DNA from: Pseudarthrobacter sp. NIBRBAC000502772
Lineage (GTDB): Bacteria > Actinomycetota > Actinomycetes > Actinomycetales > Micrococcaceae
DNA: 64,000 bases
Direction: 5' to 3'
Assembly (NCBI RefSeq): GCF_006517235.1
Contig: NZ_CP041188.1
Span: forward strand, 248,001-312,000
In this document: positions 1 to 64,000 of the stretch, piece after piece
Layout: each line of letters begins with the position of its first letter
How positions within the stretch are numbered: the first letter of the stretch is position 1
Notes under the pieces: generated by a model
Told to the model about the DNA's origin: nothing
The model's input: only the letters and a program-made list of their open reading frames with translations
The model's database searches: none
Translations under genes and position numbers: made by a program

Positions 1-371
<371 letters not shown>

Positions 372-522
372 AGTAAAACAGACACAACCACCAACCCCGG
401 AAATAACAGGATAAAATGGCTGCACAAAATTTGAAACCAGCTGTAAAAACCAGACCACACCACGGGGTGGCATAATCCAGTCAATTCAACCAATTCAATA
501 CAATAAATTGGTATCAACAAAC

Positions 523-550
523 TTGGCACACTATTGAGTTCTCAAACAAC
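523..550 (-). promoter_or_regulatory. 16S leader arm of RNase III-type processing stem (boxA-like), copy 1
   Basis: On the RNA strand this reads GTTGTTTGAGAACTCAATAG followed by TGTGCCAA. It is complementary, with G-U pairs and a few mismatches, to 6394-6423 downstream of a 16S, so the two would pair to release pre-16S rRNA. Leader elements of this kind are common ahead of actinobacterial 16S genes. The partner of this copy lies outside the window. Confidence 0.7.
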
Positions 551-614
551 AGACACACCCGGCACCACCACAACCATTTCAATCGGCCGTGGATCGCTCC
601 GGAGCAACTTTTCA

Positions 615-643
615 AAGTTACCCGGTTTCCCGCCCCGATGCAA
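615..643 (-). promoter_or_regulatory. Predicted rrn promoter, copy 1 (TTGCAT-17-TAACTT)
   Basis: On the minus strand a -35-like TTGCAT (638-643) and a -10-like TAACTT (615-620) are separated by 17 bp, about 245 nt upstream of the 16S 5' end. The same layout exists at 8406-8434 with TAAGTT as the -10. The assignment rests on motif and conservation only. Confidence 0.5.
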
Positions 644-842
644 ATCCATATTCCAGGACCCGCACCAGCAGAAAACACATCCCCACCAAACAAAGGCGCT
701 CAAAAGAACAACCAACATTTGGTCTTGAATTAGGGGGTTTGGCCGCCCGCGGTAACCAGCTCTTCGCTGTTCCCCTCGCGGCGACTTAGAAAACAATACA
801 CCCACCCAACCCCCACCGCAAATCCACCCCACAACAGGCCCT

Positions 843-1163
843 ATGCCCCAAGATCCGCGTCGTGGCGGGGAATCTGAGGGGCTCACCGGAGTCCCGGTGC
901 ACTATTCGGCCAGAACGGGTTTCTGTTGACTGGATCACATCACGCAGGGAATGGCCAGCAGCCGAGACGACCAAGGCTGTGGACTCTCCGGTGGCAGCTC
1001 GGAACCTCTGCCGTGTCGTAGGTTCGCCCTATCGTGAACCTCTGTGCGCGTCCCTGCCGGCCATGTCGACTAAGAACGGCTCAGGCGTGCAATGATGGCG
1101 GCGTGCGGCCGATGACCAGGATCAGTTCTTCTCTGATGGGAGACGGTTTCGAAGCCGGCTGCA
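843..1163. other. Intergenic region without recognisable gene
   Basis: Between the rrn promoter repeat and the methyltransferase remnant I see no ORF with protein-family features, no tRNA and no clear hairpin. Short ORFs here look random. Confidence 0.5.
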
Positions 1164-1480
1164 CTAGGATGCATATCCTTCGGGAACTCCGAGACTCGTG
1201 AGGGAGGCGACGCGGAATGGGATGCCGGGGAAGGATGCTTCTGCTTGCTTGATAAACGCCGGCACCAAATCGATTCCTTCGGCCGCCGCCCCTTGGTCCG
1301 CGAGGAACCTGGCCCAATGGCCGGGCCGCATCCCACATCCAGCACTGGCCCCACCAGAGGTGCGACCCACTCAGCTACGAGCCTCCATTCAGCCGGATGT
1401 GTAGACTCTACAGGCCCAAATCTGGCAATGTACTCGGCGGCTCTCCATGAGTACGCGGTCTCGACCGCTGCATCCGTCAT
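1164..1480 (-). pseudogene. SAM-dependent methyltransferase fragment, frameshifted and truncated
   Basis: The minus-strand reading starts at 1480 with a class I methyltransferase N-terminus (AYSWRAAEYIARFGPVES) and motif I VLDVGCGP. Around 1333 the frame breaks. The match resumes in another frame with GHWARFLADQG, then GIDLVPAFIKQAEASFPGIP (motif II region). It stops near 1164, long before the catalytic half of such enzymes, which are usually 200-250 aa. One indel plus a 3' truncation make this a relic. It abuts the transposase remnant, so an insertion event may have started the decay. Confidence 0.7.
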
Positions 1481-1551
1481 GCAGCCACCCTATGGCGGGC
1501 AGCAGGAATCGATGCATCCGGGCAGAGTTGCCTATTCGTTTGGAGTGCCCT

Positions 1552-1783
1552 CTATAGACCGGTACGGCCGCGGTGGCCACGGATGGCCTGCTGGACCCGA
1601 CGCCGGCACTCATCGAGTGCCCACCAGGCGGGCGGTTCCGGTGCCCACCCGGATCGGAGTGAGGTCGACGATCACGGTAACGTACTTGTCGCCACTCCTG
1701 GTCTGGTGCCACATGTACCCGCAATCGATACACCGGTGCCGGCGGATAGTGACCTTGGAACGACAGCCCACCGGCTCGAGCGA
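1552..1783 (-). mobile_element. ISL3-family transposase remnant
   Basis: Two minus-strand fragments in different frames resemble ISL3 transposases. The first (1783 to 1610) has a zinc-knuckle-like RRHRCIDCGYMWHQ followed by KYVTVIVDLTPIR and ends at an in-frame TGA. The second (to 1552) reads ALDECRRRVQQAIRGHRGRT, the segment typical of the C-terminal half. The DDE catalytic region between them is missing, so this is an internally deleted, inactive copy. No terminal inverted repeats were identified with confidence. Confidence 0.6.
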
Positions 1784-1907
1784 TCATGTCGAAGAGATCC
1801 ATGGCTGCTGTTAACGCCAACCCCTCCCTCGCGGGCGCGCGCTTTAGAGCGTGCTCTCAGACGGTGCCGATCGAGCAGGTTCTGCGGGTCGGCCGAGGCG
1901 CAGAACC

Positions 1908-1938
1908 TTGACCACATGTCGGGCGTCGGAGCCATAAT
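1908..1938 (+). promoter_or_regulatory. Possible promoter for the YciI-like gene
   Basis: TTGACC (1908-1913) and CATAAT (1933-1938) are spaced 19 bp apart, 72 bp before the ATG at 2011. A 9-bp-arm hairpin (1878-1907) lies immediately upstream. The spacing is longer than ideal, so this is tentative. Confidence 0.3.
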
Positions 1939-2010
1939 CAGGTTGGGCACTAGCGCGGTGCCGCAGAGAAGAGCCGACGGACGGCGCCGCCGGAGCAGAG
2001 GAGTCCTCGA

Positions 2011-2352
2011 ATGACGAAGTACCTGATCTCGTTCCCTGGTGAGGCCATGGTGGTCCCCGAGGAGGATTTCGAGGCGGTGGTCGAAGCCTCGCATGCAGTC
2101 ATCGAAGAGGCCAAGGCGGCGGGCGTGTACGTCTTCGGCGGCGGGATCGATGAAAACGTACACCCGGTGCTCGTGGCCGGTGACGGCACCGTCACCGAGG
2201 GCACATACCCAGGCCATAAGGTACCCAACGGCGGCTACACCGTTCTCGAGCTGCCCTCGCGGGAGGCGGCACTCGGATGGGCTGCGAAGATCGCGGTCGC
2301 CTGCCGCTGCTCACAAGAAGTCCGGCAGTTCCACTACGACCCGGCCAGCTGA
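2011..2352 (+). CDS. YciI/DGPF-family protein
   Basis: The 113-aa protein begins MTKYLISFPGEAMVVPEEDF and has the compact alpha/beta ferredoxin-like layout of the YciI (YCII-related) superfamily, with a conserved VFGGGIDEN segment and a C-terminal ACRCSQEVRQF. Members are small dimeric proteins, often of unknown substrate; some act as hydrolases or dehalogenases, and DGPF-type members are often encoded next to ECF sigma factors. A GGAG-like RBS (gaggag) precedes the ATG. It is the only intact gene between the two rRNA operons and stands alone, so its role cannot be inferred from context. Confidence 0.8.
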   Translation: MTKYLISFPGEAMVVPEEDFEAVVEASHAVIEEAKAAGVYVFGGGIDENVHPVLVAGDGTVTEGTYPGHKVPNGGYTVLELPSREAALGWAAKIAVACRCSQEVRQFHYDPAS

Positions 2353-2641
2353 CGAGTGCAACCCCAGTCAGCGCCGTTCGTACGTCGCGCGCCCACAACG
2401 AGAGGCGTACACCGGCACATAGGGCGGGTGATTTCGACCGACGGCACCCGCCGGCCAACTGGTCGATCGGAGCCGGTCGGCCTCCGGTGTACGCCAGCCG
2501 GCAAACCAACATGCCGCCACCGGTCATTGCTGTGGGGGTGTCCGAATTCACTGCAGGATGAGAGAGGGTCCGGGTTTTCGCTGGATTAAGTGAGAGAGCG
2601 TCCCCGGTTCGGGGGTGTTTGTGGTGTGGTGGTTAACGTGG

Positions 2642-2675
2642 GAGAGCCCCCCAACCTGGTGGTTGGGGGGCTCTC
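2642..2675. terminator. Bidirectional hairpin terminator after 5S
   Basis: A perfect 15-bp stem (GAGAGCCCCCCAACC and its complement) with a 4-nt loop lies 17 bp beyond the 5S 3' end. On the plus strand it is followed closely by TTTTTT (2681-2686), a classical intrinsic terminator facing the rRNA operon. On the rRNA strand there is no U tract, so it would be an I-shaped terminator there. Confidence 0.85.
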
Positions 2676-2692
2676 GACCATTTTTTAATGAT

Positions 2693-2811
2693 GTTCCGGC
2701 GGTGACCTACTCTCCCACACCCTCCCGGGTGCAGTACCATCGGCGCTGTGGGTCTTAGCTTCCGGGTTCGGAATGGGACCGGGCGTTTCCCCCACGCTAT
2801 GACCGCCGTAA
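2693..2811 (-). rRNA. 5S rRNA
   Basis: On the minus strand the sequence starts TTACGGCGGTCATAGCG, contains the conserved CCCATTCCGAACCCGGAAG loop and ends GGTCACCGCCGGAAC, whose GGCGG/CCGCC termini pair to form helix I. Length is about 119 nt. It is the last gene of the complete rrn operon. Confidence 0.96.
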
Positions 2812-2930
2812 CCCTTCTACCCGGCCCGCCAGTTTTGAGGCTGGGGGTGGGAAATCTGTGGTTACAACATTGTGGTGTTGTTATTGTGTTGTGTTTTTTG
2901 TTCCCTGGGCAACAAGCCCGTGTTGGGTTT

Positions 2931-2964
2931 GTTGTTTGGGAACCACATAGTGGACGCAAGCAGT
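2931..2964 (-). promoter_or_regulatory. Downstream arm of the 23S processing stem
   Basis: This segment of the 23S-5S spacer is complementary at RNA level to 6271-6304 in the 16S-23S spacer: GTTGTTTGAGAACTACATAG and GGACGC on one side pair with GCGTCCACTATGTGGTTCCC on the other. Such stems are cut by RNase III to release pre-23S rRNA. Confidence 0.75.
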
Positions 2965-3029
2965 CTTGTTTTCTTTTTACCACCCCGTGGTTGCAAACGC
3001 TTTTGAACCGTTTGCGGGGGTGGTGTGTG

Positions 3030-6159
<3,130 letters not shown>

Positions 6160-6270
6160 ACAAAAGATCAAAAACGCTAATTTTCGAGAGAACCATGAAA
6201 ACCACCCACACCCAAAAGAGTGCAGACAGATCCAGGTTCATAATTCTTGGAAATTGCTTCTTATAAAAGA

Positions 6271-6304
6271 TGCTCGCGTCCACTATGTAGTTCTCAAACA
6301 ACAA
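6271..6304 (-). promoter_or_regulatory. Upstream arm of the 23S processing stem, in the 16S-23S spacer
   Basis: The RNA strand reads GTTGTTTGAGAACTACATAG then TGGACGCGAGCA. It shares the boxA-like TTGTTTGAGAACT with the 16S leader and is complementary to 2931-2964 on the far side of 23S. The 16S-23S spacer (6160-6638, about 480 nt) contains no tRNA gene, as is usual in this order. Confidence 0.75.
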
Positions 6305-6393
6305 CCCCAAACCACACACCCCACACACAAAAAAGTGCGCGCTCGATGCAGCCAGGAAACCAGAAACAAACAAGTACCGGGAAAACCCGGCCC

Positions 6394-6423
6394 TGTTGCC
6401 TCAGGACCCAACAGTGTGCCAAA
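6394..6423 (-). promoter_or_regulatory. Downstream arm of the 16S processing stem
   Basis: The RNA strand reads GTTTGGCACACTGTTGGGTC then CTGAGGCAACAG, complementary with wobble pairs to the leader arm at 8315-8342 (TTGTTTGAGAACTCAATAGT and GTGCCAA). It lies about 215 nt after the 16S 3' end. Confidence 0.7.
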
Positions 6424-6633
6424 CACTAAACCACCCACCCCCAACCCACACCGATCCAGGAGAAGCTTCCGAGGAAACCATCCGTACTGGGCGAGGAAAG
6501 AAACAAGCGGCCGCTATTCATTGATATTCCACCCTTGAGCACCCGCCGCAGAACAATCGTCTGCGCAACGGGCATATACTCCTGACAACCCCACCACACG
6601 GACATTGCATCCGGCAGGGTGGTTGTAGGTGCT

Positions 6634-8163
<1,530 letters not shown>

Positions 8164-8314
8164 AGTAAAACAGACACAACCACCAACCCCGGAAATAACA
8201 GGATAAAATGGCTGCACAAAATTTGAAACCAGCTGTAAAAACCAGACCACACCACGGGGTGGCATAATCCAGTCAATTCAACCAATTCAATACAATAAAT
8301 TGGTATCAACAAAC

Positions 8315-8342
8315 TTGGCACACTATTGAGTTCTCAAACAAC
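8315..8342 (-). promoter_or_regulatory. 16S leader arm of processing stem (boxA-like), copy 2
   Basis: Identical to 523-550. At RNA level it pairs with 6394-6423 across the 16S gene. The TTGTTTGAGAACT part resembles antitermination boxA-type leader motifs. Confidence 0.7.
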
Positions 8343-8405
8343 AGACACACCCGGCACCACCACAACCATTTCAATGGCCGTGGATCGCTCCGGAGCAACT
8401 TTTCA

Positions 8406-8434
8406 AACTTACCCGGTTTCCCGCCCCGATGCAA
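8406..8434 (-). promoter_or_regulatory. Predicted rrn promoter, copy 2 (TTGCAT-17-TAAGTT)
   Basis: Same geometry as copy 1: TTGCAT at 8429-8434 and TAAGTT at 8406-8411 with a 17-bp spacer. The -10 differs by one base from copy 1 (TAACTT). Confidence 0.5.
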
Positions 8435-8738
8435 ATCCATATTCCAGGACCCGCACCAGCAGAAAACACATCCCCACCAAACAAAGGCGCTCAAAAGAAC
8501 AACCAACATTTGGTCTTGAATTAGGGGGTTTGGCCGCCCGCGGTAACCAGCTCTTCGCTGTTCCCCTCGCGGCGACTTAGAAAACAATACACCCACCCAA
8601 CCCCCACCGCAAATCCACCCCCACAACGGGCCCTAACCCCGCCATTCCGGGCCCAAAGCCGATATCGGCACCCAAATTCGGGCGCCGCCGTCGTAAGTGA
8701 GTTCTGTGTGCTGCGGCACAACGGCCGACGCCTCTCAC

Positions 8739-8766
8739 GGATCTCGACACGCTCGATCACCGGAGG
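8739..8766. repeat. Degenerate copy of the VVEPVET-type repeat
   Basis: GATCTCGACACGCTCGATCACCGGAGG resembles the GGTYTCGACAGGCTCRACCACCGGGG repeat found at 29629-29654 and 59011-59036. This copy is intergenic, just beyond the rpsN terminator. Confidence 0.55.
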
Positions 8767-8791
8767 CCCGATCGCCGGAGGCCTTAAACGC

Positions 8792-8827
8792 AGAAGGGCC
8801 GGCAACCAAACGGTTGCCGGCCCTTCT
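8792..8827. terminator. Hairpin terminator of the rpmB-rpmG-rpsN operon
   Basis: A perfect 16-bp stem (AGAAGGGCCGGCAACC and its complement) with an AAAC loop lies 27 bp past the rpsN stop codon. On the operon strand it is followed by GCGTTTAAGG, a weak U-rich run. Confidence 0.85.
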
Positions 8828-8854
8828 CAAGCAGCTGGAATCAGCGGTGCTGGA

Positions 8855-9160
8855 TTACCAGGAAGACTTGGTGATGCCCGGGAGCTCACCGCGGTGAGCC
8901 ATGTCGCGGAAGCGAACACGGGAGATACCGAACTTCTGGAAGGTACCGCGGGGACGGCCGTCGATGATGTCGCGGTTACGCAGACGGACGGGCGACGCGT
9001 TGCGGGGAAGCTTCTGCAGGCCGAGGCGTGCTGCTTCGCGAACTTCGTCGGTCGAGTTGGGGTCAACCAGAGCCTTCTTCAGTTCGAGGCGCTTTGCAGC
9101 GTAACGCTCAACGATGACTTTACGCTGTTCGTTCTTTGCGATCATTGACTTCTTAGCCAT
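8855..9160 (-). CDS. rpsN: 30S ribosomal protein S14, zinc-independent (C-) form
   Basis: The 101-aa protein starts [20 protein letters not shown] and contains the S14 signature around residues 60-85 ([20 protein letters not shown]). It lacks the CxxC...CxxC zinc ribbon of the ~61-aa form, so it is the longer cysteine-free S14 (the E. coli-like length of ~100 aa). It is the last gene of a three-gene operon with rpmB and rpmG, which also encode cysteine-poor variants. In several actinobacteria such C- paralogues are repressed by Zur and expressed in zinc limitation. I did not find a convincing Zur box here. Confidence 0.97.
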
Positions 9161-9164
9161 GTGT

Positions 9165-9332
9165 TTAGCGCTCCTCTCGGAATTCGACGTGCTGACGGAT
9201 CTTGGGATCGTACTTCTTCAGAACCATACGGTCCGGGTCGTTACGACGGTTCTTCCGCGTCACGTAAGTGTAACCCGTGCCCGCAGTCGACTTGAGCTTG
9301 ATGATCGGACGTACGTCCTTGTCCTTAGCCAT
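9165..9332 (-). CDS. rpmG: 50S ribosomal protein L33, zinc-independent (C-) form
   Basis: A 55-aa protein running [20 protein letters not shown] onward, with the conserved [14 protein letters not shown] and the C-terminal end HVEFREER. It contains no cysteine, so it is the C- form. Its ATG overlaps the rpmB stop (TAATG, one shared base), indicating translational coupling. rpsN begins 4 bp after its stop codon. Confidence 0.96.
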
Positions 9333-9568
9333 TAGAGCTTCACTCCCCGAGCAAGGATGGCGGCGACGACTACGTCGATGCCGCGCACGTCGATGGTCTT
9401 GATGCCCTTTGCAGAAAGCTGCAGAGTGACGTTACGGCGCAGGGACGGAACCCAGTAGCGCTTCTTCTGGATGTTCGGATCGAACCGACGCTTGTTGCGA
9501 CGGTGCGAGTGCGAAATGCTGTGCCCAAAGCCCGGCTCGGCTCCGGTCACTTGGCAGTGTGCTGCCAT
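9332..9568 (-). CDS. rpmB: 50S ribosomal protein L28
   Basis: The 78-aa protein [20 protein letters not shown]... has the L28 N-terminus and the [11 protein letters not shown] segment, with [20 protein letters not shown] typical of the family. It has one cysteine only, so no zinc knuckle. It is the first gene of the rpmB-rpmG-rpsN operon. A GAGGAG RBS lies ahead of the ATG. The 260 bp upstream contain an inverted repeat, ATGATCC-N14-GGATCAT (9594-9621), of unknown function that sits in the promoter region. Confidence 0.97.
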
Positions 9569-9593
9569 GACTTCTCCTCAAGAATTGAATGTA

Positions 9594-9621
9594 ATGATCC
9601 GCATATCTGCTGCAGGATCAT
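9594..9621. promoter_or_regulatory. Inverted repeat upstream of rpmB
   Basis: Arms ATGATCC (9594-9600) and GGATCAT (9615-9621) flank a 14-bp spacer, about 26 bp upstream of the rpmB start codon. It could be a regulator site or a leader hairpin. It does not match the TGAAAATGATTTTCA-like Zur consensus known from Streptomyces. Confidence 0.35.
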
Positions 9622-9832
9622 GCGGCTAAGTGCGACCCAAAGTGATCAGGGTGAACGGTTAGTCACGCAACTTGAGCCCCTAACTACCGGCTACCCTGGA
9701 GAAAATTACCGGGCCACCGGAGCAATTGCGCACGCTCCGCGCACTTAGCGCTCACCAAGTCTACGAGTTCGCGCAATTAAAGACCAATCCGGGCTCGGAC
9801 TGTGGATAAGACGGTGTATAAGGGGGGCTGCC

Positions 9833-10594
9833 TCAGAGGCGGGTGAGCTGGGCGTACTTGGGCTCCAGTCCGTCACCCGAGGACTTGCCGGTGACGCGGC
9901 GGACCACCCACGGGCCGGCGAATTCGCGGACCCAGCGGGCGTTGGCGCGGATGGCTTCGGCCCGGTTCAGTTCCGGCACCGGGGTCATGGGCGGGACTTC
10001 AATCGAGTGGTCGTGCTCCAGGACGGTAAGGACCCGCTTGGCCATGTTGGCGTGCCCGGCGGCAGACATGTGCATCCGGTCCTGGGCCCACATGCCCCAG
10101 TCGTAGTACTCGTTGAAGCGCCAGTAATCCACCAGCAACGCCCCATGGTCCCCGGCAATGCCGCGGACCAGCTCGTTATAGATGGCGGTGCGGCCGCGCA
10201 TGGTGCTAAAAACCTTGGAGCCGCGCGCGTCGAAGCCGGTGAACATCACCACGGTGGCGCCGGTCGCCGCCAGCTTGCGGATGCCGGCGTCGTATTCCGC
10301 CAGCAGATCGTCGATGTCGATCTTGGGCCGCAGAATGTCGTTGGCGCCTGCGTAAATAGTCACCAAAGTGGGGTTAAGGTCGACGGCGGCGTCCACCTGT
10401 TCTGCCATGATCTGGCGGAGCTTCCTGCCGCGGATGGCCAGGTTGGCGTAGCCGAAGCCGGGATCCGCCGCGCCCAGTTGCTCCGCCACACGGTCCGCCC
10501 AGCCGCGGACACCGTTGGGACGGCCGGGATCGTCATCCCCGACGCCCTCCGTGAAGGAGTCGCCGAGCGCTACATACCGTGCGGAAAAGTCCAT
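9833..10594 (-). CDS. SGNH/GDSL-family hydrolase
   Basis: The 253-aa protein has block I GDSFTEG with nucleophile Ser13, the block III GANDI (Asn85), and the block V DRMHMSAAGH carrying Asp172 and His175. These are the four blocks of SGNH esterases/lipases. No signal peptide is visible, so it is probably cytoplasmic; the substrate is unknown. It is a paralogue of the SGNH hydrolase at 15743-16606, with the shared PNGVRGWADRVAE stretch after block I. The ATG at 10594 begins just before the first strand. It is separated from the upstream MarR gene by 75 bp. Confidence 0.92.
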   Translation of the reverse strand: MDFSARYVALGDSFTEGVGDDDPGRPNGVRGWADRVAEQLGAADPGFGYANLAIRGRKLRQIMAEQVDAAVDLNPTLVTIYAGANDILRPKIDIDDLLAEYDAGIRKLAATGATVVMFTGFDARGSKVFSTMRGRTAIYNELVRGIAGDHGALLVDYWRFNEYYDWGMWAQDRMHMSAAGHANMAKRVLTVLEHDHSIEVPPMTPVPELNRAEAIRANARWVREFAGPWVVRRVTGKSSGDGLEPKYAQLTRL

Positions 10595-10669
10595 GGCGTC
10601 AGTCTTTCACCTGTTGCCGGGAGCAACCAAGACGGAGCCCGTCCGGAGGGTGTCCGTCAGAGCTGCGGC

Positions 10670-11161
10670 CTACGGCCGGCTTTCGGTCTCGCGCAGGATC
10701 CAGTGGTCATCGTCCAGCCGGGCCACGATCTTTTCGCCGATGCGGGCGAGGTCATTGACGTCGCGTTCCGTCAGGGCGTCCAGGAACTTGGTACGCACTG
10801 CCTCCACGTGCCCCGGTGCGAGCGCCTCCAAAGTGGCCATCCCGACGTCGGACAGGTGTGCGGTGGTGACCCGGGCATCGCGGGGGTGCGGACGCCGCTC
10901 CAGCCATCCGCGCTTCTCCAGTTTGGCAACCACGTGCGAGAGCCGGGACAGCGAGGAACTGGTGCGGGCCGCCAGCTGGCTCATCGGCAGGAAACGGCCT
11001 TCGGCCTCGGACAGCATGGCCATGACGTTGTAATCAAACAGGGACACCTTGCCGGCGGTGTGGAGCTGGTTGTCCAGGGCAGCAGGCAGCAGCGTGTTGA
11101 TGCTCAGGAGTGCCAGCCAGGCACGTCGTTCGTCGGCATTGAGCCAGCGCGGTTCGGTCAT
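10670..11161 (-). CDS. MarR-family transcriptional regulator
   Basis: The 163-aa protein carries a winged helix-turn-helix with the MarR-type pattern: LFDYNVMAMLSEAEGRFLPM, SQLAARTSSSLSRLSHVVAKL (recognition helix) and RRPHPRDARVTTAHLSDVG (wing with the DxR motif). It binds DNA as a dimer and probably controls itself or a neighbour. The divergent YciI-like gene starts 82 bp away and may be a target. A -10-like TAGAAT ends 6 nt before the ATG, which suggests a leaderless mRNA. Confidence 0.92.
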   Translation of the reverse strand: MTEPRWLNADERRAWLALLSINTLLPAALDNQLHTAGKVSLFDYNVMAMLSEAEGRFLPMSQLAARTSSSLSRLSHVVAKLEKRGWLERRPHPRDARVTTAHLSDVGMATLEALAPGHVEAVRTKFLDALTERDVNDLARIGEKIVARLDDDHWILRETESRP

Positions 11162-11167
11162 GCGTCC

Positions 11168-11173
11168 ATTCTA
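11168..11173 (-). promoter_or_regulatory. -10 element of a probable leaderless marR transcript
   Basis: TAGAAT on the minus strand ends 6 nt before the ATG at 11161, the spacing expected when transcription starts at the start codon. A weak TTGAAC lies 20 bp upstream. Confidence 0.45.
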
Positions 11174-11231
11174 GAAGCAGAGCGTGGTTGAGCGTTCAAG
11201 TGACGCACCAGTTCCCCTGGACCCATCCGAG

Positions 11232-11237
11232 TAGGCT
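11232..11237 (+). promoter_or_regulatory. -10 element of a probable leaderless YciI transcript
   Basis: TAGGCT ends 6 nt before the ATG at 11244. There is no Shine-Dalgarno sequence. The -35 is not clear. Confidence 0.4.
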
Positions 11238-11243
11238 GGCCCT

Positions 11244-11531
11244 ATGTTTGTTGTATCGCTGACCTACAAGGTGCCCGAAGACATTGTGGACTATCACCGC
11301 CCCGCGCATATGGCCTGGGTTAAGCAGGCGTTCGACGACGGCGTGTTCCTGGCGTCCGGACGCCAGGTTCCCGCGGTGGGCGGTGTGCTGTTGTCCAAGG
11401 CCGACCGAACCACACTGGATGCTGCATTGGCCAAGGACCCCTTCTACAGCAACGGTGTGGCCGAGTTCGAGGTCATCGAATTCACTGCCACGACCGTGGC
11501 GGAGGGCTACGAAAACCTGCTTGACACCTAG
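11244..11531 (+). CDS. YciI-like protein
   Basis: The 95-aa protein MFVVSLTYKVPEDIVDYHRP... matches the YciI fold: an N-terminal strand, H18 in the DxHRPAHMAW segment, GVFLASGRQVP, and the C-terminal FTATTVAEGYENL. The family's conserved His/Asp pair is present (D16, H18). Function in this group is mostly unknown; some members detoxify small molecules or act as lactone hydrolases. It is transcribed divergently from the MarR regulator, a layout that often reflects regulation of the small enzyme by the regulator. Confidence 0.88.
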   Translation: MFVVSLTYKVPEDIVDYHRPAHMAWVKQAFDDGVFLASGRQVPAVGGVLLSKADRTTLDAALAKDPFYSNGVAEFEVIEFTATTVAEGYENLLDT

Positions 11532-11598
11532 ACCCCTGGCCCTGCGGCGGCAGGCTCCGGGGAACTGCCCGGCATCCCCGGCAGCTCCCCGGGCGGAC

Positions 11599-12720
11599 CT
11601 ACTGCTCCAGAACCAGCAGCTGGGCCTTGTCCGGCTCCCAGGTCACGAACAGCTCCGCGCCTGGCGCGGGCCGACCCGTCGCATCTGAACTGAGTTCGCG
11701 CACCTGCAGCTCGTGGCCGCCGGCCGTGAGGCGGTGGCGCACGGTGGCGCCCAGGTTGGTCGAGGAAACCAGCGCCGCCCTGCCGCAGTTATCCGTGCCT
11801 GCTTCGGAGCTGAACTTGAGGTGTTCGGGACGGATGGACACGGCGTAGTTCTCGCCGGTGACGCCGCGGTCGCGAACCCTGCCCAGGCCCAGACCGCCGA
11901 GGTCAACCAGCGCCTCGCCGTCCTTGCGTTCCAGGACGGTGCACGGGATGAGGTTGGTGTCGCCCAGGAAGCTGGCCACCCAGTCCGTGAGCGGGTGGTT
12001 GTAGACCTCTTCGGGCGGGCCCGACTGGACGATCCTGCCGTCCTTCATCACCACGATCCGGTCGGACATGGCCATCGCCTCGTCCTGGTCGTGCGTGACG
12101 AAAAGGACGGAGATGCCCAGGCTCTTCTGCAGCGTCTTGATCTCTTCCTGCATGTGTTCGCGGAGCCGCTTGTCGAGGGCGGCCATGGGCTCGTCCAGGA
12201 GCAGCGCGGCCGGGTTGAACACCAGCGCGCGGGCCAGGGCGACGCGCTGCTGCTGTCCGCCGGAGAGCTGACGGGGCTTGCGGTCGCCCATCTTGCCCAG
12301 GCCCACTCGTTCCAGCGCGCTATCGGCGCGTTGACGCCGTTCGGTCTTGGGCACCTTGCGCATCCGGAGCGCGAACTCCACGTTTTCGCGGGCGCTCATG
12401 TGCGGGAAGAGGGCGTAGTTCTGGAACACGACGCCCAGGTTCCGGTCCCGGGGCGGGAGCGAATCCACGGGCTTGCCGTCGATCAGGACGCTCCCGGACG
12501 TGTGCTCCTCGAAGCCGGCCACCATCATCATGGTGGTGGTCTTGCCGGATCCGCTCGGTCCCAGCAGGGTGACGAATTCGCCGGGTTCCACCACCAGGTC
12601 CAGCTCGTCGACGGCTACGACGTCGCCGTACGTCTTGCGGACCTGCCGGAGTTCAATGGAACCCTGCGCGGACGCCGTCGTCCGGGTGCTTGCTGCTGCG
12701 GAAATCACTGAAGTAGTCAT
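11599..12720 (-). CDS. ABC transporter ATP-binding protein (polyamine/PotA type)
   Basis: The 373-aa protein carries Walker A GPSGSGKT (residues 54-61), the Q-loop FQNYALF, the ABC signature LSGGQQQR, Walker B ALLLDEP, and the H-loop FVTHDQDEA. A C-terminal TOBE-like region (about 265-373) is characteristic of PotA/CysA/FbpC-type importers. It energises the two permeases encoded upstream. It is the last gene of the binding protein-permease-permease-ATPase operon and starts 9 bp after the preceding stop. Substrate is probably spermidine/putrescine or a related compound, by family resemblance. Confidence 0.93.
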   Translation of the reverse strand: MTTSVISAAASTRTTASAQGSIELRQVRKTYGDVVAVDELDLVVEPGEFVTLLGPSGSGKTTTMMMVAGFEEHTSGSVLIDGKPVDSLPPRDRNLGVVFQNYALFPHMSARENVEFALRMRKVPKTERRQRADSALERVGLGKMGDRKPRQLSGGQQQRVALARALVFNPAALLLDEPMAALDKRLREHMQEEIKTLQKSLGISVLFVTHDQDEAMAMSDRIVVMKDGRIVQSGPPEEVYNHPLTDWVASFLGDTNLIPCTVLERKDGEALVDLGGLGLGRVRDRGVTGENYAVSIRPEHLKFSSEAGTDNCGRAALVSSTNLGATVRHRLTAGGHELQVRELSSDATGRPAPGAELFVTWEPDKAQLLVLEQ

Positions 12721-12729
12721 GGGCCTTCC

Positions 12730-13557
12730 TTAGTTTGGTGCGGACACGGCCAGCGGCAGCATCCTGGCGGTGGAACGCCGTTTGAGAACGAACATGACCT
12801 GGAACAACAGCCCCAGGGTGGCCACAGTGACCAACAGGGCCGAGGACACCGCGATCTTGGGGGTCAGGTTGAACTGGATGTCGGTGAACATCTTCACGGG
12901 CAGGGTGGTGGCGCTGGGCGACTGCATGAACAGCGACATCACGGTCTCGTCGATGGAGACCGAGAAGGCGAACAGCGCCCCGGAAACCAGCCCGGGCAGG
13001 ATGACCGGCAGGTAGACGTGCCGGAACACGGACAGCCATCCGGCGCCCAGGCTCTGCGCCGAATTGACCAGCGCCGGGTTCAGTCCGGCAAGGCTGGCAC
13101 GCGTGGTCAAGTACACGTAAGGGGTGGCGATGACGGCATGCGCCAGGCCGATGGGGAGGATGCTGCCCAGCACACCGAGCGAGATGAAGAACTGGTAGAA
13201 CGCCAGCGCCAGCACCACGGTGGGGACGATCATCGGCGCCAGGATCAGCCCGACGACAGCCTGCTGGCCCGGGAACTTGCGTCCGTGCAGGCCGATCGCC
13301 GCGGTCGCGCCGAGAATCACACCGATCACGACGGCGATCGCTGCAGATTGGAGGCTGGCTGTCAGGGCCGAGGTCCATGCCTTGTCAGCGAAAAAGCCGG
13401 CGACGGCGGCGAATGAGATTCCTTCGGGCGGGAACGTGATGTAGCGGCTGTCATTAAGGGCAACAGGCACCACGATCGCCGTCGGGACCACCAGGAACAG
13501 GAACACCGGGATGGAAAGCAGCGTCAGCAGCCGCTGCCGGGGATTAGTTGTCTGCAT
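12730..13557 (-). CDS. ABC transporter permease (PotC type)
   Basis: The protein has six hydrophobic segments and the EAA-like loop QSLGAGWLSVFRHVYLPVILPG that docks to the ATPase. I chose the ATG at 13557 (MQTTNPRQR...), preceded by GGGAGG. It overlaps the 3' end of the upstream permease gene by 14 bp, indicating translational coupling. A start at 13596 would add 13 implausible residues. Length is 275 aa, typical of PotC. Confidence 0.92.
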   Translation of the reverse strand: MQTTNPRQRLLTLLSIPVFLFLVVPTAIVVPVALNDSRYITFPPEGISFAAVAGFFADKAWTSALTASLQSAAIAVVIGVILGATAAIGLHGRKFPGQQAVVGLILAPMIVPTVVLALAFYQFFISLGVLGSILPIGLAHAVIATPYVYLTTRASLAGLNPALVNSAQSLGAGWLSVFRHVYLPVILPGLVSGALFAFSVSIDETVMSLFMQSPSATTLPVKMFTDIQFNLTPKIAVSSALLVTVATLGLLFQVMFVLKRRSTARMLPLAVSAPN

Positions 13558-14428
13558 GTTGGCCTCCCGCCCTGAGCACTCGCTGGTAGATGGCAACGAG
13601 GATGCTGACCAGCACTGTCAGAATCACGGCCAGGGCCGCGGCCCCGGAGAAGTCGGTGAGCTGGCGCGCGTAGTAGTCGATCTGGTTGGCGATCATCATG
13701 TCGCCGGGTCCGCCCATGACCACCGGGGTGATGAAGAAGCCGGTGCTGATGATGAACACGAGCAAACCTGCCGCGGAGATGCCCGGCATGCTGAGCGGCA
13801 GGGTGATCCGGCGGAAGATTGAGGCTTCCTTGGCCCCGAGCGAACGCGCCGCCAGGGCAAGCCGGTCATCGATCGAGGTCAGCGAGGAGAAAATCGGGAA
13901 CACCGCATACGGGAGCAGGCAGTGAACCATGCCGATGATCACGGCCAGCCGGTTGTGCAGCAGCTCAATGGGAGCATCGGTGAGGCCCGCCGCCTGGAGG
14001 AAGGAGTTCACGATGCCGTTGTCCTGCAGGAGCACGGCCCACGCGAAGTTCTTCACCAGGATGCCGGTCCAGAAGGGCAGCAGCACCACGGCGAACAGGA
14101 TCACGCGGGTCACCGTGCCGGAGCGCCACAGCACCAGGGCAATGACGTAGCCCAGGACCACGGTGACGACGGTGGATGCCAGGCTGATGCTCAGGGTGTT
14201 GATCAGGGAACGGACTACCAGCGGGTCTTCGAGGACGCGCTGGTAGGCGTTGCCGGTGAAGCTCGAGCCCACCAGTTTGCCCAGCGGGCTGAGGAACAGT
14301 ACGACGTCGAAGGCCAGGATCGGGGCCAGCAGCAGCCACCAGGTGGTGCGCCGCCGTCGGGGTTTCTCCGGCTCCGGTGCCGGGGCACGTCCCTCCGGAC
14401 GCGCGCGTTGCAAGGTTGCGTTGCTCAT
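13544..14428 (-). CDS. ABC transporter permease (PotB type)
   Basis: The 294-aa protein has a polar N-terminus of about 30 residues, then six TM segments, and the EAA motif ARSLGAKEASIFRRITLPLS. It is the first permease of the polyamine-type importer and forms a heterodimer with the PotC-like subunit. The start codon lies just before the stop of the binding-protein gene (14430), so expression is coupled. Confidence 0.92.
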   Translation of the reverse strand: MSNATLQRARPEGRAPAPEPEKPRRRRTTWWLLLAPILAFDVVLFLSPLGKLVGSSFTGNAYQRVLEDPLVVRSLINTLSISLASTVVTVVLGYVIALVLWRSGTVTRVILFAVVLLPFWTGILVKNFAWAVLLQDNGIVNSFLQAAGLTDAPIELLHNRLAVIIGMVHCLLPYAVFPIFSSLTSIDDRLALAARSLGAKEASIFRRITLPLSMPGISAAGLLVFIISTGFFITPVVMGGPGDMMIANQIDYYARQLTDFSGAAALAVILTVLVSILVAIYQRVLRAGGQHADN

Positions 14429-14429
14429 G

Positions 14430-15521
14430 TCAGCTGGCCTGCCACAGCTTGAACTGCTGCTCGGTCTTCTTCAGGTTCTCCGACCACCATTTGTCGTCAC
14501 GGACCAGGATCTTGTCGGCCAGGCGCGGGCTGGTGGGCAGGGTGTCTGCGACCTCCTTGGGCAGCTTGGACAGCGCCGCGGTGTTGGCCAGGGTCAGGTT
14601 GGTGACCGTGTCGAAGGCAGCGCCGGCCTCGGCGTCGTTGGACATGAAGTTCATCAGTTTGAAGGCGGCTTCCTTGTTCTTGGCCCCCTTCGGCACCACG
14701 AAGTAGTCGCCGGCCAGGACTGCGTTTTCCGCGCTGAAGTTCAGCTTGGCGCCGTCATTGCGGGCCGCGTTGATGCGGTTGTTGAAGCTCGTGGACAGCG
14801 AGACCTCGCCCGAGGTGAGCTGCTGGATGGGCTCCTGGTTGGCCGCGTGGTAAAGCAGGCGGTCCTTGCCGGGGTGGTGGCCCAGCACGCGCAGGGCCCG
14901 GTCGACGTCGAGCGGGTAGATCCGGTCGAACGGCACGCCGTCGGCCAGTAGTGCGGCCTCAAGCACGGAGCTGTCCGAGAGCTGGTTGTAGACCGAGCGC
15001 TTGGTATCGTACTTGCCCTGGTCGAAAAACTGCGCCCAGTCCTTGGGGGCCTGCGCATCGGGGATGGCCTTCTGGTCCCAGGCCATCACGAACAGGAAGC
15101 TCAGGTACTTGATGCCGTACTCCGCCTTGGCGTAGCCGGGCAGGCCCTTGTCGCTGATGATGTCGTAGTCGAACGGCTCCAGGAGGCCTTCTGCCACGGC
15201 CGTTTCGTACTCCGGGGCGGTGATTTCCACGAGGTCCCACTGCACGTCCCCGGACTGCACCTGGGCCTTGAGCGCGGCCAGGCTGGTGTTGGCCAGCAGC
15301 GTGGTTTGGATCCCCGACTGCTTGGAGAAGGGGTCCAGAATCGTCTGGGTCAGCTGGTCATTGTAGGAGCCGCCGTAGGAGGTGACCGTGACTGTCTTGT
15401 TGGCTGCCGCGCTATCGGCGGGCTTTGCCCCGCAGCCGGACAGTGCCAGGCCTGCAAATGGGGTCAACGCTGCTGCTTTCAGGAGTTTCCTGCGGTCAAA
15501 ATGAAGGGAACTGTCAGTCAT
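14430..15521 (-). CDS. Extracellular solute-binding lipoprotein (polyamine/PotD type)
   Basis: The 363-aa protein has a Tat-like motif DRRKLLKAA (residues 9-17) and lipobox LSGC with Cys30, so it is predicted to be exported folded and lipid-anchored. The body matches family 1 solute-binding proteins of the PotD/spermidine type (VTVTSYGGSYNDQLTQTILD, WDLVEITAPEY). I place the start at the ATG at 15521, preceded by GAGAGG; the ORF extends 69 codons further upstream but without signal-peptide logic. It captures the substrate and delivers it to the two permeases. It is the first gene of the operon, with a predicted promoter about 185 bp upstream. Confidence 0.92.
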   Translation of the reverse strand: MTDSSLHFDRRKLLKAAALTPFAGLALSGCGAKPADSAAANKTVTVTSYGGSYNDQLTQTILDPFSKQSGIQTTLLANTSLAALKAQVQSGDVQWDLVEITAPEYETAVAEGLLEPFDYDIISDKGLPGYAKAEYGIKYLSFLFVMAWDQKAIPDAQAPKDWAQFFDQGKYDTKRSVYNQLSDSSVLEAALLADGVPFDRIYPLDVDRALRVLGHHPGKDRLLYHAANQEPIQQLTSGEVSLSTSFNNRINAARNDGAKLNFSAENAVLAGDYFVVPKGAKNKEAAFKLMNFMSNDAEAGAAFDTVTNLTLANTAALSKLPKEVADTLPTSPRLADKILVRDDKWWSENLKKTEQQFKLWQAS

Positions 15522-15705
15522 CGCGGTGGTGCCTCTCAAGGCTGGGGCCCTCCCGGCGCACGCCAAAGGGCGCCGTGTGCCGAAGGGGCAGGTTGGGGAT
15601 TCCGCGTTCACGCTGGCATCCCGACGGCGGCGGTTCACGCCCCGAACGGCCCACACAGCGCTGAGCGGACTAGAGCTGACGCGTTGAGTCGTCGTCAGTG
15701 CCGCA

Positions 15706-15735
15706 ACAGTATCTGTGATGTTGCACACAAGTCAA
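15706..15735 (-). promoter_or_regulatory. Promoter of the polyamine-type ABC operon (TTGACT-18-TACTGT)
   Basis: The -35 TTGACT (15730-15735) and -10 TACTGT (15706-15711) are 18 bp apart on the minus strand. The predicted start site near 15699 leaves a 5' leader of about 178 nt before the ATG at 15521. Confidence 0.65.
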
Positions 15736-15742
15736 CAGCTGT

Positions 15743-16606
15743 TTACAAACCACTTGCTTTCGGACTGTTCTTGAGCACCGCGTCCCGGTCCATCAGCTTC
15801 TTCAGCCCGCGCTTCCGCGGCACCCTGACGGGTTCCGGCCAGCGCGGCGCCAGTGCATCCCCGAGGGTGACGCCCCTGATTTTGCGGCCAAAAAGCGGCA
15901 GCACCCAGTCGTTAACCCAACGCCGCTGCCGCTGTTCCCACTCCCGGAGGCTGAGCCGCTCCGGTGGGTCCCAGTCCTTGAGCCGGATTTTGTGGGGCAC
16001 CCCGAGCTGGTCCAGCACCTGTCCGGCCAGGTACTTGTGGCCCGCTTTGGACATGTGGAGGCGGTCCGAGTCCCACATCCGCCGGTCATGGAAGGCATCC
16101 AGGCACCAGTAATCCACCAGGACCGTCCCGTATTTCACAGAGATCTCGCGGACGCGCTGGTTGTAGACCGTGTTCCGCTTCTTCAGCAGCTCCAGAACGG
16201 CCGAGACTTTGACGTCGAAGCCGGTGAAAAGGACCACCGTGGCCCCGGTCCCGGCCAGTCGCGCCACGAGGTCCTCGTACTCGTCCATCAGGGCAGCCAT
16301 GTCCGTGCCGATGTCCAGGATGTCGTTTCCGCCGGCGTACAGCGTGATCAGCGTGGGCTTCATGGCCAGCGCCGGTTCCAGCTGCTCGATGATGACGTGA
16401 CGCAGGCGCTTGCTCCTGATGGCAAGGTTGGCATATTCCCACCCCGGCTCAGCCTTGGCCAGTTTCTCCGCCACCCGGTCAGCCCACCCCCGGACGCCGT
16501 TGGGCAGCCGCTCATCCCGGTCCCCAACACCTTCTGTAAACGAGTCCCCCAAAGCAACAAACACCCGCCGGCCCTCACGGTCCGAGAGTAAAGGATTAGA
16601 ACCCAT
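15743..16606 (-). CDS. SGNH/GDSL-family hydrolase (paralogue)
   Basis: The protein (287 aa from this start) has block I GDSFTEG (Ser22), GGNDI in block III, and DRLHMSKAGH in block V. It shares long conserved segments with the SGNH protein at 9833-10594 (ALGDSFTEGVGD, PNGVRGWADRVAE, YANLAIR). The start is uncertain. The ATG at 16606 matches the paralogue's N-terminus and has a TACTTT six nt ahead, fitting a leaderless mRNA. An in-frame ATG at 16732 would add a hydrophobic segment (about residues 17-37 of that form) and make it membrane-anchored. It ends 8 bp before the polyamine operon promoter. Confidence 0.88.
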   Translation of the reverse strand: MGSNPLLSDREGRRVFVALGDSFTEGVGDRDERLPNGVRGWADRVAEKLAKAEPGWEYANLAIRSKRLRHVIIEQLEPALAMKPTLITLYAGGNDILDIGTDMAALMDEYEDLVARLAGTGATVVLFTGFDVKVSAVLELLKKRNTVYNQRVREISVKYGTVLVDYWCLDAFHDRRMWDSDRLHMSKAGHKYLAGQVLDQLGVPHKIRLKDWDPPERLSLREWEQRQRRWVNDWVLPLFGRKIRGVTLGDALAPRWPEPVRVPRKRGLKKLMDRDAVLKNSPKASGL

Positions 16607-16980
16607 CCACTGAAAGTAACCGGCCAAAGAAACGCCAAGGTAAACGGACAGCAACAGGACGTGCAGAAAGGTTGCGACCCAGGGGCAGAGTGCGGGGGCG
16701 CGATTGCAGCGCCGCGTGCTAGGCGTGTCCATCAAGCCGCCGCCTCTGATCATCGGCAGTTGCTCAGCCTTTGTCACATTTTTGCGACCTATGGTCACGA
16801 TCAGGTAACGTTGGCGGCTGGCCCCAATGCAGGGCCCCGGGCGCCCGATCACTGGACCCCCGATGCGCCCCTTCGGCGCCTGCTAGCTCCGGCCCTGCCA
16901 AGGGGCCCAAGGATGCTTTCCGCACTCGTCATCGTCTCAAGTGCATCAGTAGTTTCTTCCAGTCCTAGCCCGGAGGTATC
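16607..16980. other. Intergenic region between divergent SGNH and GH16-like genes
   Basis: It holds the possible N-terminal extension of the SGNH gene (to 16732) and, on the other side, the upstream region of the GH16-like gene with GGAGGT (16972-16977). Promoters are not obvious. No RNA gene or repeat is seen. Confidence 0.5.
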
Positions 16981-17946
16981 TTGTTCAAGAAAATAGCCAT
17001 CATAACGACCATGGGTGCTTTGTCCCTGACAGGTTGCAGCCTAGCCCCTACGACCAATGGAGCGTCTGCCCCATCCTCGGCTGGCCGCGCGTCCGCACCT
17101 GCCACTCCAGCCCCAACTGCCGCAGCCACGGCGTCTTCAGCCGCAGCGTCTCCGGCGCCCACAGCTTCGAGCAGCGGCCAGACCCCCGCTTCGGCGGAGG
17201 CAGCCCCGGCGGCAGCCGTCACTCCGGCGCCTGCGCTGGCCGCGGCCCCGGCCCCGGCCCAGCCGGGGCCCGCAGCCGGCCAGGCTCTCGCCACGACGGG
17301 TGACGGTGCGCAGGCAGCTACCGCCTTCGGTTGGGGCCCGGTCCTGACGGGCGACGAATTCTCCAACACCGGCGCACCGGACCGGACAAAATGGAGTGTC
17401 TATAACAGTGCAGGGCATGCCGGCAAAGGCCTGCGCAGTCCCCAGGCTTGGTCGGTTGCCAACGGCGTGGCCACCGTCAGCGGAGACGCAGCCGGCACCA
17501 CTGGCGGCATGTCGGCAAAGTTCGCGGAACAAAGGTATGGCCGCTGGGAAACGCGCATGAAAACCAATTCACGGGACCCGAAATACCACCCGGTCCTGAT
17601 CCTTAACAACAACGCTGCCCCGAACTGTGCCGAGATCGATTATGCCGAGGGCAGCTCAGTCACCTCCGTAATGAGGTTCTTCCTGCACTACGCCTGTGGT
17701 GGAGCGGATTTCCAGACCACAGCGGCGACGCCCGTCGATGGCACACAGTGGCACAACTACGCGGTGGAGTGGACCCCGGCCGGCATCAGCGGATACGTCG
17801 ACGGAGTAAAGACCTTCACTGACACGAACCCGGCGCACCAGCCCTCTGTCGCCATGAAGCAGACATTGCAGCTGGATTGGTTCCCGGACGGCTCCGCCAC
17901 CAAGCCGTCGCAGATGCAGGTCGACTGGGTCCGCGTCTACAAGTAA
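16981..17946 (+). CDS. Secreted GH16-like glycoside hydrolase lipoprotein
   Basis: The 321-aa protein starts with TTG right after a GGAGGT RBS. It has a short signal peptide and lipobox LTGC (Cys19). A low-complexity Ala/Pro/Ser linker covers about residues 20-115, followed by a jelly-roll domain with the GH16 catalytic pattern E218-I-D220-Y-A-E223 (ExDxxE, the laminarinase/lichenase type). WETRMKTNS and FLHYACGG also resemble GH16 strands. It probably cleaves beta-1,3/1,4-glucans at the cell surface. The gene stands alone and is closed by a hairpin at 17977-18018. Confidence 0.82.
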   Translation: MFKKIAIITTMGALSLTGCSLAPTTNGASAPSSAGRASAPATPAPTAAATASSAAASPAPTASSSGQTPASAEAAPAAAVTPAPALAAAPAPAQPGPAAGQALATTGDGAQAATAFGWGPVLTGDEFSNTGAPDRTKWSVYNSAGHAGKGLRSPQAWSVANGVATVSGDAAGTTGGMSAKFAEQRYGRWETRMKTNSRDPKYHPVLILNNNAAPNCAEIDYAEGSSVTSVMRFFLHYACGGADFQTTAATPVDGTQWHNYAVEWTPAGISGYVDGVKTFTDTNPAHQPSVAMKQTLQLDWFPDGSATKPSQMQVDWVRVYK

Positions 17947-17976
17947 GAAAAACCCACCAGGCCTGGCGAGTTCCAG

Positions 17977-18018
17977 CGGTCGTTGCGACACCCTGACTTT
18001 CGGGAGTGGCAACGACCG
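17977..18018. terminator. Convergent hairpin terminator
   Basis: Arms CGGTCGTTGC (17977-17986) and GCAACGACCG (18009-18018) enclose a 22-nt segment that can partly fold itself (CACCC/GGGAGTG). It lies between the GH16-like gene (+) and the siderophore-interacting protein gene (-), and may serve both. Confidence 0.7.
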
Positions 18019-18081
18019 TGGTTCGTTAAGGTGATGATTCATCAAGATCCCGGTGGCAGGGGAAGGCCCAGAAGCGCTCGG

Positions 18082-19122
18082 CTAGACCTCGGCCTTACCC
18101 TGGCGCCAGTACCCCATGAAGGCAACCTGCTTCCGGTCGATCCCCACGTCCCGCACCAGGTACCGCCGCATGTCCTTGATGACGGCAGCCTCACCGGCGA
18201 TCCAGGCGTAGAAAGGCATGGCGCCGGCAGGCATGGCGGGGTTCTTGGTGGCCTCGATTTCGGCTGTCTCCATCCGCGCGGGGGTCTCCCAGAGGATGTC
18301 CACGTCCACATTGACGTCTTCGGGCTCCGGGCCCGCGCCGGCGTCGGACGCTTTGATGCCCACCCAGCCGGGAACGGGAACTGCAGTGCGCACTGCATGC
18401 TGCAGCAGCTCGCCGTGCGGGCGTGAGCGGCCAATGGCGGCGCCGCGGGCAAGCCAGGTGATGTCGATGTCGGCGTCCGTCTTGAGATCGAGGAAGTCGC
18501 CGGCTTCCGGTACTTCCAGGAGGGCGTGGCCGGTCATGTAGGACGGCAGGCTTTCGAGGATGGCGGAGATAGCGGGGATGGCGGTTTCATCGCCGGCGAG
18601 CAGGACACGCTGGGCCATTCCGGGCCGCCACTCGATGCCACCGTAAACCTCGGCGGTGTAGCACTGGGCGGCTCGGCTGTTGGGGCCGATGATAGTGATG
18701 GCGTCGCCCGGCTGGGCGTTCTGGGCCCAGTTCGCGGCGGGACCGCCGTGGCCGTCGGCGTCGAAGTGCATCACAAAGTCGACGTCAATTTCCGGATAAA
18801 CGGCATCAAGCCGGGACTGGCGGACCGTGTACGTGCGCATGGAGCCGCGTACGGCGGGGTCCATGGCCAGCCATTCCCGGTACCAGCCCGCCTGCTCCAT
18901 TTCGAAGACCGGCAGGGGCAGTTGCGTGCCGTCGGACGCCAGGGAAGGGATCATCAGTTTGATCCGCAGGTCGAGCGTATCTCCGTTAACGCCGAAGTCA
19001 CGCAGCGAGTAGCCGCCGAAGGTGATCCGGCGGAAGTTGGGGCTCAGCTCCTGCACCGAGGAAACGGTCACCTCGAAAGCCAAGGTCATGGGCTCGGTGG
19101 CGGCGATGTCGCGGGTCTTCAT
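18082..19122 (-). CDS. Siderophore-interacting protein (ferric-siderophore reductase)
   Basis: The 346-aa protein belongs to the ViuB/SIP family. The N-terminal FAD-binding barrel contains RRITFGGYSLRDFG and MRTYTVRQSR (the RxYT FAD motif); a middle segment, ITIIGPNSRA, and a C-terminal NAD(P)H-binding domain (LLAGDETAIPAISAILES) follow. It reduces Fe(III)-siderophore in the cytoplasm to release iron. It is the last gene of the iron operon; its ATG overlaps the stop of the ATPase gene (ATGA). Confidence 0.94.
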   Translation of the reverse strand: MKTRDIAATEPMTLAFEVTVSSVQELSPNFRRITFGGYSLRDFGVNGDTLDLRIKLMIPSLASDGTQLPLPVFEMEQAGWYREWLAMDPAVRGSMRTYTVRQSRLDAVYPEIDVDFVMHFDADGHGGPAANWAQNAQPGDAITIIGPNSRAAQCYTAEVYGGIEWRPGMAQRVLLAGDETAIPAISAILESLPSYMTGHALLEVPEAGDFLDLKTDADIDITWLARGAAIGRSRPHGELLQHAVRTAVPVPGWVGIKASDAGAGPEPEDVNVDVDILWETPARMETAEIEATKNPAMPAGAMPFYAWIAGEAAVIKDMRRYLVRDVGIDRKQVAFMGYWRQGKAEV

Positions 19123-19934
19123 GAAACGAGCTCCAGTTCGGTTGCGGCGGTGTGGTGGCGGCCGATGGGGATGATCAGGGGTGTGCCCGAGACGGGATCG
19201 GGAATCACTCGGGACTCAAGGCCGAAAACGTCGCGGACCAGCTTTTCGGTGACAACAGTTATGGGGTCACCCAGGGCCACGATCTCGCCGCCCTTCATGG
19301 CGATGACATGGTCCGCGTAGCGTGCCGCGAGGTTCAGGTCGTGCAGGACGATGGCCACGGTAGTGCCGCGCTTGCGGTTCAGGTCCATGACCAGGTCCAG
19401 GACTTCCACCTGGTGCGCCAGATCCAGGTAGGTGGTGGGTTCGTCCAGCAGGAGCACGTCGGTTTCCTGGGCCAGTGCCATGGCGATCCAGACGCGCTGG
19501 CGCTGGCCGCCAGACAGTTCATCGACGTTCCGCTCAGCGAGTTCCAGCGTTTCCGTGGCTTCCAGCGCACGCTGCACCGCGGCGTCGTCACCCGTGCTCC
19601 AGCTGCGGAAGAAGCCCTGGTGCGGATACCGCCCACGGCCCACGAGGTCGCGGACAGCGATGCCGTCCGGCGCGGTGGGGTGCTGCGGGAGGAGCCCCAG
19701 GGTGCGCGCCAGTTCACGGGCCGGCCGGGCGTGGATGTCCTTGCCGTCCAGGGTCACCGTCCCGGAGGCGGGTTTGAGGAGCCGGGACAGGCCGCGGAGC
19801 AGCGTGGATTTACCGCAGGCGTTGGCGCCCACAATCATGGTCACCTTGCCCTCGGGGATTTCCGCCGTGAGGCCGTCCACCACGCAGCGCTGGTCGTATT
19901 TGAGGGTGAGGTCCTGGGCGCTGAGAACGGGCAT
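19119..19934 (-). CDS. Ferric-siderophore ABC transporter ATP-binding protein
   Basis: The 271-aa protein shows Walker A GANACGKST (residues 36-44), signature LSGGQRQR, Walker B VLLLDEP and the H-loop VLHDLNLA. This is the FecE/FepC family. The start is set at the ATG at 19934, one base after the TGA of the upstream permease, with AAAGGA 8 nt before; an ATG 9 bp earlier (19943) overlaps that gene. It powers the FecCD-type permease pair. Confidence 0.94.
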   Translation of the reverse strand: MPVLSAQDLTLKYDQRCVVDGLTAEIPEGKVTMIVGANACGKSTLLRGLSRLLKPASGTVTLDGKDIHARPARELARTLGLLPQHPTAPDGIAVRDLVGRGRYPHQGFFRSWSTGDDAAVQRALEATETLELAERNVDELSGGQRQRVWIAMALAQETDVLLLDEPTTYLDLAHQVEVLDLVMDLNRKRGTTVAIVLHDLNLAARYADHVIAMKGGEIVALGDPITVVTEKLVRDVFGLESRVIPDPVSGTPLIIPIGRHHTAATELELVS

Positions 19935-19935
19935 G

Positions 19936-21045
19936 TCAGGCATCCTTTCGGTTGGCCGTGACCAGAAGCCACAGCAGGAACGGGGCACCGAGCGCGCCGG
20001 TGATAACACCGACGGGCAGCACGGTGCCGTCCAGCAGCAAGGGGGCGAGGTTGGCCGCGACGTAATCGGCCGTGAGGACAATCAGCGCACCCACCAGGGC
20101 CGACGCCGGGAGGCTGGCTTTGCGGGTCAAGCGCCGCGCGATGGGACCGGCCAGGAAGGCGACGAACGAGACCGGCCCGGCGGCCGCCGTCGCCACTGCG
20201 GCGAGTGCGACGGCGGTGACCACCACGGCGAGGCGGGTGAACCCGACGCGGATGCCCAGCCCGGCCGCGGCGTCGTCGCCGAGTTCCAGGATGCGCAGCG
20301 GCCCGGCAAGGGCCATGACGGCGGGGACCAGGACCAGCAGCGCCAAGGAGAGCATGCCCGCCCGGTCCCAGTTGGCGGAGTTGAGGGAGCCGTTGAGCCA
20401 GATAAGTGCGTCGGCTGCCGTGCGGATGTCCGCACGGGTCATCATGAAGTTGACCACCGCGTGCAGTGCCGCGGCGATGCCCACGCCGGCCAGAATCAGC
20501 CGGTTGCCCGCGGCGTTCCCCCGGGTGCCGCCGCCGGAGCCCAGTGACGGTCCGCGGGAGATGGCATAGATCAGCGCTGCGATGCCCAGCGCGCCGCCAA
20601 GTGCCGCCCCGGACACGGCGGGACCGGTGGCGCCGAAGATCACGATGGCGGTGACCGCGGCCGCGCTGGCTCCGTAGCTGATGCCGATCACGTCCGGGCT
20701 GGCCAGCGGGTTGCGGAGCATGGTCTGGAACAGGCCGCCGGAGAGGCCGAACGCGGCGCCGATCATCACGCCGATGACGGCCCGGGGCAGCTTGTTCTCC
20801 ATAACAATGAAACTTGCGCCCGGGATTCTCTCGCCGCCGGTCAGGTGTCCGATGAGGATCTTGAAAAAGTCCGGGACGGTCACGGTGTAGCTGCCCAGCA
20901 GCACATAGGTGGCGAACATAACCACGACGCCGAGGGCGAGGAAGGCGGTCCGCCAGTGTTGCGCTATCAGTTTTGGTCGCTTAGACCCTGTTTTGGCAAC
21001 CGGAAGTGATAGGTCAACGGGGGGTTTGGTTTCGACGAGGTTCAC
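19936..21045 (-). CDS. FecCD-family siderophore permease, second subunit
   Basis: Starting at GTG 21045 (VNLVETKPPVD...), the protein has 369 aa and about nine TM segments. It has the FecCD hallmarks GLSGGLFQTMLRNPLASPDV and GPVSFVAFLAGPIARRL. The GTG overlaps the TGA of the upstream permease (GTGA) and follows AAGGGAG, so it is translationally coupled. The open frame extends further upstream but there lies inside the other permease gene. Confidence 0.93.
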   Translation of the reverse strand: MNLVETKPPVDLSLPVAKTGSKRPKLIAQHWRTAFLALGVVVMFATYVLLGSYTVTVPDFFKILIGHLTGGERIPGASFIVMENKLPRAVIGVMIGAAFGLSGGLFQTMLRNPLASPDVIGISYGASAAAVTAIVIFGATGPAVSGAALGGALGIAALIYAISRGPSLGSGGGTRGNAAGNRLILAGVGIAAALHAVVNFMMTRADIRTAADALIWLNGSLNSANWDRAGMLSLALLVLVPAVMALAGPLRILELGDDAAAGLGIRVGFTRLAVVVTAVALAAVATAAAGPVSFVAFLAGPIARRLTRKASLPASALVGALIVLTADYVAANLAPLLLDGTVLPVGVITGALGAPFLLWLLVTANRKDA

Positions 21046-22163
21046 AATCCGGCTCCCTTGCCACGGCGGATGAGCCAGACGAAGACGGGCGCACCCACGA
21101 GTGCGGTCATGATGCCGGCCGGGACCTCGCCGGGAAGCAGCACAACGCGGCCGATAATGTCCGCGCCAAGCAAAAGTGCCGGCGCGAGGACCAGGGAGAA
21201 CGGCAGGATCCAGCGGTAGTCGGGGCCGGTGAGTGAGCGGACCGCGTGCGGAATGACCAGGCCAACAAAGCCGATGGGCCCTGCCAATGCAGTCGCGGAG
21301 CCGCACAGCAGCACGATGCCCAAAGCTGTCACTGCACGCGTCAGGCCCACACGCTGGCCGAGGCCGCGGGCGATGTCATCGCCGAGCGCCAGGCTGTTGA
21401 GGATGCGGCCGGTGCCAAGAATAATGAGCGCACCTACGGCCAGGAACGGCAGGCCGGGGAGCACCACGGCCCAGTCGCGGCCGGAGATTCCGCCCACCTG
21501 CCAGAAACGGAAGCGGTCCAGGGTGTCCTGGCTGGAGACGAGGATGACGCTCATCAGGGAATAGAGCCCGGCGCTGAGCGCGGCGCCGGCGAGGGCGAGC
21601 TTGACCGGCGTCGCACCGTCCCTGCCCATCGAAGCGATGAGGTAAACCACGACGGCGGCAGCTCCGGCGCCGATGAATGCGAACCAGATGTAGCCGCTCA
21701 GGGAGGTGACGCCGAAAAGGTAGATGCCAGTGACCACGGCCAGCGCGGCGCCGGCGTTAACACCCATGATGCCCGGATCTGCCAGCGGGTTGCGGGCAAC
21801 GCCCTGCATGGCGGCGCCGGCCAGGCCCAAGGCACCGCCCACGAGGATTCCCAGGACGGTGCGCGGGATGCGCGCGTGGACCACGGCGTGGTCGCCGTTG
21901 GCGGGATCAAACTGCGTGAGGGCCTGCCACACGGTGGCCAGGGAAAGGCCGCGGGCGCCGATGGCCAGGGAAGCGGCGGCTAACAAGGAAAGTACGACGA
22001 CGGCAGCCAGCAGCCAGGCGGCCTGCCTGGTTCTGGCCTTCCCGCCGGCGATAGCCCATCGACCGGCGCGAACGGACACTTGGGGCCCTCGTTGCGACCC
22101 GACCGGGGCCCCAACTGTCCGTTCGCGCTGTCCGGCGGGTGCCGTAGTCGTACTTTCCGTCAT
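21042..22163 (-). CDS. FecCD-family siderophore permease, first subunit
   Basis: The 373-aa protein has the conserved LGLAGAAMQGVARNPLADPG and PIGFVGLVIPHAVRSLTG segments of FecCD permeases. It has a long, polar N-terminus (about 45 aa) before the first TM. That N-terminus is encoded across a large inverted repeat (22066-22128), so the first ~35 residues may be repeat-derived. It forms the membrane channel together with the next gene's product. Confidence 0.92.
   Translation of the reverse strand: MTESTTTAPAGQRERTVGAPVGSQRGPQVSVRAGRWAIAGGKARTRQAAWLLAAVVVLSLLAAASLAIGARGLSLATVWQALTQFDPANGDHAVVHARIPRTVLGILVGGALGLAGAAMQGVARNPLADPGIMGVNAGAALAVVTGIYLFGVTSLSGYIWFAFIGAGAAAVVVYLIASMGRDGATPVKLALAGAALSAGLYSLMSVILVSSQDTLDRFRFWQVGGISGRDWAVVLPGLPFLAVGALIILGTGRILNSLALGDDIARGLGQRVGLTRAVTALGIVLLCGSATALAGPIGFVGLVIPHAVRSLTGPDYRWILPFSLVLAPALLLGADIIGRVVLLPGEVPAGIMTALVGAPVFVWLIRRGKGAGL
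22066..22128. repeat. Large inverted repeat inside the permease N-terminal coding region
   Basis: Arms of 23 bp (22066-22088 and 22106-22128) match with a single mismatch and enclose a 17-bp spacer. The arm starts GCGCGAACGGACACTTGGGG. The core GCGAACGGAC also occurs at 55942-55951 and, inverted, at 59712-59727. It is read through as part of the ORF. Confidence 0.8.
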
Positions 22164-22173
22164 GGAGCGGTGC

Positions 22174-23265
22174 TTACTTCACTGCATCCGCGGCGGTGGC
22201 GAGCTGCGGGAGGAAGGTGTCCAGCGCCCACGGCAGGCTCAGCGGCGAGGAGGCCGAGATTGCCAGGACCAGGCTCTTGTCCGCGTCGGCAACGAACGCA
22301 CCGTCCTTGATGGCCGGAATCTGGCCCAGCAGGGGGTCGCTCTTGACGGCCTCGGCGGTGGCGGCATCCTCAACCGAGCTCAGGAAGATATCGGCGTCAA
22401 GTTCGTTGGCCTTCTCGGCGGCCCACGTCACGAAGAAGTCCTTGGAGCCGGCTGAAGCCTTCTCGGCGACCGGGGCCAGCTTCATCCCGATGGCTGAGAG
22501 GAACTTCGGACGGTTGTCATTGGCGGTGTAGAAGCCCGTGGCAGTGAGGTCTGCGGGATCGGTGTAACCGTAGACGAAGCTCTTGCCGGCGATCTGCGGG
22601 TACTTGGCAGCTTCCGTCTTGACGGTGGCCTCGGTGTCGGCGATGAGCTTGGTAGCTTCAGCCTCCTTGCCCAGGGCCTTGCCGATGATGGAGGTTGAAT
22701 CCTGCCATGAGGTTCCGTAGGCAACCTCGGGGTGCGCCACCACGGGGGCGATCTCGCTGAGCTTCTTGTAGTCCTCGTCGGTCAGGCCGGAGTAGGCGGC
22801 CAGGATGACGTCCGGGGTGAGCTTGGCGATCTCGGTGAAGTTGATGCCGTCGGCCTCGGAGAACTGGACCGGAGCCTTGTCGGAACCGAAGCTCGCGCCG
22901 AGTTCCTTCAGCGCCGCGTCCTTCCACGGCGTGGAGCCCTGCTCGTTGCCGCCCCATTCGTTCTTGGGGACGCCCACCGGGACCACGCCGAGGGCAAGGG
23001 CAACGTCGTCGTTGACCCAGGAAACGGTGACTACGCGCTTGGGCTGTTCCTTGACGGTGGTTTCACCGAAGGCGTGCTTGATGGTGACAGGGAACTGCGA
23101 GCTGCTGGAGCTGGAGCTGCTGGCGTCCGAGGTGGAGGACGCGGGGCCGGTGGAGCAGGCGGACAGTGTGAGTGCCGCGGCGGCCAGAACGGCCGTTGCC
23201 TTGCCGGCTGACTTGAACAGCGTGCGGCGGGTGGCTCTCGGGCCGGAGAAGAGGGGGGAAGTCAC
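22174..23265 (-). CDS. Iron-siderophore binding lipoprotein
   Basis: The 363-aa protein has a Tat-like RRTLFKSAG (residues 13-21), lipobox LSAC (Cys37), a serine-rich linker at about 45-56, and a periplasmic-binding-protein (FecB/FhuD, class III) body beginning PVTIKHAFGETTVKEQPKRV. It captures ferric siderophore and delivers it to the FecCD permeases. It is the first gene of the five-gene operon, 10 bp ahead of the next. A DtxR/IdeR-like box lies 33 bp upstream of the start. Confidence 0.94.
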   Translation of the reverse strand: MTSPLFSGPRATRRTLFKSAGKATAVLAAAALTLSACSTGPASSTSDASSSSSSSSQFPVTIKHAFGETTVKEQPKRVVTVSWVNDDVALALGVVPVGVPKNEWGGNEQGSTPWKDAALKELGASFGSDKAPVQFSEADGINFTEIAKLTPDVILAAYSGLTDEDYKKLSEIAPVVAHPEVAYGTSWQDSTSIIGKALGKEAEATKLIADTEATVKTEAAKYPQIAGKSFVYGYTDPADLTATGFYTANDNRPKFLSAIGMKLAPVAEKASAGSKDFFVTWAAEKANELDADIFLSSVEDAATAEAVKSDPLLGQIPAIKDGAFVADADKSLVLAISASSPLSLPWALDTFLPQLATAADAVK

Positions 23266-23297
23266 GGAGCTCCTTAGGTGAATGATGCGAACCTAAG

Positions 23298-23316
23298 TAA
23301 GGGTAGCCTAGCCTGC
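23298..23316 (-). promoter_or_regulatory. DtxR/IdeR-type iron box
   Basis: The minus-strand 19-mer GCAGGCTAGGCTACCCTTA matches the DtxR consensus TTAGGTTAGGCTAACCTAA at 14 of 19 positions and retains the central TAGGCTA. It lies 33-51 bp upstream of the binding-protein start. Iron-loaded DtxR/IdeR would be expected to repress the operon. Confidence 0.7.
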
Positions 23317-23337
23317 TCGTAATTAGAAAAGCTTTGT

Positions 23338-23364
23338 ATTGCGTAATTGATCATGTGACGCAAT
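23338..23364. promoter_or_regulatory. Inverted repeat in the fec/MFS intergenic region
   Basis: ATTGCGT and ACGCAAT flank a 13-bp spacer. It lies between the iron operon and the MFS gene and could be a regulator site for either. No family consensus was recognised. Confidence 0.35.
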
Positions 23365-23393
23365 ATATAGCGCCAGGTCATTGCCGGCACGGG

Positions 23394-23434
23394 GTGAACG
23401 ATGGTTCACTCTTAAGGGGTAAACACGCGTTCAC
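23394..23434. promoter_or_regulatory. Paired operators upstream of the MFS-tetR operon
   Basis: Two 16-bp palindromic sites, GTGAACgatgGTTCAC (23394-23409) and GTAAACacgcGTTCAC (23419-23434), are spaced 25 bp start to start. They lie 43-83 bp ahead of the MFS start codon. They fit a TetR-type repressor, most simply the one encoded downstream. Confidence 0.6.
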
Positions 23435-23476
23435 CGTGCCGCGTGACCCATCCCAATCCACACTTGAAAGCACCTG

Positions 23477-25462
23477 ATGCCGCGTTCCAAAGCCCTGAAC
23501 ACCAACCGAGGCCCGTCCCCGTCCGCCATCACCGCCGTACTTGCCCTCAGCGGCACGGTGGTGGCCCTCATGCAAACACTCGTTGTGCCGCTCCTTCCGG
23601 ATTTCCCCCGGATCCTGGGTATCACCGCCGACGACGCCTCCTGGCTGGTGACCGCCACCCTGCTCGCGAGCGCCGTGGCAACACCCATCGTGTCCCGCAG
23701 CGCGGACATGTACGGCAAGCGCAAGATGATGGTGGTTTGCCTGGCAATCATGGTGGCCGGTTCGGTCATTGCCGCGGTTGGCGGATCCTTCCTGTGGCTG
23801 GTCATCGGCAGGACGCTCCAGGGCTTCGCATCTGCCCTGATTCCGGTGGGCATCAGCATCATGCGCGATGAGCTGCCCAAGGAGAAGATGGGCTCCGCCG
23901 TTGCCTTGATGAGTGCCACCCTGGGAATCGGCAGCGCCATGGGCCTGCCCCTGGCCGGGGTGCTGTACGAGAGCCTGGGGTGGGCCTCGATCTTCTGGGT
24001 GTCCGCTGCGGCCGGCGCACTGCTGCTTATTGCCGTGGCCCTGGTGGTCCCGGAATCCAAGGTCCGCACACCCGGGCGCTTCGATTACGCGGGGGCGCTG
24101 GTGCTCTCCGCAGCCCTGGCTGCCCTGCTGCTGGCGATCTCCAAGGGTGGCGCGTGGGGCTGGGGCTCGGAGCCGGTGCTGCTGCTGTTCCTCACGGCCG
24201 CAATACTCCTGGCTGCTTGGGTCCCGTACGAGCTGAAAGTCAGCCAGCCGATGGTTGACCTGCGGACATCGGGCCGCAGGCCGGTGCTCATGACCAACGT
24301 GGCCTCGCTGCTCATCGGCTTCGCCATGTTCGCCAACATGCTCCTCACCACCCAGCAGCTCCAGCTGCCTACCGCCACGGGCTACGGTTTCGGGCTGAAC
24401 GTCATCACCGCAGGGCTGTGTATGGTCCCCTCCGGGCTCGCGATGGTGATTTTCGCGCCTGTTTCCGGACGTATCATCCGCGTCTTCGGCGGCAAGTCTG
24501 CGCTGATCGCCGGCGCCGTCGTGATGACTGTGGGCTACGTGAGCCGCGTCTTCTTCTACGACTCCATCGCATGGGTGATCATCGGTTCAACCGTTGTCAG
24601 CGTGGGCACCGCAATCGCCTACGCGGCCATGCCCACACTGATCATGGGCGTGGTGCCGATCACCGAGACAGCCTCGGCCAACGGGCTGAACAGCCTGGTC
24701 CGGTCCATCGGCACCTCGACGTCGAGCGCCGCGGTTGCCGCGGTCCTGACCTCGGTCAGCATGACGGTGGGGGCCGTGCAGCTTCCGTCCTTCGATGCCT
24801 TCAAGGACGTGTTCTGGCTGGCCGCGCTGGCAGCGGCCGCATCGGTGGCGGCCACGGTCATCATCCCGAAGGCCACGGCAGCCCGCCGGCCATCCGCAGC
24901 TGACACCGCCGCCTCCGTCAATACGGCCGAAATCGTGGTGCAGGGCCGCGTCCTTGCACCGGACAACCGCCCAGTCACTCCCGCAGTCGTGACCGTACTT
25001 CAGACCGCCGGCGAGCCGGTGGACTGGAGCCGGGTGGATACGGAAGGCAACTATTCGGTGGCCCTCCCCGGCGCCGGGAAGTACCTCATGGTGACCAATG
25101 CGGCAGGCTGGGCGCCGATGGCCGAGGTCTTCGACTTCGACGGCCGCACCCGGCACCAGAACTTCCTGCTTCGGGACCGGCTGGAGATCAGCGGACTGGT
25201 CACGGCCGGAAGCGCGGCTGTGGCCGGCGCCGTGGTGACGCTCCTTGAGGCAAGCGGGGGTTACGTGCACACCACCCTTTCGGACGACGACGGCGCGTAT
25301 GCGTTTCCGCTGCCCCTCGCCGGCCGCTACATCGTGACCATGGTTGATCCGGCGACGCACCAGGCCATGGCGCGGAAGCTCGCGGTGGACAACCGCTCCG
25401 TCACCGTTGATCTCGCCGCGCCGCGTGTGGAGGAAAAGTCCATGGCGCCGGTGGGCGCATGA
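23477..25462 (+). CDS. 14-TM MFS exporter (DHA2/EmrB-QacA type) with C-terminal beta-sandwich repeats
   Basis: The 661-aa protein has about 14 hydrophobic segments up to residue ~470. The MFS motif A variant lies after TM2 (SADMYGKRKMM), and GRTLQGFASALIPVG is motif B-like. This is the drug:H+ antiporter-2 layout, so it probably exports a toxic compound. Residues ~485-650 add two repeats (IVVQGRVLAPDNRPVTPAVV... and EISGLVTAGSAAVAGAVVTL...), each ending in an AYAFPLPLAGRY-like motif. These are typical of carboxypeptidase-regulatory/transthyretin-like domains. That extension is unusual for an MFS protein. Its stop overlaps the tetR start (ATGA). Confidence 0.88.
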   Translation: MPRSKALNTNRGPSPSAITAVLALSGTVVALMQTLVVPLLPDFPRILGITADDASWLVTATLLASAVATPIVSRSADMYGKRKMMVVCLAIMVAGSVIAAVGGSFLWLVIGRTLQGFASALIPVGISIMRDELPKEKMGSAVALMSATLGIGSAMGLPLAGVLYESLGWASIFWVSAAAGALLLIAVALVVPESKVRTPGRFDYAGALVLSAALAALLLAISKGGAWGWGSEPVLLLFLTAAILLAAWVPYELKVSQPMVDLRTSGRRPVLMTNVASLLIGFAMFANMLLTTQQLQLPTATGYGFGLNVITAGLCMVPSGLAMVIFAPVSGRIIRVFGGKSALIAGAVVMTVGYVSRVFFYDSIAWVIIGSTVVSVGTAIAYAAMPTLIMGVVPITETASANGLNSLVRSIGTSTSSAAVAAVLTSVSMTVGAVQLPSFDAFKDVFWLAALAAAASVAATVIIPKATAARRPSAADTAASVNTAEIVVQGRVLAPDNRPVTPAVVTVLQTAGEPVDWSRVDTEGNYSVALPGAGKYLMVTNAAGWAPMAEVFDFDGRTRHQNFLLRDRLEISGLVTAGSAAVAGAVVTLLEASGGYVHTTLSDDDGAYAFPLPLAGRYIVTMVDPATHQAMARKLAVDNRSVTVDLAAPRVEEKSMAPVGA

Positions 25463-26010
25463 GCAGCCGCAGCCACGACGCGATCTTCAGCGCCGCCGGA
25501 CGGCTTTTCGGGGAACGCGGCTACCGCGCCGTCACGGTGCGGGACATAGCCGCCGACGCGGGCGTTTCGGCGGCCCTGGTCATGAAACTCTTCGTCTCCA
25601 AGGAAAAGCTCTATGCCGCCGTCCGGCCCGACGAATCGCAGCTCGCCGAACTTGAGGTCCCGACGTCGGAACTCGGCAGGGCCCTCGTCTTCCGTGTGTT
25701 GATGCGCCGGGAACGCGGAACGCAGGAGCCGTGGGCCATCATCCCGTTCGCCGTGCTGGACTCCCCCGACCCCGAGGCAGCCCGGACGGATGTCCGCGAA
25801 AGGTACCTCGCCGCCATCGCGAGCCTGATCGGGGACACAACACCGGAGCGGCGGTTCGCCTCCACCGTGGTGGCCCTGATGACCGGATTCGGCGAGTCCG
25901 TCCGCACCCTGGGCCTCTTCGACGGCTGGAACTTTGACGAGCTGGTGGGACACTACGGCGCAATCGTCCAGGCCCAGATCGACGCGTGCACGGCTGCCCT
26001 CAATCAATAG
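25459..26010 (+). CDS. TetR-family repressor
   Basis: The 183-aa protein has an N-terminal TetR HTH: IFSAAGRLFGERGYRAVTVR, then DIAADAGVSAALVMKLFVSK with K/Y contacts. The remainder is a variable ligand-binding domain (TetR_C type). It overlaps the MFS gene by 4 bp, so it is co-expressed and likely autoregulates the operon through the paired sites at 23394-23434. The inducer is probably the exporter's substrate. Confidence 0.92.
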   Translation: MSSRSHDAIFSAAGRLFGERGYRAVTVRDIAADAGVSAALVMKLFVSKEKLYAAVRPDESQLAELEVPTSELGRALVFRVLMRRERGTQEPWAIIPFAVLDSPDPEAARTDVRERYLAAIASLIGDTTPERRFASTVVALMTGFGESVRTLGLFDGWNFDELVGHYGAIVQAQIDACTAALNQ

Positions 26011-26073
26011 CAACGCGGGGTCACATATGGCCCTTCCCGGCGGGAATTTTGGGCGTAATGTGACCCCGCGTTG
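26011..26073. terminator. Convergent large hairpin terminator
   Basis: A 16-bp arm, CAACGCGGGGTCACAT (26011-26026), pairs perfectly with 26058-26073. The 31-bp interior contains its own TTCCC/GGGAA stem. It lies between tetR (+) and jetC (-) and can end both transcripts. Confidence 0.8.
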
Positions 26074-26089
26074 GGGTATTGAAGACTGG

Positions 26090-29000
26090 TCAGCGGAGCA
26101 CGATGTCCACGGGGTTCGCCTCGGACCGCCACTGGCCTTCCGCGCCGGGCCTGGGCCGGATCACCGGGGCGGTGAGCACGCCGGAGCGGTTGGTGCGCTT
26201 GTCCCGCAGGATCTCCGTCACCGAGCCCAGGTGCCGGGACAGGTCGATCACGTTCTCCGGAGCGGCCAGCAGCAGCTGGAAACCGAACTCGTGCAGCGCC
26301 TTGATCCCGGCGCCGGCAAACTCCTCCGACGCCAGCACAAACGCCTCGTCCATCATCACGGTGCCGTAAGTGGTGAACCCCTGCTCGGCGATGCCCAGCT
26401 GGTAGCTCAGCGCCGCGGCCATGATGAACGCGGTGAAGCGCTGCCGCTCGCCGCCGGACATGGAGCCGGTGTCGGCGTGCATGTAAACGTCGGTCCGCTT
26501 GCCGCCGCCCTTCCTGCCCGACGCCGGCCCTGTCACCTCACGGTGCTCCTTGCACTGGATAAACAGGTGCCCGCGGACATCCAGCACTTCGGCGCGCCAG
26601 CGCCGGTCCTCGGGGGTGGGCGAGCCGAGCCGCTTTACGAGCGTTTCGAGGGTCTTGTACCGGGCGGTGAGCTCGGCGTCGTCGCCTCCCCCGCTTTCCG
26701 GGCCGGAACCCGGGCCGGATCCGGCGCGGGCGGGTCGCGTGTGCCGGGCCTTCAGCGCGTTCTGGATGGCGTCCTTGAACTGCTTGGCCGTGGCCGGCAG
26801 GGTCTGCTTGATGTCCAGTTCCAGGAAGCTGCCTTCGTGGAAGTTGACCTCCGACAGGATGCCGTTGAGCGGCAGGATGCGGCTGGTGATGGACCGCCGC
26901 TCCTCGTCCAGCAGGTGTAGCAGCGTGCTGAAGGATTCGTGCGTGCGCTGGTTGAAGAACTGCCGGAACTCGGACTCCTGGGCGGGCAGGCCGTCGCTGA
27001 TGATGGCGTGGTAGCGGCCTTCGAACTCCCCGGCCGCACCGATGGAAGTGCCGTGGTCCGCGGAGATCGCGGAGCCCCACTCGCGCACAAAACCCTCGAA
27101 GATCCGGGTCAGCCGCTCGGAGGTTGCCTGACCCCGCGTCTCGGCGGCGTGCAGCTCCCCCAACAGCGCCGTCCGGACGCGGTTGGCCAGGTTGTCCAGC
27201 TCATGCATCTCGCTGACGTCGCCGAAGTCGGTGAAGTACGGTTCCAGCGCTGTCACTGTGGCGTCCGACGGCGGCGCTTGCTCCAGGCGGGCACGCGCGG
27301 CTTCCAGCAGCGAATCGGCGGCGCTCATTTGCCGGTCCAGTGCCTTGTATTCGCTTTGCAGGACTGCTGCGGCTTCGGTGCTGGCCTGGTGTTTCTGGCG
27401 GGCCGTCTCGATGTTGGCCCGCAGCGGTTCCAGGTCGGCCTGGGCCGCGAGGGCATCCTTGAGCCGCTGTTCAATCCGGGTAAGTTCATCGGCGGCGACG
27501 GCAGCGGACACCTGTTCCCAGGGCCGGTGGTCCTCTGCGATCCGGCGGAGGGCATCGAGCTGCCGGCTCATGCCCTGGTGCGACTCTTCACGGCTCTGCG
27601 CCAGCTCGGCGGCCTTGGCGAGTTCCTGCTGCAGGTCCTCCACCTGGGCGGCCACGAGTTCCAGCTTGGCGGCGTTGTCGAACCCGAGCACGTAGTCCTG
27701 GCGGCTCGTGAAACGGTCGTCCTTCTCTACCGTGTGCCGGTTGCGTTTGACCACACCGCCCAGGCTCAGGCCCTTGTCCAGTGTGGCCAGCTCGTTGGGG
27801 TCCTCGACGCACGGGTAGGCGAAATCGAGGGCGATCCGCTCCCGGATCCATTCCCCGGCGTCGGCCACCGCGCCGCTGGCGAGGATGTCCAGCTTGGTGA
27901 GCAGGTCGCCGTCGCGCGCGTCCTCCACAGCGAGGGCGCCGCCCGCGAGCGGCTTGGATACGTCCACCGCGCGCAGGGCGCCGCGTACTTTGTTGTCGTT
28001 CAGGTAGCGGGTCACCGCGGCGAAATGTTCGCCGGGGACCAGCAACGTGGTGGCGAGGTTCCGGAGGGCACGCTCCGCGGCCGGCCGCCAGCGTTCCTCC
28101 CCCTCGGCGAGGTCCATCAGCTCGCCGCCGAACGGCATCCGGTCCTCAGGAACGCCGGTGGCGGCGGCGATGGCCGCACGGTTTTCAATGCTCGACGGCG
28201 GCAGCAGGGACTTGCGCGTCTTCAGTGACAGCAGCTCCTGCTGGGCTGCCGCCAGCTCACGCTTCTTGGTGGCGTGGCCGTCGAAGGCTTCGAAGCGGAG
28301 CTCCTGCAGGGCCTGCGAGTCGTCTTTGAGCTCGGCCGACCTGGCGGCAGCCTGCTCGTGGGCCTGTTCCCAACCGTCAGCGGTCCACTCCAGCTGCAGG
28401 CCGGCGTCGGACAGGGCCTTGCGGGCCGCTTCCTCCACCTGCTCGCGCAGCCGCAGACCCACCTTGGCGTTGTCCAGCGATTGCTCGATCGCGGAGATAG
28501 CGTTGCCGCCCTGGTTGTTGTAATCGGTCTCCAGCTGGCGCAGATCCTTGGCCAGCCCGTCGCGGACCGAGCGTTCCGCGCCCAGCTCCTTGGCTTTCGC
28601 CTGGGCCAGCTCCTTGAACCGGGCCAGCGTTTTCTGGTGCACGGTGACGGCGAGCTGCTGCTTGTACGCTTCGAACTCCTCGCCGGACAGCTCACGGAGC
28701 CGGTTTGCGTCCAGGAGCGACTGCGCGTATTCCTTGTTCAGGCCGGGCACGGGGGCCAGCTGGTCCCGCTGCTGCCGCACGTCCTCCAGCCGCTGCCGGA
28801 TGGACATGAGGTTGCTGAATTCCTCCACCACGTCATCGGCCGCGGCGAGGGTGGCAGGGGCGTCCAGGACCTGGTCGCGGAAGAACGTATTGACGCTGCC
28901 GCCCAGGCCCTTGCCGGCCTGGATCACGCGAAGCAGCGGCAGAGCCTGGTCCGAACTGATGCCGAGGAGGCGGCGGAAACGCTCCGCAAAGGCCTTGTGG

Positions 29001-29569
29001 ACATCGAAGATCTGGGCGTCCGGGAAGATCGTCTCCAGCGCAGCCTTGGTGAAGCGCTTGTCCGCGATGTCCTCGATGGCCGGCAGGTCCAGCGGCTTGC
29101 TGTCGATCACGTAGAAACGCCCAACGCTGGACTCCGCGCCGTTTTTGGGCAGGTCGAACAGTGCGGACACCGTGATCCGGGTGCCCGCGGCGTTATCAAA
29201 CGTCAGGGCGACGGCGGACCAGGTGGCACCGGGGCGCTGGAACGCACTGGCCGAGCCTTCGCCAACGGCCTTGTCGCCCACTTTGCCGCGCATGTAAGTA
29301 AACGTGGTCCTCTTGTCCTCCACAGCGCCGCCGGCACGCTGGGCCGCGGCCTCGTTGGAGCGCGGCCGGGCATCGAACACCCGCAGCATGGCATCAAACA
29401 GCGTGGACTTGCCCACACCCGAGTTGCCCGTCAGCAGGGTTCCTTTCCGGTCCACGTGCATCGTGTGCGCCCCATGGAACGTGCCCCAGTTGACCACCTG
29501 CACCAACGCCAGGCGCATCTGGCCCGGGTTCGTGAGATCGCCCATCGGCAGCATGGTTGCGATGCTCAC
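26090..29569 (-). CDS. jetC: Wadjet/MksB-type SMC-like ATPase (JetC)
   Basis: The 1159-aa protein has Walker [10 protein letters not shown] at residues 48-56. A long central region is rich in Glu/Ala/Leu heptads (coiled coil, broken by a hinge-like domain). The C-terminal ABC signature MSGGERQR starts at about 1037 and Walker B TVMMDEA is at about 1070. This is the SbcC/MukB-like JetC family that entraps DNA with JetA and JetB. It starts at GTG 29569, overlapping the jetB stop (GTGA). It is the last gene of the operon, followed only by a convergent terminator; no JetD follows. Confidence 0.93.
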
Positions 29570-30423
29570 TTGGCTTCCTCCGTTTCGGTGGCCGAGGCTA
29601 CCGCGGCGTCGTCGTCCTCGTCATCCTCGGTTTCGACAGGCTCAACCACCGGGGTGTCGAGCTCTATCAGTGCTTCCGTGCCTGTGGGGTCTGTGGTGGC
29701 TGCTACCAGGGCTTCGATTTGGGCGGGGATGTCGCCGATGTTTTCGAAGGGGAGGGCCAGCGGGAGGGCGTTGGAGATGGTGTAGACGTCATCCAGGCCC
29801 GTGGTGAGGAGCAGCTGGCGGGCCAGGAGCTTGGTGATGGCCCGGGTGACCACGTCCGAATCCCGCAGCGCGTCCTGCTGGCCGGCGGGCTGGTAGTGGG
29901 CCACGAGGTCGGCGATTTCCTCCCGGGTGATGGTGGCATCGGTCTGGGCCGTGACGTGGCGGTCCAAGAGCATCCGCAGGCGGAGCAGCACGATGGTCTC
30001 CACCCGGCTCAGCGCACGCTGTTGGCGCAGGATGCTCGACCGGCTGCTGCCCCCGATGGCCTCCGGATCCACCGGGCGCAGGACGGCGATCTTGCGCTCG
30101 TGGTCCAGCTGCAGGGTCAGGAACAGCTCGGACAGGCGGCTGCGCAGGATGATCTGGTTGTCCAGCAGCGTAGTCCACAGCTTCTCGTCGCGGCCGCCGT
30201 CAACGTACGGGCCTTTGAGCAGCTTGACCAGCGCCTGGCGCACCTTCATCGAGAGGACGCCGGTGTCGCCGGGAAACAGCGCCGCGCCGTCCACAAACGT
30301 GTCCCGGGGCGTGACTCCGGCGACCCTGGTGATTGAGCCTGCCGAAATCCCTTGGATCTCGGGCTCGACCGCCGGTGCGGCCTCCTCAACGGGGGGTGCC
30401 GCCGTCGTAATTTCTTCAGTCAT
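29566..30423 (-). CDS. jetB: DUF4194 protein (JetB/MksE-like)
   Basis: The 285-aa protein contains the DUF4194 core ([56 protein letters not shown]). This is a winged-helix subunit equivalent to MksE/MukE. I chose the ATG at 30423, preceded by AAGGA, rather than the TTG at 30429. The last ~25 residues are acidic (EDDEDDD) and follow PVVEPVET, encoded by a dispersed DNA repeat. It overlaps jetC by 4 bp. Confidence 0.9.
29629..29654. repeat. [15 protein letters not shown] repeat within jetB
   Basis: GGTTTCGACAGGCTCAACCA continues with CCGGGG. The same unit occurs at 59011-59036, with two base differences (T to C, A to G), and as a degenerate copy at 8739-8766. In both genes it is read in the same frame, giving VVEPVET near the protein C-terminus. 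Confidence 0.8.
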
Positions 30424-30425
30424 CG

Positions 30426-31886
30426 TCAATCCTTCTTGAGGGTGACCACCGGCAGGTACGCCGTGCGGGTGGTGCCGTCGATCTGTTCGTAGTCCAGGCC
30501 GTCCCAGGCGTCGCGGTGAAAGGCCGCGCCATCCTGGAGGGCGTGCGAGAGGAGTGCGCGGATGGAGTTGATGTGCTGTTCCTCCGGCGGCAGCTGCCCC
30601 CAGGCCTCGGCGAGGGTGGACGCGCCGGCCACGGCGGCCCGGATGGCGTCGGGACGTGCTTTGCCCGTCCTCGGCGAGCGCACCCGGTCCGAGTCGCTGA
30701 AGGCGATGGGGTCGGCCAGCTTGGGCGGAACGGCGAACTCGTCCGGGTCGTAGAGCTTGACCATGGCCAGCGATTCGAACCCGGCGTTGAACAGCACCGG
30801 ACCGCGGACCAGTCCCGGCCGATCGCGTTCATACGGCAGGGACCTGATGGCCTGCTCGGCCTCGCGCAGGACCTTCCGGAGGCGGACGGACTGGCGGAAG
30901 TCGTCGCTCTGGACGTAGGTGTTGAGGCTTTCGCTGAGCTTGCCGTAGATCCGCTGGATCTGGCTGTGCTGGTGGCGGAGCTCGGCCACCAGGTTCTTGA
31001 GCGTCTCGCGGTCCTCCGGCGAAAGGTCGTCGGCGAACTGCCGGCTGAGGACCTCACCGATGGCCGACCGGAACCGGAGCTGCTGCTGCGGGTCTTCCAG
31101 GAATGCGGTGAAGGAGCGGAAGGTCCTGCCCTCGGGGCTCTGCCGCAGCCGCTTGTCCGCGTCGAGCACCTGCGCCATGGTGGCGCCTTTGCTCAGCGAC
31201 TCCTCGATGATCTGGTTGCGCAGCTCGCCCACCAGTTCCTCGATGCGGTCGCGCATCTTTTTGTAGTCGGCGGGCAGGCTGGCAGCGAGGTCCAGGATGT
31301 TCCCGGCAGCTTCCACCGCTTCGTCGTCGTCCAGCAGGCCGTCAAAGTCGCCTGAGCTGATGTCCTGGATCAGCTGCTGCCGTTCCCCGATCTCGTCCTC
31401 CAGGGATTCCAGCCGGGCACTCTGGTCCGGATTGGTCTCGTTGGCCAGCTTCTCCACGTCGCCCAGGAGGGTGCCCAGCCGGGAACCGTTCAGCGTGGAC
31501 CGCTCGCTGGAAAGGCTGTCCAGGAACGCGAGCACGCGGGCGGCCGGCTCGGTGACCTCGTAAACGATCTGCCCCGACTGGTTGCGGCGGGTCAGGAAAT
31601 GCTTGCGTGTCCACTCATCCGCATAGTTCCTGCCGGACGACGTGCCGATGGCGGCACCACCCGGCCCGGGCTCCTGGCGCCGGAGCTGCTCAAGGAAGGA
31701 GTCGACGTCGGCGTGGAACTCCTCGAGCGGAAGCTGCGGACGGGTGCGGGTAAAGGATGCCTGCAGCACCGCGATCACCCAGGGCGCCGAGCGCGTCAGG
31801 GCCCAGGCGGGTCCCTTTGTGAGGAGTTCGAGGTCCCGGAGCCGGGCACTGATCGCGTCAGCGGATGACCTGGCGGAGCGGGGCAC
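30426..31886 (-). CDS. jetA: DUF3375 protein (JetA/MksF-like kleisin)
   Basis: The 486-aa protein begins at GTG 31886 behind AAGGAGA. The N-terminal part ([36 protein letters not shown]) is characteristic of DUF3375, and a long helical middle (about 150-330) is typical of the kleisin-like subunit. With JetB it bridges the JetC heads. It is the first gene of the jetABC operon; its stop is 2 bp before the jetB ATG. Confidence 0.92.
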
Positions 31887-32037
31887 GCACTCTCCTTCAG
31901 CTGCTGGGGGATGGTTGGGCAGCGCGGATCGCGAAAACTGCCAACTACAAGGTTAACGCAGGCCCCGCGACCGAAAAGTCGTTGTACCTTGCTGGCCGCG
32001 GGAGCACACTATTTAGATCACCTGAGAGGAGTCTGTC

Positions 32038-32442
32038 ATGCGTGAAAAAGCTGCACTGATCACCGGCCTGGCGGCTGCGGCTGTCATTCTGGGTGGCGCG
32101 ACAGTGGCGGTCGCCGCGAGCACCGGGACCAGCGGAGATCAGCCCTTGAGCAAGATCGGGGTCAACGTCGACCGGTCAGTGCCGGTGTCCACCGTCCCGG
32201 GGCCCGAGCGGGACGACGATTCCAATCTGGCACCACTTAACACTGCGGACCATGACCAGGCCGCGAACGCCGCATTGGCCAGGGTGGGCCAGGGCAGTGT
32301 CATCGAGGTGGAACGGGAAAACGACGGGAACGTCGCGTACGAGGTTGAAGTCAGGCTGGACAACGGTTCCCAGGTTGAAGTGGGGCTCGGCACCGACTTC
32401 GCGGTCCTGAACCAGGCCGCCCCGGAGTTCGACGACGACTGA
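32038..32442 (+). CDS. Exported PepSY-domain protein
   Basis: The 134-aa protein has an N-terminal signal segment (LITGLAAAAVILGGATVAVA), a linker rich in Asp/Pro, and a PepSY-like domain from about residue 68 (AANAALARVGQGSVIEVERE, then YEVEVRLDNGSQVEV). PepSY domains are often associated with inhibition of secreted peptidases or with cell-envelope functions. A GAGAGGAG RBS precedes the ATG. Confidence 0.82.
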   Translation: MREKAALITGLAAAAVILGGATVAVAASTGTSGDQPLSKIGVNVDRSVPVSTVPGPERDDDSNLAPLNTADHDQAANAALARVGQGSVIEVERENDGNVAYEVEVRLDNGSQVEVGLGTDFAVLNQAAPEFDDD

Positions 32443-32614
32443 AGGCAACCGCGGACAGTGACTTCCGCGACCGCTCCGTGACCTACGTCCCGGTAGCATT
32501 GCGATCCCGCATCAACCCGCCATGACGGCGGGGCAGGTCTGGCTGGGACGCCTAAGCACCCCCTACGCTCATGCTACTGATCTCAACCGAAGCAACGGCG
32601 CAGCAGGGGGAACA

Positions 32615-32914
32615 ATGCAGTTCGACTTAAGTGCAGTGGAGACGGCCACCATGGTGTTCATCGGAACCCTGGTGTTTGGCCTGGTCCTGGTGGCCTTCGT
32701 CCTGACAGCGGGCTTCCTGGCCCTGGTCATGGTTGGGGTAGGCAAGTTCGCCTGGTTCCTCGCCTCCACCGCGCTGCTGACGGTGGTCCACGGGATCAAC
32801 AGCGGCTGGGACAGACTGGTCCACCACGCCTCCACCGGATCTCCGGGGGACTTCCAGGGCCAGCCATCCCCTAGCACTGGAAGCTACCCGCGGGTAATGT
32901 TGAGAGACAGCTGA
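32615..32914 (+). CDS. Small membrane protein of unknown function
   Basis: The 99-aa protein from ATG 32615 (MQFDLSAVETATMVFIGTLV), preceded by AGGGGGAA, has two hydrophobic segments (about 12-38 and 42-60) and a hydrophilic Ser/Pro-rich tail. The first half resembles the protein at 36495-37265 in length, spacing and sequence style, so the two may be paralogues. The open frame extends 31 codons further upstream without an RBS. Confidence 0.6.
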   Translation: MQFDLSAVETATMVFIGTLVFGLVLVAFVLTAGFLALVMVGVGKFAWFLASTALLTVVHGINSGWDRLVHHASTGSPGDFQGQPSPSTGSYPRVMLRDS

Positions 32915-32977
32915 AGGGTTCTCCAACCCGGCGGATCCATGGCTTGAGCCGGCCATCCCGGTCAGAGGAGATACCCC

Positions 32978-35008
32978 ATGAGCTTCGCCACTGACACTCC
33001 CGCCACGAACCCACCTGCCACCGAAGTTCCTGCCACGGATGCCCCGGACGCCGAAGTTCCCGTCGCCGCGGCCAATATCGGGCCCGAAGCCACCGCGGCG
33101 GACGCCCGGGCACTTGCTGAAGCCTCCCGCGAACTCGACTGGGACCGGCCCAGCTTCGCCAAGGGACTCTACCTGGGGAATTTCGACCTCAGCCTCATCC
33201 ACCCCTGGCCGAAGGCAAAAGCCGATGACGTGGAACGCGGTGAGGCCTTCATGGAGCGCCTCACCGCGTACGCCCGCACCATGTCCGGGCGCGTGATCGA
33301 ACGCGAGGCCCGGATCCCGGACGAGTACCTCCAGGGCCTGGCAGGCCTGGGCGTCTTTGGCATGAAAATCCCGCAGGAGTACGGCGGACTCGGCTTGTCC
33401 CTGGTCTACTACGGCCGGGCCCTGGCGCTGCTCGGCAGCGTCCACCCGAGCATTGGCGCCCTGATCTCCGCGCACCAGTCCATCGGCGTCCCCGAGCCCG
33501 TGAAGGTCTTTGGCACGCCGGACCAGAAACGCGAGTACCTGCCGCGCTGCGCCGCCGGCGCCATCACGGCTTTCCTCCTGACGGAACCGGACGTGGGCAG
33601 CGATCCCGCCCGGATGGGCAGCACCGCCGTTCCCACGGACGACGGCGGGAGTTACGTCCTGGACGGCGTGAAACTTTGGACCACCAACGGTGTGATCGCC
33701 GAGCTGGTGGTGGTGATGGCCGTGGTGCCGGCCCACACCGATGCGGACGGCACCGAACATAAGGGCGGCATCAGCGCCTTTGTGGTGGAAATGGACTCCC
33801 CCGGCATCACTGTGGAGAACCGCAACACGTTTATGGGGCTGCGTGGGATCGAAAACGGCGTCACCCGCTTCCACAATGTGAGGGTGCCTGCGGCCAACAG
33901 GCTGGGCCGCGAGGGCCAGGGCCTGAAGATCGCACTCACCACGCTGAACACGGGCCGGCTTTCCCTGCCGGCGTTGTGCGTAGCGTCCGGCCGCTGGAGC
34001 CTGAAGATCGCCCGGGAATGGTCCAACGCCCGCACCCAGTGGGGCCAGCCGGTGGGCAAGCACGAGGCCGTGGGCAAGAAGATCGCCTTTATCGCCGCGA
34101 CCGCCTTCGCCCTGGACGCCGTCTTCGAACTGTCCGCGGAACTCGCCGACGCCGGGCAGAAGGACGTGCGGATCGAGGCTGCCCTGGCCAAGCTGTGGTC
34201 CTCCGAGATCAGCTACCGGATCGCCGACGAACTGGTCCAGATCCGCGGCGGCCGTGGCTTCGAGACGGCGGAGTCCCTGGAAGCCCGGGGAGAACGCGCG
34301 GTTCCGGCCGAACAGCAGCTGCGCGACCTCCGGATCAACCGGATCTTCGAAGGCTCCTCGGAGATCATGAAACTCCTCATCGCCCGGGAAGCCGTGGATG
34401 CCCACCTGGCCGCCGCGGGCGACCTTGCGTCCGTGGACGCGAGCCTCCAGGACAAGGCGAGGGCCGCCGTCGGGGCTTCAGGTTTTTATGCCCGCTGGCT
34501 GCCCAAACTGGTGGCCGGCGCCGGAATGGACCCCCGGTCCTACAGCGACTTCGGCAGGCTGGCCAAGCAGCTGCGCTTCGTGGAGCGGTCCTCGCGCCGG
34601 CTGGCCCGCCAGACGTTCTACGGCATGGGGCGCTGGCAGGCGAAGCTGGAGTACAAGCAGGCGTTCCTGGGCCGGGTGGTGGACATCGGCGCCGAGCTGT
34701 TCGCCATGGCCGCCTGCTGTTCCCGGGCCGAAATGATCCTTCGCACCACGCCCGAACATGCCGCCAGTGCCTACGAACTGGCAGAGGCATATTGCGAGCA
34801 GGCCCGCGTCCGGATTGACGAGTACTTTGACCAGCTGTGGCGGAACACCGACGACGGCGACCATATCCTCTCCCGCAAGGTCCTGGCCGGGGATTACACG
34901 TGGCTTGAGGCGGGCGTACTGGATCAGTCGGAGGGCACCGGTCCGTGGATCGCCGATGCCACGCCGGGGGCGTCCACCAAGGAGAACCTGCACCGAAAGT
35001 ACCGCTAG
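32978..35008 (+). CDS. Acyl-CoA dehydrogenase family protein
   Basis: The 676-aa protein has an acidic N-terminal tail with imperfect PATxxPATD repeats (about 5-35). The acyl-CoA dehydrogenase fold follows: FGMKIPQEYGGLGLS, AFLLTEPDVGSDPARM (FAD/substrate loop), LWTTNGVIAELVVV, GLRGIENGVTRFHNV and IRGGRGFETAESL. The C-terminal extension of about 200 aa makes it larger than standard members (~380-400 aa), similar to the very-long-chain type. Oxidation of acyl-CoA to enoyl-CoA is the likely reaction. No fatty-acid gene neighbours are present. Confidence 0.9.
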   Translation: MSFATDTPATNPPATEVPATDAPDAEVPVAAANIGPEATAADARALAEASRELDWDRPSFAKGLYLGNFDLSLIHPWPKAKADDVERGEAFMERLTAYARTMSGRVIEREARIPDEYLQGLAGLGVFGMKIPQEYGGLGLSLVYYGRALALLGSVHPSIGALISAHQSIGVPEPVKVFGTPDQKREYLPRCAAGAITAFLLTEPDVGSDPARMGSTAVPTDDGGSYVLDGVKLWTTNGVIAELVVVMAVVPAHTDADGTEHKGGISAFVVEMDSPGITVENRNTFMGLRGIENGVTRFHNVRVPAANRLGREGQGLKIALTTLNTGRLSLPALCVASGRWSLKIAREWSNARTQWGQPVGKHEAVGKKIAFIAATAFALDAVFELSAELADAGQKDVRIEAALAKLWSSEISYRIADELVQIRGGRGFETAESLEARGERAVPAEQQLRDLRINRIFEGSSEIMKLLIAREAVDAHLAAAGDLASVDASLQDKARAAVGASGFYARWLPKLVAGAGMDPRSYSDFGRLAKQLRFVERSSRRLARQTFYGMGRWQAKLEYKQAFLGRVVDIGAELFAMAACCSRAEMILRTTPEHAASAYELAEAYCEQARVRIDEYFDQLWRNTDDGDHILSRKVLAGDYTWLEAGVLDQSEGTGPWIADATPGASTKENLHRKYR

Positions 35009-35059
35009 CAACTCATAAGCAGGCTTGTTATCGCTGGTCACCAATGGTTGAGTTGACCC

Positions 35060-35866
35060 ATGAGCAACCAAACAGACCCAGAGGACAGGCTTCCGCCGAC
35101 GACGCGGAACGCGAATCTACGGAATGAAACTGCTCGTGATCAATCCTTCGCCAGCGGCGAGCCCACGCGCGCCTTCGATCAGACGCCCGCGCCCTATGCC
35201 GAGCAGGGCCACGCCCCGGCAGCCGAAGCGCCGGTGGCCGACGCTTCGGTGCTGGATCCCCGCCTGACGGATCCGCGCCTGACCGACCAGCAGACGGCCG
35301 CAGCCAGGGAGAAGGAACAGTTCGGCGGCATCAAGGTGGGCTCGGCCTTTTTCGGCTGGCTCGCTGCCACCGGCATGGCCGTCCTCCTCACAGCCTTTGT
35401 GGCCGCAGCCGGCACCGCGGTGGGCCTGGCGAACAACACCGACGTGAACGAGGCCGTCAACCAGGTGACGACGAACGGCGCCGTCGGGCTGGTGGGCATC
35501 ATTGTCCTGCTGGTGGTGCTGTTCGTCTCCTACTACTCCGGCGGCTACGTCGCCGGCCGGATGGCCCGGTTCAACGGCGCCCGGCAGGGTTTTATGGTGT
35601 GGATCTGGGCGCTGATCGCTGCGATTGTGATTGCCCTGCTGGGCATCATCGCCGGCCAGCAGTTCAACGTCCTTGCCAACCTGAACAGCTTCCCCCGGAT
35701 CCCCATCAATGAAGGCGAACTGACGCTCACCAGCATCATTGCCGCCGTTGTGGTGGCCCTGGTCGCGCTGGTGGGTGCCGTGCTCGGCGGCCTCGCGGGC
35801 ATGCACTTCCACCGCAAGGTGGACCGGGCCGGCTTCACGCCGGACGAAACGTACAACGGGGGCTAG
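35060..35866 (+). CDS. Membrane protein of unknown function
   Basis: The 268-aa protein has a polar 95-residue N-terminus rich in Ala/Pro, then four hydrophobic segments (about 98-122, 143-166, 176-198, 220-245) and a short His/Lys-containing tail. A repeated LDPRLTDPRLTD (about 66-77) marks the tail region. Similar proteins are common in Arthrobacter with no known role. It ends 3 bp inside the stop region of the convergent YchJ gene. Confidence 0.75.
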   Translation: MSNQTDPEDRLPPTTRNANLRNETARDQSFASGEPTRAFDQTPAPYAEQGHAPAAEAPVADASVLDPRLTDPRLTDQQTAAAREKEQFGGIKVGSAFFGWLAATGMAVLLTAFVAAAGTAVGLANNTDVNEAVNQVTTNGAVGLVGIIVLLVVLFVSYYSGGYVAGRMARFNGARQGFMVWIWALIAAIVIALLGIIAGQQFNVLANLNSFPRIPINEGELTLTSIIAAVVVALVALVGAVLGGLAGMHFHRKVDRAGFTPDETYNGG

Positions 35867-36264
35867 GCGAGCATCACGGCGTCGACGTAGTACCAGCGGC
35901 GGTTCTCGCGGACAAAACGGCTGGTTTCGTGGTGGACTCCGCGTTCGCCGTCGTGCCGGAAGTGGGCCTTGAACTCCACGGTCCCTTCAGTATCCAGCGG
36001 GCCGCCGCGGCTCGTGGACAGGATGTCCAGGCGGCGCCACTCCATGGCCGGGTCCAGTTCCAGATCCGACGGCGCGGTGTCCGGGTGCCAGGTTTTCCGG
36101 AGGTATTCGGTGTCCAGCAGGACAAACGCGCTGTAGCGGGAGCGCATCAGCTGCTCCGCCGTGGCGGCTTCGGCCCCGCCATTATGGAACCGTCCGCAGC
36201 AATCCGCGTAGGCCTCGCCGGACAGGCAAACGCACGGGCCGGCGTGGATCGGGTTCTCGGTCAT
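35863..36264 (-). CDS. YchJ-family SEC-C/zinc-binding protein
   Basis: The protein (133 aa) has the N-terminal cysteine motif CVCLSGEAYADCCGRFHNG, an SEC-C-like zinc-binding site, and the C-terminal NTF2-like YchJ domain (RSRYSAFVLLDTEYLRKTWH, VEFKAHFR). I chose the ATG at 36264 (MTENPIHAGPC); the frame extends 81 codons further upstream but that part lacks family features. Function is unknown. Confidence 0.88.
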   Translation of the reverse strand: MTENPIHAGPCVCLSGEAYADCCGRFHNGGAEAATAEQLMRSRYSAFVLLDTEYLRKTWHPDTAPSDLELDPAMEWRRLDILSTSRGGPLDTEGTVEFKAHFRHDGERGVHHETSRFVRENRRWYYVDAVMLA

Positions 36265-36494
36265 GGTGCTCCTGTCGCGGTTGCCTGGACCGCTTTCCGG
36301 CGGCCTCGTGGGTCCCTTCCGACTATAGGCCGCAGCCGGTGTTGTCATATCCGGTAACAGCTTCGAAACAACCTCGGACGAACCCCGCCCGGAGCCCGCA
36401 GGACCGAAAAATAGTCCGTAAGGTGGAGGAGGGCTGTTGCCCGTGGTGATGAGTGCCGGGACGGACTCCGCCGCCGGCAGAGAGGAGAGATGAC

Positions 36495-37265
36495 GTGGGA
36501 GATTCAACGACGATCGCTCTCAACCTGACTTTTTTCGGCACACTCGGCCTGGCGCTCCTGATGTTCCTGGGCCTGTTCCTGCTGGTGGTCATCACCTTGC
36601 TGCTTGCCGGCGCCGGACGGCTGTTTGTGCTGACCGCAATGGCCCTCTTTGGGCGGCTCCCCAAACACGAAACCCTCCCCCTGGTCCGCCTGACCGGGGA
36701 GTCCATGCCGCCGCCGTCGGGCGCCCCCGACGGAACGCACGACGACGGCGCTGCCGCCCCGCCTGCCGGCAGGATTGCGCCGCGCGACTGGCGCAAAGCC
36801 CTTCAAGACGCCCGCACCTTCCTGAAACCCTCCGAACTCCGGCCTCGCTTCCACCATGCGGTGGAGCATCACCCGCTGCTCACCGCGGCCCGCATGGAAC
36901 CCCCGGTGCTCGCCGAGGACTGGGCTGCCGCGGTAGCCGAAGCGGATGCCCGGGCCATGGCGCGCGCCCGGGCCGCCGCCCCCGAAATCAAGATCTCCGT
37001 CCGCGATCTTCCCGGTCCCTCCGTTCCCGCAGCGAAGGTGGAAGCCGTGGCTCCGTTGGTGGAGTCGGCGCTGCACCAGGACAACCCTGCGCGGGACAAT
37101 TCCGACCGCGACCCCAGCCGTGAGAGCGCCGGCCTTGGGGCCGCCCGCTCCTTCACGAAGCCGCCCGCCCCCGCGCCCCTGTCCCTGCTGGACACCGGCT
37201 CGCTGGTGTCATTGTCCGGCCACGCGAACGTCCTCAAGGCCAAGCTGCCTGCCGACCGGAGCTGA
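36495..37265 (+). CDS. Membrane-anchored protein of unknown function
   Basis: The 256-aa protein starts at GTG 36495 behind GAGGAGAG. It has two closely spaced N-terminal TM segments (about 8-55), then a long Pro/Ala-rich, charged cytoplasmic region without a recognised domain. The hydrophobic pair resembles that at 32615-32914. It lies divergent to the YchJ gene. Confidence 0.7.
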   Translation: MGDSTTIALNLTFFGTLGLALLMFLGLFLLVVITLLLAGAGRLFVLTAMALFGRLPKHETLPLVRLTGESMPPPSGAPDGTHDDGAAAPPAGRIAPRDWRKALQDARTFLKPSELRPRFHHAVEHHPLLTAARMEPPVLAEDWAAAVAEADARAMARARAAAPEIKISVRDLPGPSVPAAKVEAVAPLVESALHQDNPARDNSDRDPSRESAGLGAARSFTKPPAPAPLSLLDTGSLVSLSGHANVLKAKLPADRS

Positions 37266-37435
37266 GGACGCGCGGCTCCCGGGCCGTCACAAACCGTCAC
37301 TGCCCCGGCCCGCGTTACCCCGTGCTACGAAAAGCGAAGCACCATGGCGCTTTCCTGCGGCACAGCGCCGAATTTGTGTAGCGTCGTGACGATCCACAGC
37401 AATCCGCGTGGGAAATCGATGGTGAGGAGCCGGGG

Positions 37436-38500
37436 ATGAGCCTCAGCGAACTTCGTGTGTTCGGGCGGTCCGGCACGCCCATCAGCCCGCTCACACTGGG
37501 CACCATGAACTTTGGCGAAGGGCCGGGCGGCGCAGCCGGCGGCGCCCAGGCAGGCGGCGCCCCCACCGGCGCGGATGAAAGCATCCGCATCATCCAGGCC
37601 GCCGTCGACTCCGGCATCACCGCGGTGGACACCGCCGACGTGTACTCCCAGGGTGAGTCCGAACAGGTGGTGGGCCGGGCGCTCCGCGGCCGCCGCGACG
37701 ACGTCTTCCTGGCCACCAAGTTCCACGGCCAGATGAGCGCCAACCCGGCCCACTCGGGGAACTCCCGGCGCTGGATCATGCAGGCGGTGGAGGGCAGCCT
37801 CCGGCGGCTGCAGACGGACCGGATCGATCTGTACCAGGCGCACCGGCCGGACTACAACACCGACGTGCTCGAGACCATCACCGCCCTGAACGACCTCATC
37901 CGGCAGGGAAAGATCCTCTATTACGGCACCTCGGTGTTCACCCCGGCGCAGCTCGTGGAGGCCCAGTGGCTGGCCACCACCAACCACCTGATCCCGCCCG
38001 TAGCCAACCAGGTCCCCCATTCGATGCTTGTCCGCGGCAACGAACGTGATGTCCTGCCCATCGCGCAACAGTACGGCCTGGGCGTGCTGGCGTACGGTCC
38101 GCTGGCCGGGGGCTGGCTGTCAGGCGAGTTCGTCCTCGATGCCGGGAAACCGCCAACCCGAGTGCACTCACTTCCGGGCCGCTACGACATTTCCGGGCCG
38201 TCCAGCGAGCGGAAGCTGCTGGCTGCGGACGCGCTGGCCCGGCTGGCCGACAAGCTGGAGATCTCGCTCGTGGAACTGTCCATCGGGTTTGCGCTGAACC
38301 ACCCCGCCGTCAGCAGCGTGATCATCGGCCCCCGCACCGAAGACCATCTCAAGGCCTATCTCAAGGCCGCGGACACCCTCCTGGGCGAGTCCGTGCTGGA
38401 TGCGATCGACGAATTGGTGCCGCCCGGGACCAACTTCGTGGAGCGCGACGCCGGGGCGATAGTGCCGTCCCTGGAGTACGCGGAACTCCGCCGCCGCTGA
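37436..38500 (+). CDS. Aldo/keto reductase
   Basis: The 354-aa TIM-barrel protein has the AKR catalytic tetrad: Asp65 and Tyr70 (DTADVY), Lys95 (ATKF), His136 (YQAHRPD). C-terminal cofactor-binding residues are in VIIGPRTEDHL. It is NADPH-dependent and converts aldehydes/ketones to alcohols; the substrate is not predictable. An insert of Gly/Ala (about 25-43) follows strand 1. A second AKR follows 80 bp later, possibly from a tandem duplication. Confidence 0.93.
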   Translation: MSLSELRVFGRSGTPISPLTLGTMNFGEGPGGAAGGAQAGGAPTGADESIRIIQAAVDSGITAVDTADVYSQGESEQVVGRALRGRRDDVFLATKFHGQMSANPAHSGNSRRWIMQAVEGSLRRLQTDRIDLYQAHRPDYNTDVLETITALNDLIRQGKILYYGTSVFTPAQLVEAQWLATTNHLIPPVANQVPHSMLVRGNERDVLPIAQQYGLGVLAYGPLAGGWLSGEFVLDAGKPPTRVHSLPGRYDISGPSSERKLLAADALARLADKLEISLVELSIGFALNHPAVSSVIIGPRTEDHLKAYLKAADTLLGESVLDAIDELVPPGTNFVERDAGAIVPSLEYAELRRR

Positions 38501-38580
38501 TCGCGGGGGCGGCCGCACCTCCGTCGCCCGTTTGCGGAAAGCCCTTTCCCTCAATAGCTATCTCCGCTAGCGTGGAAACC

Positions 38581-39585
38581 ATGGAATTCAGATACCTCGG
38601 AAACAGCGGCCTTAAAGTCTCGGAAATCACGTTCGGCAACTGGCTGACGCACGGCTCGCAGGTGGAGAACGACGTCGCCACCCAGTGCGTACGCGCAGCG
38701 CTCGACGCCGGCATCAGCACGTTCGACACGGCGGATGTCTACGCGAACACCGCCGCGGAAACCGTCCTCGGCGAGGCGCTGAAGGGCGAACGCCGCGAGT
38801 CACTGGAAATCTTCACCAAGGTCTACGGCCCCACCGGCCCCAAGGGCAAAAACGATGTGGGCCTGTCCCGCAAGCACATCATGGAGTCGATCAACGGCTC
38901 ACTCAGCCGGCTCCAGACGGACTATGTGGACCTCTACCAGGCCCACCGGTACGACTTCGAGACGCCGCTGGAAGAAACCATGCAGGCGTTCGCGGACATC
39001 GTCCGGCAGGGCAAGGCGCTGTACATCGGCGTCAGCGAGTGGACCGCGGACCAGCTCCGCGAGGGCCATGCCCTGTCCAGGGAACTGGGTTTCCAGCTGA
39101 TCTCCAACCAGCCGCAGTACTCCATGCTGTGGCGCGTCATCGAGGCCGAGGTTGTGCCGGCGTCGGAGGAGCTGGGCGTGTCCCAGATCGTCTGGTCCCC
39201 CATGGCGCAGGGCGTGCTGAGCGGCAAGTACCTGCCCGGCCAGCCTGCGCCCGAAGGCAGCCGCGCCACGGATGACAAGGGCGGCGCCAAGATGATCCAG
39301 CGCTGGATGCGTGACGACGTCCTCGCCGGTGTCCAGGACCTCAAGCCGATCGCCGCGGAAGCCGGGCTCTCCATGCCGCAGCTTGCGGTGGCCTGGGTCC
39401 TGCAGAACCCGAACGTTGCCTCCGCCATCGTGGGCGCGTCACGCCCCGAGCAGATCGCTGACAGTGTGGCCGCCGCGGGTGTGGTCCTGGAGCCTGAGGT
39501 CCTGAAGAAGATCGACGACGCCATCGGATCACTCGCGGAACGCGATCCGGCGCAGACCAAGTCCCCCGCCACCCGCGAAGCCTAG
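38581..39585 (+). CDS. Aldo/keto reductase (Kv-beta/YghZ-like)
   Basis: The 334-aa protein (from ATG 38581; a GTG at 38572 is an alternative) has the tetrad Asp49, Tyr54, Lys80, His122. It has the EYRGRG-less, Kv-beta-like segment SNQPQYSMLWRVIEAEVVPA and the C-terminal SAIVGASRPEQIADSVAAAG that binds NADPH. Substrate unknown. It ends at a large hairpin (39601-39665). Confidence 0.92.
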   Translation: MEFRYLGNSGLKVSEITFGNWLTHGSQVENDVATQCVRAALDAGISTFDTADVYANTAAETVLGEALKGERRESLEIFTKVYGPTGPKGKNDVGLSRKHIMESINGSLSRLQTDYVDLYQAHRYDFETPLEETMQAFADIVRQGKALYIGVSEWTADQLREGHALSRELGFQLISNQPQYSMLWRVIEAEVVPASEELGVSQIVWSPMAQGVLSGKYLPGQPAPEGSRATDDKGGAKMIQRWMRDDVLAGVQDLKPIAAEAGLSMPQLAVAWVLQNPNVASAIVGASRPEQIADSVAAAGVVLEPEVLKKIDDAIGSLAERDPAQTKSPATREA

Positions 39586-39600
39586 GAGCGCCGCGCCCCT

Positions 39601-39665
39601 GGAGTTTTTGTCCAGATAATGGCCGGAAAACGCACCAATGGCCCCATTATCTGGACAAACACTCC
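39601..39665. terminator. Large hairpin after the second aldo/keto reductase
   Basis: Arms of 22 bp (39601-39622 and 39644-39665), with one mismatch, read GTCCAGATAATGG near the tip. The loop is 21 nt and holds a further GGCC pair. No T tract follows. Likely a factor-independent hairpin or an extragenic palindrome. Confidence 0.65.
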
Positions 39666-39784
39666 GGGCTGGGGCGGGGCTTGGCTCCTGCCCGGGGCCA
39701 CCCATCCCGCAGCGTTACCCGCGTCCGCCAGGGTGTCGGCGCAGTGCGTTCCGAGAACGCGACGCCGTATACTCGGTGCCAGCC

Positions 39785-40171
39785 ATGACCATCCTTCCGT
39801 CCTCCCCCGCCAGCGTCCGCATTGATGCGTGGCTGTGGGCGATCCGCGCCTACAAGACACGCTCTGCCGCCACCGCGTCGTGCCGGGCCGGGCACGTGCG
39901 GCTGAACGGAAGCCCGGCCAAAGCCTCGGCCACTCTGGTCACAGGCGACACCGTCACCGTGCGGATGTCCGGCTTCGAACGCACCCTCGAAGTCCGCCGC
40001 CTGATCGCCAAACGCGTCGGCGCAGAGGTGGCTTCGCACTGCTTCACCGACCACACACCGCCACGGCCGGTGGCGCCGGCCTTGGGCCTCCCGCAGCGCG
40101 ACCGTGGCGCGGGACGTCCCACCAAGAAGGACCGCCGCGAGATGGAACGGCTCAAGGGCCCCGCAACCTAG
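39785..40171 (+). CDS. S4-domain RNA-binding protein (Hsp15-like)
   Basis: The 128-aa protein has an S4 domain at the N-terminus (VRIDAWLWAIRAYKTRSAAT, then CRAGHVRLNGSPAK) and a basic C-terminus (GRPTKKDRREMERLKG). The Hsp15/YrfH family binds stalled 50S subunits or free RNA. A -10-like TATACT lies 18-13 bp before the ATG, so the mRNA leader would be very short. The downstream amidohydrolase begins 57 bp later. Confidence 0.88.
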   Translation: MTILPSSPASVRIDAWLWAIRAYKTRSAATASCRAGHVRLNGSPAKASATLVTGDTVTVRMSGFERTLEVRRLIAKRVGAEVASHCFTDHTPPRPVAPALGLPQRDRGAGRPTKKDRREMERLKGPAT

Positions 40172-40227
40172 GCCCCCGCCTTCGACTCGGAGTCCTGCTC
40201 CGCGACTGAGCTACCAGAATTGGAACT

Positions 40228-41691
40228 GTGAACAACATCGTCCTGACCTCCGCCAGACAGCCCGGCGAGGACACCGTCTCGGACTTGCACATCGTTGACG
40301 GCATGGTGACCCGGATCAATGCCGGCGCCGGGATCCCGGGCGACGCCCGCGTGGTCAGCCTGGACGGGCGTTACGTCATTCCGGGGCTCTGGGACGAGCA
40401 CGTCCACATGACCCAGTGGGCGCTGCACTCAAACAGGCTGGACCTGACCTCCGCCGCGTCCGCGCGAGAGGCGTCCGCCGCCGTCGGACTTGATGTTCAC
40501 GACGCCGATCCTTCGGTCACCACCGTAGGGGTGGGCTTCCGCGACGTCCTGTGGCCGGACGTCCCCACTCTGGAAATGCTCGATGCCGCCACCGGCAACC
40601 AGCCCACCGCCCTGATCAGCCACGACCTGCATTGTGTCTGGCTGAACAGCGCCGCAGCCCGGCGGTACGGAGTGGAGGTTGATGACGGCGGCCTGCTCCG
40701 GGAGGAACCTGCCTTTGCACTGACCCGTGAGCTGGGCCAACTTCCGGACTCAGTGGTGGACGGCTGGGTCCGCGATGCCGCAGAAGCAGCATCCGCCCGG
40801 GGCATTGTGGGCGTCGTTGATTTTGAAATGACCTGGAACCGTGACGTCTGGCTGCGCCGCTTTGCCGGTGGATTCAACAGCCTGAGGGTGGACGCCGGTG
40901 TCTACCCGGAGGACCTGGAGCGGGCCCGCCAGGACGGTATGCGCACGGGCCTGGAGCTCGACGGCGGCAAGGGGCTCCTGCGCGCCGGCCCGCTGAAGGT
41001 CCTCATTGACGGTTCGCTGAACACCCGGACGGCGTTTTGTGTGGATCCCTACCCCGACGGCGGCTACGGGCTGCTGACTGTCAACGTTGATGACTTGTTG
41101 TCCCTGCTTAGCCGGGCGCGGGAGTACGGCTTTGTCCCGGCGGTCCATGCGATCGGGGATGGCGCCAACCAGGTGGCGCTGGATGCCTTCGAGCGAGCAG
41201 GGATCGGCGGCCGGATTGAACACGCGCAGTTTGTCCGGACGGAGGATTTGGCCCGCTTTGGGCGTCTGGGGGTTACGGCAAGCGTGCAGCCGGTGCATGC
41301 ACTGGATGACCGCGACGCCGTGGAGGCCAACTGGGGCGGCCGCACGCAGCGGGCGTTTCCGCTGAGGTCGCTCCTCAACGCCGGAGCCACGTTGGCGCTG
41401 GGTTCGGACGCGCCGGTTTCACCGCTGGACCCGTGGGCTGCGATGTCCGCGGCCAGCACCCGGTCCCGGCAGGACACCCGCGGGCCGTGGCATCCCCAGG
41501 AATGCATCAGCCGGCGGCAGGCACTTGCCGCTTCAGCTAGGGGCCGGAGCCGGCTCCGGGCCGGGGACCCGGCGGACCTGGTGGTGCTCGACGCCGATCC
41601 GCTGGCCTCGCCGGACCCGGAATTCGCCGCCATGCCGGTCGCGGCAACGCTGGTGGCCGGCCGCTTCACGTACGACGGCGGCCTGGCTTAG
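40228..41691 (+). CDS. Amidohydrolase (YtcJ-like, amidohydrolase-3 family)
   Basis: The 487-aa protein starts at GTG 40228; a CAGAAT seven nt upstream suggests a leaderless message. It has the metal-binding DEHVHM near the start of the catalytic domain (about residue 56), a barrel with AVHAIGDGANQVALDAFE, and a C-terminal DPADLVVLDADPLAS strand of the composite beta-sandwich. It hydrolyses amide/ester bonds in an unknown substrate. It overlaps the 3' end of the GIY-YIG gene by 3 bp (convergent). Confidence 0.88.
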   Translation: MNNIVLTSARQPGEDTVSDLHIVDGMVTRINAGAGIPGDARVVSLDGRYVIPGLWDEHVHMTQWALHSNRLDLTSAASAREASAAVGLDVHDADPSVTTVGVGFRDVLWPDVPTLEMLDAATGNQPTALISHDLHCVWLNSAAARRYGVEVDDGGLLREEPAFALTRELGQLPDSVVDGWVRDAAEAASARGIVGVVDFEMTWNRDVWLRRFAGGFNSLRVDAGVYPEDLERARQDGMRTGLELDGGKGLLRAGPLKVLIDGSLNTRTAFCVDPYPDGGYGLLTVNVDDLLSLLSRAREYGFVPAVHAIGDGANQVALDAFERAGIGGRIEHAQFVRTEDLARFGRLGVTASVQPVHALDDRDAVEANWGGRTQRAFPLRSLLNAGATLALGSDAPVSPLDPWAAMSAASTRSRQDTRGPWHPQECISRRQALAASARGRSRLRAGDPADLVVLDADPLASPDPEFAAMPVAATLVAGRFTYDGGLA

Positions 41692-42194
41692 TTCCGCACC
41701 TTGGCCTGCACGAGATTCGCGAACGGCAGCTTGCCGTGGTCCGCGAGGAAGGCAGCGTGGTACGCGGCCTCGGCTTGGCTTACTTCTTCGGCGGGCAGCT
41801 CTTTCCACGCCATGATGAGTTCATCCGTGTGGGTCAGCTGCCAGATGAGGCGGCCGTCCCAATGCCCCGGCGGCCTGCCCCGCCCAAAATCCAGGAACTC
41901 CTTGATCTGGTTCCGGAGGCCGCGGTTGCCCTTGCTGCCAGGCCCTGCCTTGCCGATGTAGAGAATGTCCGCGCCGTCCACCCATTCAGCCCATATGGCG
42001 TCCGCCGGCAGGGTGGGATTCTTTTTCTTGAAGGTACCGGCGGTGCTGATCTTCAGGAAGTGCGGCTCGAACTCATTCGGCCGAAGAACGGCGAACACCC
42101 CGGTGCCCTGCGGAACCCTGATGATCTCAAGGCTGTCGAAGCTCCGGAAGCCGGCAAAGCCGTCGGACTTGAGCGTTTTCCTGTTCATCATCAT
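41688..42194 (-). CDS. GIY-YIG-like endonuclease domain protein
   Basis: The 168-aa protein, starting at MMMNRKTLKS, contains a GIY-YIG-like core: GTGVFAVLRP (about 31-40), ILYIGKA (77-83), the downstream LRNQIKEFLDFGRG helix and HWDGR (111-115). The GIY tripeptide equivalent is diverged, so activity is uncertain. The family includes repair, restriction and homing nucleases. The divergent neighbour (42313) is uracil-glycosylase-like, which supports a role in nucleic acid handling. TAACGT ends one nt before the first ATG, so the true start may be a later Met. Confidence 0.65.
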   Translation of the reverse strand: MMMNRKTLKSDGFAGFRSFDSLEIIRVPQGTGVFAVLRPNEFEPHFLKISTAGTFKKKNPTLPADAIWAEWVDGADILYIGKAGPGSKGNRGLRNQIKEFLDFGRGRPPGHWDGRLIWQLTHTDELIMAWKELPAEEVSQAEAAYHAAFLADHGKLPFANLVQAKVRN

Positions 42195-42244
42195 GACGTT
42201 ACCCGGCCAGGCGCCGGTCCGGAGCAAACTTGCACTGCGCACCC

Positions 42245-42262
42245 CTACGCCCAAAAGCGTAG
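42245..42262. promoter_or_regulatory. Hairpin/inverted repeat between divergent nuclease-like genes
   Basis: CTACGC and GCGTAG flank CCAAAA. Located centrally between the two divergent starts; it may be a regulator site. Confidence 0.35.
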
Positions 42263-42312
42263 AGTGGGTTAAGACGCCTGTTTCTGGACGCCGTGCTGCT
42301 GAGGGAGAGATC

Positions 42313-42930
42313 GTGACGATTGACTGGGACGAAAAAAAGGCCCTGCTACAGGAACCAAACATCGCGGCGGTAACGCAGCTCTGCGATGAACTGATGGAAA
42401 AGAAGCCAGGGTCCGTCGTCCCGTACATCGACCCCGTGCACGACGAGGACGAATGCCGGATCGTCAGCCTCCACGTCAGTCCGGGCAAGGGCACCGAATC
42501 GGGGTTCGTCTCCCATTTCAACGACGACGAAGCCGCCCGCCGCGCCACCCAGATTTACGAACTTGCCGAGCTTGATCCGCGCTATGTGATGCCGTGGAAT
42601 GCGTACCCGTGGGTGCGGGATCCGGAGCTTCCATCGGCGCTGAACGTCCAGGAGAAGACTGACGGCCTGCGGCCCTTCCGGCAGTTCCTGAAGATCAACC
42701 GCCGTGTCTCCGCAGTCATCGCCCACGGCACGGACGCTTCCACGTTCCTCACCCTCTTCGAGAAGACCTACCATTCTTCCCTGAAGAACAGCGGCATCAA
42801 GATCTACAAGGCCAGCGCGCTCGGCGGGCGGGCCTTTGCTGTTTCCGAAGCAAAACAGGAGGATCTCCTCGCCAAGAGCGTGGACGTCTACAAGGACGCC
42901 ATGCAGCGGGCAGGCATCCAGCACCTCTAA
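42313..42930 (+). CDS. Uracil-DNA-glycosylase-superfamily-like protein
   Basis: The 205-aa protein starts at GTG 42313 behind GAGGGAGAG. It contains DPVHDEDECRIVSLHVSPGK, SGFVSHFNDDEAARRATQIY and MPWNAYPW (about 93-100), which resembles the WNxxPW motif of a UDG-like family. The C-terminal part (SLKNSGIKIYKASALGGRAF) would correspond to the second UDG motif but I do not see the usual HPS. It lies divergent from the GIY-YIG-like gene, sharing a 118-bp intergenic region with a hairpin at 42245-42262. Confidence 0.6.
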   Translation: MTIDWDEKKALLQEPNIAAVTQLCDELMEKKPGSVVPYIDPVHDEDECRIVSLHVSPGKGTESGFVSHFNDDEAARRATQIYELAELDPRYVMPWNAYPWVRDPELPSALNVQEKTDGLRPFRQFLKINRRVSAVIAHGTDASTFLTLFEKTYHSSLKNSGIKIYKASALGGRAFAVSEAKQEDLLAKSVDVYKDAMQRAGIQHL

Positions 42931-42963
42931 CCACGCACGACGGCGGCAGTCACCGCGGGTGCC

Positions 42964-44208
42964 TCAGCCTTCCAGCAGGCGCCTCCGGTGCTTGAGCTCC
43001 TTCACCCACGCCCTGGTGACCATGTCCGGGAACGGCGAGCCGTCGTCGTCGTTCTTCTCCGGACCTCCGAGCCCGGCGAACGCAGTGCCTGCCTCCAGGT
43101 CGGCGATCAGCGGACCTGACGCCTTCAGGGCAAGCTCCAGCACCTGGGCTGCTGTACGGTCACTCAGTCCCAGGTCCTTGGCCCAGCCAAGAAAGTGCCG
43201 GCGCGAGATCCCGCTCCGCTTCCCGTTCAGGGTCAGCGCAAGGGTCTTGTCCCCGTAGACCACGGTGGAGGGAATGTCGTAGACCGGGGCGATGGTCCAC
43301 TCGCCATGCGGCTGCTGGACCATGGAAACGTTCTTGGCGTGCAGGTCCCCGTTGCCGCTCAGCCACGCAAACGCCCCCTGGACCGCCAGGTTCCGGAGGG
43401 CCGGGAGGGGCGCCGAGCAATAGTCGGCCAGAGCATGGCAGACCTGCGCATAAGCCACGTTGTACTTGTCCGCCGGGTAGAGCTTCAGGACCTGGGCCCC
43501 GTCCTCCACCGCCAGCCGCCGGACGTCGTCCGGCCCGCCGCCGGAGATGGGCACCCGGTCGAAGCGTTCCACCAGGAGCCCGGGCCGGCCCGCGACATCC
43601 CGGATCAGCCGGACCCGGCTCAGCGGAATCCGCAGCTTGGCCGCATACCGGAACATCACCAGCTCGTTCTCCACCACATGCGGGAATTCGGGGGCGTTGA
43701 GTTTAAGGATGAACCGCCTGCCGGCGCTGGCCACAGGGAGCGAGATCATGCCGGCAGACAGCTTGTCCTGCACCCCGGCCAGCGCAACGGGGTCGATCAG
43801 GTCCGGATCGCCGAGCAACTTGTCGAAGTCCACCGGCAGCTTGGGATCCAGCTGGACAGCGTGCTCGTCCGGATCCAGCGGCTCACCGTGGCCCACGATC
43901 TGGACGTCGCCCACCGGGTTCCCGCCGGCGGCGATCAGCAGGGACAGGTCATCGTCGGCGCTGGTCTTGATGGACCGCCGCAGCGCGTTGAGCCGGCGGC
44001 CCTCCGGCAGGAGCCCGGTGAAATAGGGCGGTGCCGCACCCGCCGCTGAATCGACGGAGGCGGCGGTGAGCGGCAGGGAACTGGCGACGGCGGGTCCCCC
44101 GGACGCGAGGTAGGCCGGCACGTAGCTGAACCGGGTGCCGCCGTCGTGCCTTTCAAGCCGCGCGGCGAGCACGCCGGCCTTGTAGATGTCGGCGATGCGG
44201 TGCTTCAT
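42964..44208 (-). CDS. hipA: HipA-family serine/threonine kinase toxin
   Basis: The 414-aa protein has the HipA layout: an N-terminal beta domain (YVPAYLASGGPAVASSLPLT, FTGLLPEG), a glycine-rich P-loop-like segment (LAGVQDKLSAG, 143-153), the catalytic loop GNGDLHAKN (285-293) with Asp288, and metal-binding Asp311 in PVYDIP. Phosphorylation of a translation factor, such as a tRNA synthetase, is the known activity of HipA kinases. Its ATG overlaps the hipB stop (ATGA). Some HipA kinases are autoinactivated by phosphorylation in the P-loop region. Confidence 0.9.
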   Translation of the reverse strand: MKHRIADIYKAGVLAARLERHDGGTRFSYVPAYLASGGPAVASSLPLTAASVDSAAGAAPPYFTGLLPEGRRLNALRRSIKTSADDDLSLLIAAGGNPVGDVQIVGHGEPLDPDEHAVQLDPKLPVDFDKLLGDPDLIDPVALAGVQDKLSAGMISLPVASAGRRFILKLNAPEFPHVVENELVMFRYAAKLRIPLSRVRLIRDVAGRPGLLVERFDRVPISGGGPDDVRRLAVEDGAQVLKLYPADKYNVAYAQVCHALADYCSAPLPALRNLAVQGAFAWLSGNGDLHAKNVSMVQQPHGEWTIAPVYDIPSTVVYGDKTLALTLNGKRSGISRRHFLGWAKDLGLSDRTAAQVLELALKASGPLIADLEAGTAFAGLGGPEKNDDDGSPFPDMVTRAWVKELKHRRRLLEG

Positions 44209-44483
44209 CGCTGTGGTTCCTGACCGCTGGCGTGGCCTGCGAGCGCGCGGGCACCCTTGCCCGTCCTGGTGGTGATCCGCAGTTCGAGGCCCAACGTGTC
44301 CAGGACGGCCAGTAGGGAATCCAGCTGGACGCTTGGCTTGCCCTGCTCGACGAACCTCACGAAGCGTACCGAGACCCCAGCCATGTCGGCGAGGTCCTGT
44401 TGGGTCAGGCCCAGCGCTAGGCGGCGCGAGCGGACCTCTGAAGGCAACTGATCCCCAAATGCGTCGGCCAAGAGCAACTCCAA
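44205..44483 (-). CDS. hipB: HipB-type XRE antitoxin
   Basis: The 92-aa protein has a Cro/CI helix-turn-helix (LGLTQQDLADMAGVSVRFVR) and then a short dimerisation strand (LRITTRTGKG), typical of HipB. The start is uncertain: a TTG at 44483 is used here, and later TTGs (from 44471) behind TTGGAG are possible. It overlaps hipA by 4 bp, so the antitoxin is made first. A palindromic ACGATCGT lies upstream and could be part of its operator. Confidence 0.85.
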   Translation of the reverse strand: MELLLADAFGDQLPSEVRSRRLALGLTQQDLADMAGVSVRFVRFVEQGKPSVQLDSLLAVLDTLGLELRITTRTGKGARALAGHASGQEPQR

Positions 44484-44745
44484 TAGGTACGATCGTTCCG
44501 AATTCAGCGTGCAGCAAGCTTATGACTTCGCAACTGCTCATGTAAAGGGCAGATCGGCACGTTCGTGCCGGAGGGTTAAAAGGTAGCGGAGGGGTAGAAC
44601 CATAACTGCGACCATCTTGATGCACTCTTGCCCAAAACCTGAGGCCGGACGTCCAGCATCAGTGGATACAACTGTCAGGGTTCTTCCAGATGGCGGGGCG
44701 CCCCCACCTTGGAGTAACCGGCCACAAGTTCAGAGAGAGCCTGAA

Positions 44746-45831
44746 GTGAAGAACCTAATCATTGCCTCGGTAGCCGCGGCCACCCTGATCGCCGGCTCTT
44801 TGGTAGTGGCCGCAGCTGCCAATGCCGACTCCGGAACTGTGGTCCGTATCGTCGATGGCGATACGTTGGTGGTATCAATCAACAACGGCGACCACACGAT
44901 CCGGCTGCTCAATATCGACACGCCTGAAACGAAGGACCCCGACCTGCCGGTTGAATGCCTTGGCCCGCAGGCCACGGAATACCTCGAGGGGCTGCTGCCG
45001 AAAGGCACCCAGGTCAAGCTTGAATTCGATAAGGAACGGCACGACCAATACGGCCGGACCCTCGCCGGAGTCTTCGCTCCGAACGGCTCCCTGGTGAATG
45101 CCGAGATCGCGCGGGAAGGGCTGGGGATCCCCGTGCAGTACGGCGAAAACCGTAAGTTCCTGCCGCCGGTCGAAGCAGCCTACGCGGAAGCCAGGTCGGC
45201 CAAGAGTGGCCTGTTTTCCGATCAGGTCGACTGCACTGTACCTGCCCAAGTTGCGAAAACGACCAAGGCGCTTGAAACCGCAACGGCAGCTGAGCCCGCA
45301 ACCACCTCAGCTGCTGCAGGCGTAGCGGCGGCAGTACTTGTCACCCAACTGGCGGCAGCAAAGGCCCTCAGAACTGTTCTTGCTGCCAGCAAGGACACAC
45401 AGAGGGCAATCTACTGGGCCGGCCTGACGGCCACCGTCGCGGCGGCATACCTTTCGACGCTGGACAACAAGGTCGCCGCGGCGGAGAAGAAGCGGGACGA
45501 AACGAAGGCCTTGCAGGGCACACTCGCCGCGGCAGAGAAGAAGGCACACGAGGACCGCTTGGCCGCCGAAGCACAGGCTGCAGCGGAAAAGAAGGCTGCA
45601 GAGGAGCGCGCGGCAGCTGAAAAGAAGGCGGCTGACGAGGCAGCCGCAGCAGAAGCGGCCCGTCAGGCCGAGGCCGAGCGCCTACGAAGGTTGCCTGCAC
45701 CCGCACCCTACATACCGCCGGCACCCCAACCGTACATTCCGCCTGCTCCCGCCCCTTATGTACCACCGACTACCAAGTACACGGGTCCACGCTGCTATGC
45801 ACCGGGCGGGGGGTCCTGGAGCCCCTGCTGA
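44746..45831 (+). CDS. Secreted thermonuclease (SNase-like) with helical and Pro-rich tail
   Basis: The 361-aa protein starts at GTG 44746 (VKNLIIASVAAATL). A signal peptide (about 1-27) precedes an SNase domain with RIVDGDT (D37/D39), IRLLNIDTPE (R53, D58, E61) and DQYGR (R104). These match the catalytic Asp/Arg/Glu/Arg of staphylococcal nuclease. A hydrophobic segment (~180-210) and an Ala/Lys/Glu-rich helix (about 250-330) follow, then a tail with YIPPAP repeats ending in CYAPGGGSWSPC. It is a predicted extracellular nuclease with a long stalk. It lies divergent from hipBA, 262 bp away. Confidence 0.85.
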   Translation: MKNLIIASVAAATLIAGSLVVAAAANADSGTVVRIVDGDTLVVSINNGDHTIRLLNIDTPETKDPDLPVECLGPQATEYLEGLLPKGTQVKLEFDKERHDQYGRTLAGVFAPNGSLVNAEIAREGLGIPVQYGENRKFLPPVEAAYAEARSAKSGLFSDQVDCTVPAQVAKTTKALETATAAEPATTSAAAGVAAAVLVTQLAAAKALRTVLAASKDTQRAIYWAGLTATVAAAYLSTLDNKVAAAEKKRDETKALQGTLAAAEKKAHEDRLAAEAQAAAEKKAAEERAAAEKKAADEAAAAEAARQAEAERLRRLPAPAPYIPPAPQPYIPPAPAPYVPPTTKYTGPRCYAPGGGSWSPC

Positions 45832-45900
45832 GAGAGGCGGATGGCACCGGGTCCCAAGCGCTCTTGGGGCTCGCTGTTGTAGCCCCGATCCGAGGCCGGA

Positions 45901-46185
45901 CTATTCGTCGACCTCGGAACTCTTTCGGCGTTCTTCTATGCTTTGGGCAACGTGCAGAATAGTGTCTTCTACGCCGCCAGCGATGGCTTTTGGAGCCGCA
46001 GCAACGGTGCCGGCAGCAGTGCCAACCACTCCGGCGACTGTAGTTCCAGCGGCGTGGCCCAGGTCGAGCAGGGACGCATGCCATTCCTTCCGCTCGAATG
46101 CGGGCACGGCCGGCATACCGTATCCCTCAGAAAACACAGTCGGTAACCGCTGGATCTCCGTGATGGCGTCGTAAAGCCTTGGCAT
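45901..46185 (-). CDS. Hypothetical protein with Gly/Ala-rich helix
   Basis: The 94-aa product from the ATG at 46185 (MPRLYDAITEIQRLP) has a hydrophobic Gly/Ala stretch (HAAGTTVAGVVGTAAGTVAA) and a charged C-terminus (IEERRKSSEVDE). No family is recognised. Codon use suggests it may be real; the frame extends upstream to 46281. It is convergent with the SNase gene. Confidence 0.45.
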   Translation of the reverse strand: MPRLYDAITEIQRLPTVFSEGYGMPAVPAFERKEWHASLLDLGHAAGTTVAGVVGTAAGTVAAAPKAIAGGVEDTILHVAQSIEERRKSSEVDE

Positions 46186-46339
46186 CTGTTCGGCATTCTG
46201 CGCTCGATTGAGGACCGGGCCCGCGTGGGCCGAGCAGGTTCCAAAGTTGTGCCACCCACAGCCAAAGCAGTGGCGCAACACGCAGAACGGCGGGAGAATC
46301 TAAGTATCAGGATCAAAGAATCTGAAGGAGCCAGCAGGC

Positions 46340-48187
46340 ATGCATGCTCCGGCGTTTCCGCGCCCGGTGGAGCGTCTCGACGGGTATCTGCCCATCGAGG
46401 ATCACGGCCTCATCGGCGACGGTTCCACCTGCGCCCTGGTGGGGCGGGACGGCGGAATCTCCTGGCTTTGCCTGCCCGAATTCGACAGCCCGCCCTTCCT
46501 GGCAGGCATTCTGGACACGGATGCTGGCGGCCTCCTTGAGATCACGCCGCTGCCGCTCGTGTCCTCCACCCAGCGGTACACAGAAGATTCCGGGGTGCTG
46601 GTCACCTCGCTGCTATCTGACCACGGCATGCTCAAGGTGACGGACTGCATGTCCCTCCGTTCCGGCGCTAACCTCGGCGAACCTGTTCCGGCCGGCCGAC
46701 ATGAACTACTCCGGTACGCGGAGGCAGTTGGCGGCGATATCCGGGTGCGCGTGCGCCTGGCGCCGAAGGTTGGCACTACCTTTGACCAGCTTGCATCCGG
46801 GTGGAGGTTCGACTGGCCGGTGAACGGCACAGCGGAGGTCTACCTGTGGTCATCGGTGGAGCTCCGGCCCGACGGGCGTGGACTCAGTACGGAGCTGACG
46901 CTGCGCGCCGGCGAAACACTGACAGTCTCCCTGCACTGGTCGGGCCGCTTCCGGCTGCGGCAACGGCCGGACGCGAGGAAGCTCATCGACCAGACCGTGC
47001 GGGCGTGGCGGGAGTGGTCCTCGAGCCTGGATTGCGAGGGCTCCCAGGCAGACCTCATGAAGCGCTCGGCCCTGACCCTGAAGCTGCTCGACCATGCGGA
47101 GACCGGCGCCATCATGGCAGCGGCCACATCTTCCCTGCCCGAATGGCCAGGCTCGCCACGCAATTGGGACTACCGCTACACCTGGGTCCGGGACGCGTCC
47201 TTCTCCAACTACGTCTTCCGGCGGATCGGCGACCCCAGCGACGCGGATGTGTTCCTCGCGTGGGTGCTGACCAATGTAGAGCGCGACGGCGTCCCGCACA
47301 TTATGTACGCACTGGACGGTTCGCAACCGCCGGAGGAAGTGGAGGATCCGGTGCTGCGGGGCTACCGCGGTTCCGCACCGGTGCGCTGGGGTAACGGCGC
47401 AATCCACCAACGGCAGCATGATGTCTACGGTGAAATCGTGGACATCGCCTACCAGTGGTCCAACAGCGGCCAGCCAGTGGATAAGCATCTATGGGCGGCA
47501 CTGACCCCCATTGTGGAAGCAGCCATCACCAGCTGGAAAACACCCGACAGCGGCCCCTGGGAGGTACGCAGCGCCGGGCGACCGTTCACATACTCGGCAG
47601 CCATGTGCCACGTGGCCTTGGACCGGGCAATCCAGATCGCCCGCAAGCACAGGTTGCCGTATCCGAAGAGGCGGTGGGAGGCGGCAGCCCGGGAGATACA
47701 TGACGCCACACTCCGCCTCTCTTGGAATCCGGAACGGCGCACTTTCACCGAACAGCTGGGAGGTTCCGGCGGTGTGGACGCCGCGCTGCTGTCCCTCCCT
47801 ATCCGGAATGTCATTTCATTCAATGATCCGAGGATGGTCTCCACAACCAAGGCCATCGCGGCAAACCTGGACGCCGGCAACGGGCTGCTGTTCCGCTACC
47901 TGCCACAGGTATCGCCGGACGGACTACCCGGCGCCGAAGGCGCCTTCCTGCTGTGCAGCTTCTGGCTGGTGGACAACCTGGCCGGGCAAGGGCGGCTGGA
48001 CGAGGCGCACGAACTGTACGAATCCCTGTGCAGCCGCGCGAATCCCCTGGGGCTCCTCCCCGAACAGATCCATCCGGACACCGGGGAATTCCTCGGAAAC
48101 TTCCCCCAGGCCTTCAGCCATGTGGGCGTGCTGGCCAGCGGGTTGCGGCTCCTGAAGGCCCAGCGCCGCAACGCCGCGCACTCGTGA
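46340..48187 (+). CDS. Glycoside hydrolase family 15 protein (glucoamylase/trehalase-like)
   Basis: The 615-aa protein opens with the GH15 N-terminal beta-domain (YLPIEDHGLIGDGSTCALVG, FDSPPFLAGIL) and continues into the (alpha/alpha)6 barrel with WDYRYTWVRDASF (catalytic region around residue 275), VDIAYQWS and the late EIVD/QLHPDTGEFLGNFPQAFSH with the general-base Glu region. The best-known relatives in actinobacteria hydrolyse trehalose or alpha-1,4-glucans. No signal peptide, so intracellular. No sugar genes adjoin it. Confidence 0.9.
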   Translation: MHAPAFPRPVERLDGYLPIEDHGLIGDGSTCALVGRDGGISWLCLPEFDSPPFLAGILDTDAGGLLEITPLPLVSSTQRYTEDSGVLVTSLLSDHGMLKVTDCMSLRSGANLGEPVPAGRHELLRYAEAVGGDIRVRVRLAPKVGTTFDQLASGWRFDWPVNGTAEVYLWSSVELRPDGRGLSTELTLRAGETLTVSLHWSGRFRLRQRPDARKLIDQTVRAWREWSSSLDCEGSQADLMKRSALTLKLLDHAETGAIMAAATSSLPEWPGSPRNWDYRYTWVRDASFSNYVFRRIGDPSDADVFLAWVLTNVERDGVPHIMYALDGSQPPEEVEDPVLRGYRGSAPVRWGNGAIHQRQHDVYGEIVDIAYQWSNSGQPVDKHLWAALTPIVEAAITSWKTPDSGPWEVRSAGRPFTYSAAMCHVALDRAIQIARKHRLPYPKRRWEAAAREIHDATLRLSWNPERRTFTEQLGGSGGVDAALLSLPIRNVISFNDPRMVSTTKAIAANLDAGNGLLFRYLPQVSPDGLPGAEGAFLLCSFWLVDNLAGQGRLDEAHELYESLCSRANPLGLLPEQIHPDTGEFLGNFPQAFSHVGVLASGLRLLKAQRRNAAHS

Positions 48188-48205
48188 ACAGCGCCGTCAC
48201 AAACA

Positions 48206-48257
48206 TTGACACGCACTATGGCCCGTGCCATATTTGTGGCGTGAACCTGTCGGACAG
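48206..48257 (+). promoter_or_regulatory. Duplicated gntR promoter and operator (copy A)
   Basis: TTGACA (48206-48211), 17 bp, CATATT (48229-48234), 6 nt, then GTG (48241), with palindrome CTGTCGGACAG at 48247-48257. It is a near-copy of 49069-49120, which serves the gntR gene. Here the GTG opens only a 25-codon peptide (see pseudogene). Confidence 0.8.
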
Positions 48258-48318
48258 CCGGACAGCAGAACACCCTGCGACGGCTTGTCCGCAGCTCCAG
48301 GGACTTCCCAGCCCCTAA
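48241..48318 (+). pseudogene. Truncated copy of the gntR N-terminus
   Basis: From GTG 48241 the peptide MNLSDSRTAEHPATACPQLQ then GLPSP stops at 48316-48318. The first 13 residues match the N-terminus of the gntR product (MNLSDSRTAGHPAKPS); the rest diverges. It is a relic of a segmental duplication, or conceivably a functional short leader peptide. Confidence 0.6.
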
Positions 48319-48478
48319 CACCTGGCCAACCTCAGAAAATAGGCCCCAACCGCCCGTCCCTCCGATCACCATCTGATCCGGGGCACATCGTTGTGCCCAA
48401 AATCCCCGCCGGGTTCAGAGACTCAAAGACGAGGTCCCTTCCGGGGGCTGAATCCCGGCACTTAGCCAAGGACTGACT

Positions 48479-48652
48479 TTGAACATCAAATCAACGAAAT
48501 GGATTCTGGCCTCGCTCCTGATGGGAATCATCAGTGGCCTGGTGTTCCACTGGCCCGACCCGCCACGCCCGACGCCACCGGCCTCGCGGCTGAGGACGCA
48601 GAAGAGACCCGCGTCCCCGCTCCAGCAATGCGCTGATCGAGTCACGCACTGA
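48479..48652 (+). pseudogene. Remnant resembling the N-terminus of a dicarboxylate:cation symporter
   Basis: A TTG at 48479 opens a 57-aa frame (after AAGGACT): NIKSTKWILASLLMGIISGL then VFHW. This is the style of a DctA-type N-terminal TM. It is followed by an unrelated Pro/Arg-rich stretch. The rest of such a transporter (~400 aa) is missing. Function as an intact small membrane peptide is an alternative. Confidence 0.4.
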
Positions 48653-48657
48653 AAGGC

Positions 48658-48939
48658 ATGCGAAAAATGATTCATTCACTCACGGTCCCCGAAGACGCGG
48701 ACCGTCGCCGCGACGTCCGGTCAAGGATCATCGAGCATCTCGCCCGTAACGGAGCGAGCAAGGTGTCAGACATCAGCAGCGCCATCAATTCCTCCAGGGA
48801 AAACGTCCGCTACCACCTTGCGACGCTTGAGGCCGCTTCGCTGGTCCGCTCCAACATTTCCCCCGGGACAAGAGGCGGCTGCACCCCCTTCTACGCGCTC
48901 ATCCCCGCGATTGCACGGTCCCGGCAACCAGTTCCCTGA
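48658..48939 (+). CDS. Small winged-helix transcriptional regulator
   Basis: The 93-aa protein has a MarR/ArsR-like HTH: RSRIIEHLARNGASKVSDIS and SAINSSRENVRYHLATLEAA, with a wing (SNISPGTRGGCTPFYALI). Start at ATG 48658 after GAAAGG. It lies just before the gntR promoter. It may be regulatory for this aspartate/asparagine region, but there is no direct evidence. Confidence 0.6.
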   Translation: MRKMIHSLTVPEDADRRRDVRSRIIEHLARNGASKVSDISSAINSSRENVRYHLATLEAASLVRSNISPGTRGGCTPFYALIPAIARSRQPVP

Positions 48940-49068
48940 GCGGCGGCCCGCATTCTGCAAGTCCTTGTGCGAACCTGACGGCTTGTCCCGACCCTGACGG
49001 CCGGCGGACCCTGGTCCGGGGATTCAACTTCCTCGGGCCAGGGCCCGCAGGTCCCTCGGGTACCCGCA

Positions 49069-49120
49069 TTGACACACACTGTGACCCGTGCCATATTTGA
49101 GGCGTGAACCTGTCAGACAG
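49069..49120 (+). promoter_or_regulatory. Leaderless gntR promoter with operator
   Basis: TTGACA (49069-49074), 17 bp, CATATT (49092-49097), 6 nt, then the GTG start at 49104, so transcription should begin at or next to the start codon. The 11-bp palindrome CTGTCAGACAG (49110-49120) lies within codons 3-6 and is a likely autoregulatory site of the FadR-type GntR protein. Confidence 0.8.
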
Positions 49121-49853
49121 CCGGACAGCAGGGCATCCTGCGAAGCCCTCCGGACACCAGTCCCCCGGAGCCCAGCGGCTCGACGCCCAACCGCTGGCCC
49201 GTCTCAGCGCGGCGGAAGCTGTCTTCAACGCCATCCGCACCGATATCGAATCCGGCACCGTGGCCGTGGGCGGCAAGCTCAGCTCCGAGGCGATGCTCTC
49301 GCAGCAGTACGGGGTCAGCCGCTCGGTCATCCGCGAGGCGCTACGCTCCTGCACCGCCCTGGGCCTGACTGTCACCAAGACCGGGAAGGGCACGTTTGTG
49401 GTCGCCAACAAGGTGGCCAATGACCTGACCCTGGGGCATTACTCTGCGCGGGACCTCACCGAGGCCCGCCCGCACATCGAGGTTCCGGCAGCAGGACTGG
49501 CCGCCCAGCGCAGGACGGACGAGGAACTCGAGACGCTGCGGCATATCGTCGCCGCCATGACGACGGAAACAGACCCGGAATCCTGGGTTGCCCTGGACTC
49601 CAGTTTCCACGCCGCCATCGCCCGCGCCAGCGGCAACAAGGTGTTCGCCAGCGTGGTGGCAGATATCCGGGGAGCCCTGGCCTTCCAGTCGGAAACCCTG
49701 AACATGGTGGCCGACCGCCAGAACGCGTCGGACACCGAGCACCAGCAGATCCTCGCGGCCATCGAAGCCGGTTCCGCCGAGGCCGCAAGCCTAGCCATGG
49801 CCGAACACCTGCGCGCTGTGGGCGTCGCCCTCGACTCCATCCTCAACAAGTAA
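49104..49853 (+). CDS. FadR-type GntR regulator (FCD domain) of the asparagine/aspartate operon
   Basis: The 249-aa protein starts at GTG 49104. It has a polar N-terminal tail, a GntR winged helix (LSSEAMLSQQYGVSRSVIRE, ALRSCTALGLTVTKTGKGTF) and an all-helical FCD effector domain with Asp/His metal/ligand residues (SFHAAIARASGN, EHQQILAAIE). It precedes asparaginase, aspartase and a permease, so it most likely senses aspartate/asparagine or a related acid and represses this operon. Confidence 0.92.
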   Translation: MNLSDSRTAGHPAKPSGHQSPGAQRLDAQPLARLSAAEAVFNAIRTDIESGTVAVGGKLSSEAMLSQQYGVSRSVIREALRSCTALGLTVTKTGKGTFVVANKVANDLTLGHYSARDLTEARPHIEVPAAGLAAQRRTDEELETLRHIVAAMTTETDPESWVALDSSFHAAIARASGNKVFASVVADIRGALAFQSETLNMVADRQNASDTEHQQILAAIEAGSAEAASLAMAEHLRAVGVALDSILNK

Positions 49854-49879
49854 CTCCCCTAACAAAGACCTAGGACTCC

Positions 49880-51001
49880 ATGCCTGCCCCTGCCCTTCCT
49901 GCTGCCCAAACCGCTGTCCCCGGTACGGCCGCACACGCATTTTTGACCGGCACCGAAGCCGGGACGCTCGCCCGGCACGCACCCCTGGTGGTCGCCACCC
50001 GCGACGGCCTCGTGGAAAGCGTCCACTACGGCTCGGCCATCGCCACCGCAGCCGACGGCTCGATCCTGGCGACGGCAGGCGACCCGCTGGCGCCGTTCTA
50101 CCCGCGCTCTTCCCTCAAGCCTCTGCAGGCCGTGGCCATGGTCCGCGCCGGCCTGAACCTCCCTGCCGATCTGCTCGCCCTGACCGCAGCCAGCCACTCC
50201 GGCGGAGCCAAACACCGCGGCGGCACCCAGCGCATCCTCGCCATGCACGGGCTTGCTGTGGGCGACCTCGAGAACAGCACCGACCTGCCCTACGGAACCG
50301 GCGAGCGTGAGGACTGGCTGCGCACCGGCTTCCGCGCCACGCAGCTGACCCAGAACTGCTCCGGCAAGCACGCCGCCATGGCCGCCACGTGCGTCATCAA
50401 CGGCTGGCCGGTCAAGGGTTACATCGATCCGTCCCACCCGCTGCAGCAGCTGATCGCCGCCACCGTCACCGAGCTGACCGGCGAGGAGCCCTTCGCCCGC
50501 AGCACGGACGGCTGCGGGACGCCCCTCTTCGCCCTCACCCTCCACGGCATGGCCCGCGCGTTCGGCGCCATCGCGGCGGCCGCCACCGCGATTACCGTCG
50601 TCAGCACCTCCGACGACGGCGGGACCGCCCCGCTGCTTGCGGAAGCCGCCGTCGGGCTCGCCATGCGGCAGCACCCTGACATGGTGGCCGGCGATCGCCG
50701 GGACGTCACGGAACTGATGCGACTGCTGCCCGGCTCTGTGGCGAAGGACGGTTTTGAAGGTGTGCAGCTCGTCGGCCTGCCGGATGGCCGCGCAGTTGCC
50801 GTCAAGATTTCCGACGGCGGGGACCGCGCCCGGATGCCCGCCACCGTCCACGTTCTTGAATCCCTCGGCGTGGACATTGCGCCGCTCGCCGGCATCGGCA
50901 CAGCCCCTGTCCTGGGCGGCGGCCACAAAGTGGGCCTGCTGCGGCCCACAGATTTCCTGCCTGCACCTATCCTGTCCGCGCCCGCCAACGAAGCCCTGTG
51001 A
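49880..51001 (+). CDS. Asparaginase II (Rhizobium etli-type)
   Basis: The 373-aa protein matches the Asparaginase_II family (PF06089), not the E. coli type. Motifs: RSSLKPLQ (S77-S78-K80), SHSGGAKH (about 106-112), NCSGKHAAM (C160, K163) and DGCGTP (C212), which correspond to the catalytic Ser/Lys pair and zinc/Cys site of R. etli ReAII. It hydrolyses L-asparagine to aspartate and ammonia. The gene follows the regulator by 26 bp and precedes aspA by 8 bp. Confidence 0.93.
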   Translation: MPAPALPAAQTAVPGTAAHAFLTGTEAGTLARHAPLVVATRDGLVESVHYGSAIATAADGSILATAGDPLAPFYPRSSLKPLQAVAMVRAGLNLPADLLALTAASHSGGAKHRGGTQRILAMHGLAVGDLENSTDLPYGTGEREDWLRTGFRATQLTQNCSGKHAAMAATCVINGWPVKGYIDPSHPLQQLIAATVTELTGEEPFARSTDGCGTPLFALTLHGMARAFGAIAAAATAITVVSTSDDGGTAPLLAEAAVGLAMRQHPDMVAGDRRDVTELMRLLPGSVAKDGFEGVQLVGLPDGRAVAVKISDGGDRARMPATVHVLESLGVDIAPLAGIGTAPVLGGGHKVGLLRPTDFLPAPILSAPANEAL

Positions 51002-51009
51002 GGACCCCC

Positions 51010-52452
51010 ATGATCAACCTGACCACCAACCTGAGTGCCGTGGATGCCGTCCCCGAAACCCGGTCCGAGCATGACCTTCTGGGTGACCGCGACGTCCCAG
51101 GCAACGCCTACTGGGGCGTCCACACGCTCCGCGCCGTCGAAAACTTCCCCATCACCGGGCAGCCGCTATCCTCCAACATGCACCTGGTCCGGGGACTGGC
51201 CGCCGTGAAACTCGCCGCCGCCCGCACCAACCGCGAACTGGGACTGCTGGACGCCGAACGCGGCCACGCGATCGAACAGGCGTGCACCGACGTGATGAAC
51301 GGCCAGCTCAGCGACCAGTTTGTGGTGGACGTGATCCAGGGCGGCGCCGGGACGTCGTCGAACATGAACGCGAACGAGGTCATCGCCAACCGCGCCCTCG
51401 AAATCCTCGGCCACCCCAAGGGCGACTACACCCGCCTGCACCCCAACGACCACGTGAACCTCAGCCAGTCCACCAACGACGTGTACCCCACCGCCGTGAA
51501 GCTGGGCACCATCTTCGCCGGCCGGGAACTGCTGGACGCACTGGCAGAACTCGAAGAGGCCTTCGCCGCCAAAGCACTGGAATTCCGCACCGTGGTGAAG
51601 ATGGGCCGCACCCAACTCCAGGACGCCGTCCCCATGACGCTGGGCCAGGAGTTCGGCACGTACGCCATCACCATCGGCGAGGACCGGCTGCGCCTGGCCG
51701 AGGCGGAACTGCTCATCCACGAAATCAACCTCGGCGCCACCGCCATCGGCACCGGCCTGAATGCCCCCGCCGGCTACACCGAGGCAGCCTGCCGGCACCT
51801 GGCCGAGGTCACCGGGCTCCCCCTGGTCACCGCCGTCGACCTCATCGAAGCCACCCAGGACGTGGGCGCCTTTGTGCACCTGTCCGGCGTGCTCAAGCGC
51901 GTGGCCGTGAAGCTGTCCAAGATCTGCAACGACCTCCGCCTGCTCTCCTCCGGCCCGCGCGCCGGCTTCGGCGAGATCAACCTGCCGGCCGTCCAGTCCG
52001 GCTCCTCCATCATGCCCGGCAAGATCAACCCGGTGATCCCGGAAGTGGTCAGCCAGGTGGCCTACGAGGTCATCGGCAACGACGTCACCATCACCATGGC
52101 CGCCGAAGCCGGCCAGCTCCAGCTCAACGCCTTCGAACCCATCATCGTTCACAGCCTCCACAAGAGCATCTCCCACCTCGAAGCAGCCTGCCGCACCCTC
52201 ACGGCACGCTGCGTCCGGGGCATCACCGCCAACACCGAGCACCTCCGGCTCACCGTGGAACAGTCAATCGGCCTGGTCACCGCCCTTAATCCCCACCTTG
52301 GGTACGCCACGGCCACCGCCATCGCCCAGGAGGCTCTCGCTACCGGCAAGGGTGTAGCCGAGCTCGTGCTCGAACACGGCCTGCTCACCGCCGCCCAGCT
52401 CCAGGAACTCCTCAGTCCCGAGCGCCTGGCGAACCTCAGCAAACAGCCCTAA
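51010..52452 (+). CDS. aspA: Aspartate ammonia-lyase
   Basis: The 480-aa protein (from ATG 51010 behind GAGG) has the fumarase/aspartase signature [10 protein letters not shown] at residues 331-340, the [19 protein letters not shown] loop and [16 protein letters not shown] (substrate-binding SST-like region). It converts L-aspartate to fumarate and ammonia. With the preceding asparaginase it forms a two-step asparagine catabolism route. Confidence 0.95.
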
Positions 52453-52462
52453 AGGACACCCC

Positions 52463-53974
52463 ATGACACATTCCCCCATCACGGACCACACCGTCCCGCC
52501 CCAGGCGCACGCCTCTGAGAGTGCCCTGCACGCGGAGGACAAGGGCTACCACAAGAACCTCAAACCGCGGCAGATCCAGATGATCGCCATCGGCGGCGCC
52601 ATCGGCACCGGCCTGTTCCTCGGCGCCGGCGGCCGGCTCAACGCCGCCGGCCCGTCGCTGGTCATCGCCTACGCCGTCTGCGGCTTCTTCGCGTTCCTGA
52701 TCCTGCGGGCCCTGGGCGAACTGGTCCTGCACCGGCCCTCATCAGGCTCGTTTGTCTCCTACGCCCGCGAATTCTTCGGCGAGAAAGCCGCGTTCGTCTC
52801 CGGCTGGTTCTACTGGATCAACTGGGCCACCACCACCATCGTGGACATCACCGCCGCCGCCCTGTACATGAACTTCTTCGGCAACTACATCCCCTGGATG
52901 GCCGAGGTCCCGCAGTGGGCCTGGGCCCTGATCGCCCTCATCGTGGTCCTCGCCCTGAACCTCGTCTCCGTCAAGGTCTTCGGCGAACTCGAATTCTGGT
53001 TCGCCCTGATCAAGGTCGCCGCCCTCGTCGTCTTCCTCGTCGTCGGCACCTACTTCGTCATCTTCGGCACCCCCGTCGACGGCCAGCCCGTGGGCCTGAG
53101 CCTCCTCTCGGACAACGGCGGAATCTTCCCCAACGGCCTGCTCCCCATGATCATCCTCATGCAGGGCGTCCTGTTCGCCTACGCCTCCATCGAACTCGTC
53201 GGCACCGCCGCCGGCGAAACCGAAAACCCCGAAAAGATCATGCCCAAGGCCATCAACTCCGTGGTCTTCCGCATCGCGGTCTTCTACGTCGGCTCCGTCA
53301 TCCTCCTCGCCCTCCTGCTGCCCTACACCTCCTACGAAAAGGGCGTCAGCCCGTTCGTGACATTCTTCGGATCCATCGGCATCCAGGGCGTGGACGTCAT
53401 CATGAACCTCGTGGTCCTCACCGCCGCGCTCTCCTCCCTGAACGCCGGCCTATATTCCACCGGCCGCATACTCCGCTCGATGTCCGTGAACGGTTCGGCC
53501 CCGAAGTTCGCCGGCCGGATGAACAAAGCCGGCGTCCCCTACGGCGGCATCGCCATCACCGCCGGAGTATCCCTCCTCGGCGTCCCGCTGAACTACCTCG
53601 TGCCCGCCCAGGCCTTCGAGATCGTGCTGAACGTCGCGTCCGTGGGCATCGTCATGACCTGGGCAACCATTGTGCTCTGCCAGATCCAGCTCCACCGCTG
53701 GGCCGACAAAGGCTGGCTCAAACGCCCCTCCTTCCGGATGTTCGGCGCCCCCTACACCGGCTACCTCTCCCTGCTCTTCCTCGCCAGCGTCCTGGTCATG
53801 GTCTTCATCGACTCCCCACTCACCATGCTCGTCACCGCCATCGCCTCCGTGCTGATGGTGTTCGGCTGGTACGCCTGCCGCCAACGGATCCGTGAAATCG
53901 CCGAAACCCGCGACGGCTTCACCGGCACAGCCCCCGTCATCGCCAACCTGCCGGCGGAGACCTTCAAGAGGTAA
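52463..53974 (+). CDS. ansP: Asparagine/amino-acid permease (AAT family)
   Basis: The 503-aa protein has ~12 TM segments in APC/AAT layout with the hallmark [20 protein letters not shown] and an [20 protein letters not shown] segment that is typical of AnsP/GabP-like permeases. It is predicted to import L-asparagine (or aspartate) with protons. Closed by a 50-bp palindrome at 54006-54055. Confidence 0.9.
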
Positions 53975-54005
53975 CGCCCTGCCCGGCCAAAGCGGCCGTG
54001 ACGCC

Positions 54006-54055
54006 CGACGGCGGCACCTGGGTTCCGTGGACACGGAACCCAGGTGCCGCCGTCG
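54006..54055. terminator. 50-bp palindromic hairpin, copy 1
   Basis: A perfect palindrome: a 23-bp arm (54006-54028) pairs with 54033-54055, with the central GGAC making one more pair. The sequence near the tip is TTCCGTGGACACGGAA. It recurs at 54417-54466 with one changed base, each time followed by TACGTTCC. It follows the permease gene as a terminator or extragenic palindrome. Confidence 0.8.
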
Positions 54056-54152
54056 TACGTTCCCAGAATCCTCTTGACGGCCCACGGGCGCAGGTCTAAC
54101 GTCAGCCGCATCCTGCTGTTTCAACGCCGAAACCTAGTTAAGGAGCATCATC

Positions 54153-54401
54153 ATGCCGGAATTCATGGACGTTCATCACAACATGGTTGGAATAACCCAG
54201 GAAGCACTTCGCGAGGCACATAACGCCGATCTTGCTATCCAGAGCGACGAGAAGGTTGACTTCAAATCTGCTTGGGCCGATCCCGAGTCGGGCTTGGTTT
54301 ACTGCCTGTCGGAGGCCCCGTCTGCGGACGCTGTTCGGCGTATCCATGAGCGCGCAGGCCACCCCGCCGACGAGATCCACCCCGTTCCGGTCAAGGTCTG
54401 A
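54153..54401 (+). CDS. DUF4242 (SCO4226-like) small protein
   Basis: The 82-aa protein MPEFMDVHHNMVGITQEALR... matches the DUF4242 family: a compact ferredoxin-like fold with His9-His and SGLVYCLSEAPSADAVRRIH. A Streptomyces member (SCO4226) binds nickel; the exact role is unknown. An AAGGAG RBS precedes the ATG. The gene is bracketed by two copies of the same 50-bp palindrome. Confidence 0.85.
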   Translation: MPEFMDVHHNMVGITQEALREAHNADLAIQSDEKVDFKSAWADPESGLVYCLSEAPSADAVRRIHERAGHPADEIHPVPVKV

Positions 54402-54416
54402 TCAGGCGGCAGCGTC

Positions 54417-54466
54417 CGACGGCGGCACCTGGTTTCCGTGGACACGGAACCCAGGTGCCGCCGTCG
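54417..54466. terminator. 50-bp palindromic hairpin, copy 2
   Basis: Copy of 54006-54055 with one substitution (T in place of G in the left arm). Followed by the same TACGTTCC. Closes the DUF4242 gene. Confidence 0.8.
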
Positions 54467-54608
54467 TACGTTCCGTAATGCAACGCTCCCGCAACCCTTC
54501 GCCGCGGGCTGATCGCCTATGCTCAGCAGAGCGCGTCACAGCGCTTTTTGCAGTTCAACGACGAAGCTCACTGACCCGTTCAATGACGAACCACCCGGGA
54601 GACACGGC

Positions 54609-55925
54609 ATGACCAACTGGCGCATCAGGGATTTCCATTCCGCAGACCTGGACGGGATCCTGCACCTCTGGGAGTCGCTCAAGGCCTCTGATGTGGAGCC
54701 CGTCTATGCCCTCTCCGAGGTGCTGGCATCCTGCGAGAAGGACCACGCAGTGGTGGCGGTGCAGGGCGATCAGGTGGTGGGCGCCGCCGTCGGCCGCGCC
54801 GCGCATGACCAGGGCTGGATCGTCTTCCTGGCTACACTCCCTGAATACCGCGGGCGCGGGATCGGCACGTCGCTGCTTGCCGCCGTCGAAAACCGCATGG
54901 CCCCTCATGGCCTCAACAAGCTCTCCGCGCTGATGCCGGAAGCGGAGACCCGGGTGGAGGCGTTCCTCAGCCGCGGCTTCGCACTCAAGAAGAACCTGCG
55001 CTATTTCGAGCGGACCATCCCCGTGCAGCGGCAGGAGCTGGGCGCGCTGGGCCAGCTGGGCGGCCGGATCCTGGCCCGCGACCTGTGGGAGAACGTGGCC
55101 GGCATGCGCAAGGAAAAGGAACTCCTGGAGCGCCGGCTTGTCCTGCCCCTCGCGGAGGCTGACCTCGCCGATGAATACGGCGTGGTGCCGCCGCGCGCCG
55201 TGGTGCTGTTCGGTCCTCCCGGGACCGGCAAAACCACGTTTGCGAAGGCCATCGCGTCCCGTCTTGAGTGGCCGTTCGTGGAGGTTTTCCCGTCCCGGCT
55301 GGCCTCCGATCCCAAGGGCCTCGCCGGGGCCCTCCGCGAAACGTTCCTGGAGATCGCAGAGCTGGAGCACTGCGTGGTGTTCATCGACGAGGTGGAGGAG
55401 ATCGCCTCCCAGCGTTCCGGGGAACCGCCGTCCCCCTTGCAGGGCGTCACCAACGAGCTCCTGAAGATCATCCCGGCGTTCCGCGAACAGCCCGGCCGCC
55501 TGCTGGTATGCGCCACCAACTTCATCCGCGCACTGGATTCGGCGTTCCTGCGCCATGGCCGGTTCGACTACGTCATCCCCATCGGTCTCCCTGACCGCCA
55601 GGCCCGCGAAGCCATGTGGCAGCGCTTCATCCCCGCCACCGTGGTGGACGATGTGGACGTGGAGCTCCTGGTGGAGCGGACCGAAGGCTTCTCCCCCGCG
55701 GACATTGAGTACGCCGCCCGCAGCGCCTCCCAGCGGGCGCTGGAAAAGGCAGTGTACGACGACGGCGGCGCGGCTTCCGGAGGCAATTCTTCAGTTCGCG
55801 AGGCGGTCCGGAAGGGGCCCTGCACCGAGGACTACCTCGACGCGATCGGCGATACCCGGACCACCGTCAGCCAGGACGTCCACGAGCTGTTCCTTGAGGA
55901 CATCGACTCGCTGGGGCGGGTCTAA
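54609..55925 (+). CDS. GNAT acetyltransferase-AAA+ ATPase fusion
   Basis: The 438-aa protein combines an N-terminal GNAT domain (about 5-135, acetyl-CoA loop RGRGIGTS at 81-88) with a C-terminal AAA+ ATPase. The ATPase has Walker A GPPGTGKTT (202-210), Walker B VVFIDEVEE (256-264), a sensor-1 ATNF, and an arginine-finger-like HGRFDYV. The AAA+ part resembles FtsH/Cdc48-type modules, but no protease follows. Its start at 54609 follows a GGGAGA RBS. Two-domain architecture suggests acetylation coupled to remodelling; the target is unknown. Confidence 0.88.
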   Translation: MTNWRIRDFHSADLDGILHLWESLKASDVEPVYALSEVLASCEKDHAVVAVQGDQVVGAAVGRAAHDQGWIVFLATLPEYRGRGIGTSLLAAVENRMAPHGLNKLSALMPEAETRVEAFLSRGFALKKNLRYFERTIPVQRQELGALGQLGGRILARDLWENVAGMRKEKELLERRLVLPLAEADLADEYGVVPPRAVVLFGPPGTGKTTFAKAIASRLEWPFVEVFPSRLASDPKGLAGALRETFLEIAELEHCVVFIDEVEEIASQRSGEPPSPLQGVTNELLKIIPAFREQPGRLLVCATNFIRALDSAFLRHGRFDYVIPIGLPDRQAREAMWQRFIPATVVDDVDVELLVERTEGFSPADIEYAARSASQRALEKAVYDDGGAASGGNSSVREAVRKGPCTEDYLDAIGDTRTTVSQDVHELFLEDIDSLGRV

Positions 55926-55940
55926 AACCTCCGGCCCAGG

Positions 55941-55956
55941 GCGCGAACGGACACTT
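55941..55956. repeat. GCGCGAACGGACACTT motif
   Basis: The 16-bp sequence equals the arm start of the inverted repeat at 22066-22128. A partial match, GCGCACGAACGGCTC, follows within 25 bp. Located after the fusion gene. Confidence 0.5.
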
Positions 55957-56097
55957 AAGCCCCCGCGCACGAACGGCTCTGCACTGCCGCGGCGCCCCTT
56001 GCGGTCGAGTCCTTGCGGGTTGCTCCTGGCCGCTGAGTTATGCACATAGGCATTCATCCTCGCGGTCATTGTCAGACCTTGCTGGGATGCTTTGAGT

Positions 56098-57723
56098 ATG
56101 GATAGCAGAGCGGCTGTGGCGACGGCGGAGGCCCTTTCGGTGTCCTTCGCTGAGCTGGCTGTGGTGCTCCGGGACGGGACCGATTCCGGCTGTTCCGGCG
56201 ACGCTGATCCTATGCGTCGGAGAGCAGATGGTTTCCTGGACGGGCTGGCCGAAATCTCACGGCTGGACGCCAAAAGTGCCGCCCTGAAGGCCTGGCTGGC
56301 CGCCGGTTACAACAGCGCTGCCGAGGCTCTAGCGGGCCCTGCAACGTCACCCGAGGACAACACAGGGCAAGAGATGGCCGTAGTCGCGGAGGTCGCGTGC
56401 GTGCTGACGGTCAGCGAACGCGCCGCCGGTGCCCTCCTCGCCGAAGCGCACTCCCTGACCACTGCCCTGCCACTGACATTCTCCGCGCTGCAGGCGGGGA
56501 CGATCTCGTGGCAGCACGCCCGGATCATGGTCGACGAAACCGTGAACTTGGACCCTGCCGGCGCCCAAGCCCTCGAAGCGCATTTCCTGGACCCCCACGC
56601 GGTGAATCCGGCACGCGGCTTCGCCGGTGAGCTCATCCCCGGAAGGTTCCGGCACAAGGCACGGACCTGGCGGGAACGCCACCACCCGGTCAGCATCGAA
56701 AAACGCCACATCAAGAGCGCAGCGGACAGGCGCCTGGAGTACGCCCCGGACCGGGACGGTATGGCCTGGCTCAGCGCGTACCTCCCCGCGGACCAGGCGG
56801 CCGCGATCTGGGACCGCGCCACCACCGCAGCCCGTGCCCTCCAAGGACCGGACGAGGACCGGAACCTCAGCCAGCTCCGCGCCGACACCCTTGCCACCTG
56901 TCTCCTGACCAACAACATCACCGGCGGCGGAACCGGCGATGAGGGTAGGGAAAAGAGCAGCGGCGCGACCGGCGAAACGAGCGACGAAGAGACCGGGGGC
57001 ATCGCCGTGAGCGGCGGCGTTCCATCGCCGCGGGCGCAGGTCCTTGTCACCGTCCCGGTCATGGCGCTGCTGGGCCTCACGGACGAGCCGGCCATGTTGG
57101 ATGGGTACGGGCCGATCCCGCCGTCCATGGCCCGCCAGCTCATCGCCGACGGCGCCGAAGCCTTCCACCGCGTCCTGATCGACCCCCGCGACGGAGCACC
57201 CTTGGAAATCGGCAGAACCAGCTACCGCGTGACGAAAGCCCAACGCCAATGGCTACGCCTACGGGACGGGAAGTGTCCGTTCCCGGGCTGCAGCAACCAC
57301 TCCCTCGACAACGAGGCCGACCACCTCCTCGCCTGGGCCAAAGGAGGCAGCACCGGCATATCGAATCTCGGCCAACCCTGCCGCAAACACCACCGACTCA
57401 GACACACCAGCGCCTGGAAACCCACCACCGCCACCAAGAACGAACCACCAAGCTGGATATCACCCACCGGACGGCAATACGCCAGCGAACACCCCGACTG
57501 GGAACCACCGACCTGGCCACCTGAGATCCTTGAAGTGACGGGCCACCAAGAACCTGTCCGTCCACTATCTGACGACACTCTGCCCGAAAGCACCCCGCCC
57601 TCAAGCACCCTGTCCGGAAGTCTGCTCGCTGAAGATCGCTCGCCAGCGTGGGCCCAGTTGGGGTCAGCCCTCCAGGATCCGGAGCCCTCTCCGGGCTGGA
57701 GCCGGCCACGGACCTGGCGGTAA
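56098..57723 (+). CDS. DUF222 and HNH endonuclease domain protein
   Basis: The 541-aa protein has an N-terminal helical DUF222 region (13E12-repeat family, about 1-330) and a C-terminal HNH domain with CPFPGCSNHSLDNEADHLLA (Cys393 and Cys398, then the D-H pair) and CRKHHRLRH. The Asp/Pro-rich end is probably disordered. A Gly/Glu/Thr low-complexity insert is at about 275-310. Family members are abundant in Micrococcaceae, often in many copies; function unknown. Start ATG 56098; a TTG at 56092 is an alternative. Confidence 0.9.
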   Translation: MDSRAAVATAEALSVSFAELAVVLRDGTDSGCSGDADPMRRRADGFLDGLAEISRLDAKSAALKAWLAAGYNSAAEALAGPATSPEDNTGQEMAVVAEVACVLTVSERAAGALLAEAHSLTTALPLTFSALQAGTISWQHARIMVDETVNLDPAGAQALEAHFLDPHAVNPARGFAGELIPGRFRHKARTWRERHHPVSIEKRHIKSAADRRLEYAPDRDGMAWLSAYLPADQAAAIWDRATTAARALQGPDEDRNLSQLRADTLATCLLTNNITGGGTGDEGREKSSGATGETSDEETGGIAVSGGVPSPRAQVLVTVPVMALLGLTDEPAMLDGYGPIPPSMARQLIADGAEAFHRVLIDPRDGAPLEIGRTSYRVTKAQRQWLRLRDGKCPFPGCSNHSLDNEADHLLAWAKGGSTGISNLGQPCRKHHRLRHTSAWKPTTATKNEPPSWISPTGRQYASEHPDWEPPTWPPEILEVTGHQEPVRPLSDDTLPESTPPSSTLSGSLLAEDRSPAWAQLGSALQDPEPSPGWSRPRTWR

Positions 57724-57733
57724 TCTTTGAGCC

Positions 57734-58975
57734 ATGTCCAACAATCCCATCCGGCATGCCATGGCCCGCATGGGCGGCCGGGATCCGCATGAGAAGCACC
57801 GGGCCGCCACCCCGCTGGAACTGTTTTTCGACCTGACCTTTGTCATTGCCTTCGGTGTGGCCGGCAGCCGGTTCGCACACGAGATTGCGGAGGCCCACTT
57901 CGGCGCCGGGCTGCTGGGATTCTCCTTCGCGATGTTCGCCGTGATCTGGGCCTGGATCAACTTCACCTGGTTCGCCAGCGCCTATGACACCGACGACTGG
58001 GTGTTCCGCGTGGTCACCATGGTCCAGCTTCTCGGGGTCCTGATCCTGGCAATGGGCATTGAGCCGATGTTCCGCTCGCTCGTGGAGGGCGACCACGTGG
58101 ACAACGCCGTGATGGTGGGCGGCTACGTGATCATGCGCCTGGCCCTGGTCTTCCAGTGGCTGCGCGCGGCACGGCAGGATCCGGCACGCCGGCAGACCTG
58201 CCGGCGGTACGCGGCGTACCTTGGCGTGGTTCAGCTCGGCTGGATCGCGGTGCTCATCATTGAGGCGGATATCCTGACCACGTTCCTCGTGGCTGCGCCC
58301 CTGTTCATCCTGGAAATGGCCATACCCTACGCCGCGGAGCGCGGCATGCGGACCCCGTGGCATGCGCACCACATCGCCGAGCGCTACGGGCTGCTCGCCA
58401 TCATCGCCCTTGGCGAATGCCTGATCGGGGCGATCGAAACCCTCCGTGCCATTGTGGCCCACCATGGCTGGAGCGTCGACGCGGCGCTGGTGGGATTCGG
58501 CGGAACGGCCCTCGCGTTCAGCATGTGGTGGATCTACTTCATCCTGCCCGCCGGCCCGGCCCTACATTTCCAGCGCCACCGCTCATTCTTCTTCGGCTAC
58601 GGGCATATGCCCATCTTTGCGGCCATCGCCGCAACTGGCGCGGGGTTGCACGTGGCGGCCTACTATGTCGACCATGAGGCCCACATCAGCGCCGCCGTGG
58701 CCGTGGCCAGCATCGCGGTACCCGTGGCGCTGTTCAAACTCTCCCTGACCTGGCTCTTCAGCGTCATGATCTGCGTGGACCGGACGGTCCTTGCCGTGGC
58801 GGCTGGCGTCGTGGTCGCGCTGGCGGGCAGCGTGGGACTTGCCGCCGCCGGGGTCTCGGTGCCGGTCTGCCTGCTGGTGGTTGTGCTGGCGCTGGGCGTG
58901 TCGATTGTCATTGATGAGAAGCGCGGCACCGAACGGATGAACGCAGCCCTGGAGCAGATGAAAGCAGGGGCCTAA
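57734..58975 (+). CDS. ltrA: Low temperature requirement A (LtrA) family membrane protein
   Basis: The 413-aa protein has the LtrA signature ATPLELFFDLTFVIAFGVAG and about ten TM segments, with HHIAERYGLLAIIALGE in the middle. In Listeria, ltrA is needed for growth at low temperature; the biochemical role is unknown. Ends 3 bp inside the stop of the convergent HD gene. Confidence 0.92.
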   Translation: MSNNPIRHAMARMGGRDPHEKHRAATPLELFFDLTFVIAFGVAGSRFAHEIAEAHFGAGLLGFSFAMFAVIWAWINFTWFASAYDTDDWVFRVVTMVQLLGVLILAMGIEPMFRSLVEGDHVDNAVMVGGYVIMRLALVFQWLRAARQDPARRQTCRRYAAYLGVVQLGWIAVLIIEADILTTFLVAAPLFILEMAIPYAAERGMRTPWHAHHIAERYGLLAIIALGECLIGAIETLRAIVAHHGWSVDAALVGFGGTALAFSMWWIYFILPAGPALHFQRHRSFFFGYGHMPIFAAIAATGAGLHVAAYYVDHEAHISAAVAVASIAVPVALFKLSLTWLFSVMICVDRTVLAVAAGVVVALAGSVGLAAAGVSVPVCLLVVVLALGVSIVIDEKRGTERMNAALEQMKAGA

Positions 58976-59658
58976 GAGGCTCCGTCCCGCCGGCTGTCCG
59001 CCGTTTCCAAGGTCTCGACAGGCTCGACCACCGGGGCCGGCTCCGCGGCTGGAGCCTCGTCGTACGTCAGGTTCTCGTAATCTGTGTCGTCTTCGTCGTC
59101 GAGCCTGTCGTCCAACTCCTTCAGCAGCCAGGGATTAACCCGTGCAAGGATCTTGCGGACTTCCTCTACGTCGACGGCGGCATACAGCACCGGGCGGGCA
59201 TCCTGGTACTTGGTGACCGGCGGCTTGTCCGGCCACTTCGCGGCCAGAGCCCTGACCCGCTCGGGGAGGGAATTGTGGGCGTTGTCCGCGATCTTCACGA
59301 GTGCCGCGTCGTGGTCCTCGGCAATGAAGTGCATCCCCGCCTGATAGTCATCGGGATTATCGTGCAGCCGGTTGGTGACGCGTTCAATGATGTCCGCTGC
59401 CCGCTCGGAAACGCCCATGTCCAGCAGCGCCTGCCGCGTGATGGGAGTGTCCTCGGCAATGTCATGAAGGTAACCGGCAATCCGGATATCGTCGTCGAAA
59501 TCTGCAAGGGCATCACCCACGGCAATCACGTGGTCACGGTAGGGCCTCTTGAGCTTGTCCTTCTGCCGGTTGTGGGCCACCTCGGCCAGGACTCGCGCCG
59601 TCTCGACAGTGAATCGCGGTTGAGGGATTTGTGCTTCAGTGAATTCGGGTGCCGACAT
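58972..59658 (-). CDS. HD-domain phosphohydrolase
   Basis: The 228-aa protein has an HD core: H43 (YRDHVIAVGD), H65-D66 (LHDIAEDT) and D143 (KIADNAHN), a RelA/SpoT-like HD arrangement. It lacks the synthetase domain, so it may be a (p)ppGpp hydrolase-like or nucleotide phosphohydrolase enzyme. The last ~45 residues are acidic and include VVEPVET, encoded by the dispersed repeat at 59011-59036. Confidence 0.85.
   Translation of the reverse strand: MSAPEFTEAQIPQPRFTVETARVLAEVAHNRQKDKLKRPYRDHVIAVGDALADFDDDIRIAGYLHDIAEDTPITRQALLDMGVSERAADIIERVTNRLHDNPDDYQAGMHFIAEDHDAALVKIADNAHNSLPERVRALAAKWPDKPPVTKYQDARPVLYAAVDVEEVRKILARVNPWLLKELDDRLDDEDDTDYENLTYDEAPAAEPAPVVEPVETLETADSRRDGAS
59011..59036. repeat. 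[15 protein letters not shown] repeat in the HD-domain gene
   Basis: GGTCTCGACAGGCTCGACCA continues with CCGGGG. Read on the minus strand it encodes PVVEPVET near the C-terminus, in the same frame as the jetB copy. Confidence 0.8.
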
Positions 59659-59711
59659 AGCTCCAGCCTACGCGTAGGGCAGCAAGTGACGTCGCGGCGG
59701 CGGGGCCGCAA

Positions 59712-59727
59712 GCGTCCGTTCGCGCGC
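59712..59727. repeat. GCGAACGGAC motif, inverted copy
   Basis: GCGTCCGTTCGCGCGC is the reverse complement of GCGCGCGAACGGACGC, matching the core found at 55941-55956 and 22066-22128. It lies between the HD gene and gluQ. Confidence 0.45.
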
Positions 59728-59730
59728 TGC

Positions 59731-60612
59731 CTAGGGGCCGGTCCAGACCCACGGTTCCCGCGGGAGGTCCGCCGGGCGGAAGTCCGCGAGTGCGTTTTCG
59801 AGCGTCCCGGCCGGCAGCCGCAGGGACTGCAGGATGAGGTTCCGCACGTCAGCGGCGGAAACGCCGGTACGGGCGAGATCGGCCAGCGTCACGGCGCCGT
59901 CGCGCTTGGCCAGCCGGACGCCGTCGGAATTCACCACCAGCGGTACATGCGCATATTCCGGGACAGGAATATTCAACAGTGACGCAAGGTATGCCTGCCT
60001 CGGCGTGGACGGCAGCAGGTCATCGCCCCGCACCACCTGGTCGACCCCCTGTGCGGCGTCGTCCACCACGACGGCCAGGTTGTAGGCGGTCACGCCGTCG
60101 TTGCGGCGCAGGACAAAATCGTCCACCACGCCGGTGAAATCACCGTGCAACACATCCCGTACGCTGTACTCCGTTACTTCGGCGCGGAGCCGGATGGCCG
60201 CAGGCCGGGTGGAGCGTTTGAACTCCAGCTCGGCAGGATCGAGGTCCCGGCAGGTGCCCGGATACGCGCCCTGCGGCGCGTGCGGCGCGGACGGCGCCTC
60301 CTGGATTTCGCGGCGCGTGCAGAAGCATTCGTAGGTGAGGCCTGCGGCAGCCAGCCGCCCGATCGCTTCGGCGTAGACGGCGCCGCGGTCCGTCTGGCGC
60401 ACGACGGCGCCGTCCCACGTCAGGCCCACGGCCTCCAGATCGCGGAGCTGCTCCGCCTCCGCGCCGGCCCGTGCCCGGTCAAGGTCCTCGACGCGCAGCA
60501 GGAAGTCGCGGCCGGAGGACCGGGCGAACAGCCAGGCGAGCATCGCGGTGCGGAGATTTCCTACATGCAGTTCGCCGGAAGGGCTGGGGGCAAAGCGGCC
60601 GGCTGGGGTCAT
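59731..60612 (-). CDS. gluQ: Glutamyl-queuosine tRNA(Asp) synthetase (GluQ-RS)
   Basis: The 293-aa protein matches GluQ-RS, a GluRS catalytic core without the anticodon-binding domain. HIGH-like HVGNLRTA (about residues 16-23), the zinc-binding CFCTRRE and GTCRDL, and KMSKS-like RLAKRDG are visible. It glutamylates queuosine in the anticodon of tRNA(Asp) rather than aminoacylating it. Starts ATG 60612. Confidence 0.93.
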   Translation of the reverse strand: MTPAGRFAPSPSGELHVGNLRTAMLAWLFARSSGRDFLLRVEDLDRARAGAEAEQLRDLEAVGLTWDGAVVRQTDRGAVYAEAIGRLAAAGLTYECFCTRREIQEAPSAPHAPQGAYPGTCRDLDPAELEFKRSTRPAAIRLRAEVTEYSVRDVLHGDFTGVVDDFVLRRNDGVTAYNLAVVVDDAAQGVDQVVRGDDLLPSTPRQAYLASLLNIPVPEYAHVPLVVNSDGVRLAKRDGAVTLADLARTGVSAADVRNLILQSLRLPAGTLENALADFRPADLPREPWVWTGP

Positions 60613-60637
60613 GGACCAACCCTAGCCCGGGGCAGCA

Positions 60638-60697
60638 CAAGAGCCCCTCAGCTACCGATGACTTCGGGGATCCGACGTCGGTGGCTCAGGGGCTCTT
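60638..60697. promoter_or_regulatory. Large hairpin between gluQ and the asnC-like gene
   Basis: Arms CAAGAGCCCCTCAGCTACCG (60638-60658 incl. one more A) and 60677-60697 pair over 21 bp with two mismatches; the loop is 18 nt. It sits upstream of both divergent genes, so it is not an obvious terminator for either. It may be a transcriptional boundary or a structured leader. Confidence 0.6.
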
Positions 60698-60886
60698 GCC
60701 GTGTGTGCAGAATGACCGTGGTGTGAACAAGTGTCAATCAGCGGCGTCCTCCTTGCGGGAGGCGGTGTCCAGTTGCCGGGTGGTGTGCCGGGTTCCTATA
60801 GCCTGCGGGATTCGGCGGTAGCCTCAGCCCTTGTTGCCACAATTTGAGCAGACGCCATACAGTTGGCACAACCAGCAAGCATTTTG

Positions 60887-60903
60887 TTGGTCAGTCTGAC
60901 CAA
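60887..60903. promoter_or_regulatory. Palindromic operator of the asnC/lrp gene
   Basis: TTGGTCA-GTC-TGACCAA ends one nt before the ATG at 60905. The site overlaps the expected ribosome-binding or start region and is a likely self-regulatory target of the Lrp/AsnC protein. Confidence 0.6.
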
Positions 60904-60904
60904 T

Positions 60905-61396
60905 ATGGACCACAAACTCCGACAGGAACTGATCAGATTGCAGCAATTGGACGCCACGGACAAGCGCATCCTTAATGCCCTGGACGAGGACCCGCGCGTC
61001 CCCATCATGGTGCTGGCCCAGCGGCTGGGCCTGGCGCGCGGGACCGTCCAGTCGCGCCTGGAGCGGATGACGGCGTCGGGCGCTCTCCGCCCCAACAGCA
61101 GCCGGGTGCTCCCCTCCGCCCTGGGCCGGGGTGTAGCGGCGGCCGTCAGCGCCGAACTGGACCAGAGCCACCTCAACGAAGCCATCGCGGCCCTGCGAGA
61201 AATCCCCGAGGTCCTCGAATGCCATGCCCCTGCCGGCGACACCGACCTGCTGATCCGCGTGGTGGCCACCAGCCCGGACGACCTCTACCGAGTGTCCGAG
61301 GAGATCAGACTCTGCCCCGGCATTGTCCGGACGTCCACCAGCATGTTCCTGCGGGAAGTCATCCCGTACCGCACCACCGGACTGCTGCGGGACTGA
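60905..61396 (+). CDS. Lrp/AsnC-family regulator
   Basis: The 163-aa protein (start at ATG 60905) has the N-terminal HTH (LDATDKRILNALDEDPRVPI, LAQRLGLARGTVQSRLERM) and the C-terminal RAM ligand domain (VLECHAPAGDTDLLIRVVAT). It regulates amino-acid metabolism genes by binding amino-acid effectors. A palindrome at its start suggests autoregulation. Confidence 0.9.
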   Translation: MDHKLRQELIRLQQLDATDKRILNALDEDPRVPIMVLAQRLGLARGTVQSRLERMTASGALRPNSSRVLPSALGRGVAAAVSAELDQSHLNEAIAALREIPEVLECHAPAGDTDLLIRVVATSPDDLYRVSEEIRLCPGIVRTSTSMFLREVIPYRTTGLLRD

Positions 61397-61502
61397 GTTC
61401 CGCCTCTCCGGGCCCGCACTCGACCCCCACGGGGAGCTCTCCCCATCGCCCTCGCGGACGCCTCGCAGCTAGGCTGGCACGGGAATCCATTCGGGGGGAA
61501 AC

Positions 61503-63002
61503 ATGGCGGGAAACTTTTACGGCGGCGACGTTGCCCAGTTGCGGCAGCTCGCCAAGGACCTGGCAGGCGGCGCCACCAGGTTGAGCCTGCTCGGCCAGCA
61601 GCTGAGCAGCGTTATCGGTACAGGCGCCTGGAAGGGGCACGACGGCGAGCGCTTCCGCAGCGACTGGACGTCATCGTTCATGTTGCTGCTGAAGTCCGCA
61701 ACGGCCGCGCTGGAGACGGCCTCCAAGACGGTGCTCGCCAACGCCGACGAGCAGGAAAAGGCCAGCGACGGGGCCGGTTCCGGAAGCAGGGGCCCCGCCG
61801 GTGGCTCCGGGAGTGGTGGCAGCGGTTCCGGGAACGGCGCTGCCCAGGACCTGACGGACCGGCTGAACGGCATGACCCCCGAAGAACGCCGGGACTACCT
61901 CGGCAGCGAGGAATTCAGGCAGTGGGCGCTCGAAAACCCCGAGGCTGCAAAGGCCGCCATGGATGCTGCCGCCGATTCCGGGCTGATCGACAAAAGCTCC
62001 GAGGAATACGCGGATTTCCTCAGCGACTACTGGAACAACCAGGCAATGCTGGACATGGGCATCGACCCCGCCAGCTGGGACACCTCCAAAGGCACCGAAC
62101 ACAACTGGGAGACCATCAAGAAGGTCTACGACTTCTACGGCCAGGCGTACCTGTCCAACCCGGATCTGCAGTGGGCCGGCATGGCCAACATGATCGGCCC
62201 TTCCTTCGCGGGCGGTTTTAAGGACATGGCCATGCTGCGGGACCTCGCCCAGCAGATCGCGGACAATCCGGCTTCGGACATCCCGCTCCCCATCCTTGAC
62301 CAGATCGAACAGCTCGCCGGCATGACCGACCAGGAGATCCGCTATTACGAGACCAGCATGTTGGACATGAACAAGGAGATCTTCCTGGACCAGGCCCGCC
62401 AGCACGAGGCCTACATGAACGGCGGCATCGAGGAAATCAACAGATTGCGGGACTCGGGCGCCATCGATACCGGTACCGCCGAGGAATGGGCCAAGATCGA
62501 TTCCGGTGACCCGGACCTGATCCAGGAGGGCAACACCGCCCTGCTGTACCGCGAGCAGAACGAGATCATCGCGGACGATTACGACGACATGCGGAACCAC
62601 CCTGGCGGAGAAGCCGTAACGTACCTGGTCACGCTGGCCGGCGAGCCATCCATCCCGGGCGCAAAGAGCTACCCGGAAGTCTTTCCCTACACCTTCAGCG
62701 TGGAAAGCCCCGGCCCGGAAAGCCTGCCCTTCACCAACTGGGACAACCCCACCCAGTTCCGCACGGATTTCACCACCGGTTTCCCCGACGGGAACATCTC
62801 CCTCGCGGACCAGCGGTGGGAGCTCATCCGGCAGGACACCCTCCCGGCCTACCAGGACCTCCTGGCGACGGATCCGGGACGGGCAGAGCAGATCATCGGC
62901 TCGGACTTCAACGACCGGGTGGAGCAGCACCGCCCCACCAACAACATCCCCGGCATCATGGACCGCTTTGTGGATGGCTTCGGCGCGGAGGTCCACCAGT
63001 GA
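61503..63002 (+). CDS. WXG100-domain protein with large C-terminal region
   Basis: The 499-aa protein has an N-terminal four-helix-type domain (about 1-85) with the W-x-G motif at W43-K-G45, a Gly/Ser linker (about 91-112), and a large acidic C-terminal region without recognised domain (NGMTPEERRDYLGSEEFRQW...). This is the layout of type VII-secreted effector-like proteins. Its stop overlaps the start of the lipoprotein gene (GTGA). No ESX secretion genes are in the window. Start preceded by GGGGGGA. Confidence 0.8.
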   Translation: MAGNFYGGDVAQLRQLAKDLAGGATRLSLLGQQLSSVIGTGAWKGHDGERFRSDWTSSFMLLLKSATAALETASKTVLANADEQEKASDGAGSGSRGPAGGSGSGGSGSGNGAAQDLTDRLNGMTPEERRDYLGSEEFRQWALENPEAAKAAMDAAADSGLIDKSSEEYADFLSDYWNNQAMLDMGIDPASWDTSKGTEHNWETIKKVYDFYGQAYLSNPDLQWAGMANMIGPSFAGGFKDMAMLRDLAQQIADNPASDIPLPILDQIEQLAGMTDQEIRYYETSMLDMNKEIFLDQARQHEAYMNGGIEEINRLRDSGAIDTGTAEEWAKIDSGDPDLIQEGNTALLYREQNEIIADDYDDMRNHPGGEAVTYLVTLAGEPSIPGAKSYPEVFPYTFSVESPGPESLPFTNWDNPTQFRTDFTTGFPDGNISLADQRWELIRQDTLPAYQDLLATDPGRAEQIIGSDFNDRVEQHRPTNNIPGIMDRFVDGFGAEVHQ

Positions 63003-63652
63003 AGACCACATGCCCAACCGCACCTCGGCGCCAGAGGCGGCGGCCCGCCGTCGTATTCCTTGCCCTTTCCGCTGGCCTCGCCCTGACGGGCTGCCAGATC
63101 AGTGGCACCACGAACGAACCGACCTCTCAAGGGAGCACCATGAGCACCTCGGAATTTTCCACCCTCGACGCTGCCGGCGTGGAGCAGATCCGCGACTCCA
63201 AGTCCGCGCGGCTGGACATGAGTTCGGGAAAGCTGGAAAAGGCTGCTGTCCGGGTCACGGAAGACAGCTACGGGCCCGAGATCAACACCAGGGACTCGGG
63301 CAAGATCAAGCTCACCATCGTTGCTCCGAGCGGCGAGATCAGTGGGGAAACGGACCGCATCCGCTTGAACACCACGGACAAGCGGCCGGACTTCAGCGAG
63401 GTCACCTACTTCCTCACCGCTGGCTCTCCTGACGAGTATTTTGAGCTCATCCGGGACGGTGTGGCGCGGTACGGGATCGACGCCGACTCCGCCGAACGCT
63501 GGATCGCCGGTGCCCAGCGGGACCCGGAACGAAAGACCGATTTCTCCATCACGTCCGGCACCTCCACGGGATTGGACGTGAACTACGACCTCCGGTACGA
63601 CGGCGGCAAGGACACCCAGGTGATCATCGTCCACGTCCGCCCCACGGACTGA
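62999..63652 (+). CDS. Lipoprotein coupled to the WXG gene
   Basis: The 217-aa protein begins at GTG 62999, with an Arg-rich n-region, a hydrophobic core and lipobox LTGC (Cys32). The mature part has no recognised domain; strands such as KIKLTIVAPSGEISGETDRI suggest a small beta-rich fold. GGAGG precedes the start within the WXG gene. It is probably the partner (immunity-like or accessory) of the WXG protein. Confidence 0.75.
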   Translation: MKTTCPTAPRRQRRRPAVVFLALSAGLALTGCQISGTTNEPTSQGSTMSTSEFSTLDAAGVEQIRDSKSARLDMSSGKLEKAAVRVTEDSYGPEINTRDSGKIKLTIVAPSGEISGETDRIRLNTTDKRPDFSEVTYFLTAGSPDEYFELIRDGVARYGIDADSAERWIAGAQRDPERKTDFSITSGTSTGLDVNYDLRYDGGKDTQVIIVHVRPTD

Positions 63653-63706
63653 GGCAACGCAGGATGGACGCAACGCAGGGACGCAACGCAGAACAACGCC
63701 CAAGCG

Positions 63707-64000
63707 CTACAGCGGCGGGCCCGCATTGGATTTGATGTTCTTCATCACCAGCGTGGACGTCAGCCGCTCAACCCCGGGCAGTGACGTGAGTTCGGCGTCG
63801 TAGAAGCGCTGGTAACCCGGCAGGTCCTCGGCGATGACCTTCAGCAGGTAGTCCGGGGAGCCGAACAGCCGCTGGGCCTCCACAATGTTGGGATTGTCCG
63901 CCACCCGGTTCTCGAAGATCTCCATGGTGGAGCGGTCCACCTGTCGCAAAGTGACAAACACGATGGCCTCGAAACCCAGCCCGACGGCGGCCGGATCGAT
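63707..64000 (-). CDS. Lrp/AsnC-family regulator, C-terminal part (cut by window edge)
   Basis: The minus-strand frame runs from the window edge (IDPAAVGLGFEAIVFVTLRQ) to the stop at 63707. It has the RAM domain features (VADNPNIVEAQRLFGSPDYL and PGVERLTSTLVMKNIKS). The HTH lies beyond the right edge. It is a second Lrp/AsnC paralogue. Confidence 0.9.
   Translation of the reverse strand: MDPAAVGLGFEAIVFVTLRQVDRSTMEIFENRVADNPNIVEAQRLFGSPDYLLKVIAEDLPGYQRFYDAELTSLPGVERLTSTLVMKNIKSNAGPPL

Follow-up and report, generated by a model that had tools for sequence, protein, structure and literature searches.

A nuclease-free MksFEB (JetABC) cluster, core in Arthrobacter sensu lato, is probably an accessory chromosomal condensin

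Introduction

The larger question behind this work is how SMC complexes shift between defence and chromosome upkeep. In P. aeruginosa PA14, a four-gene mksFEBG operon has been described (PMC10123090), and the related MksBEFG of C. glutamicum is reported to act on plasmids and not on the chromosome (PMC7083940), a precedent that counts against a condensin reading of the locus treated here. Several members of the Wadjet group besides MukBEF are described without MksG/JetD (PMC7617805). For Paenarthrobacter lasiusi S21, Table 6 of PMC11719660 gives a three-gene JetA-B-C "Wadjet" in addition to a four-gene type I Wadjet; the consulted sections of that paper draw no conclusion from the absent JetD. 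JetD-less complexes of the Wadjet group are already known, and the cluster described below adds a further member. Among the papers listed, judging by titles and the openings of abstracts, we found none on the JetD-less Micrococcaceae clade to which it belongs, although this clade may already figure in the supplementary tree and operon list of PMC7617805.

Results

We analysed a 64,000-nucleotide stretch of the chromosome of Pseudarthrobacter sp. NIBRBAC000502772 (contig NZ_CP041188.1, positions 248,001 to 312,000), referred to here as the window. It contains jetA-jetB-jetC as a tight 5,797-bp unit on the minus strand, with all three ORFs intact:

30426..31886, minus strand: jetA / mksF (kleisin-like, DUF3375), 486 aa; PF11855, 6e-90, 302.8 bits
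29566..30429, minus strand: jetB / mksE (KITE-like, DUF4194), 287 aa; PF13835, 2e-28, 99.5 bits
26090..29569, minus strand: jetC / mksB (SMC-like ATPase), 1159 aa; Pfam AAA_29 and SbcC_Walker_B
29402..29428, minus strand: Walker A of JetC, GNSGVGKST, residues 48-56
26291..26590, minus strand: C-terminal ATPase half of JetC, with SGGE signature and Walker B DEAF, residues 994-1093; PF13558

The jetA gene starts with GTG, preceded by AAGGAG. As called, the jet genes overlap by 4 bp, the TTG start of jetB at 30429 overlapping the jetA stop; if jetB instead starts at the ATG at 30423, the two genes are separated by 2 bp. All three proteins exceed the cut-off of a Pfam family. The best PADLOC profiles, matched over nearly their full length, were JetA1 (856 bits), JetB1 (519 bits) and JetC1 (1164 bits). 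A preliminary description of this DNA had reported jetA, jetB and jetC as intact and mutually overlapping, which we confirm. In the PDB, the top matches of the window JetA are JetA chains (E 3e-23) and those of JetC are JetC chains (E 2e-54). A single-sequence PDB search with JetB returned no match, and the JetB family profile gave three matches in all (E up to 1), each of them a JetB and each weak, at E about 0.1. The Pfam MksE match of JetB (3e-5) is slightly below the cut-off, and its single-sequence fold model, with a mean pLDDT of 42, was unusable. No MukB model was among the Pfam matches of JetC (E up to 0.001). By sequence family, the locus combines the SMC-like, kleisin-like and KITE-like subunits of an MksBEF-type complex, the link of its JetB to solved JetB being weak, and its ATPase motifs are intact. 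Like a type I Wadjet, it has homologues of JetA, JetB and JetC in one operon, but no DUF3322/DUF2220 JetD in that operon.

The source genome is a single contig of 4.80 Mb, in which one JetD was detected. The genome-wide DUF2220 and DUF3322 searches proposed in the preliminary description both matched the same gene at 1.67 Mb, 1.39 Mb from the window cluster. This gene is the last of a second complete operon, jetA-jetB-jetC-jetD (L002), and DUF3375 and DUF4194 each have two matches in the genome, one per operon. The JetAs of the two operons are 23% identical over residues 28-345. The searches for JetD upheld the earlier statement that no jetD adjoins the window jetABC; the suggestion that jetD had moved away did not survive them, because the single JetD they detected sits in another complete operon. 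Plasmid cutting in the source genome is most likely left to that jetABCD operon.

Of 37 same-genus genomes, 36 have window-type JetA, at 86-99% identity when the source genome's copy is excluded; the single miss is a 68%-complete assembly. Window-type JetA also occurs in 10 further genera of the family. Orthologues at 98-99% identity come from Pseudarthrobacter and Arthrobacter records. In a sample of 395 genomes from the family, all 77 same-genus genomes among those listed carried it, about 198 genomes matched window JetA at E below 1e-90 (table count), and 158 had no match, the 20 among those listed all being of other genera. With about 198/395 strong matches, window-type JetA is not universal in the family. 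Beyond the family, the best identity to window JetA is about 30-32%, and any JetA match was found in 11 of 394 genomes of a phylum sample, the window genus's two excluded.

JetD_C was detected in 13 of the 37 genus genomes, with DUF3322 in 12 of the 37, all within those 13, and in 22 of 80 family genomes picked for carrying window-type JetA in the 395-genome search. All of the JetD_C matches (18 in the genus and 24 in the family) are separated from window-type jetA, either by being on another contig or by a distance of at least about 260 kb. Among 116 relatives carrying window-type JetA (36 in the genus and the 80 chosen family genomes), 81 had no JetD match, comprising 23 genus genomes and 58 of the 80 without any match to JetD_C. 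In 60 loci of ~19 kb from 11 genera, picked for room on the contig, jetA, jetB and jetC were present throughout, in A-B-C order in 60/60, and the genome's JetD as a tblastn query found no match. A profile made from the JetDs of other operons matched 0/61 window-type loci and 0/80 named loci (flanks mostly 8 kb, six loci shorter); the operon is thus free of MksG/JetD across the lineage, as in the MksBEF type. As a positive control, the same profile matched 33 of 41 other jetABC loci. The presence of JetD had been the reason for choosing 22 of them; of the remaining 19, 11 had it. The comparison of neighbourhoods in relatives, which had been proposed together with the genome-wide search, therefore returned jetABC without JetD at every window-type locus examined. 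Since 61/61 and 80/80 loci share the same JetD-less layout, a recent or local loss of jetD is not supported, and neither a misassembly hiding jetD nor a complete cluster in relatives, both contemplated earlier, accounts for its absence.

The Walker A motif G..GVGKST was present in 61/61 window-type loci and the catalytic Glu of Walker B in 60/61, the exception being the truncated jetC of L095 (G026). In six same-genus comparisons, dN/dS was 0.05-0.10 for jetA, 0.14-0.22 for jetB and 0.06-0.12 for jetC; window-type jetABC is under purifying selection. Some copies look damaged, and these we count against a condensin reading: the truncated jetC of L095, an insertion of 5.35 kb that separates jetA from jetB in L134 (G265), and a jetA with a stop, partial or split in G391, G426 and G030. 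An SMC hinge, which marks canonical SMC, was found in 38/38 genomes examined.

Two further features flank the cluster:

26010..26074, no strand assigned: 65-bp palindrome with 15-bp perfect arms, about 15 bp after jetC, between this gene and the convergent tetR
32038-32442, divergent from jetA: PepSY gene, 23.5 bits against a cut-off of 24

The convergent terminator previously placed after jetC was borne out in part. A palindrome does face tetR at this position and is a possible bidirectional terminator, but it went uncalled in the terminator scan and lacks a T tract. It belongs to a dispersed repeat family, with covariance-model matches elsewhere. Specificity of the palindrome for jetABC ends was considered but is not asserted: 18 of 19 good copies lie at a jet end once loose matches are set aside by eye, but the covariance model built from those 19 copies finds diverged copies elsewhere. 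The PepSY gene reported upstream of jetA is indeed there as a weak match, but it falls outside the operon because it is transcribed divergently from jetA.

The surroundings of the cluster include an MFS transporter, the TetR gene and an acyl-CoA dehydrogenase, and the remaining neighbours look metabolic by eye; the TetR and PepSY neighbours had no PADLOC match. When the ORFs of the 61 loci were clustered, no gene outside jetABC was common to more than 5 of the 11 genera, and the neighbour clusters present in three or more genera were each near a jetABC end in at most 3 loci. In 6 of 60 loci, which belong to 4 other genera and never to the window genus, a predicted nuclease-helicase (RNase_H_2 with AAA_11/AAA_12) is encoded upstream of jetA. 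Because no neighbour is common to more than 5 of 11 genera, a linked substitute nuclease is unsupported.

Taking dnaA as the mark of the origin, we located window-type jetA in 38 genomes of 7 genera, picked for a chromosome-sized contig. Its median distance from dnaA is 0.11 of the half-chromosome, with values below 0.2 in 31 of the 38 and a largest value of 0.38, and the side of the origin depends on the genus. The JetD operon was placed in 7 genomes: four have it at 0.50-0.58, and the three of genus g45 at 0.15-0.18. Because the g45 JetD operons are origin-near too, distance from the origin alone cannot tell the two systems apart; with 7 genera sampled and distances of up to 0.38, nearness to the origin carries little evidential weight. 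Window-type jetA also occurs on two plasmid records (0.75 and 1.35 Mb). Given these plasmid copies and the differing neighbours and origin side among genera, the window-type locus has moved.

In the JetC tree (29/61 window-type rows; L152, with a partial JetC, and L176, in which no JetC was found, excluded), the window type forms one clade with an SH-aLRT of 100 and a long stem. The single clade was recovered again under a mixture model with fewer rows (47, with L142, L166 and L182 excluded too). Actinomycetota hold additional JetD-less jetABC loci that fall outside the window clade in the JetC tree. A common origin of all JetD-less loci was rejected under LG+G4 (p 2e-6), whereas under the mixture model the long branches join, unlike the LG+G4 outcome. 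The JetC trees are unrooted, so loss versus ancestral absence of JetD is not read from them. That the window cluster is long established in the Micrococcaceae is the best explanation.

Candidate sequence marks of JetD linkage were also considered. A review places an IFDR motif at the N-terminus of JetB, at the JetD interface; as a JetD marker it was rejected, being missing from the genome's own JetD-bearing JetB too (alignment, by eye). The LF.GD.G motif was likewise set aside, as it occurs with and without JetD. Comparison of window JetA with PDB JetA gave no indication that a JetD-binding half has been lost, and single-sequence PDB alignments end within residues 280-331 for window JetA and the JetD-bearing paralogue alike. 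The ABC signature reads SGGE in 60/61 window-type and 7/7 other JetD-less JetCs, and SGGQ in 30/32 JetD-bearing JetCs. SGGE was dropped as a mark of JetD loss: L167 has both JetD and SGGE, and the letters track clades.

Discussion

We conclude that the cluster is probably a nuclease-free MksFEB (JetABC), core in Arthrobacter sensu lato, for which the most likely role is that of an accessory chromosomal condensin. This role fits better than defence because the gene set is core, selected, mostly origin-proximal and nuclease-less, and of the options raised in the preliminary description, a non-cutting, condensin-like MksFEB is the best reading here. By homology, the motor would be JetC, an ATP-driven dimer; JetA would be the kleisin closing the ring, with JetB as its KITE partner. 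JetABC would entrap DNA and extrude loops, and would not cut without JetD; JetD is what makes Wadjet a cutter, and a JetD-free complex should fold or tether DNA. It would then act on the chromosome beside canonical SMC as an accessory condensin. We infer that the subunits assemble into a complex, that it extrudes loops and that its target is the chromosome. A broader proposal, about as likely as not, is that the Micrococcaceae domesticated an SMC complex of the defence type, which became a dedicated second condensin for the chromosome, was fixed in Arthrobacter and stayed mostly near the origin, with the genuine Wadjet coming and going in the same genomes. If true, this would be an actinobacterial MksBEF working on the chromosome, contrasting with the MksBEFG of C. 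glutamicum.

As an alternative, JetABC might still be anti-plasmid or anti-phage without cutting, by binding or compacting foreign circles and thereby silencing or mis-segregating them. PADLOC does score the cluster as JetA1/B1/C1, but plasmid restriction in B. subtilis required all four subunits according to the review, window-type jetABC is a core feature of the genus that mostly lies near the origin, and around it there is no PADLOC match for TetR or PepSY and other neighbours, only partly scanned, look metabolic by eye; we regard this as unlikely. JetABC could also pair with a nuclease encoded elsewhere, either the second-operon JetD in trans or an unrelated enzyme, as the one JetD of the source genome and the nuclease-helicase upstream of jetA in 6/60 loci of 4 other genera would allow. 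The 81 genomes with window-type JetA and no JetD match argue against such a partnership, as do the 23% identity (residues 28-345) between the JetAs of the two operons and, for linked genes, the lack of a neighbour common to more than 5 of 11 genera, which together make it rather improbable.

The few damaged copies would fit a defence operon that lost its effector and is now decaying by drift, but this idea is already contradicted by the low dN/dS, the conserved motifs and the retention of the cluster in nearly all genomes of the genus, and we give it very little credence. An assembly or sampling artefact that conceals jetD has next to no probability, being already refuted by the single-contig genome and the same layout in 61/61 and 80/80 loci. 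An accessory condensin remains our preferred reading of the cluster.

Both forms occur in one genome and 81/116 relatives with window-type JetA have no JetD match, so that the roles are separable by single-operon deletions. In addition, "Wadjet" calls made from JetA/B/C alone may overstate the number of anti-plasmid systems in the family.

Among described systems, the MksBEF of P. aeruginosa PAO1 resembles the window cluster in having SMC-like, kleisin and KITE subunits and no MksG/JetD, beside SMC-ScpAB (PMC10586767, PMC7485682). It differs in belonging to another phylum and in having had its chromosomal role tested, and the two are likened by description, not by sequence. E. coli MukBEF is, like the proposed role of the window cluster, a chromosomal condensin of the Wadjet group without JetD (PMC7617805), whereas the Pfam MukB model does not match window JetC. 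Wadjet type I JetABCD, the Corynebacterium MksBEFG and the genome's second operon share with the window the A-B-C order, the domain families and overlapping genes; the window cluster differs in having no JetD and in falling in a separate clade, its JetA being 21-33% identical to those of the second copies in the family. The JetD-less JetA-B-C of P. lasiusi S21, called by PADLOC and paired with a four-gene system just as in the source genome, spans 5,844 bp compared with 5,797 bp in the window (PMC11719660) and, judged from its description in the table, is probably an orthologue of the window cluster.

Sequences flanking the window-type loci

The gene cluster without jetD in the window is followed on the 3' side of jetC by a palindrome, and a second, weaker copy was located in the same stretch:

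window 26010-26074: 65-bp palindrome, CAACGCGGGGTCA ... TGACCCCGCGTTG
window 22065-22129: weaker copy of the palindrome

Good copies were found in 18 loci of the genus (17 from one scan, plus L207 from a covariance-model search), lying either directly 3' of jetC or about 115 bp 5' of jetA, and their arms, judged by eye, vary with compensating changes. Because further copies, weaker ones among them, are located away from the jetABC ends, the 65-bp palindrome looks like part of an Arthrobacter family of dispersed palindromic repeats. Six of the 60 window-type loci, from four genera, carry a gene 5' of jetA for a predicted nuclease-helicase of about 1,200 aa (RNase_H_2 with AAA_11/AAA_12):

L127, L131, L135, L137, L141, L142: predicted nuclease-helicase gene upstream of jetA

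Irregular and relocated copies

At L134 (genome G265), 5.35 kb of other genes stand between jetA and jetB; most of these are encoded on the opposite strand, and by eye they look metabolic (a GntR regulator, dehydrogenases and a dehydratase). Searching with jetA only, we found window-type jetA on two Arthrobacter plasmid records, NZ_AP024648.1 (1.35 Mb; 86.6% identity) and NZ_CP012477.1 (0.75 Mb; 44.7% identity). Short broken jetA-like fragments lie about 3.3 kb from an intact window-type jetA in two relatives' genomes, G188 (contig 1, near 251 kb) and G216 (near 260.5 kb), and are perhaps remnants of a tandem copy.

JetD and the JetC signature

The genome of the window (G000) has a second jet operon, in which jetD, 441 aa as called, shares its first 11 bp with the end of jetC:

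G000 contig 1, 1668-1675 kb (L002 9218-16017): complete jetABCD operon

The JetD profile detected no JetD in seven further Actinomycetota jetABC loci (L165, L168, L172, L174, L175, L177 and L178), which fall elsewhere in the JetC tree than the window type; L167, the sister of L168 in that tree, has JetD. The signature motif in the C-terminal half of the window JetC reads SGGE in JetD-less JetCs and SGGQ in 30 of 32 JetD-bearing ones, with one JetD-bearing SGGE protein as an exception to the split. The choice of SGGE or SGGQ is linked to clade.
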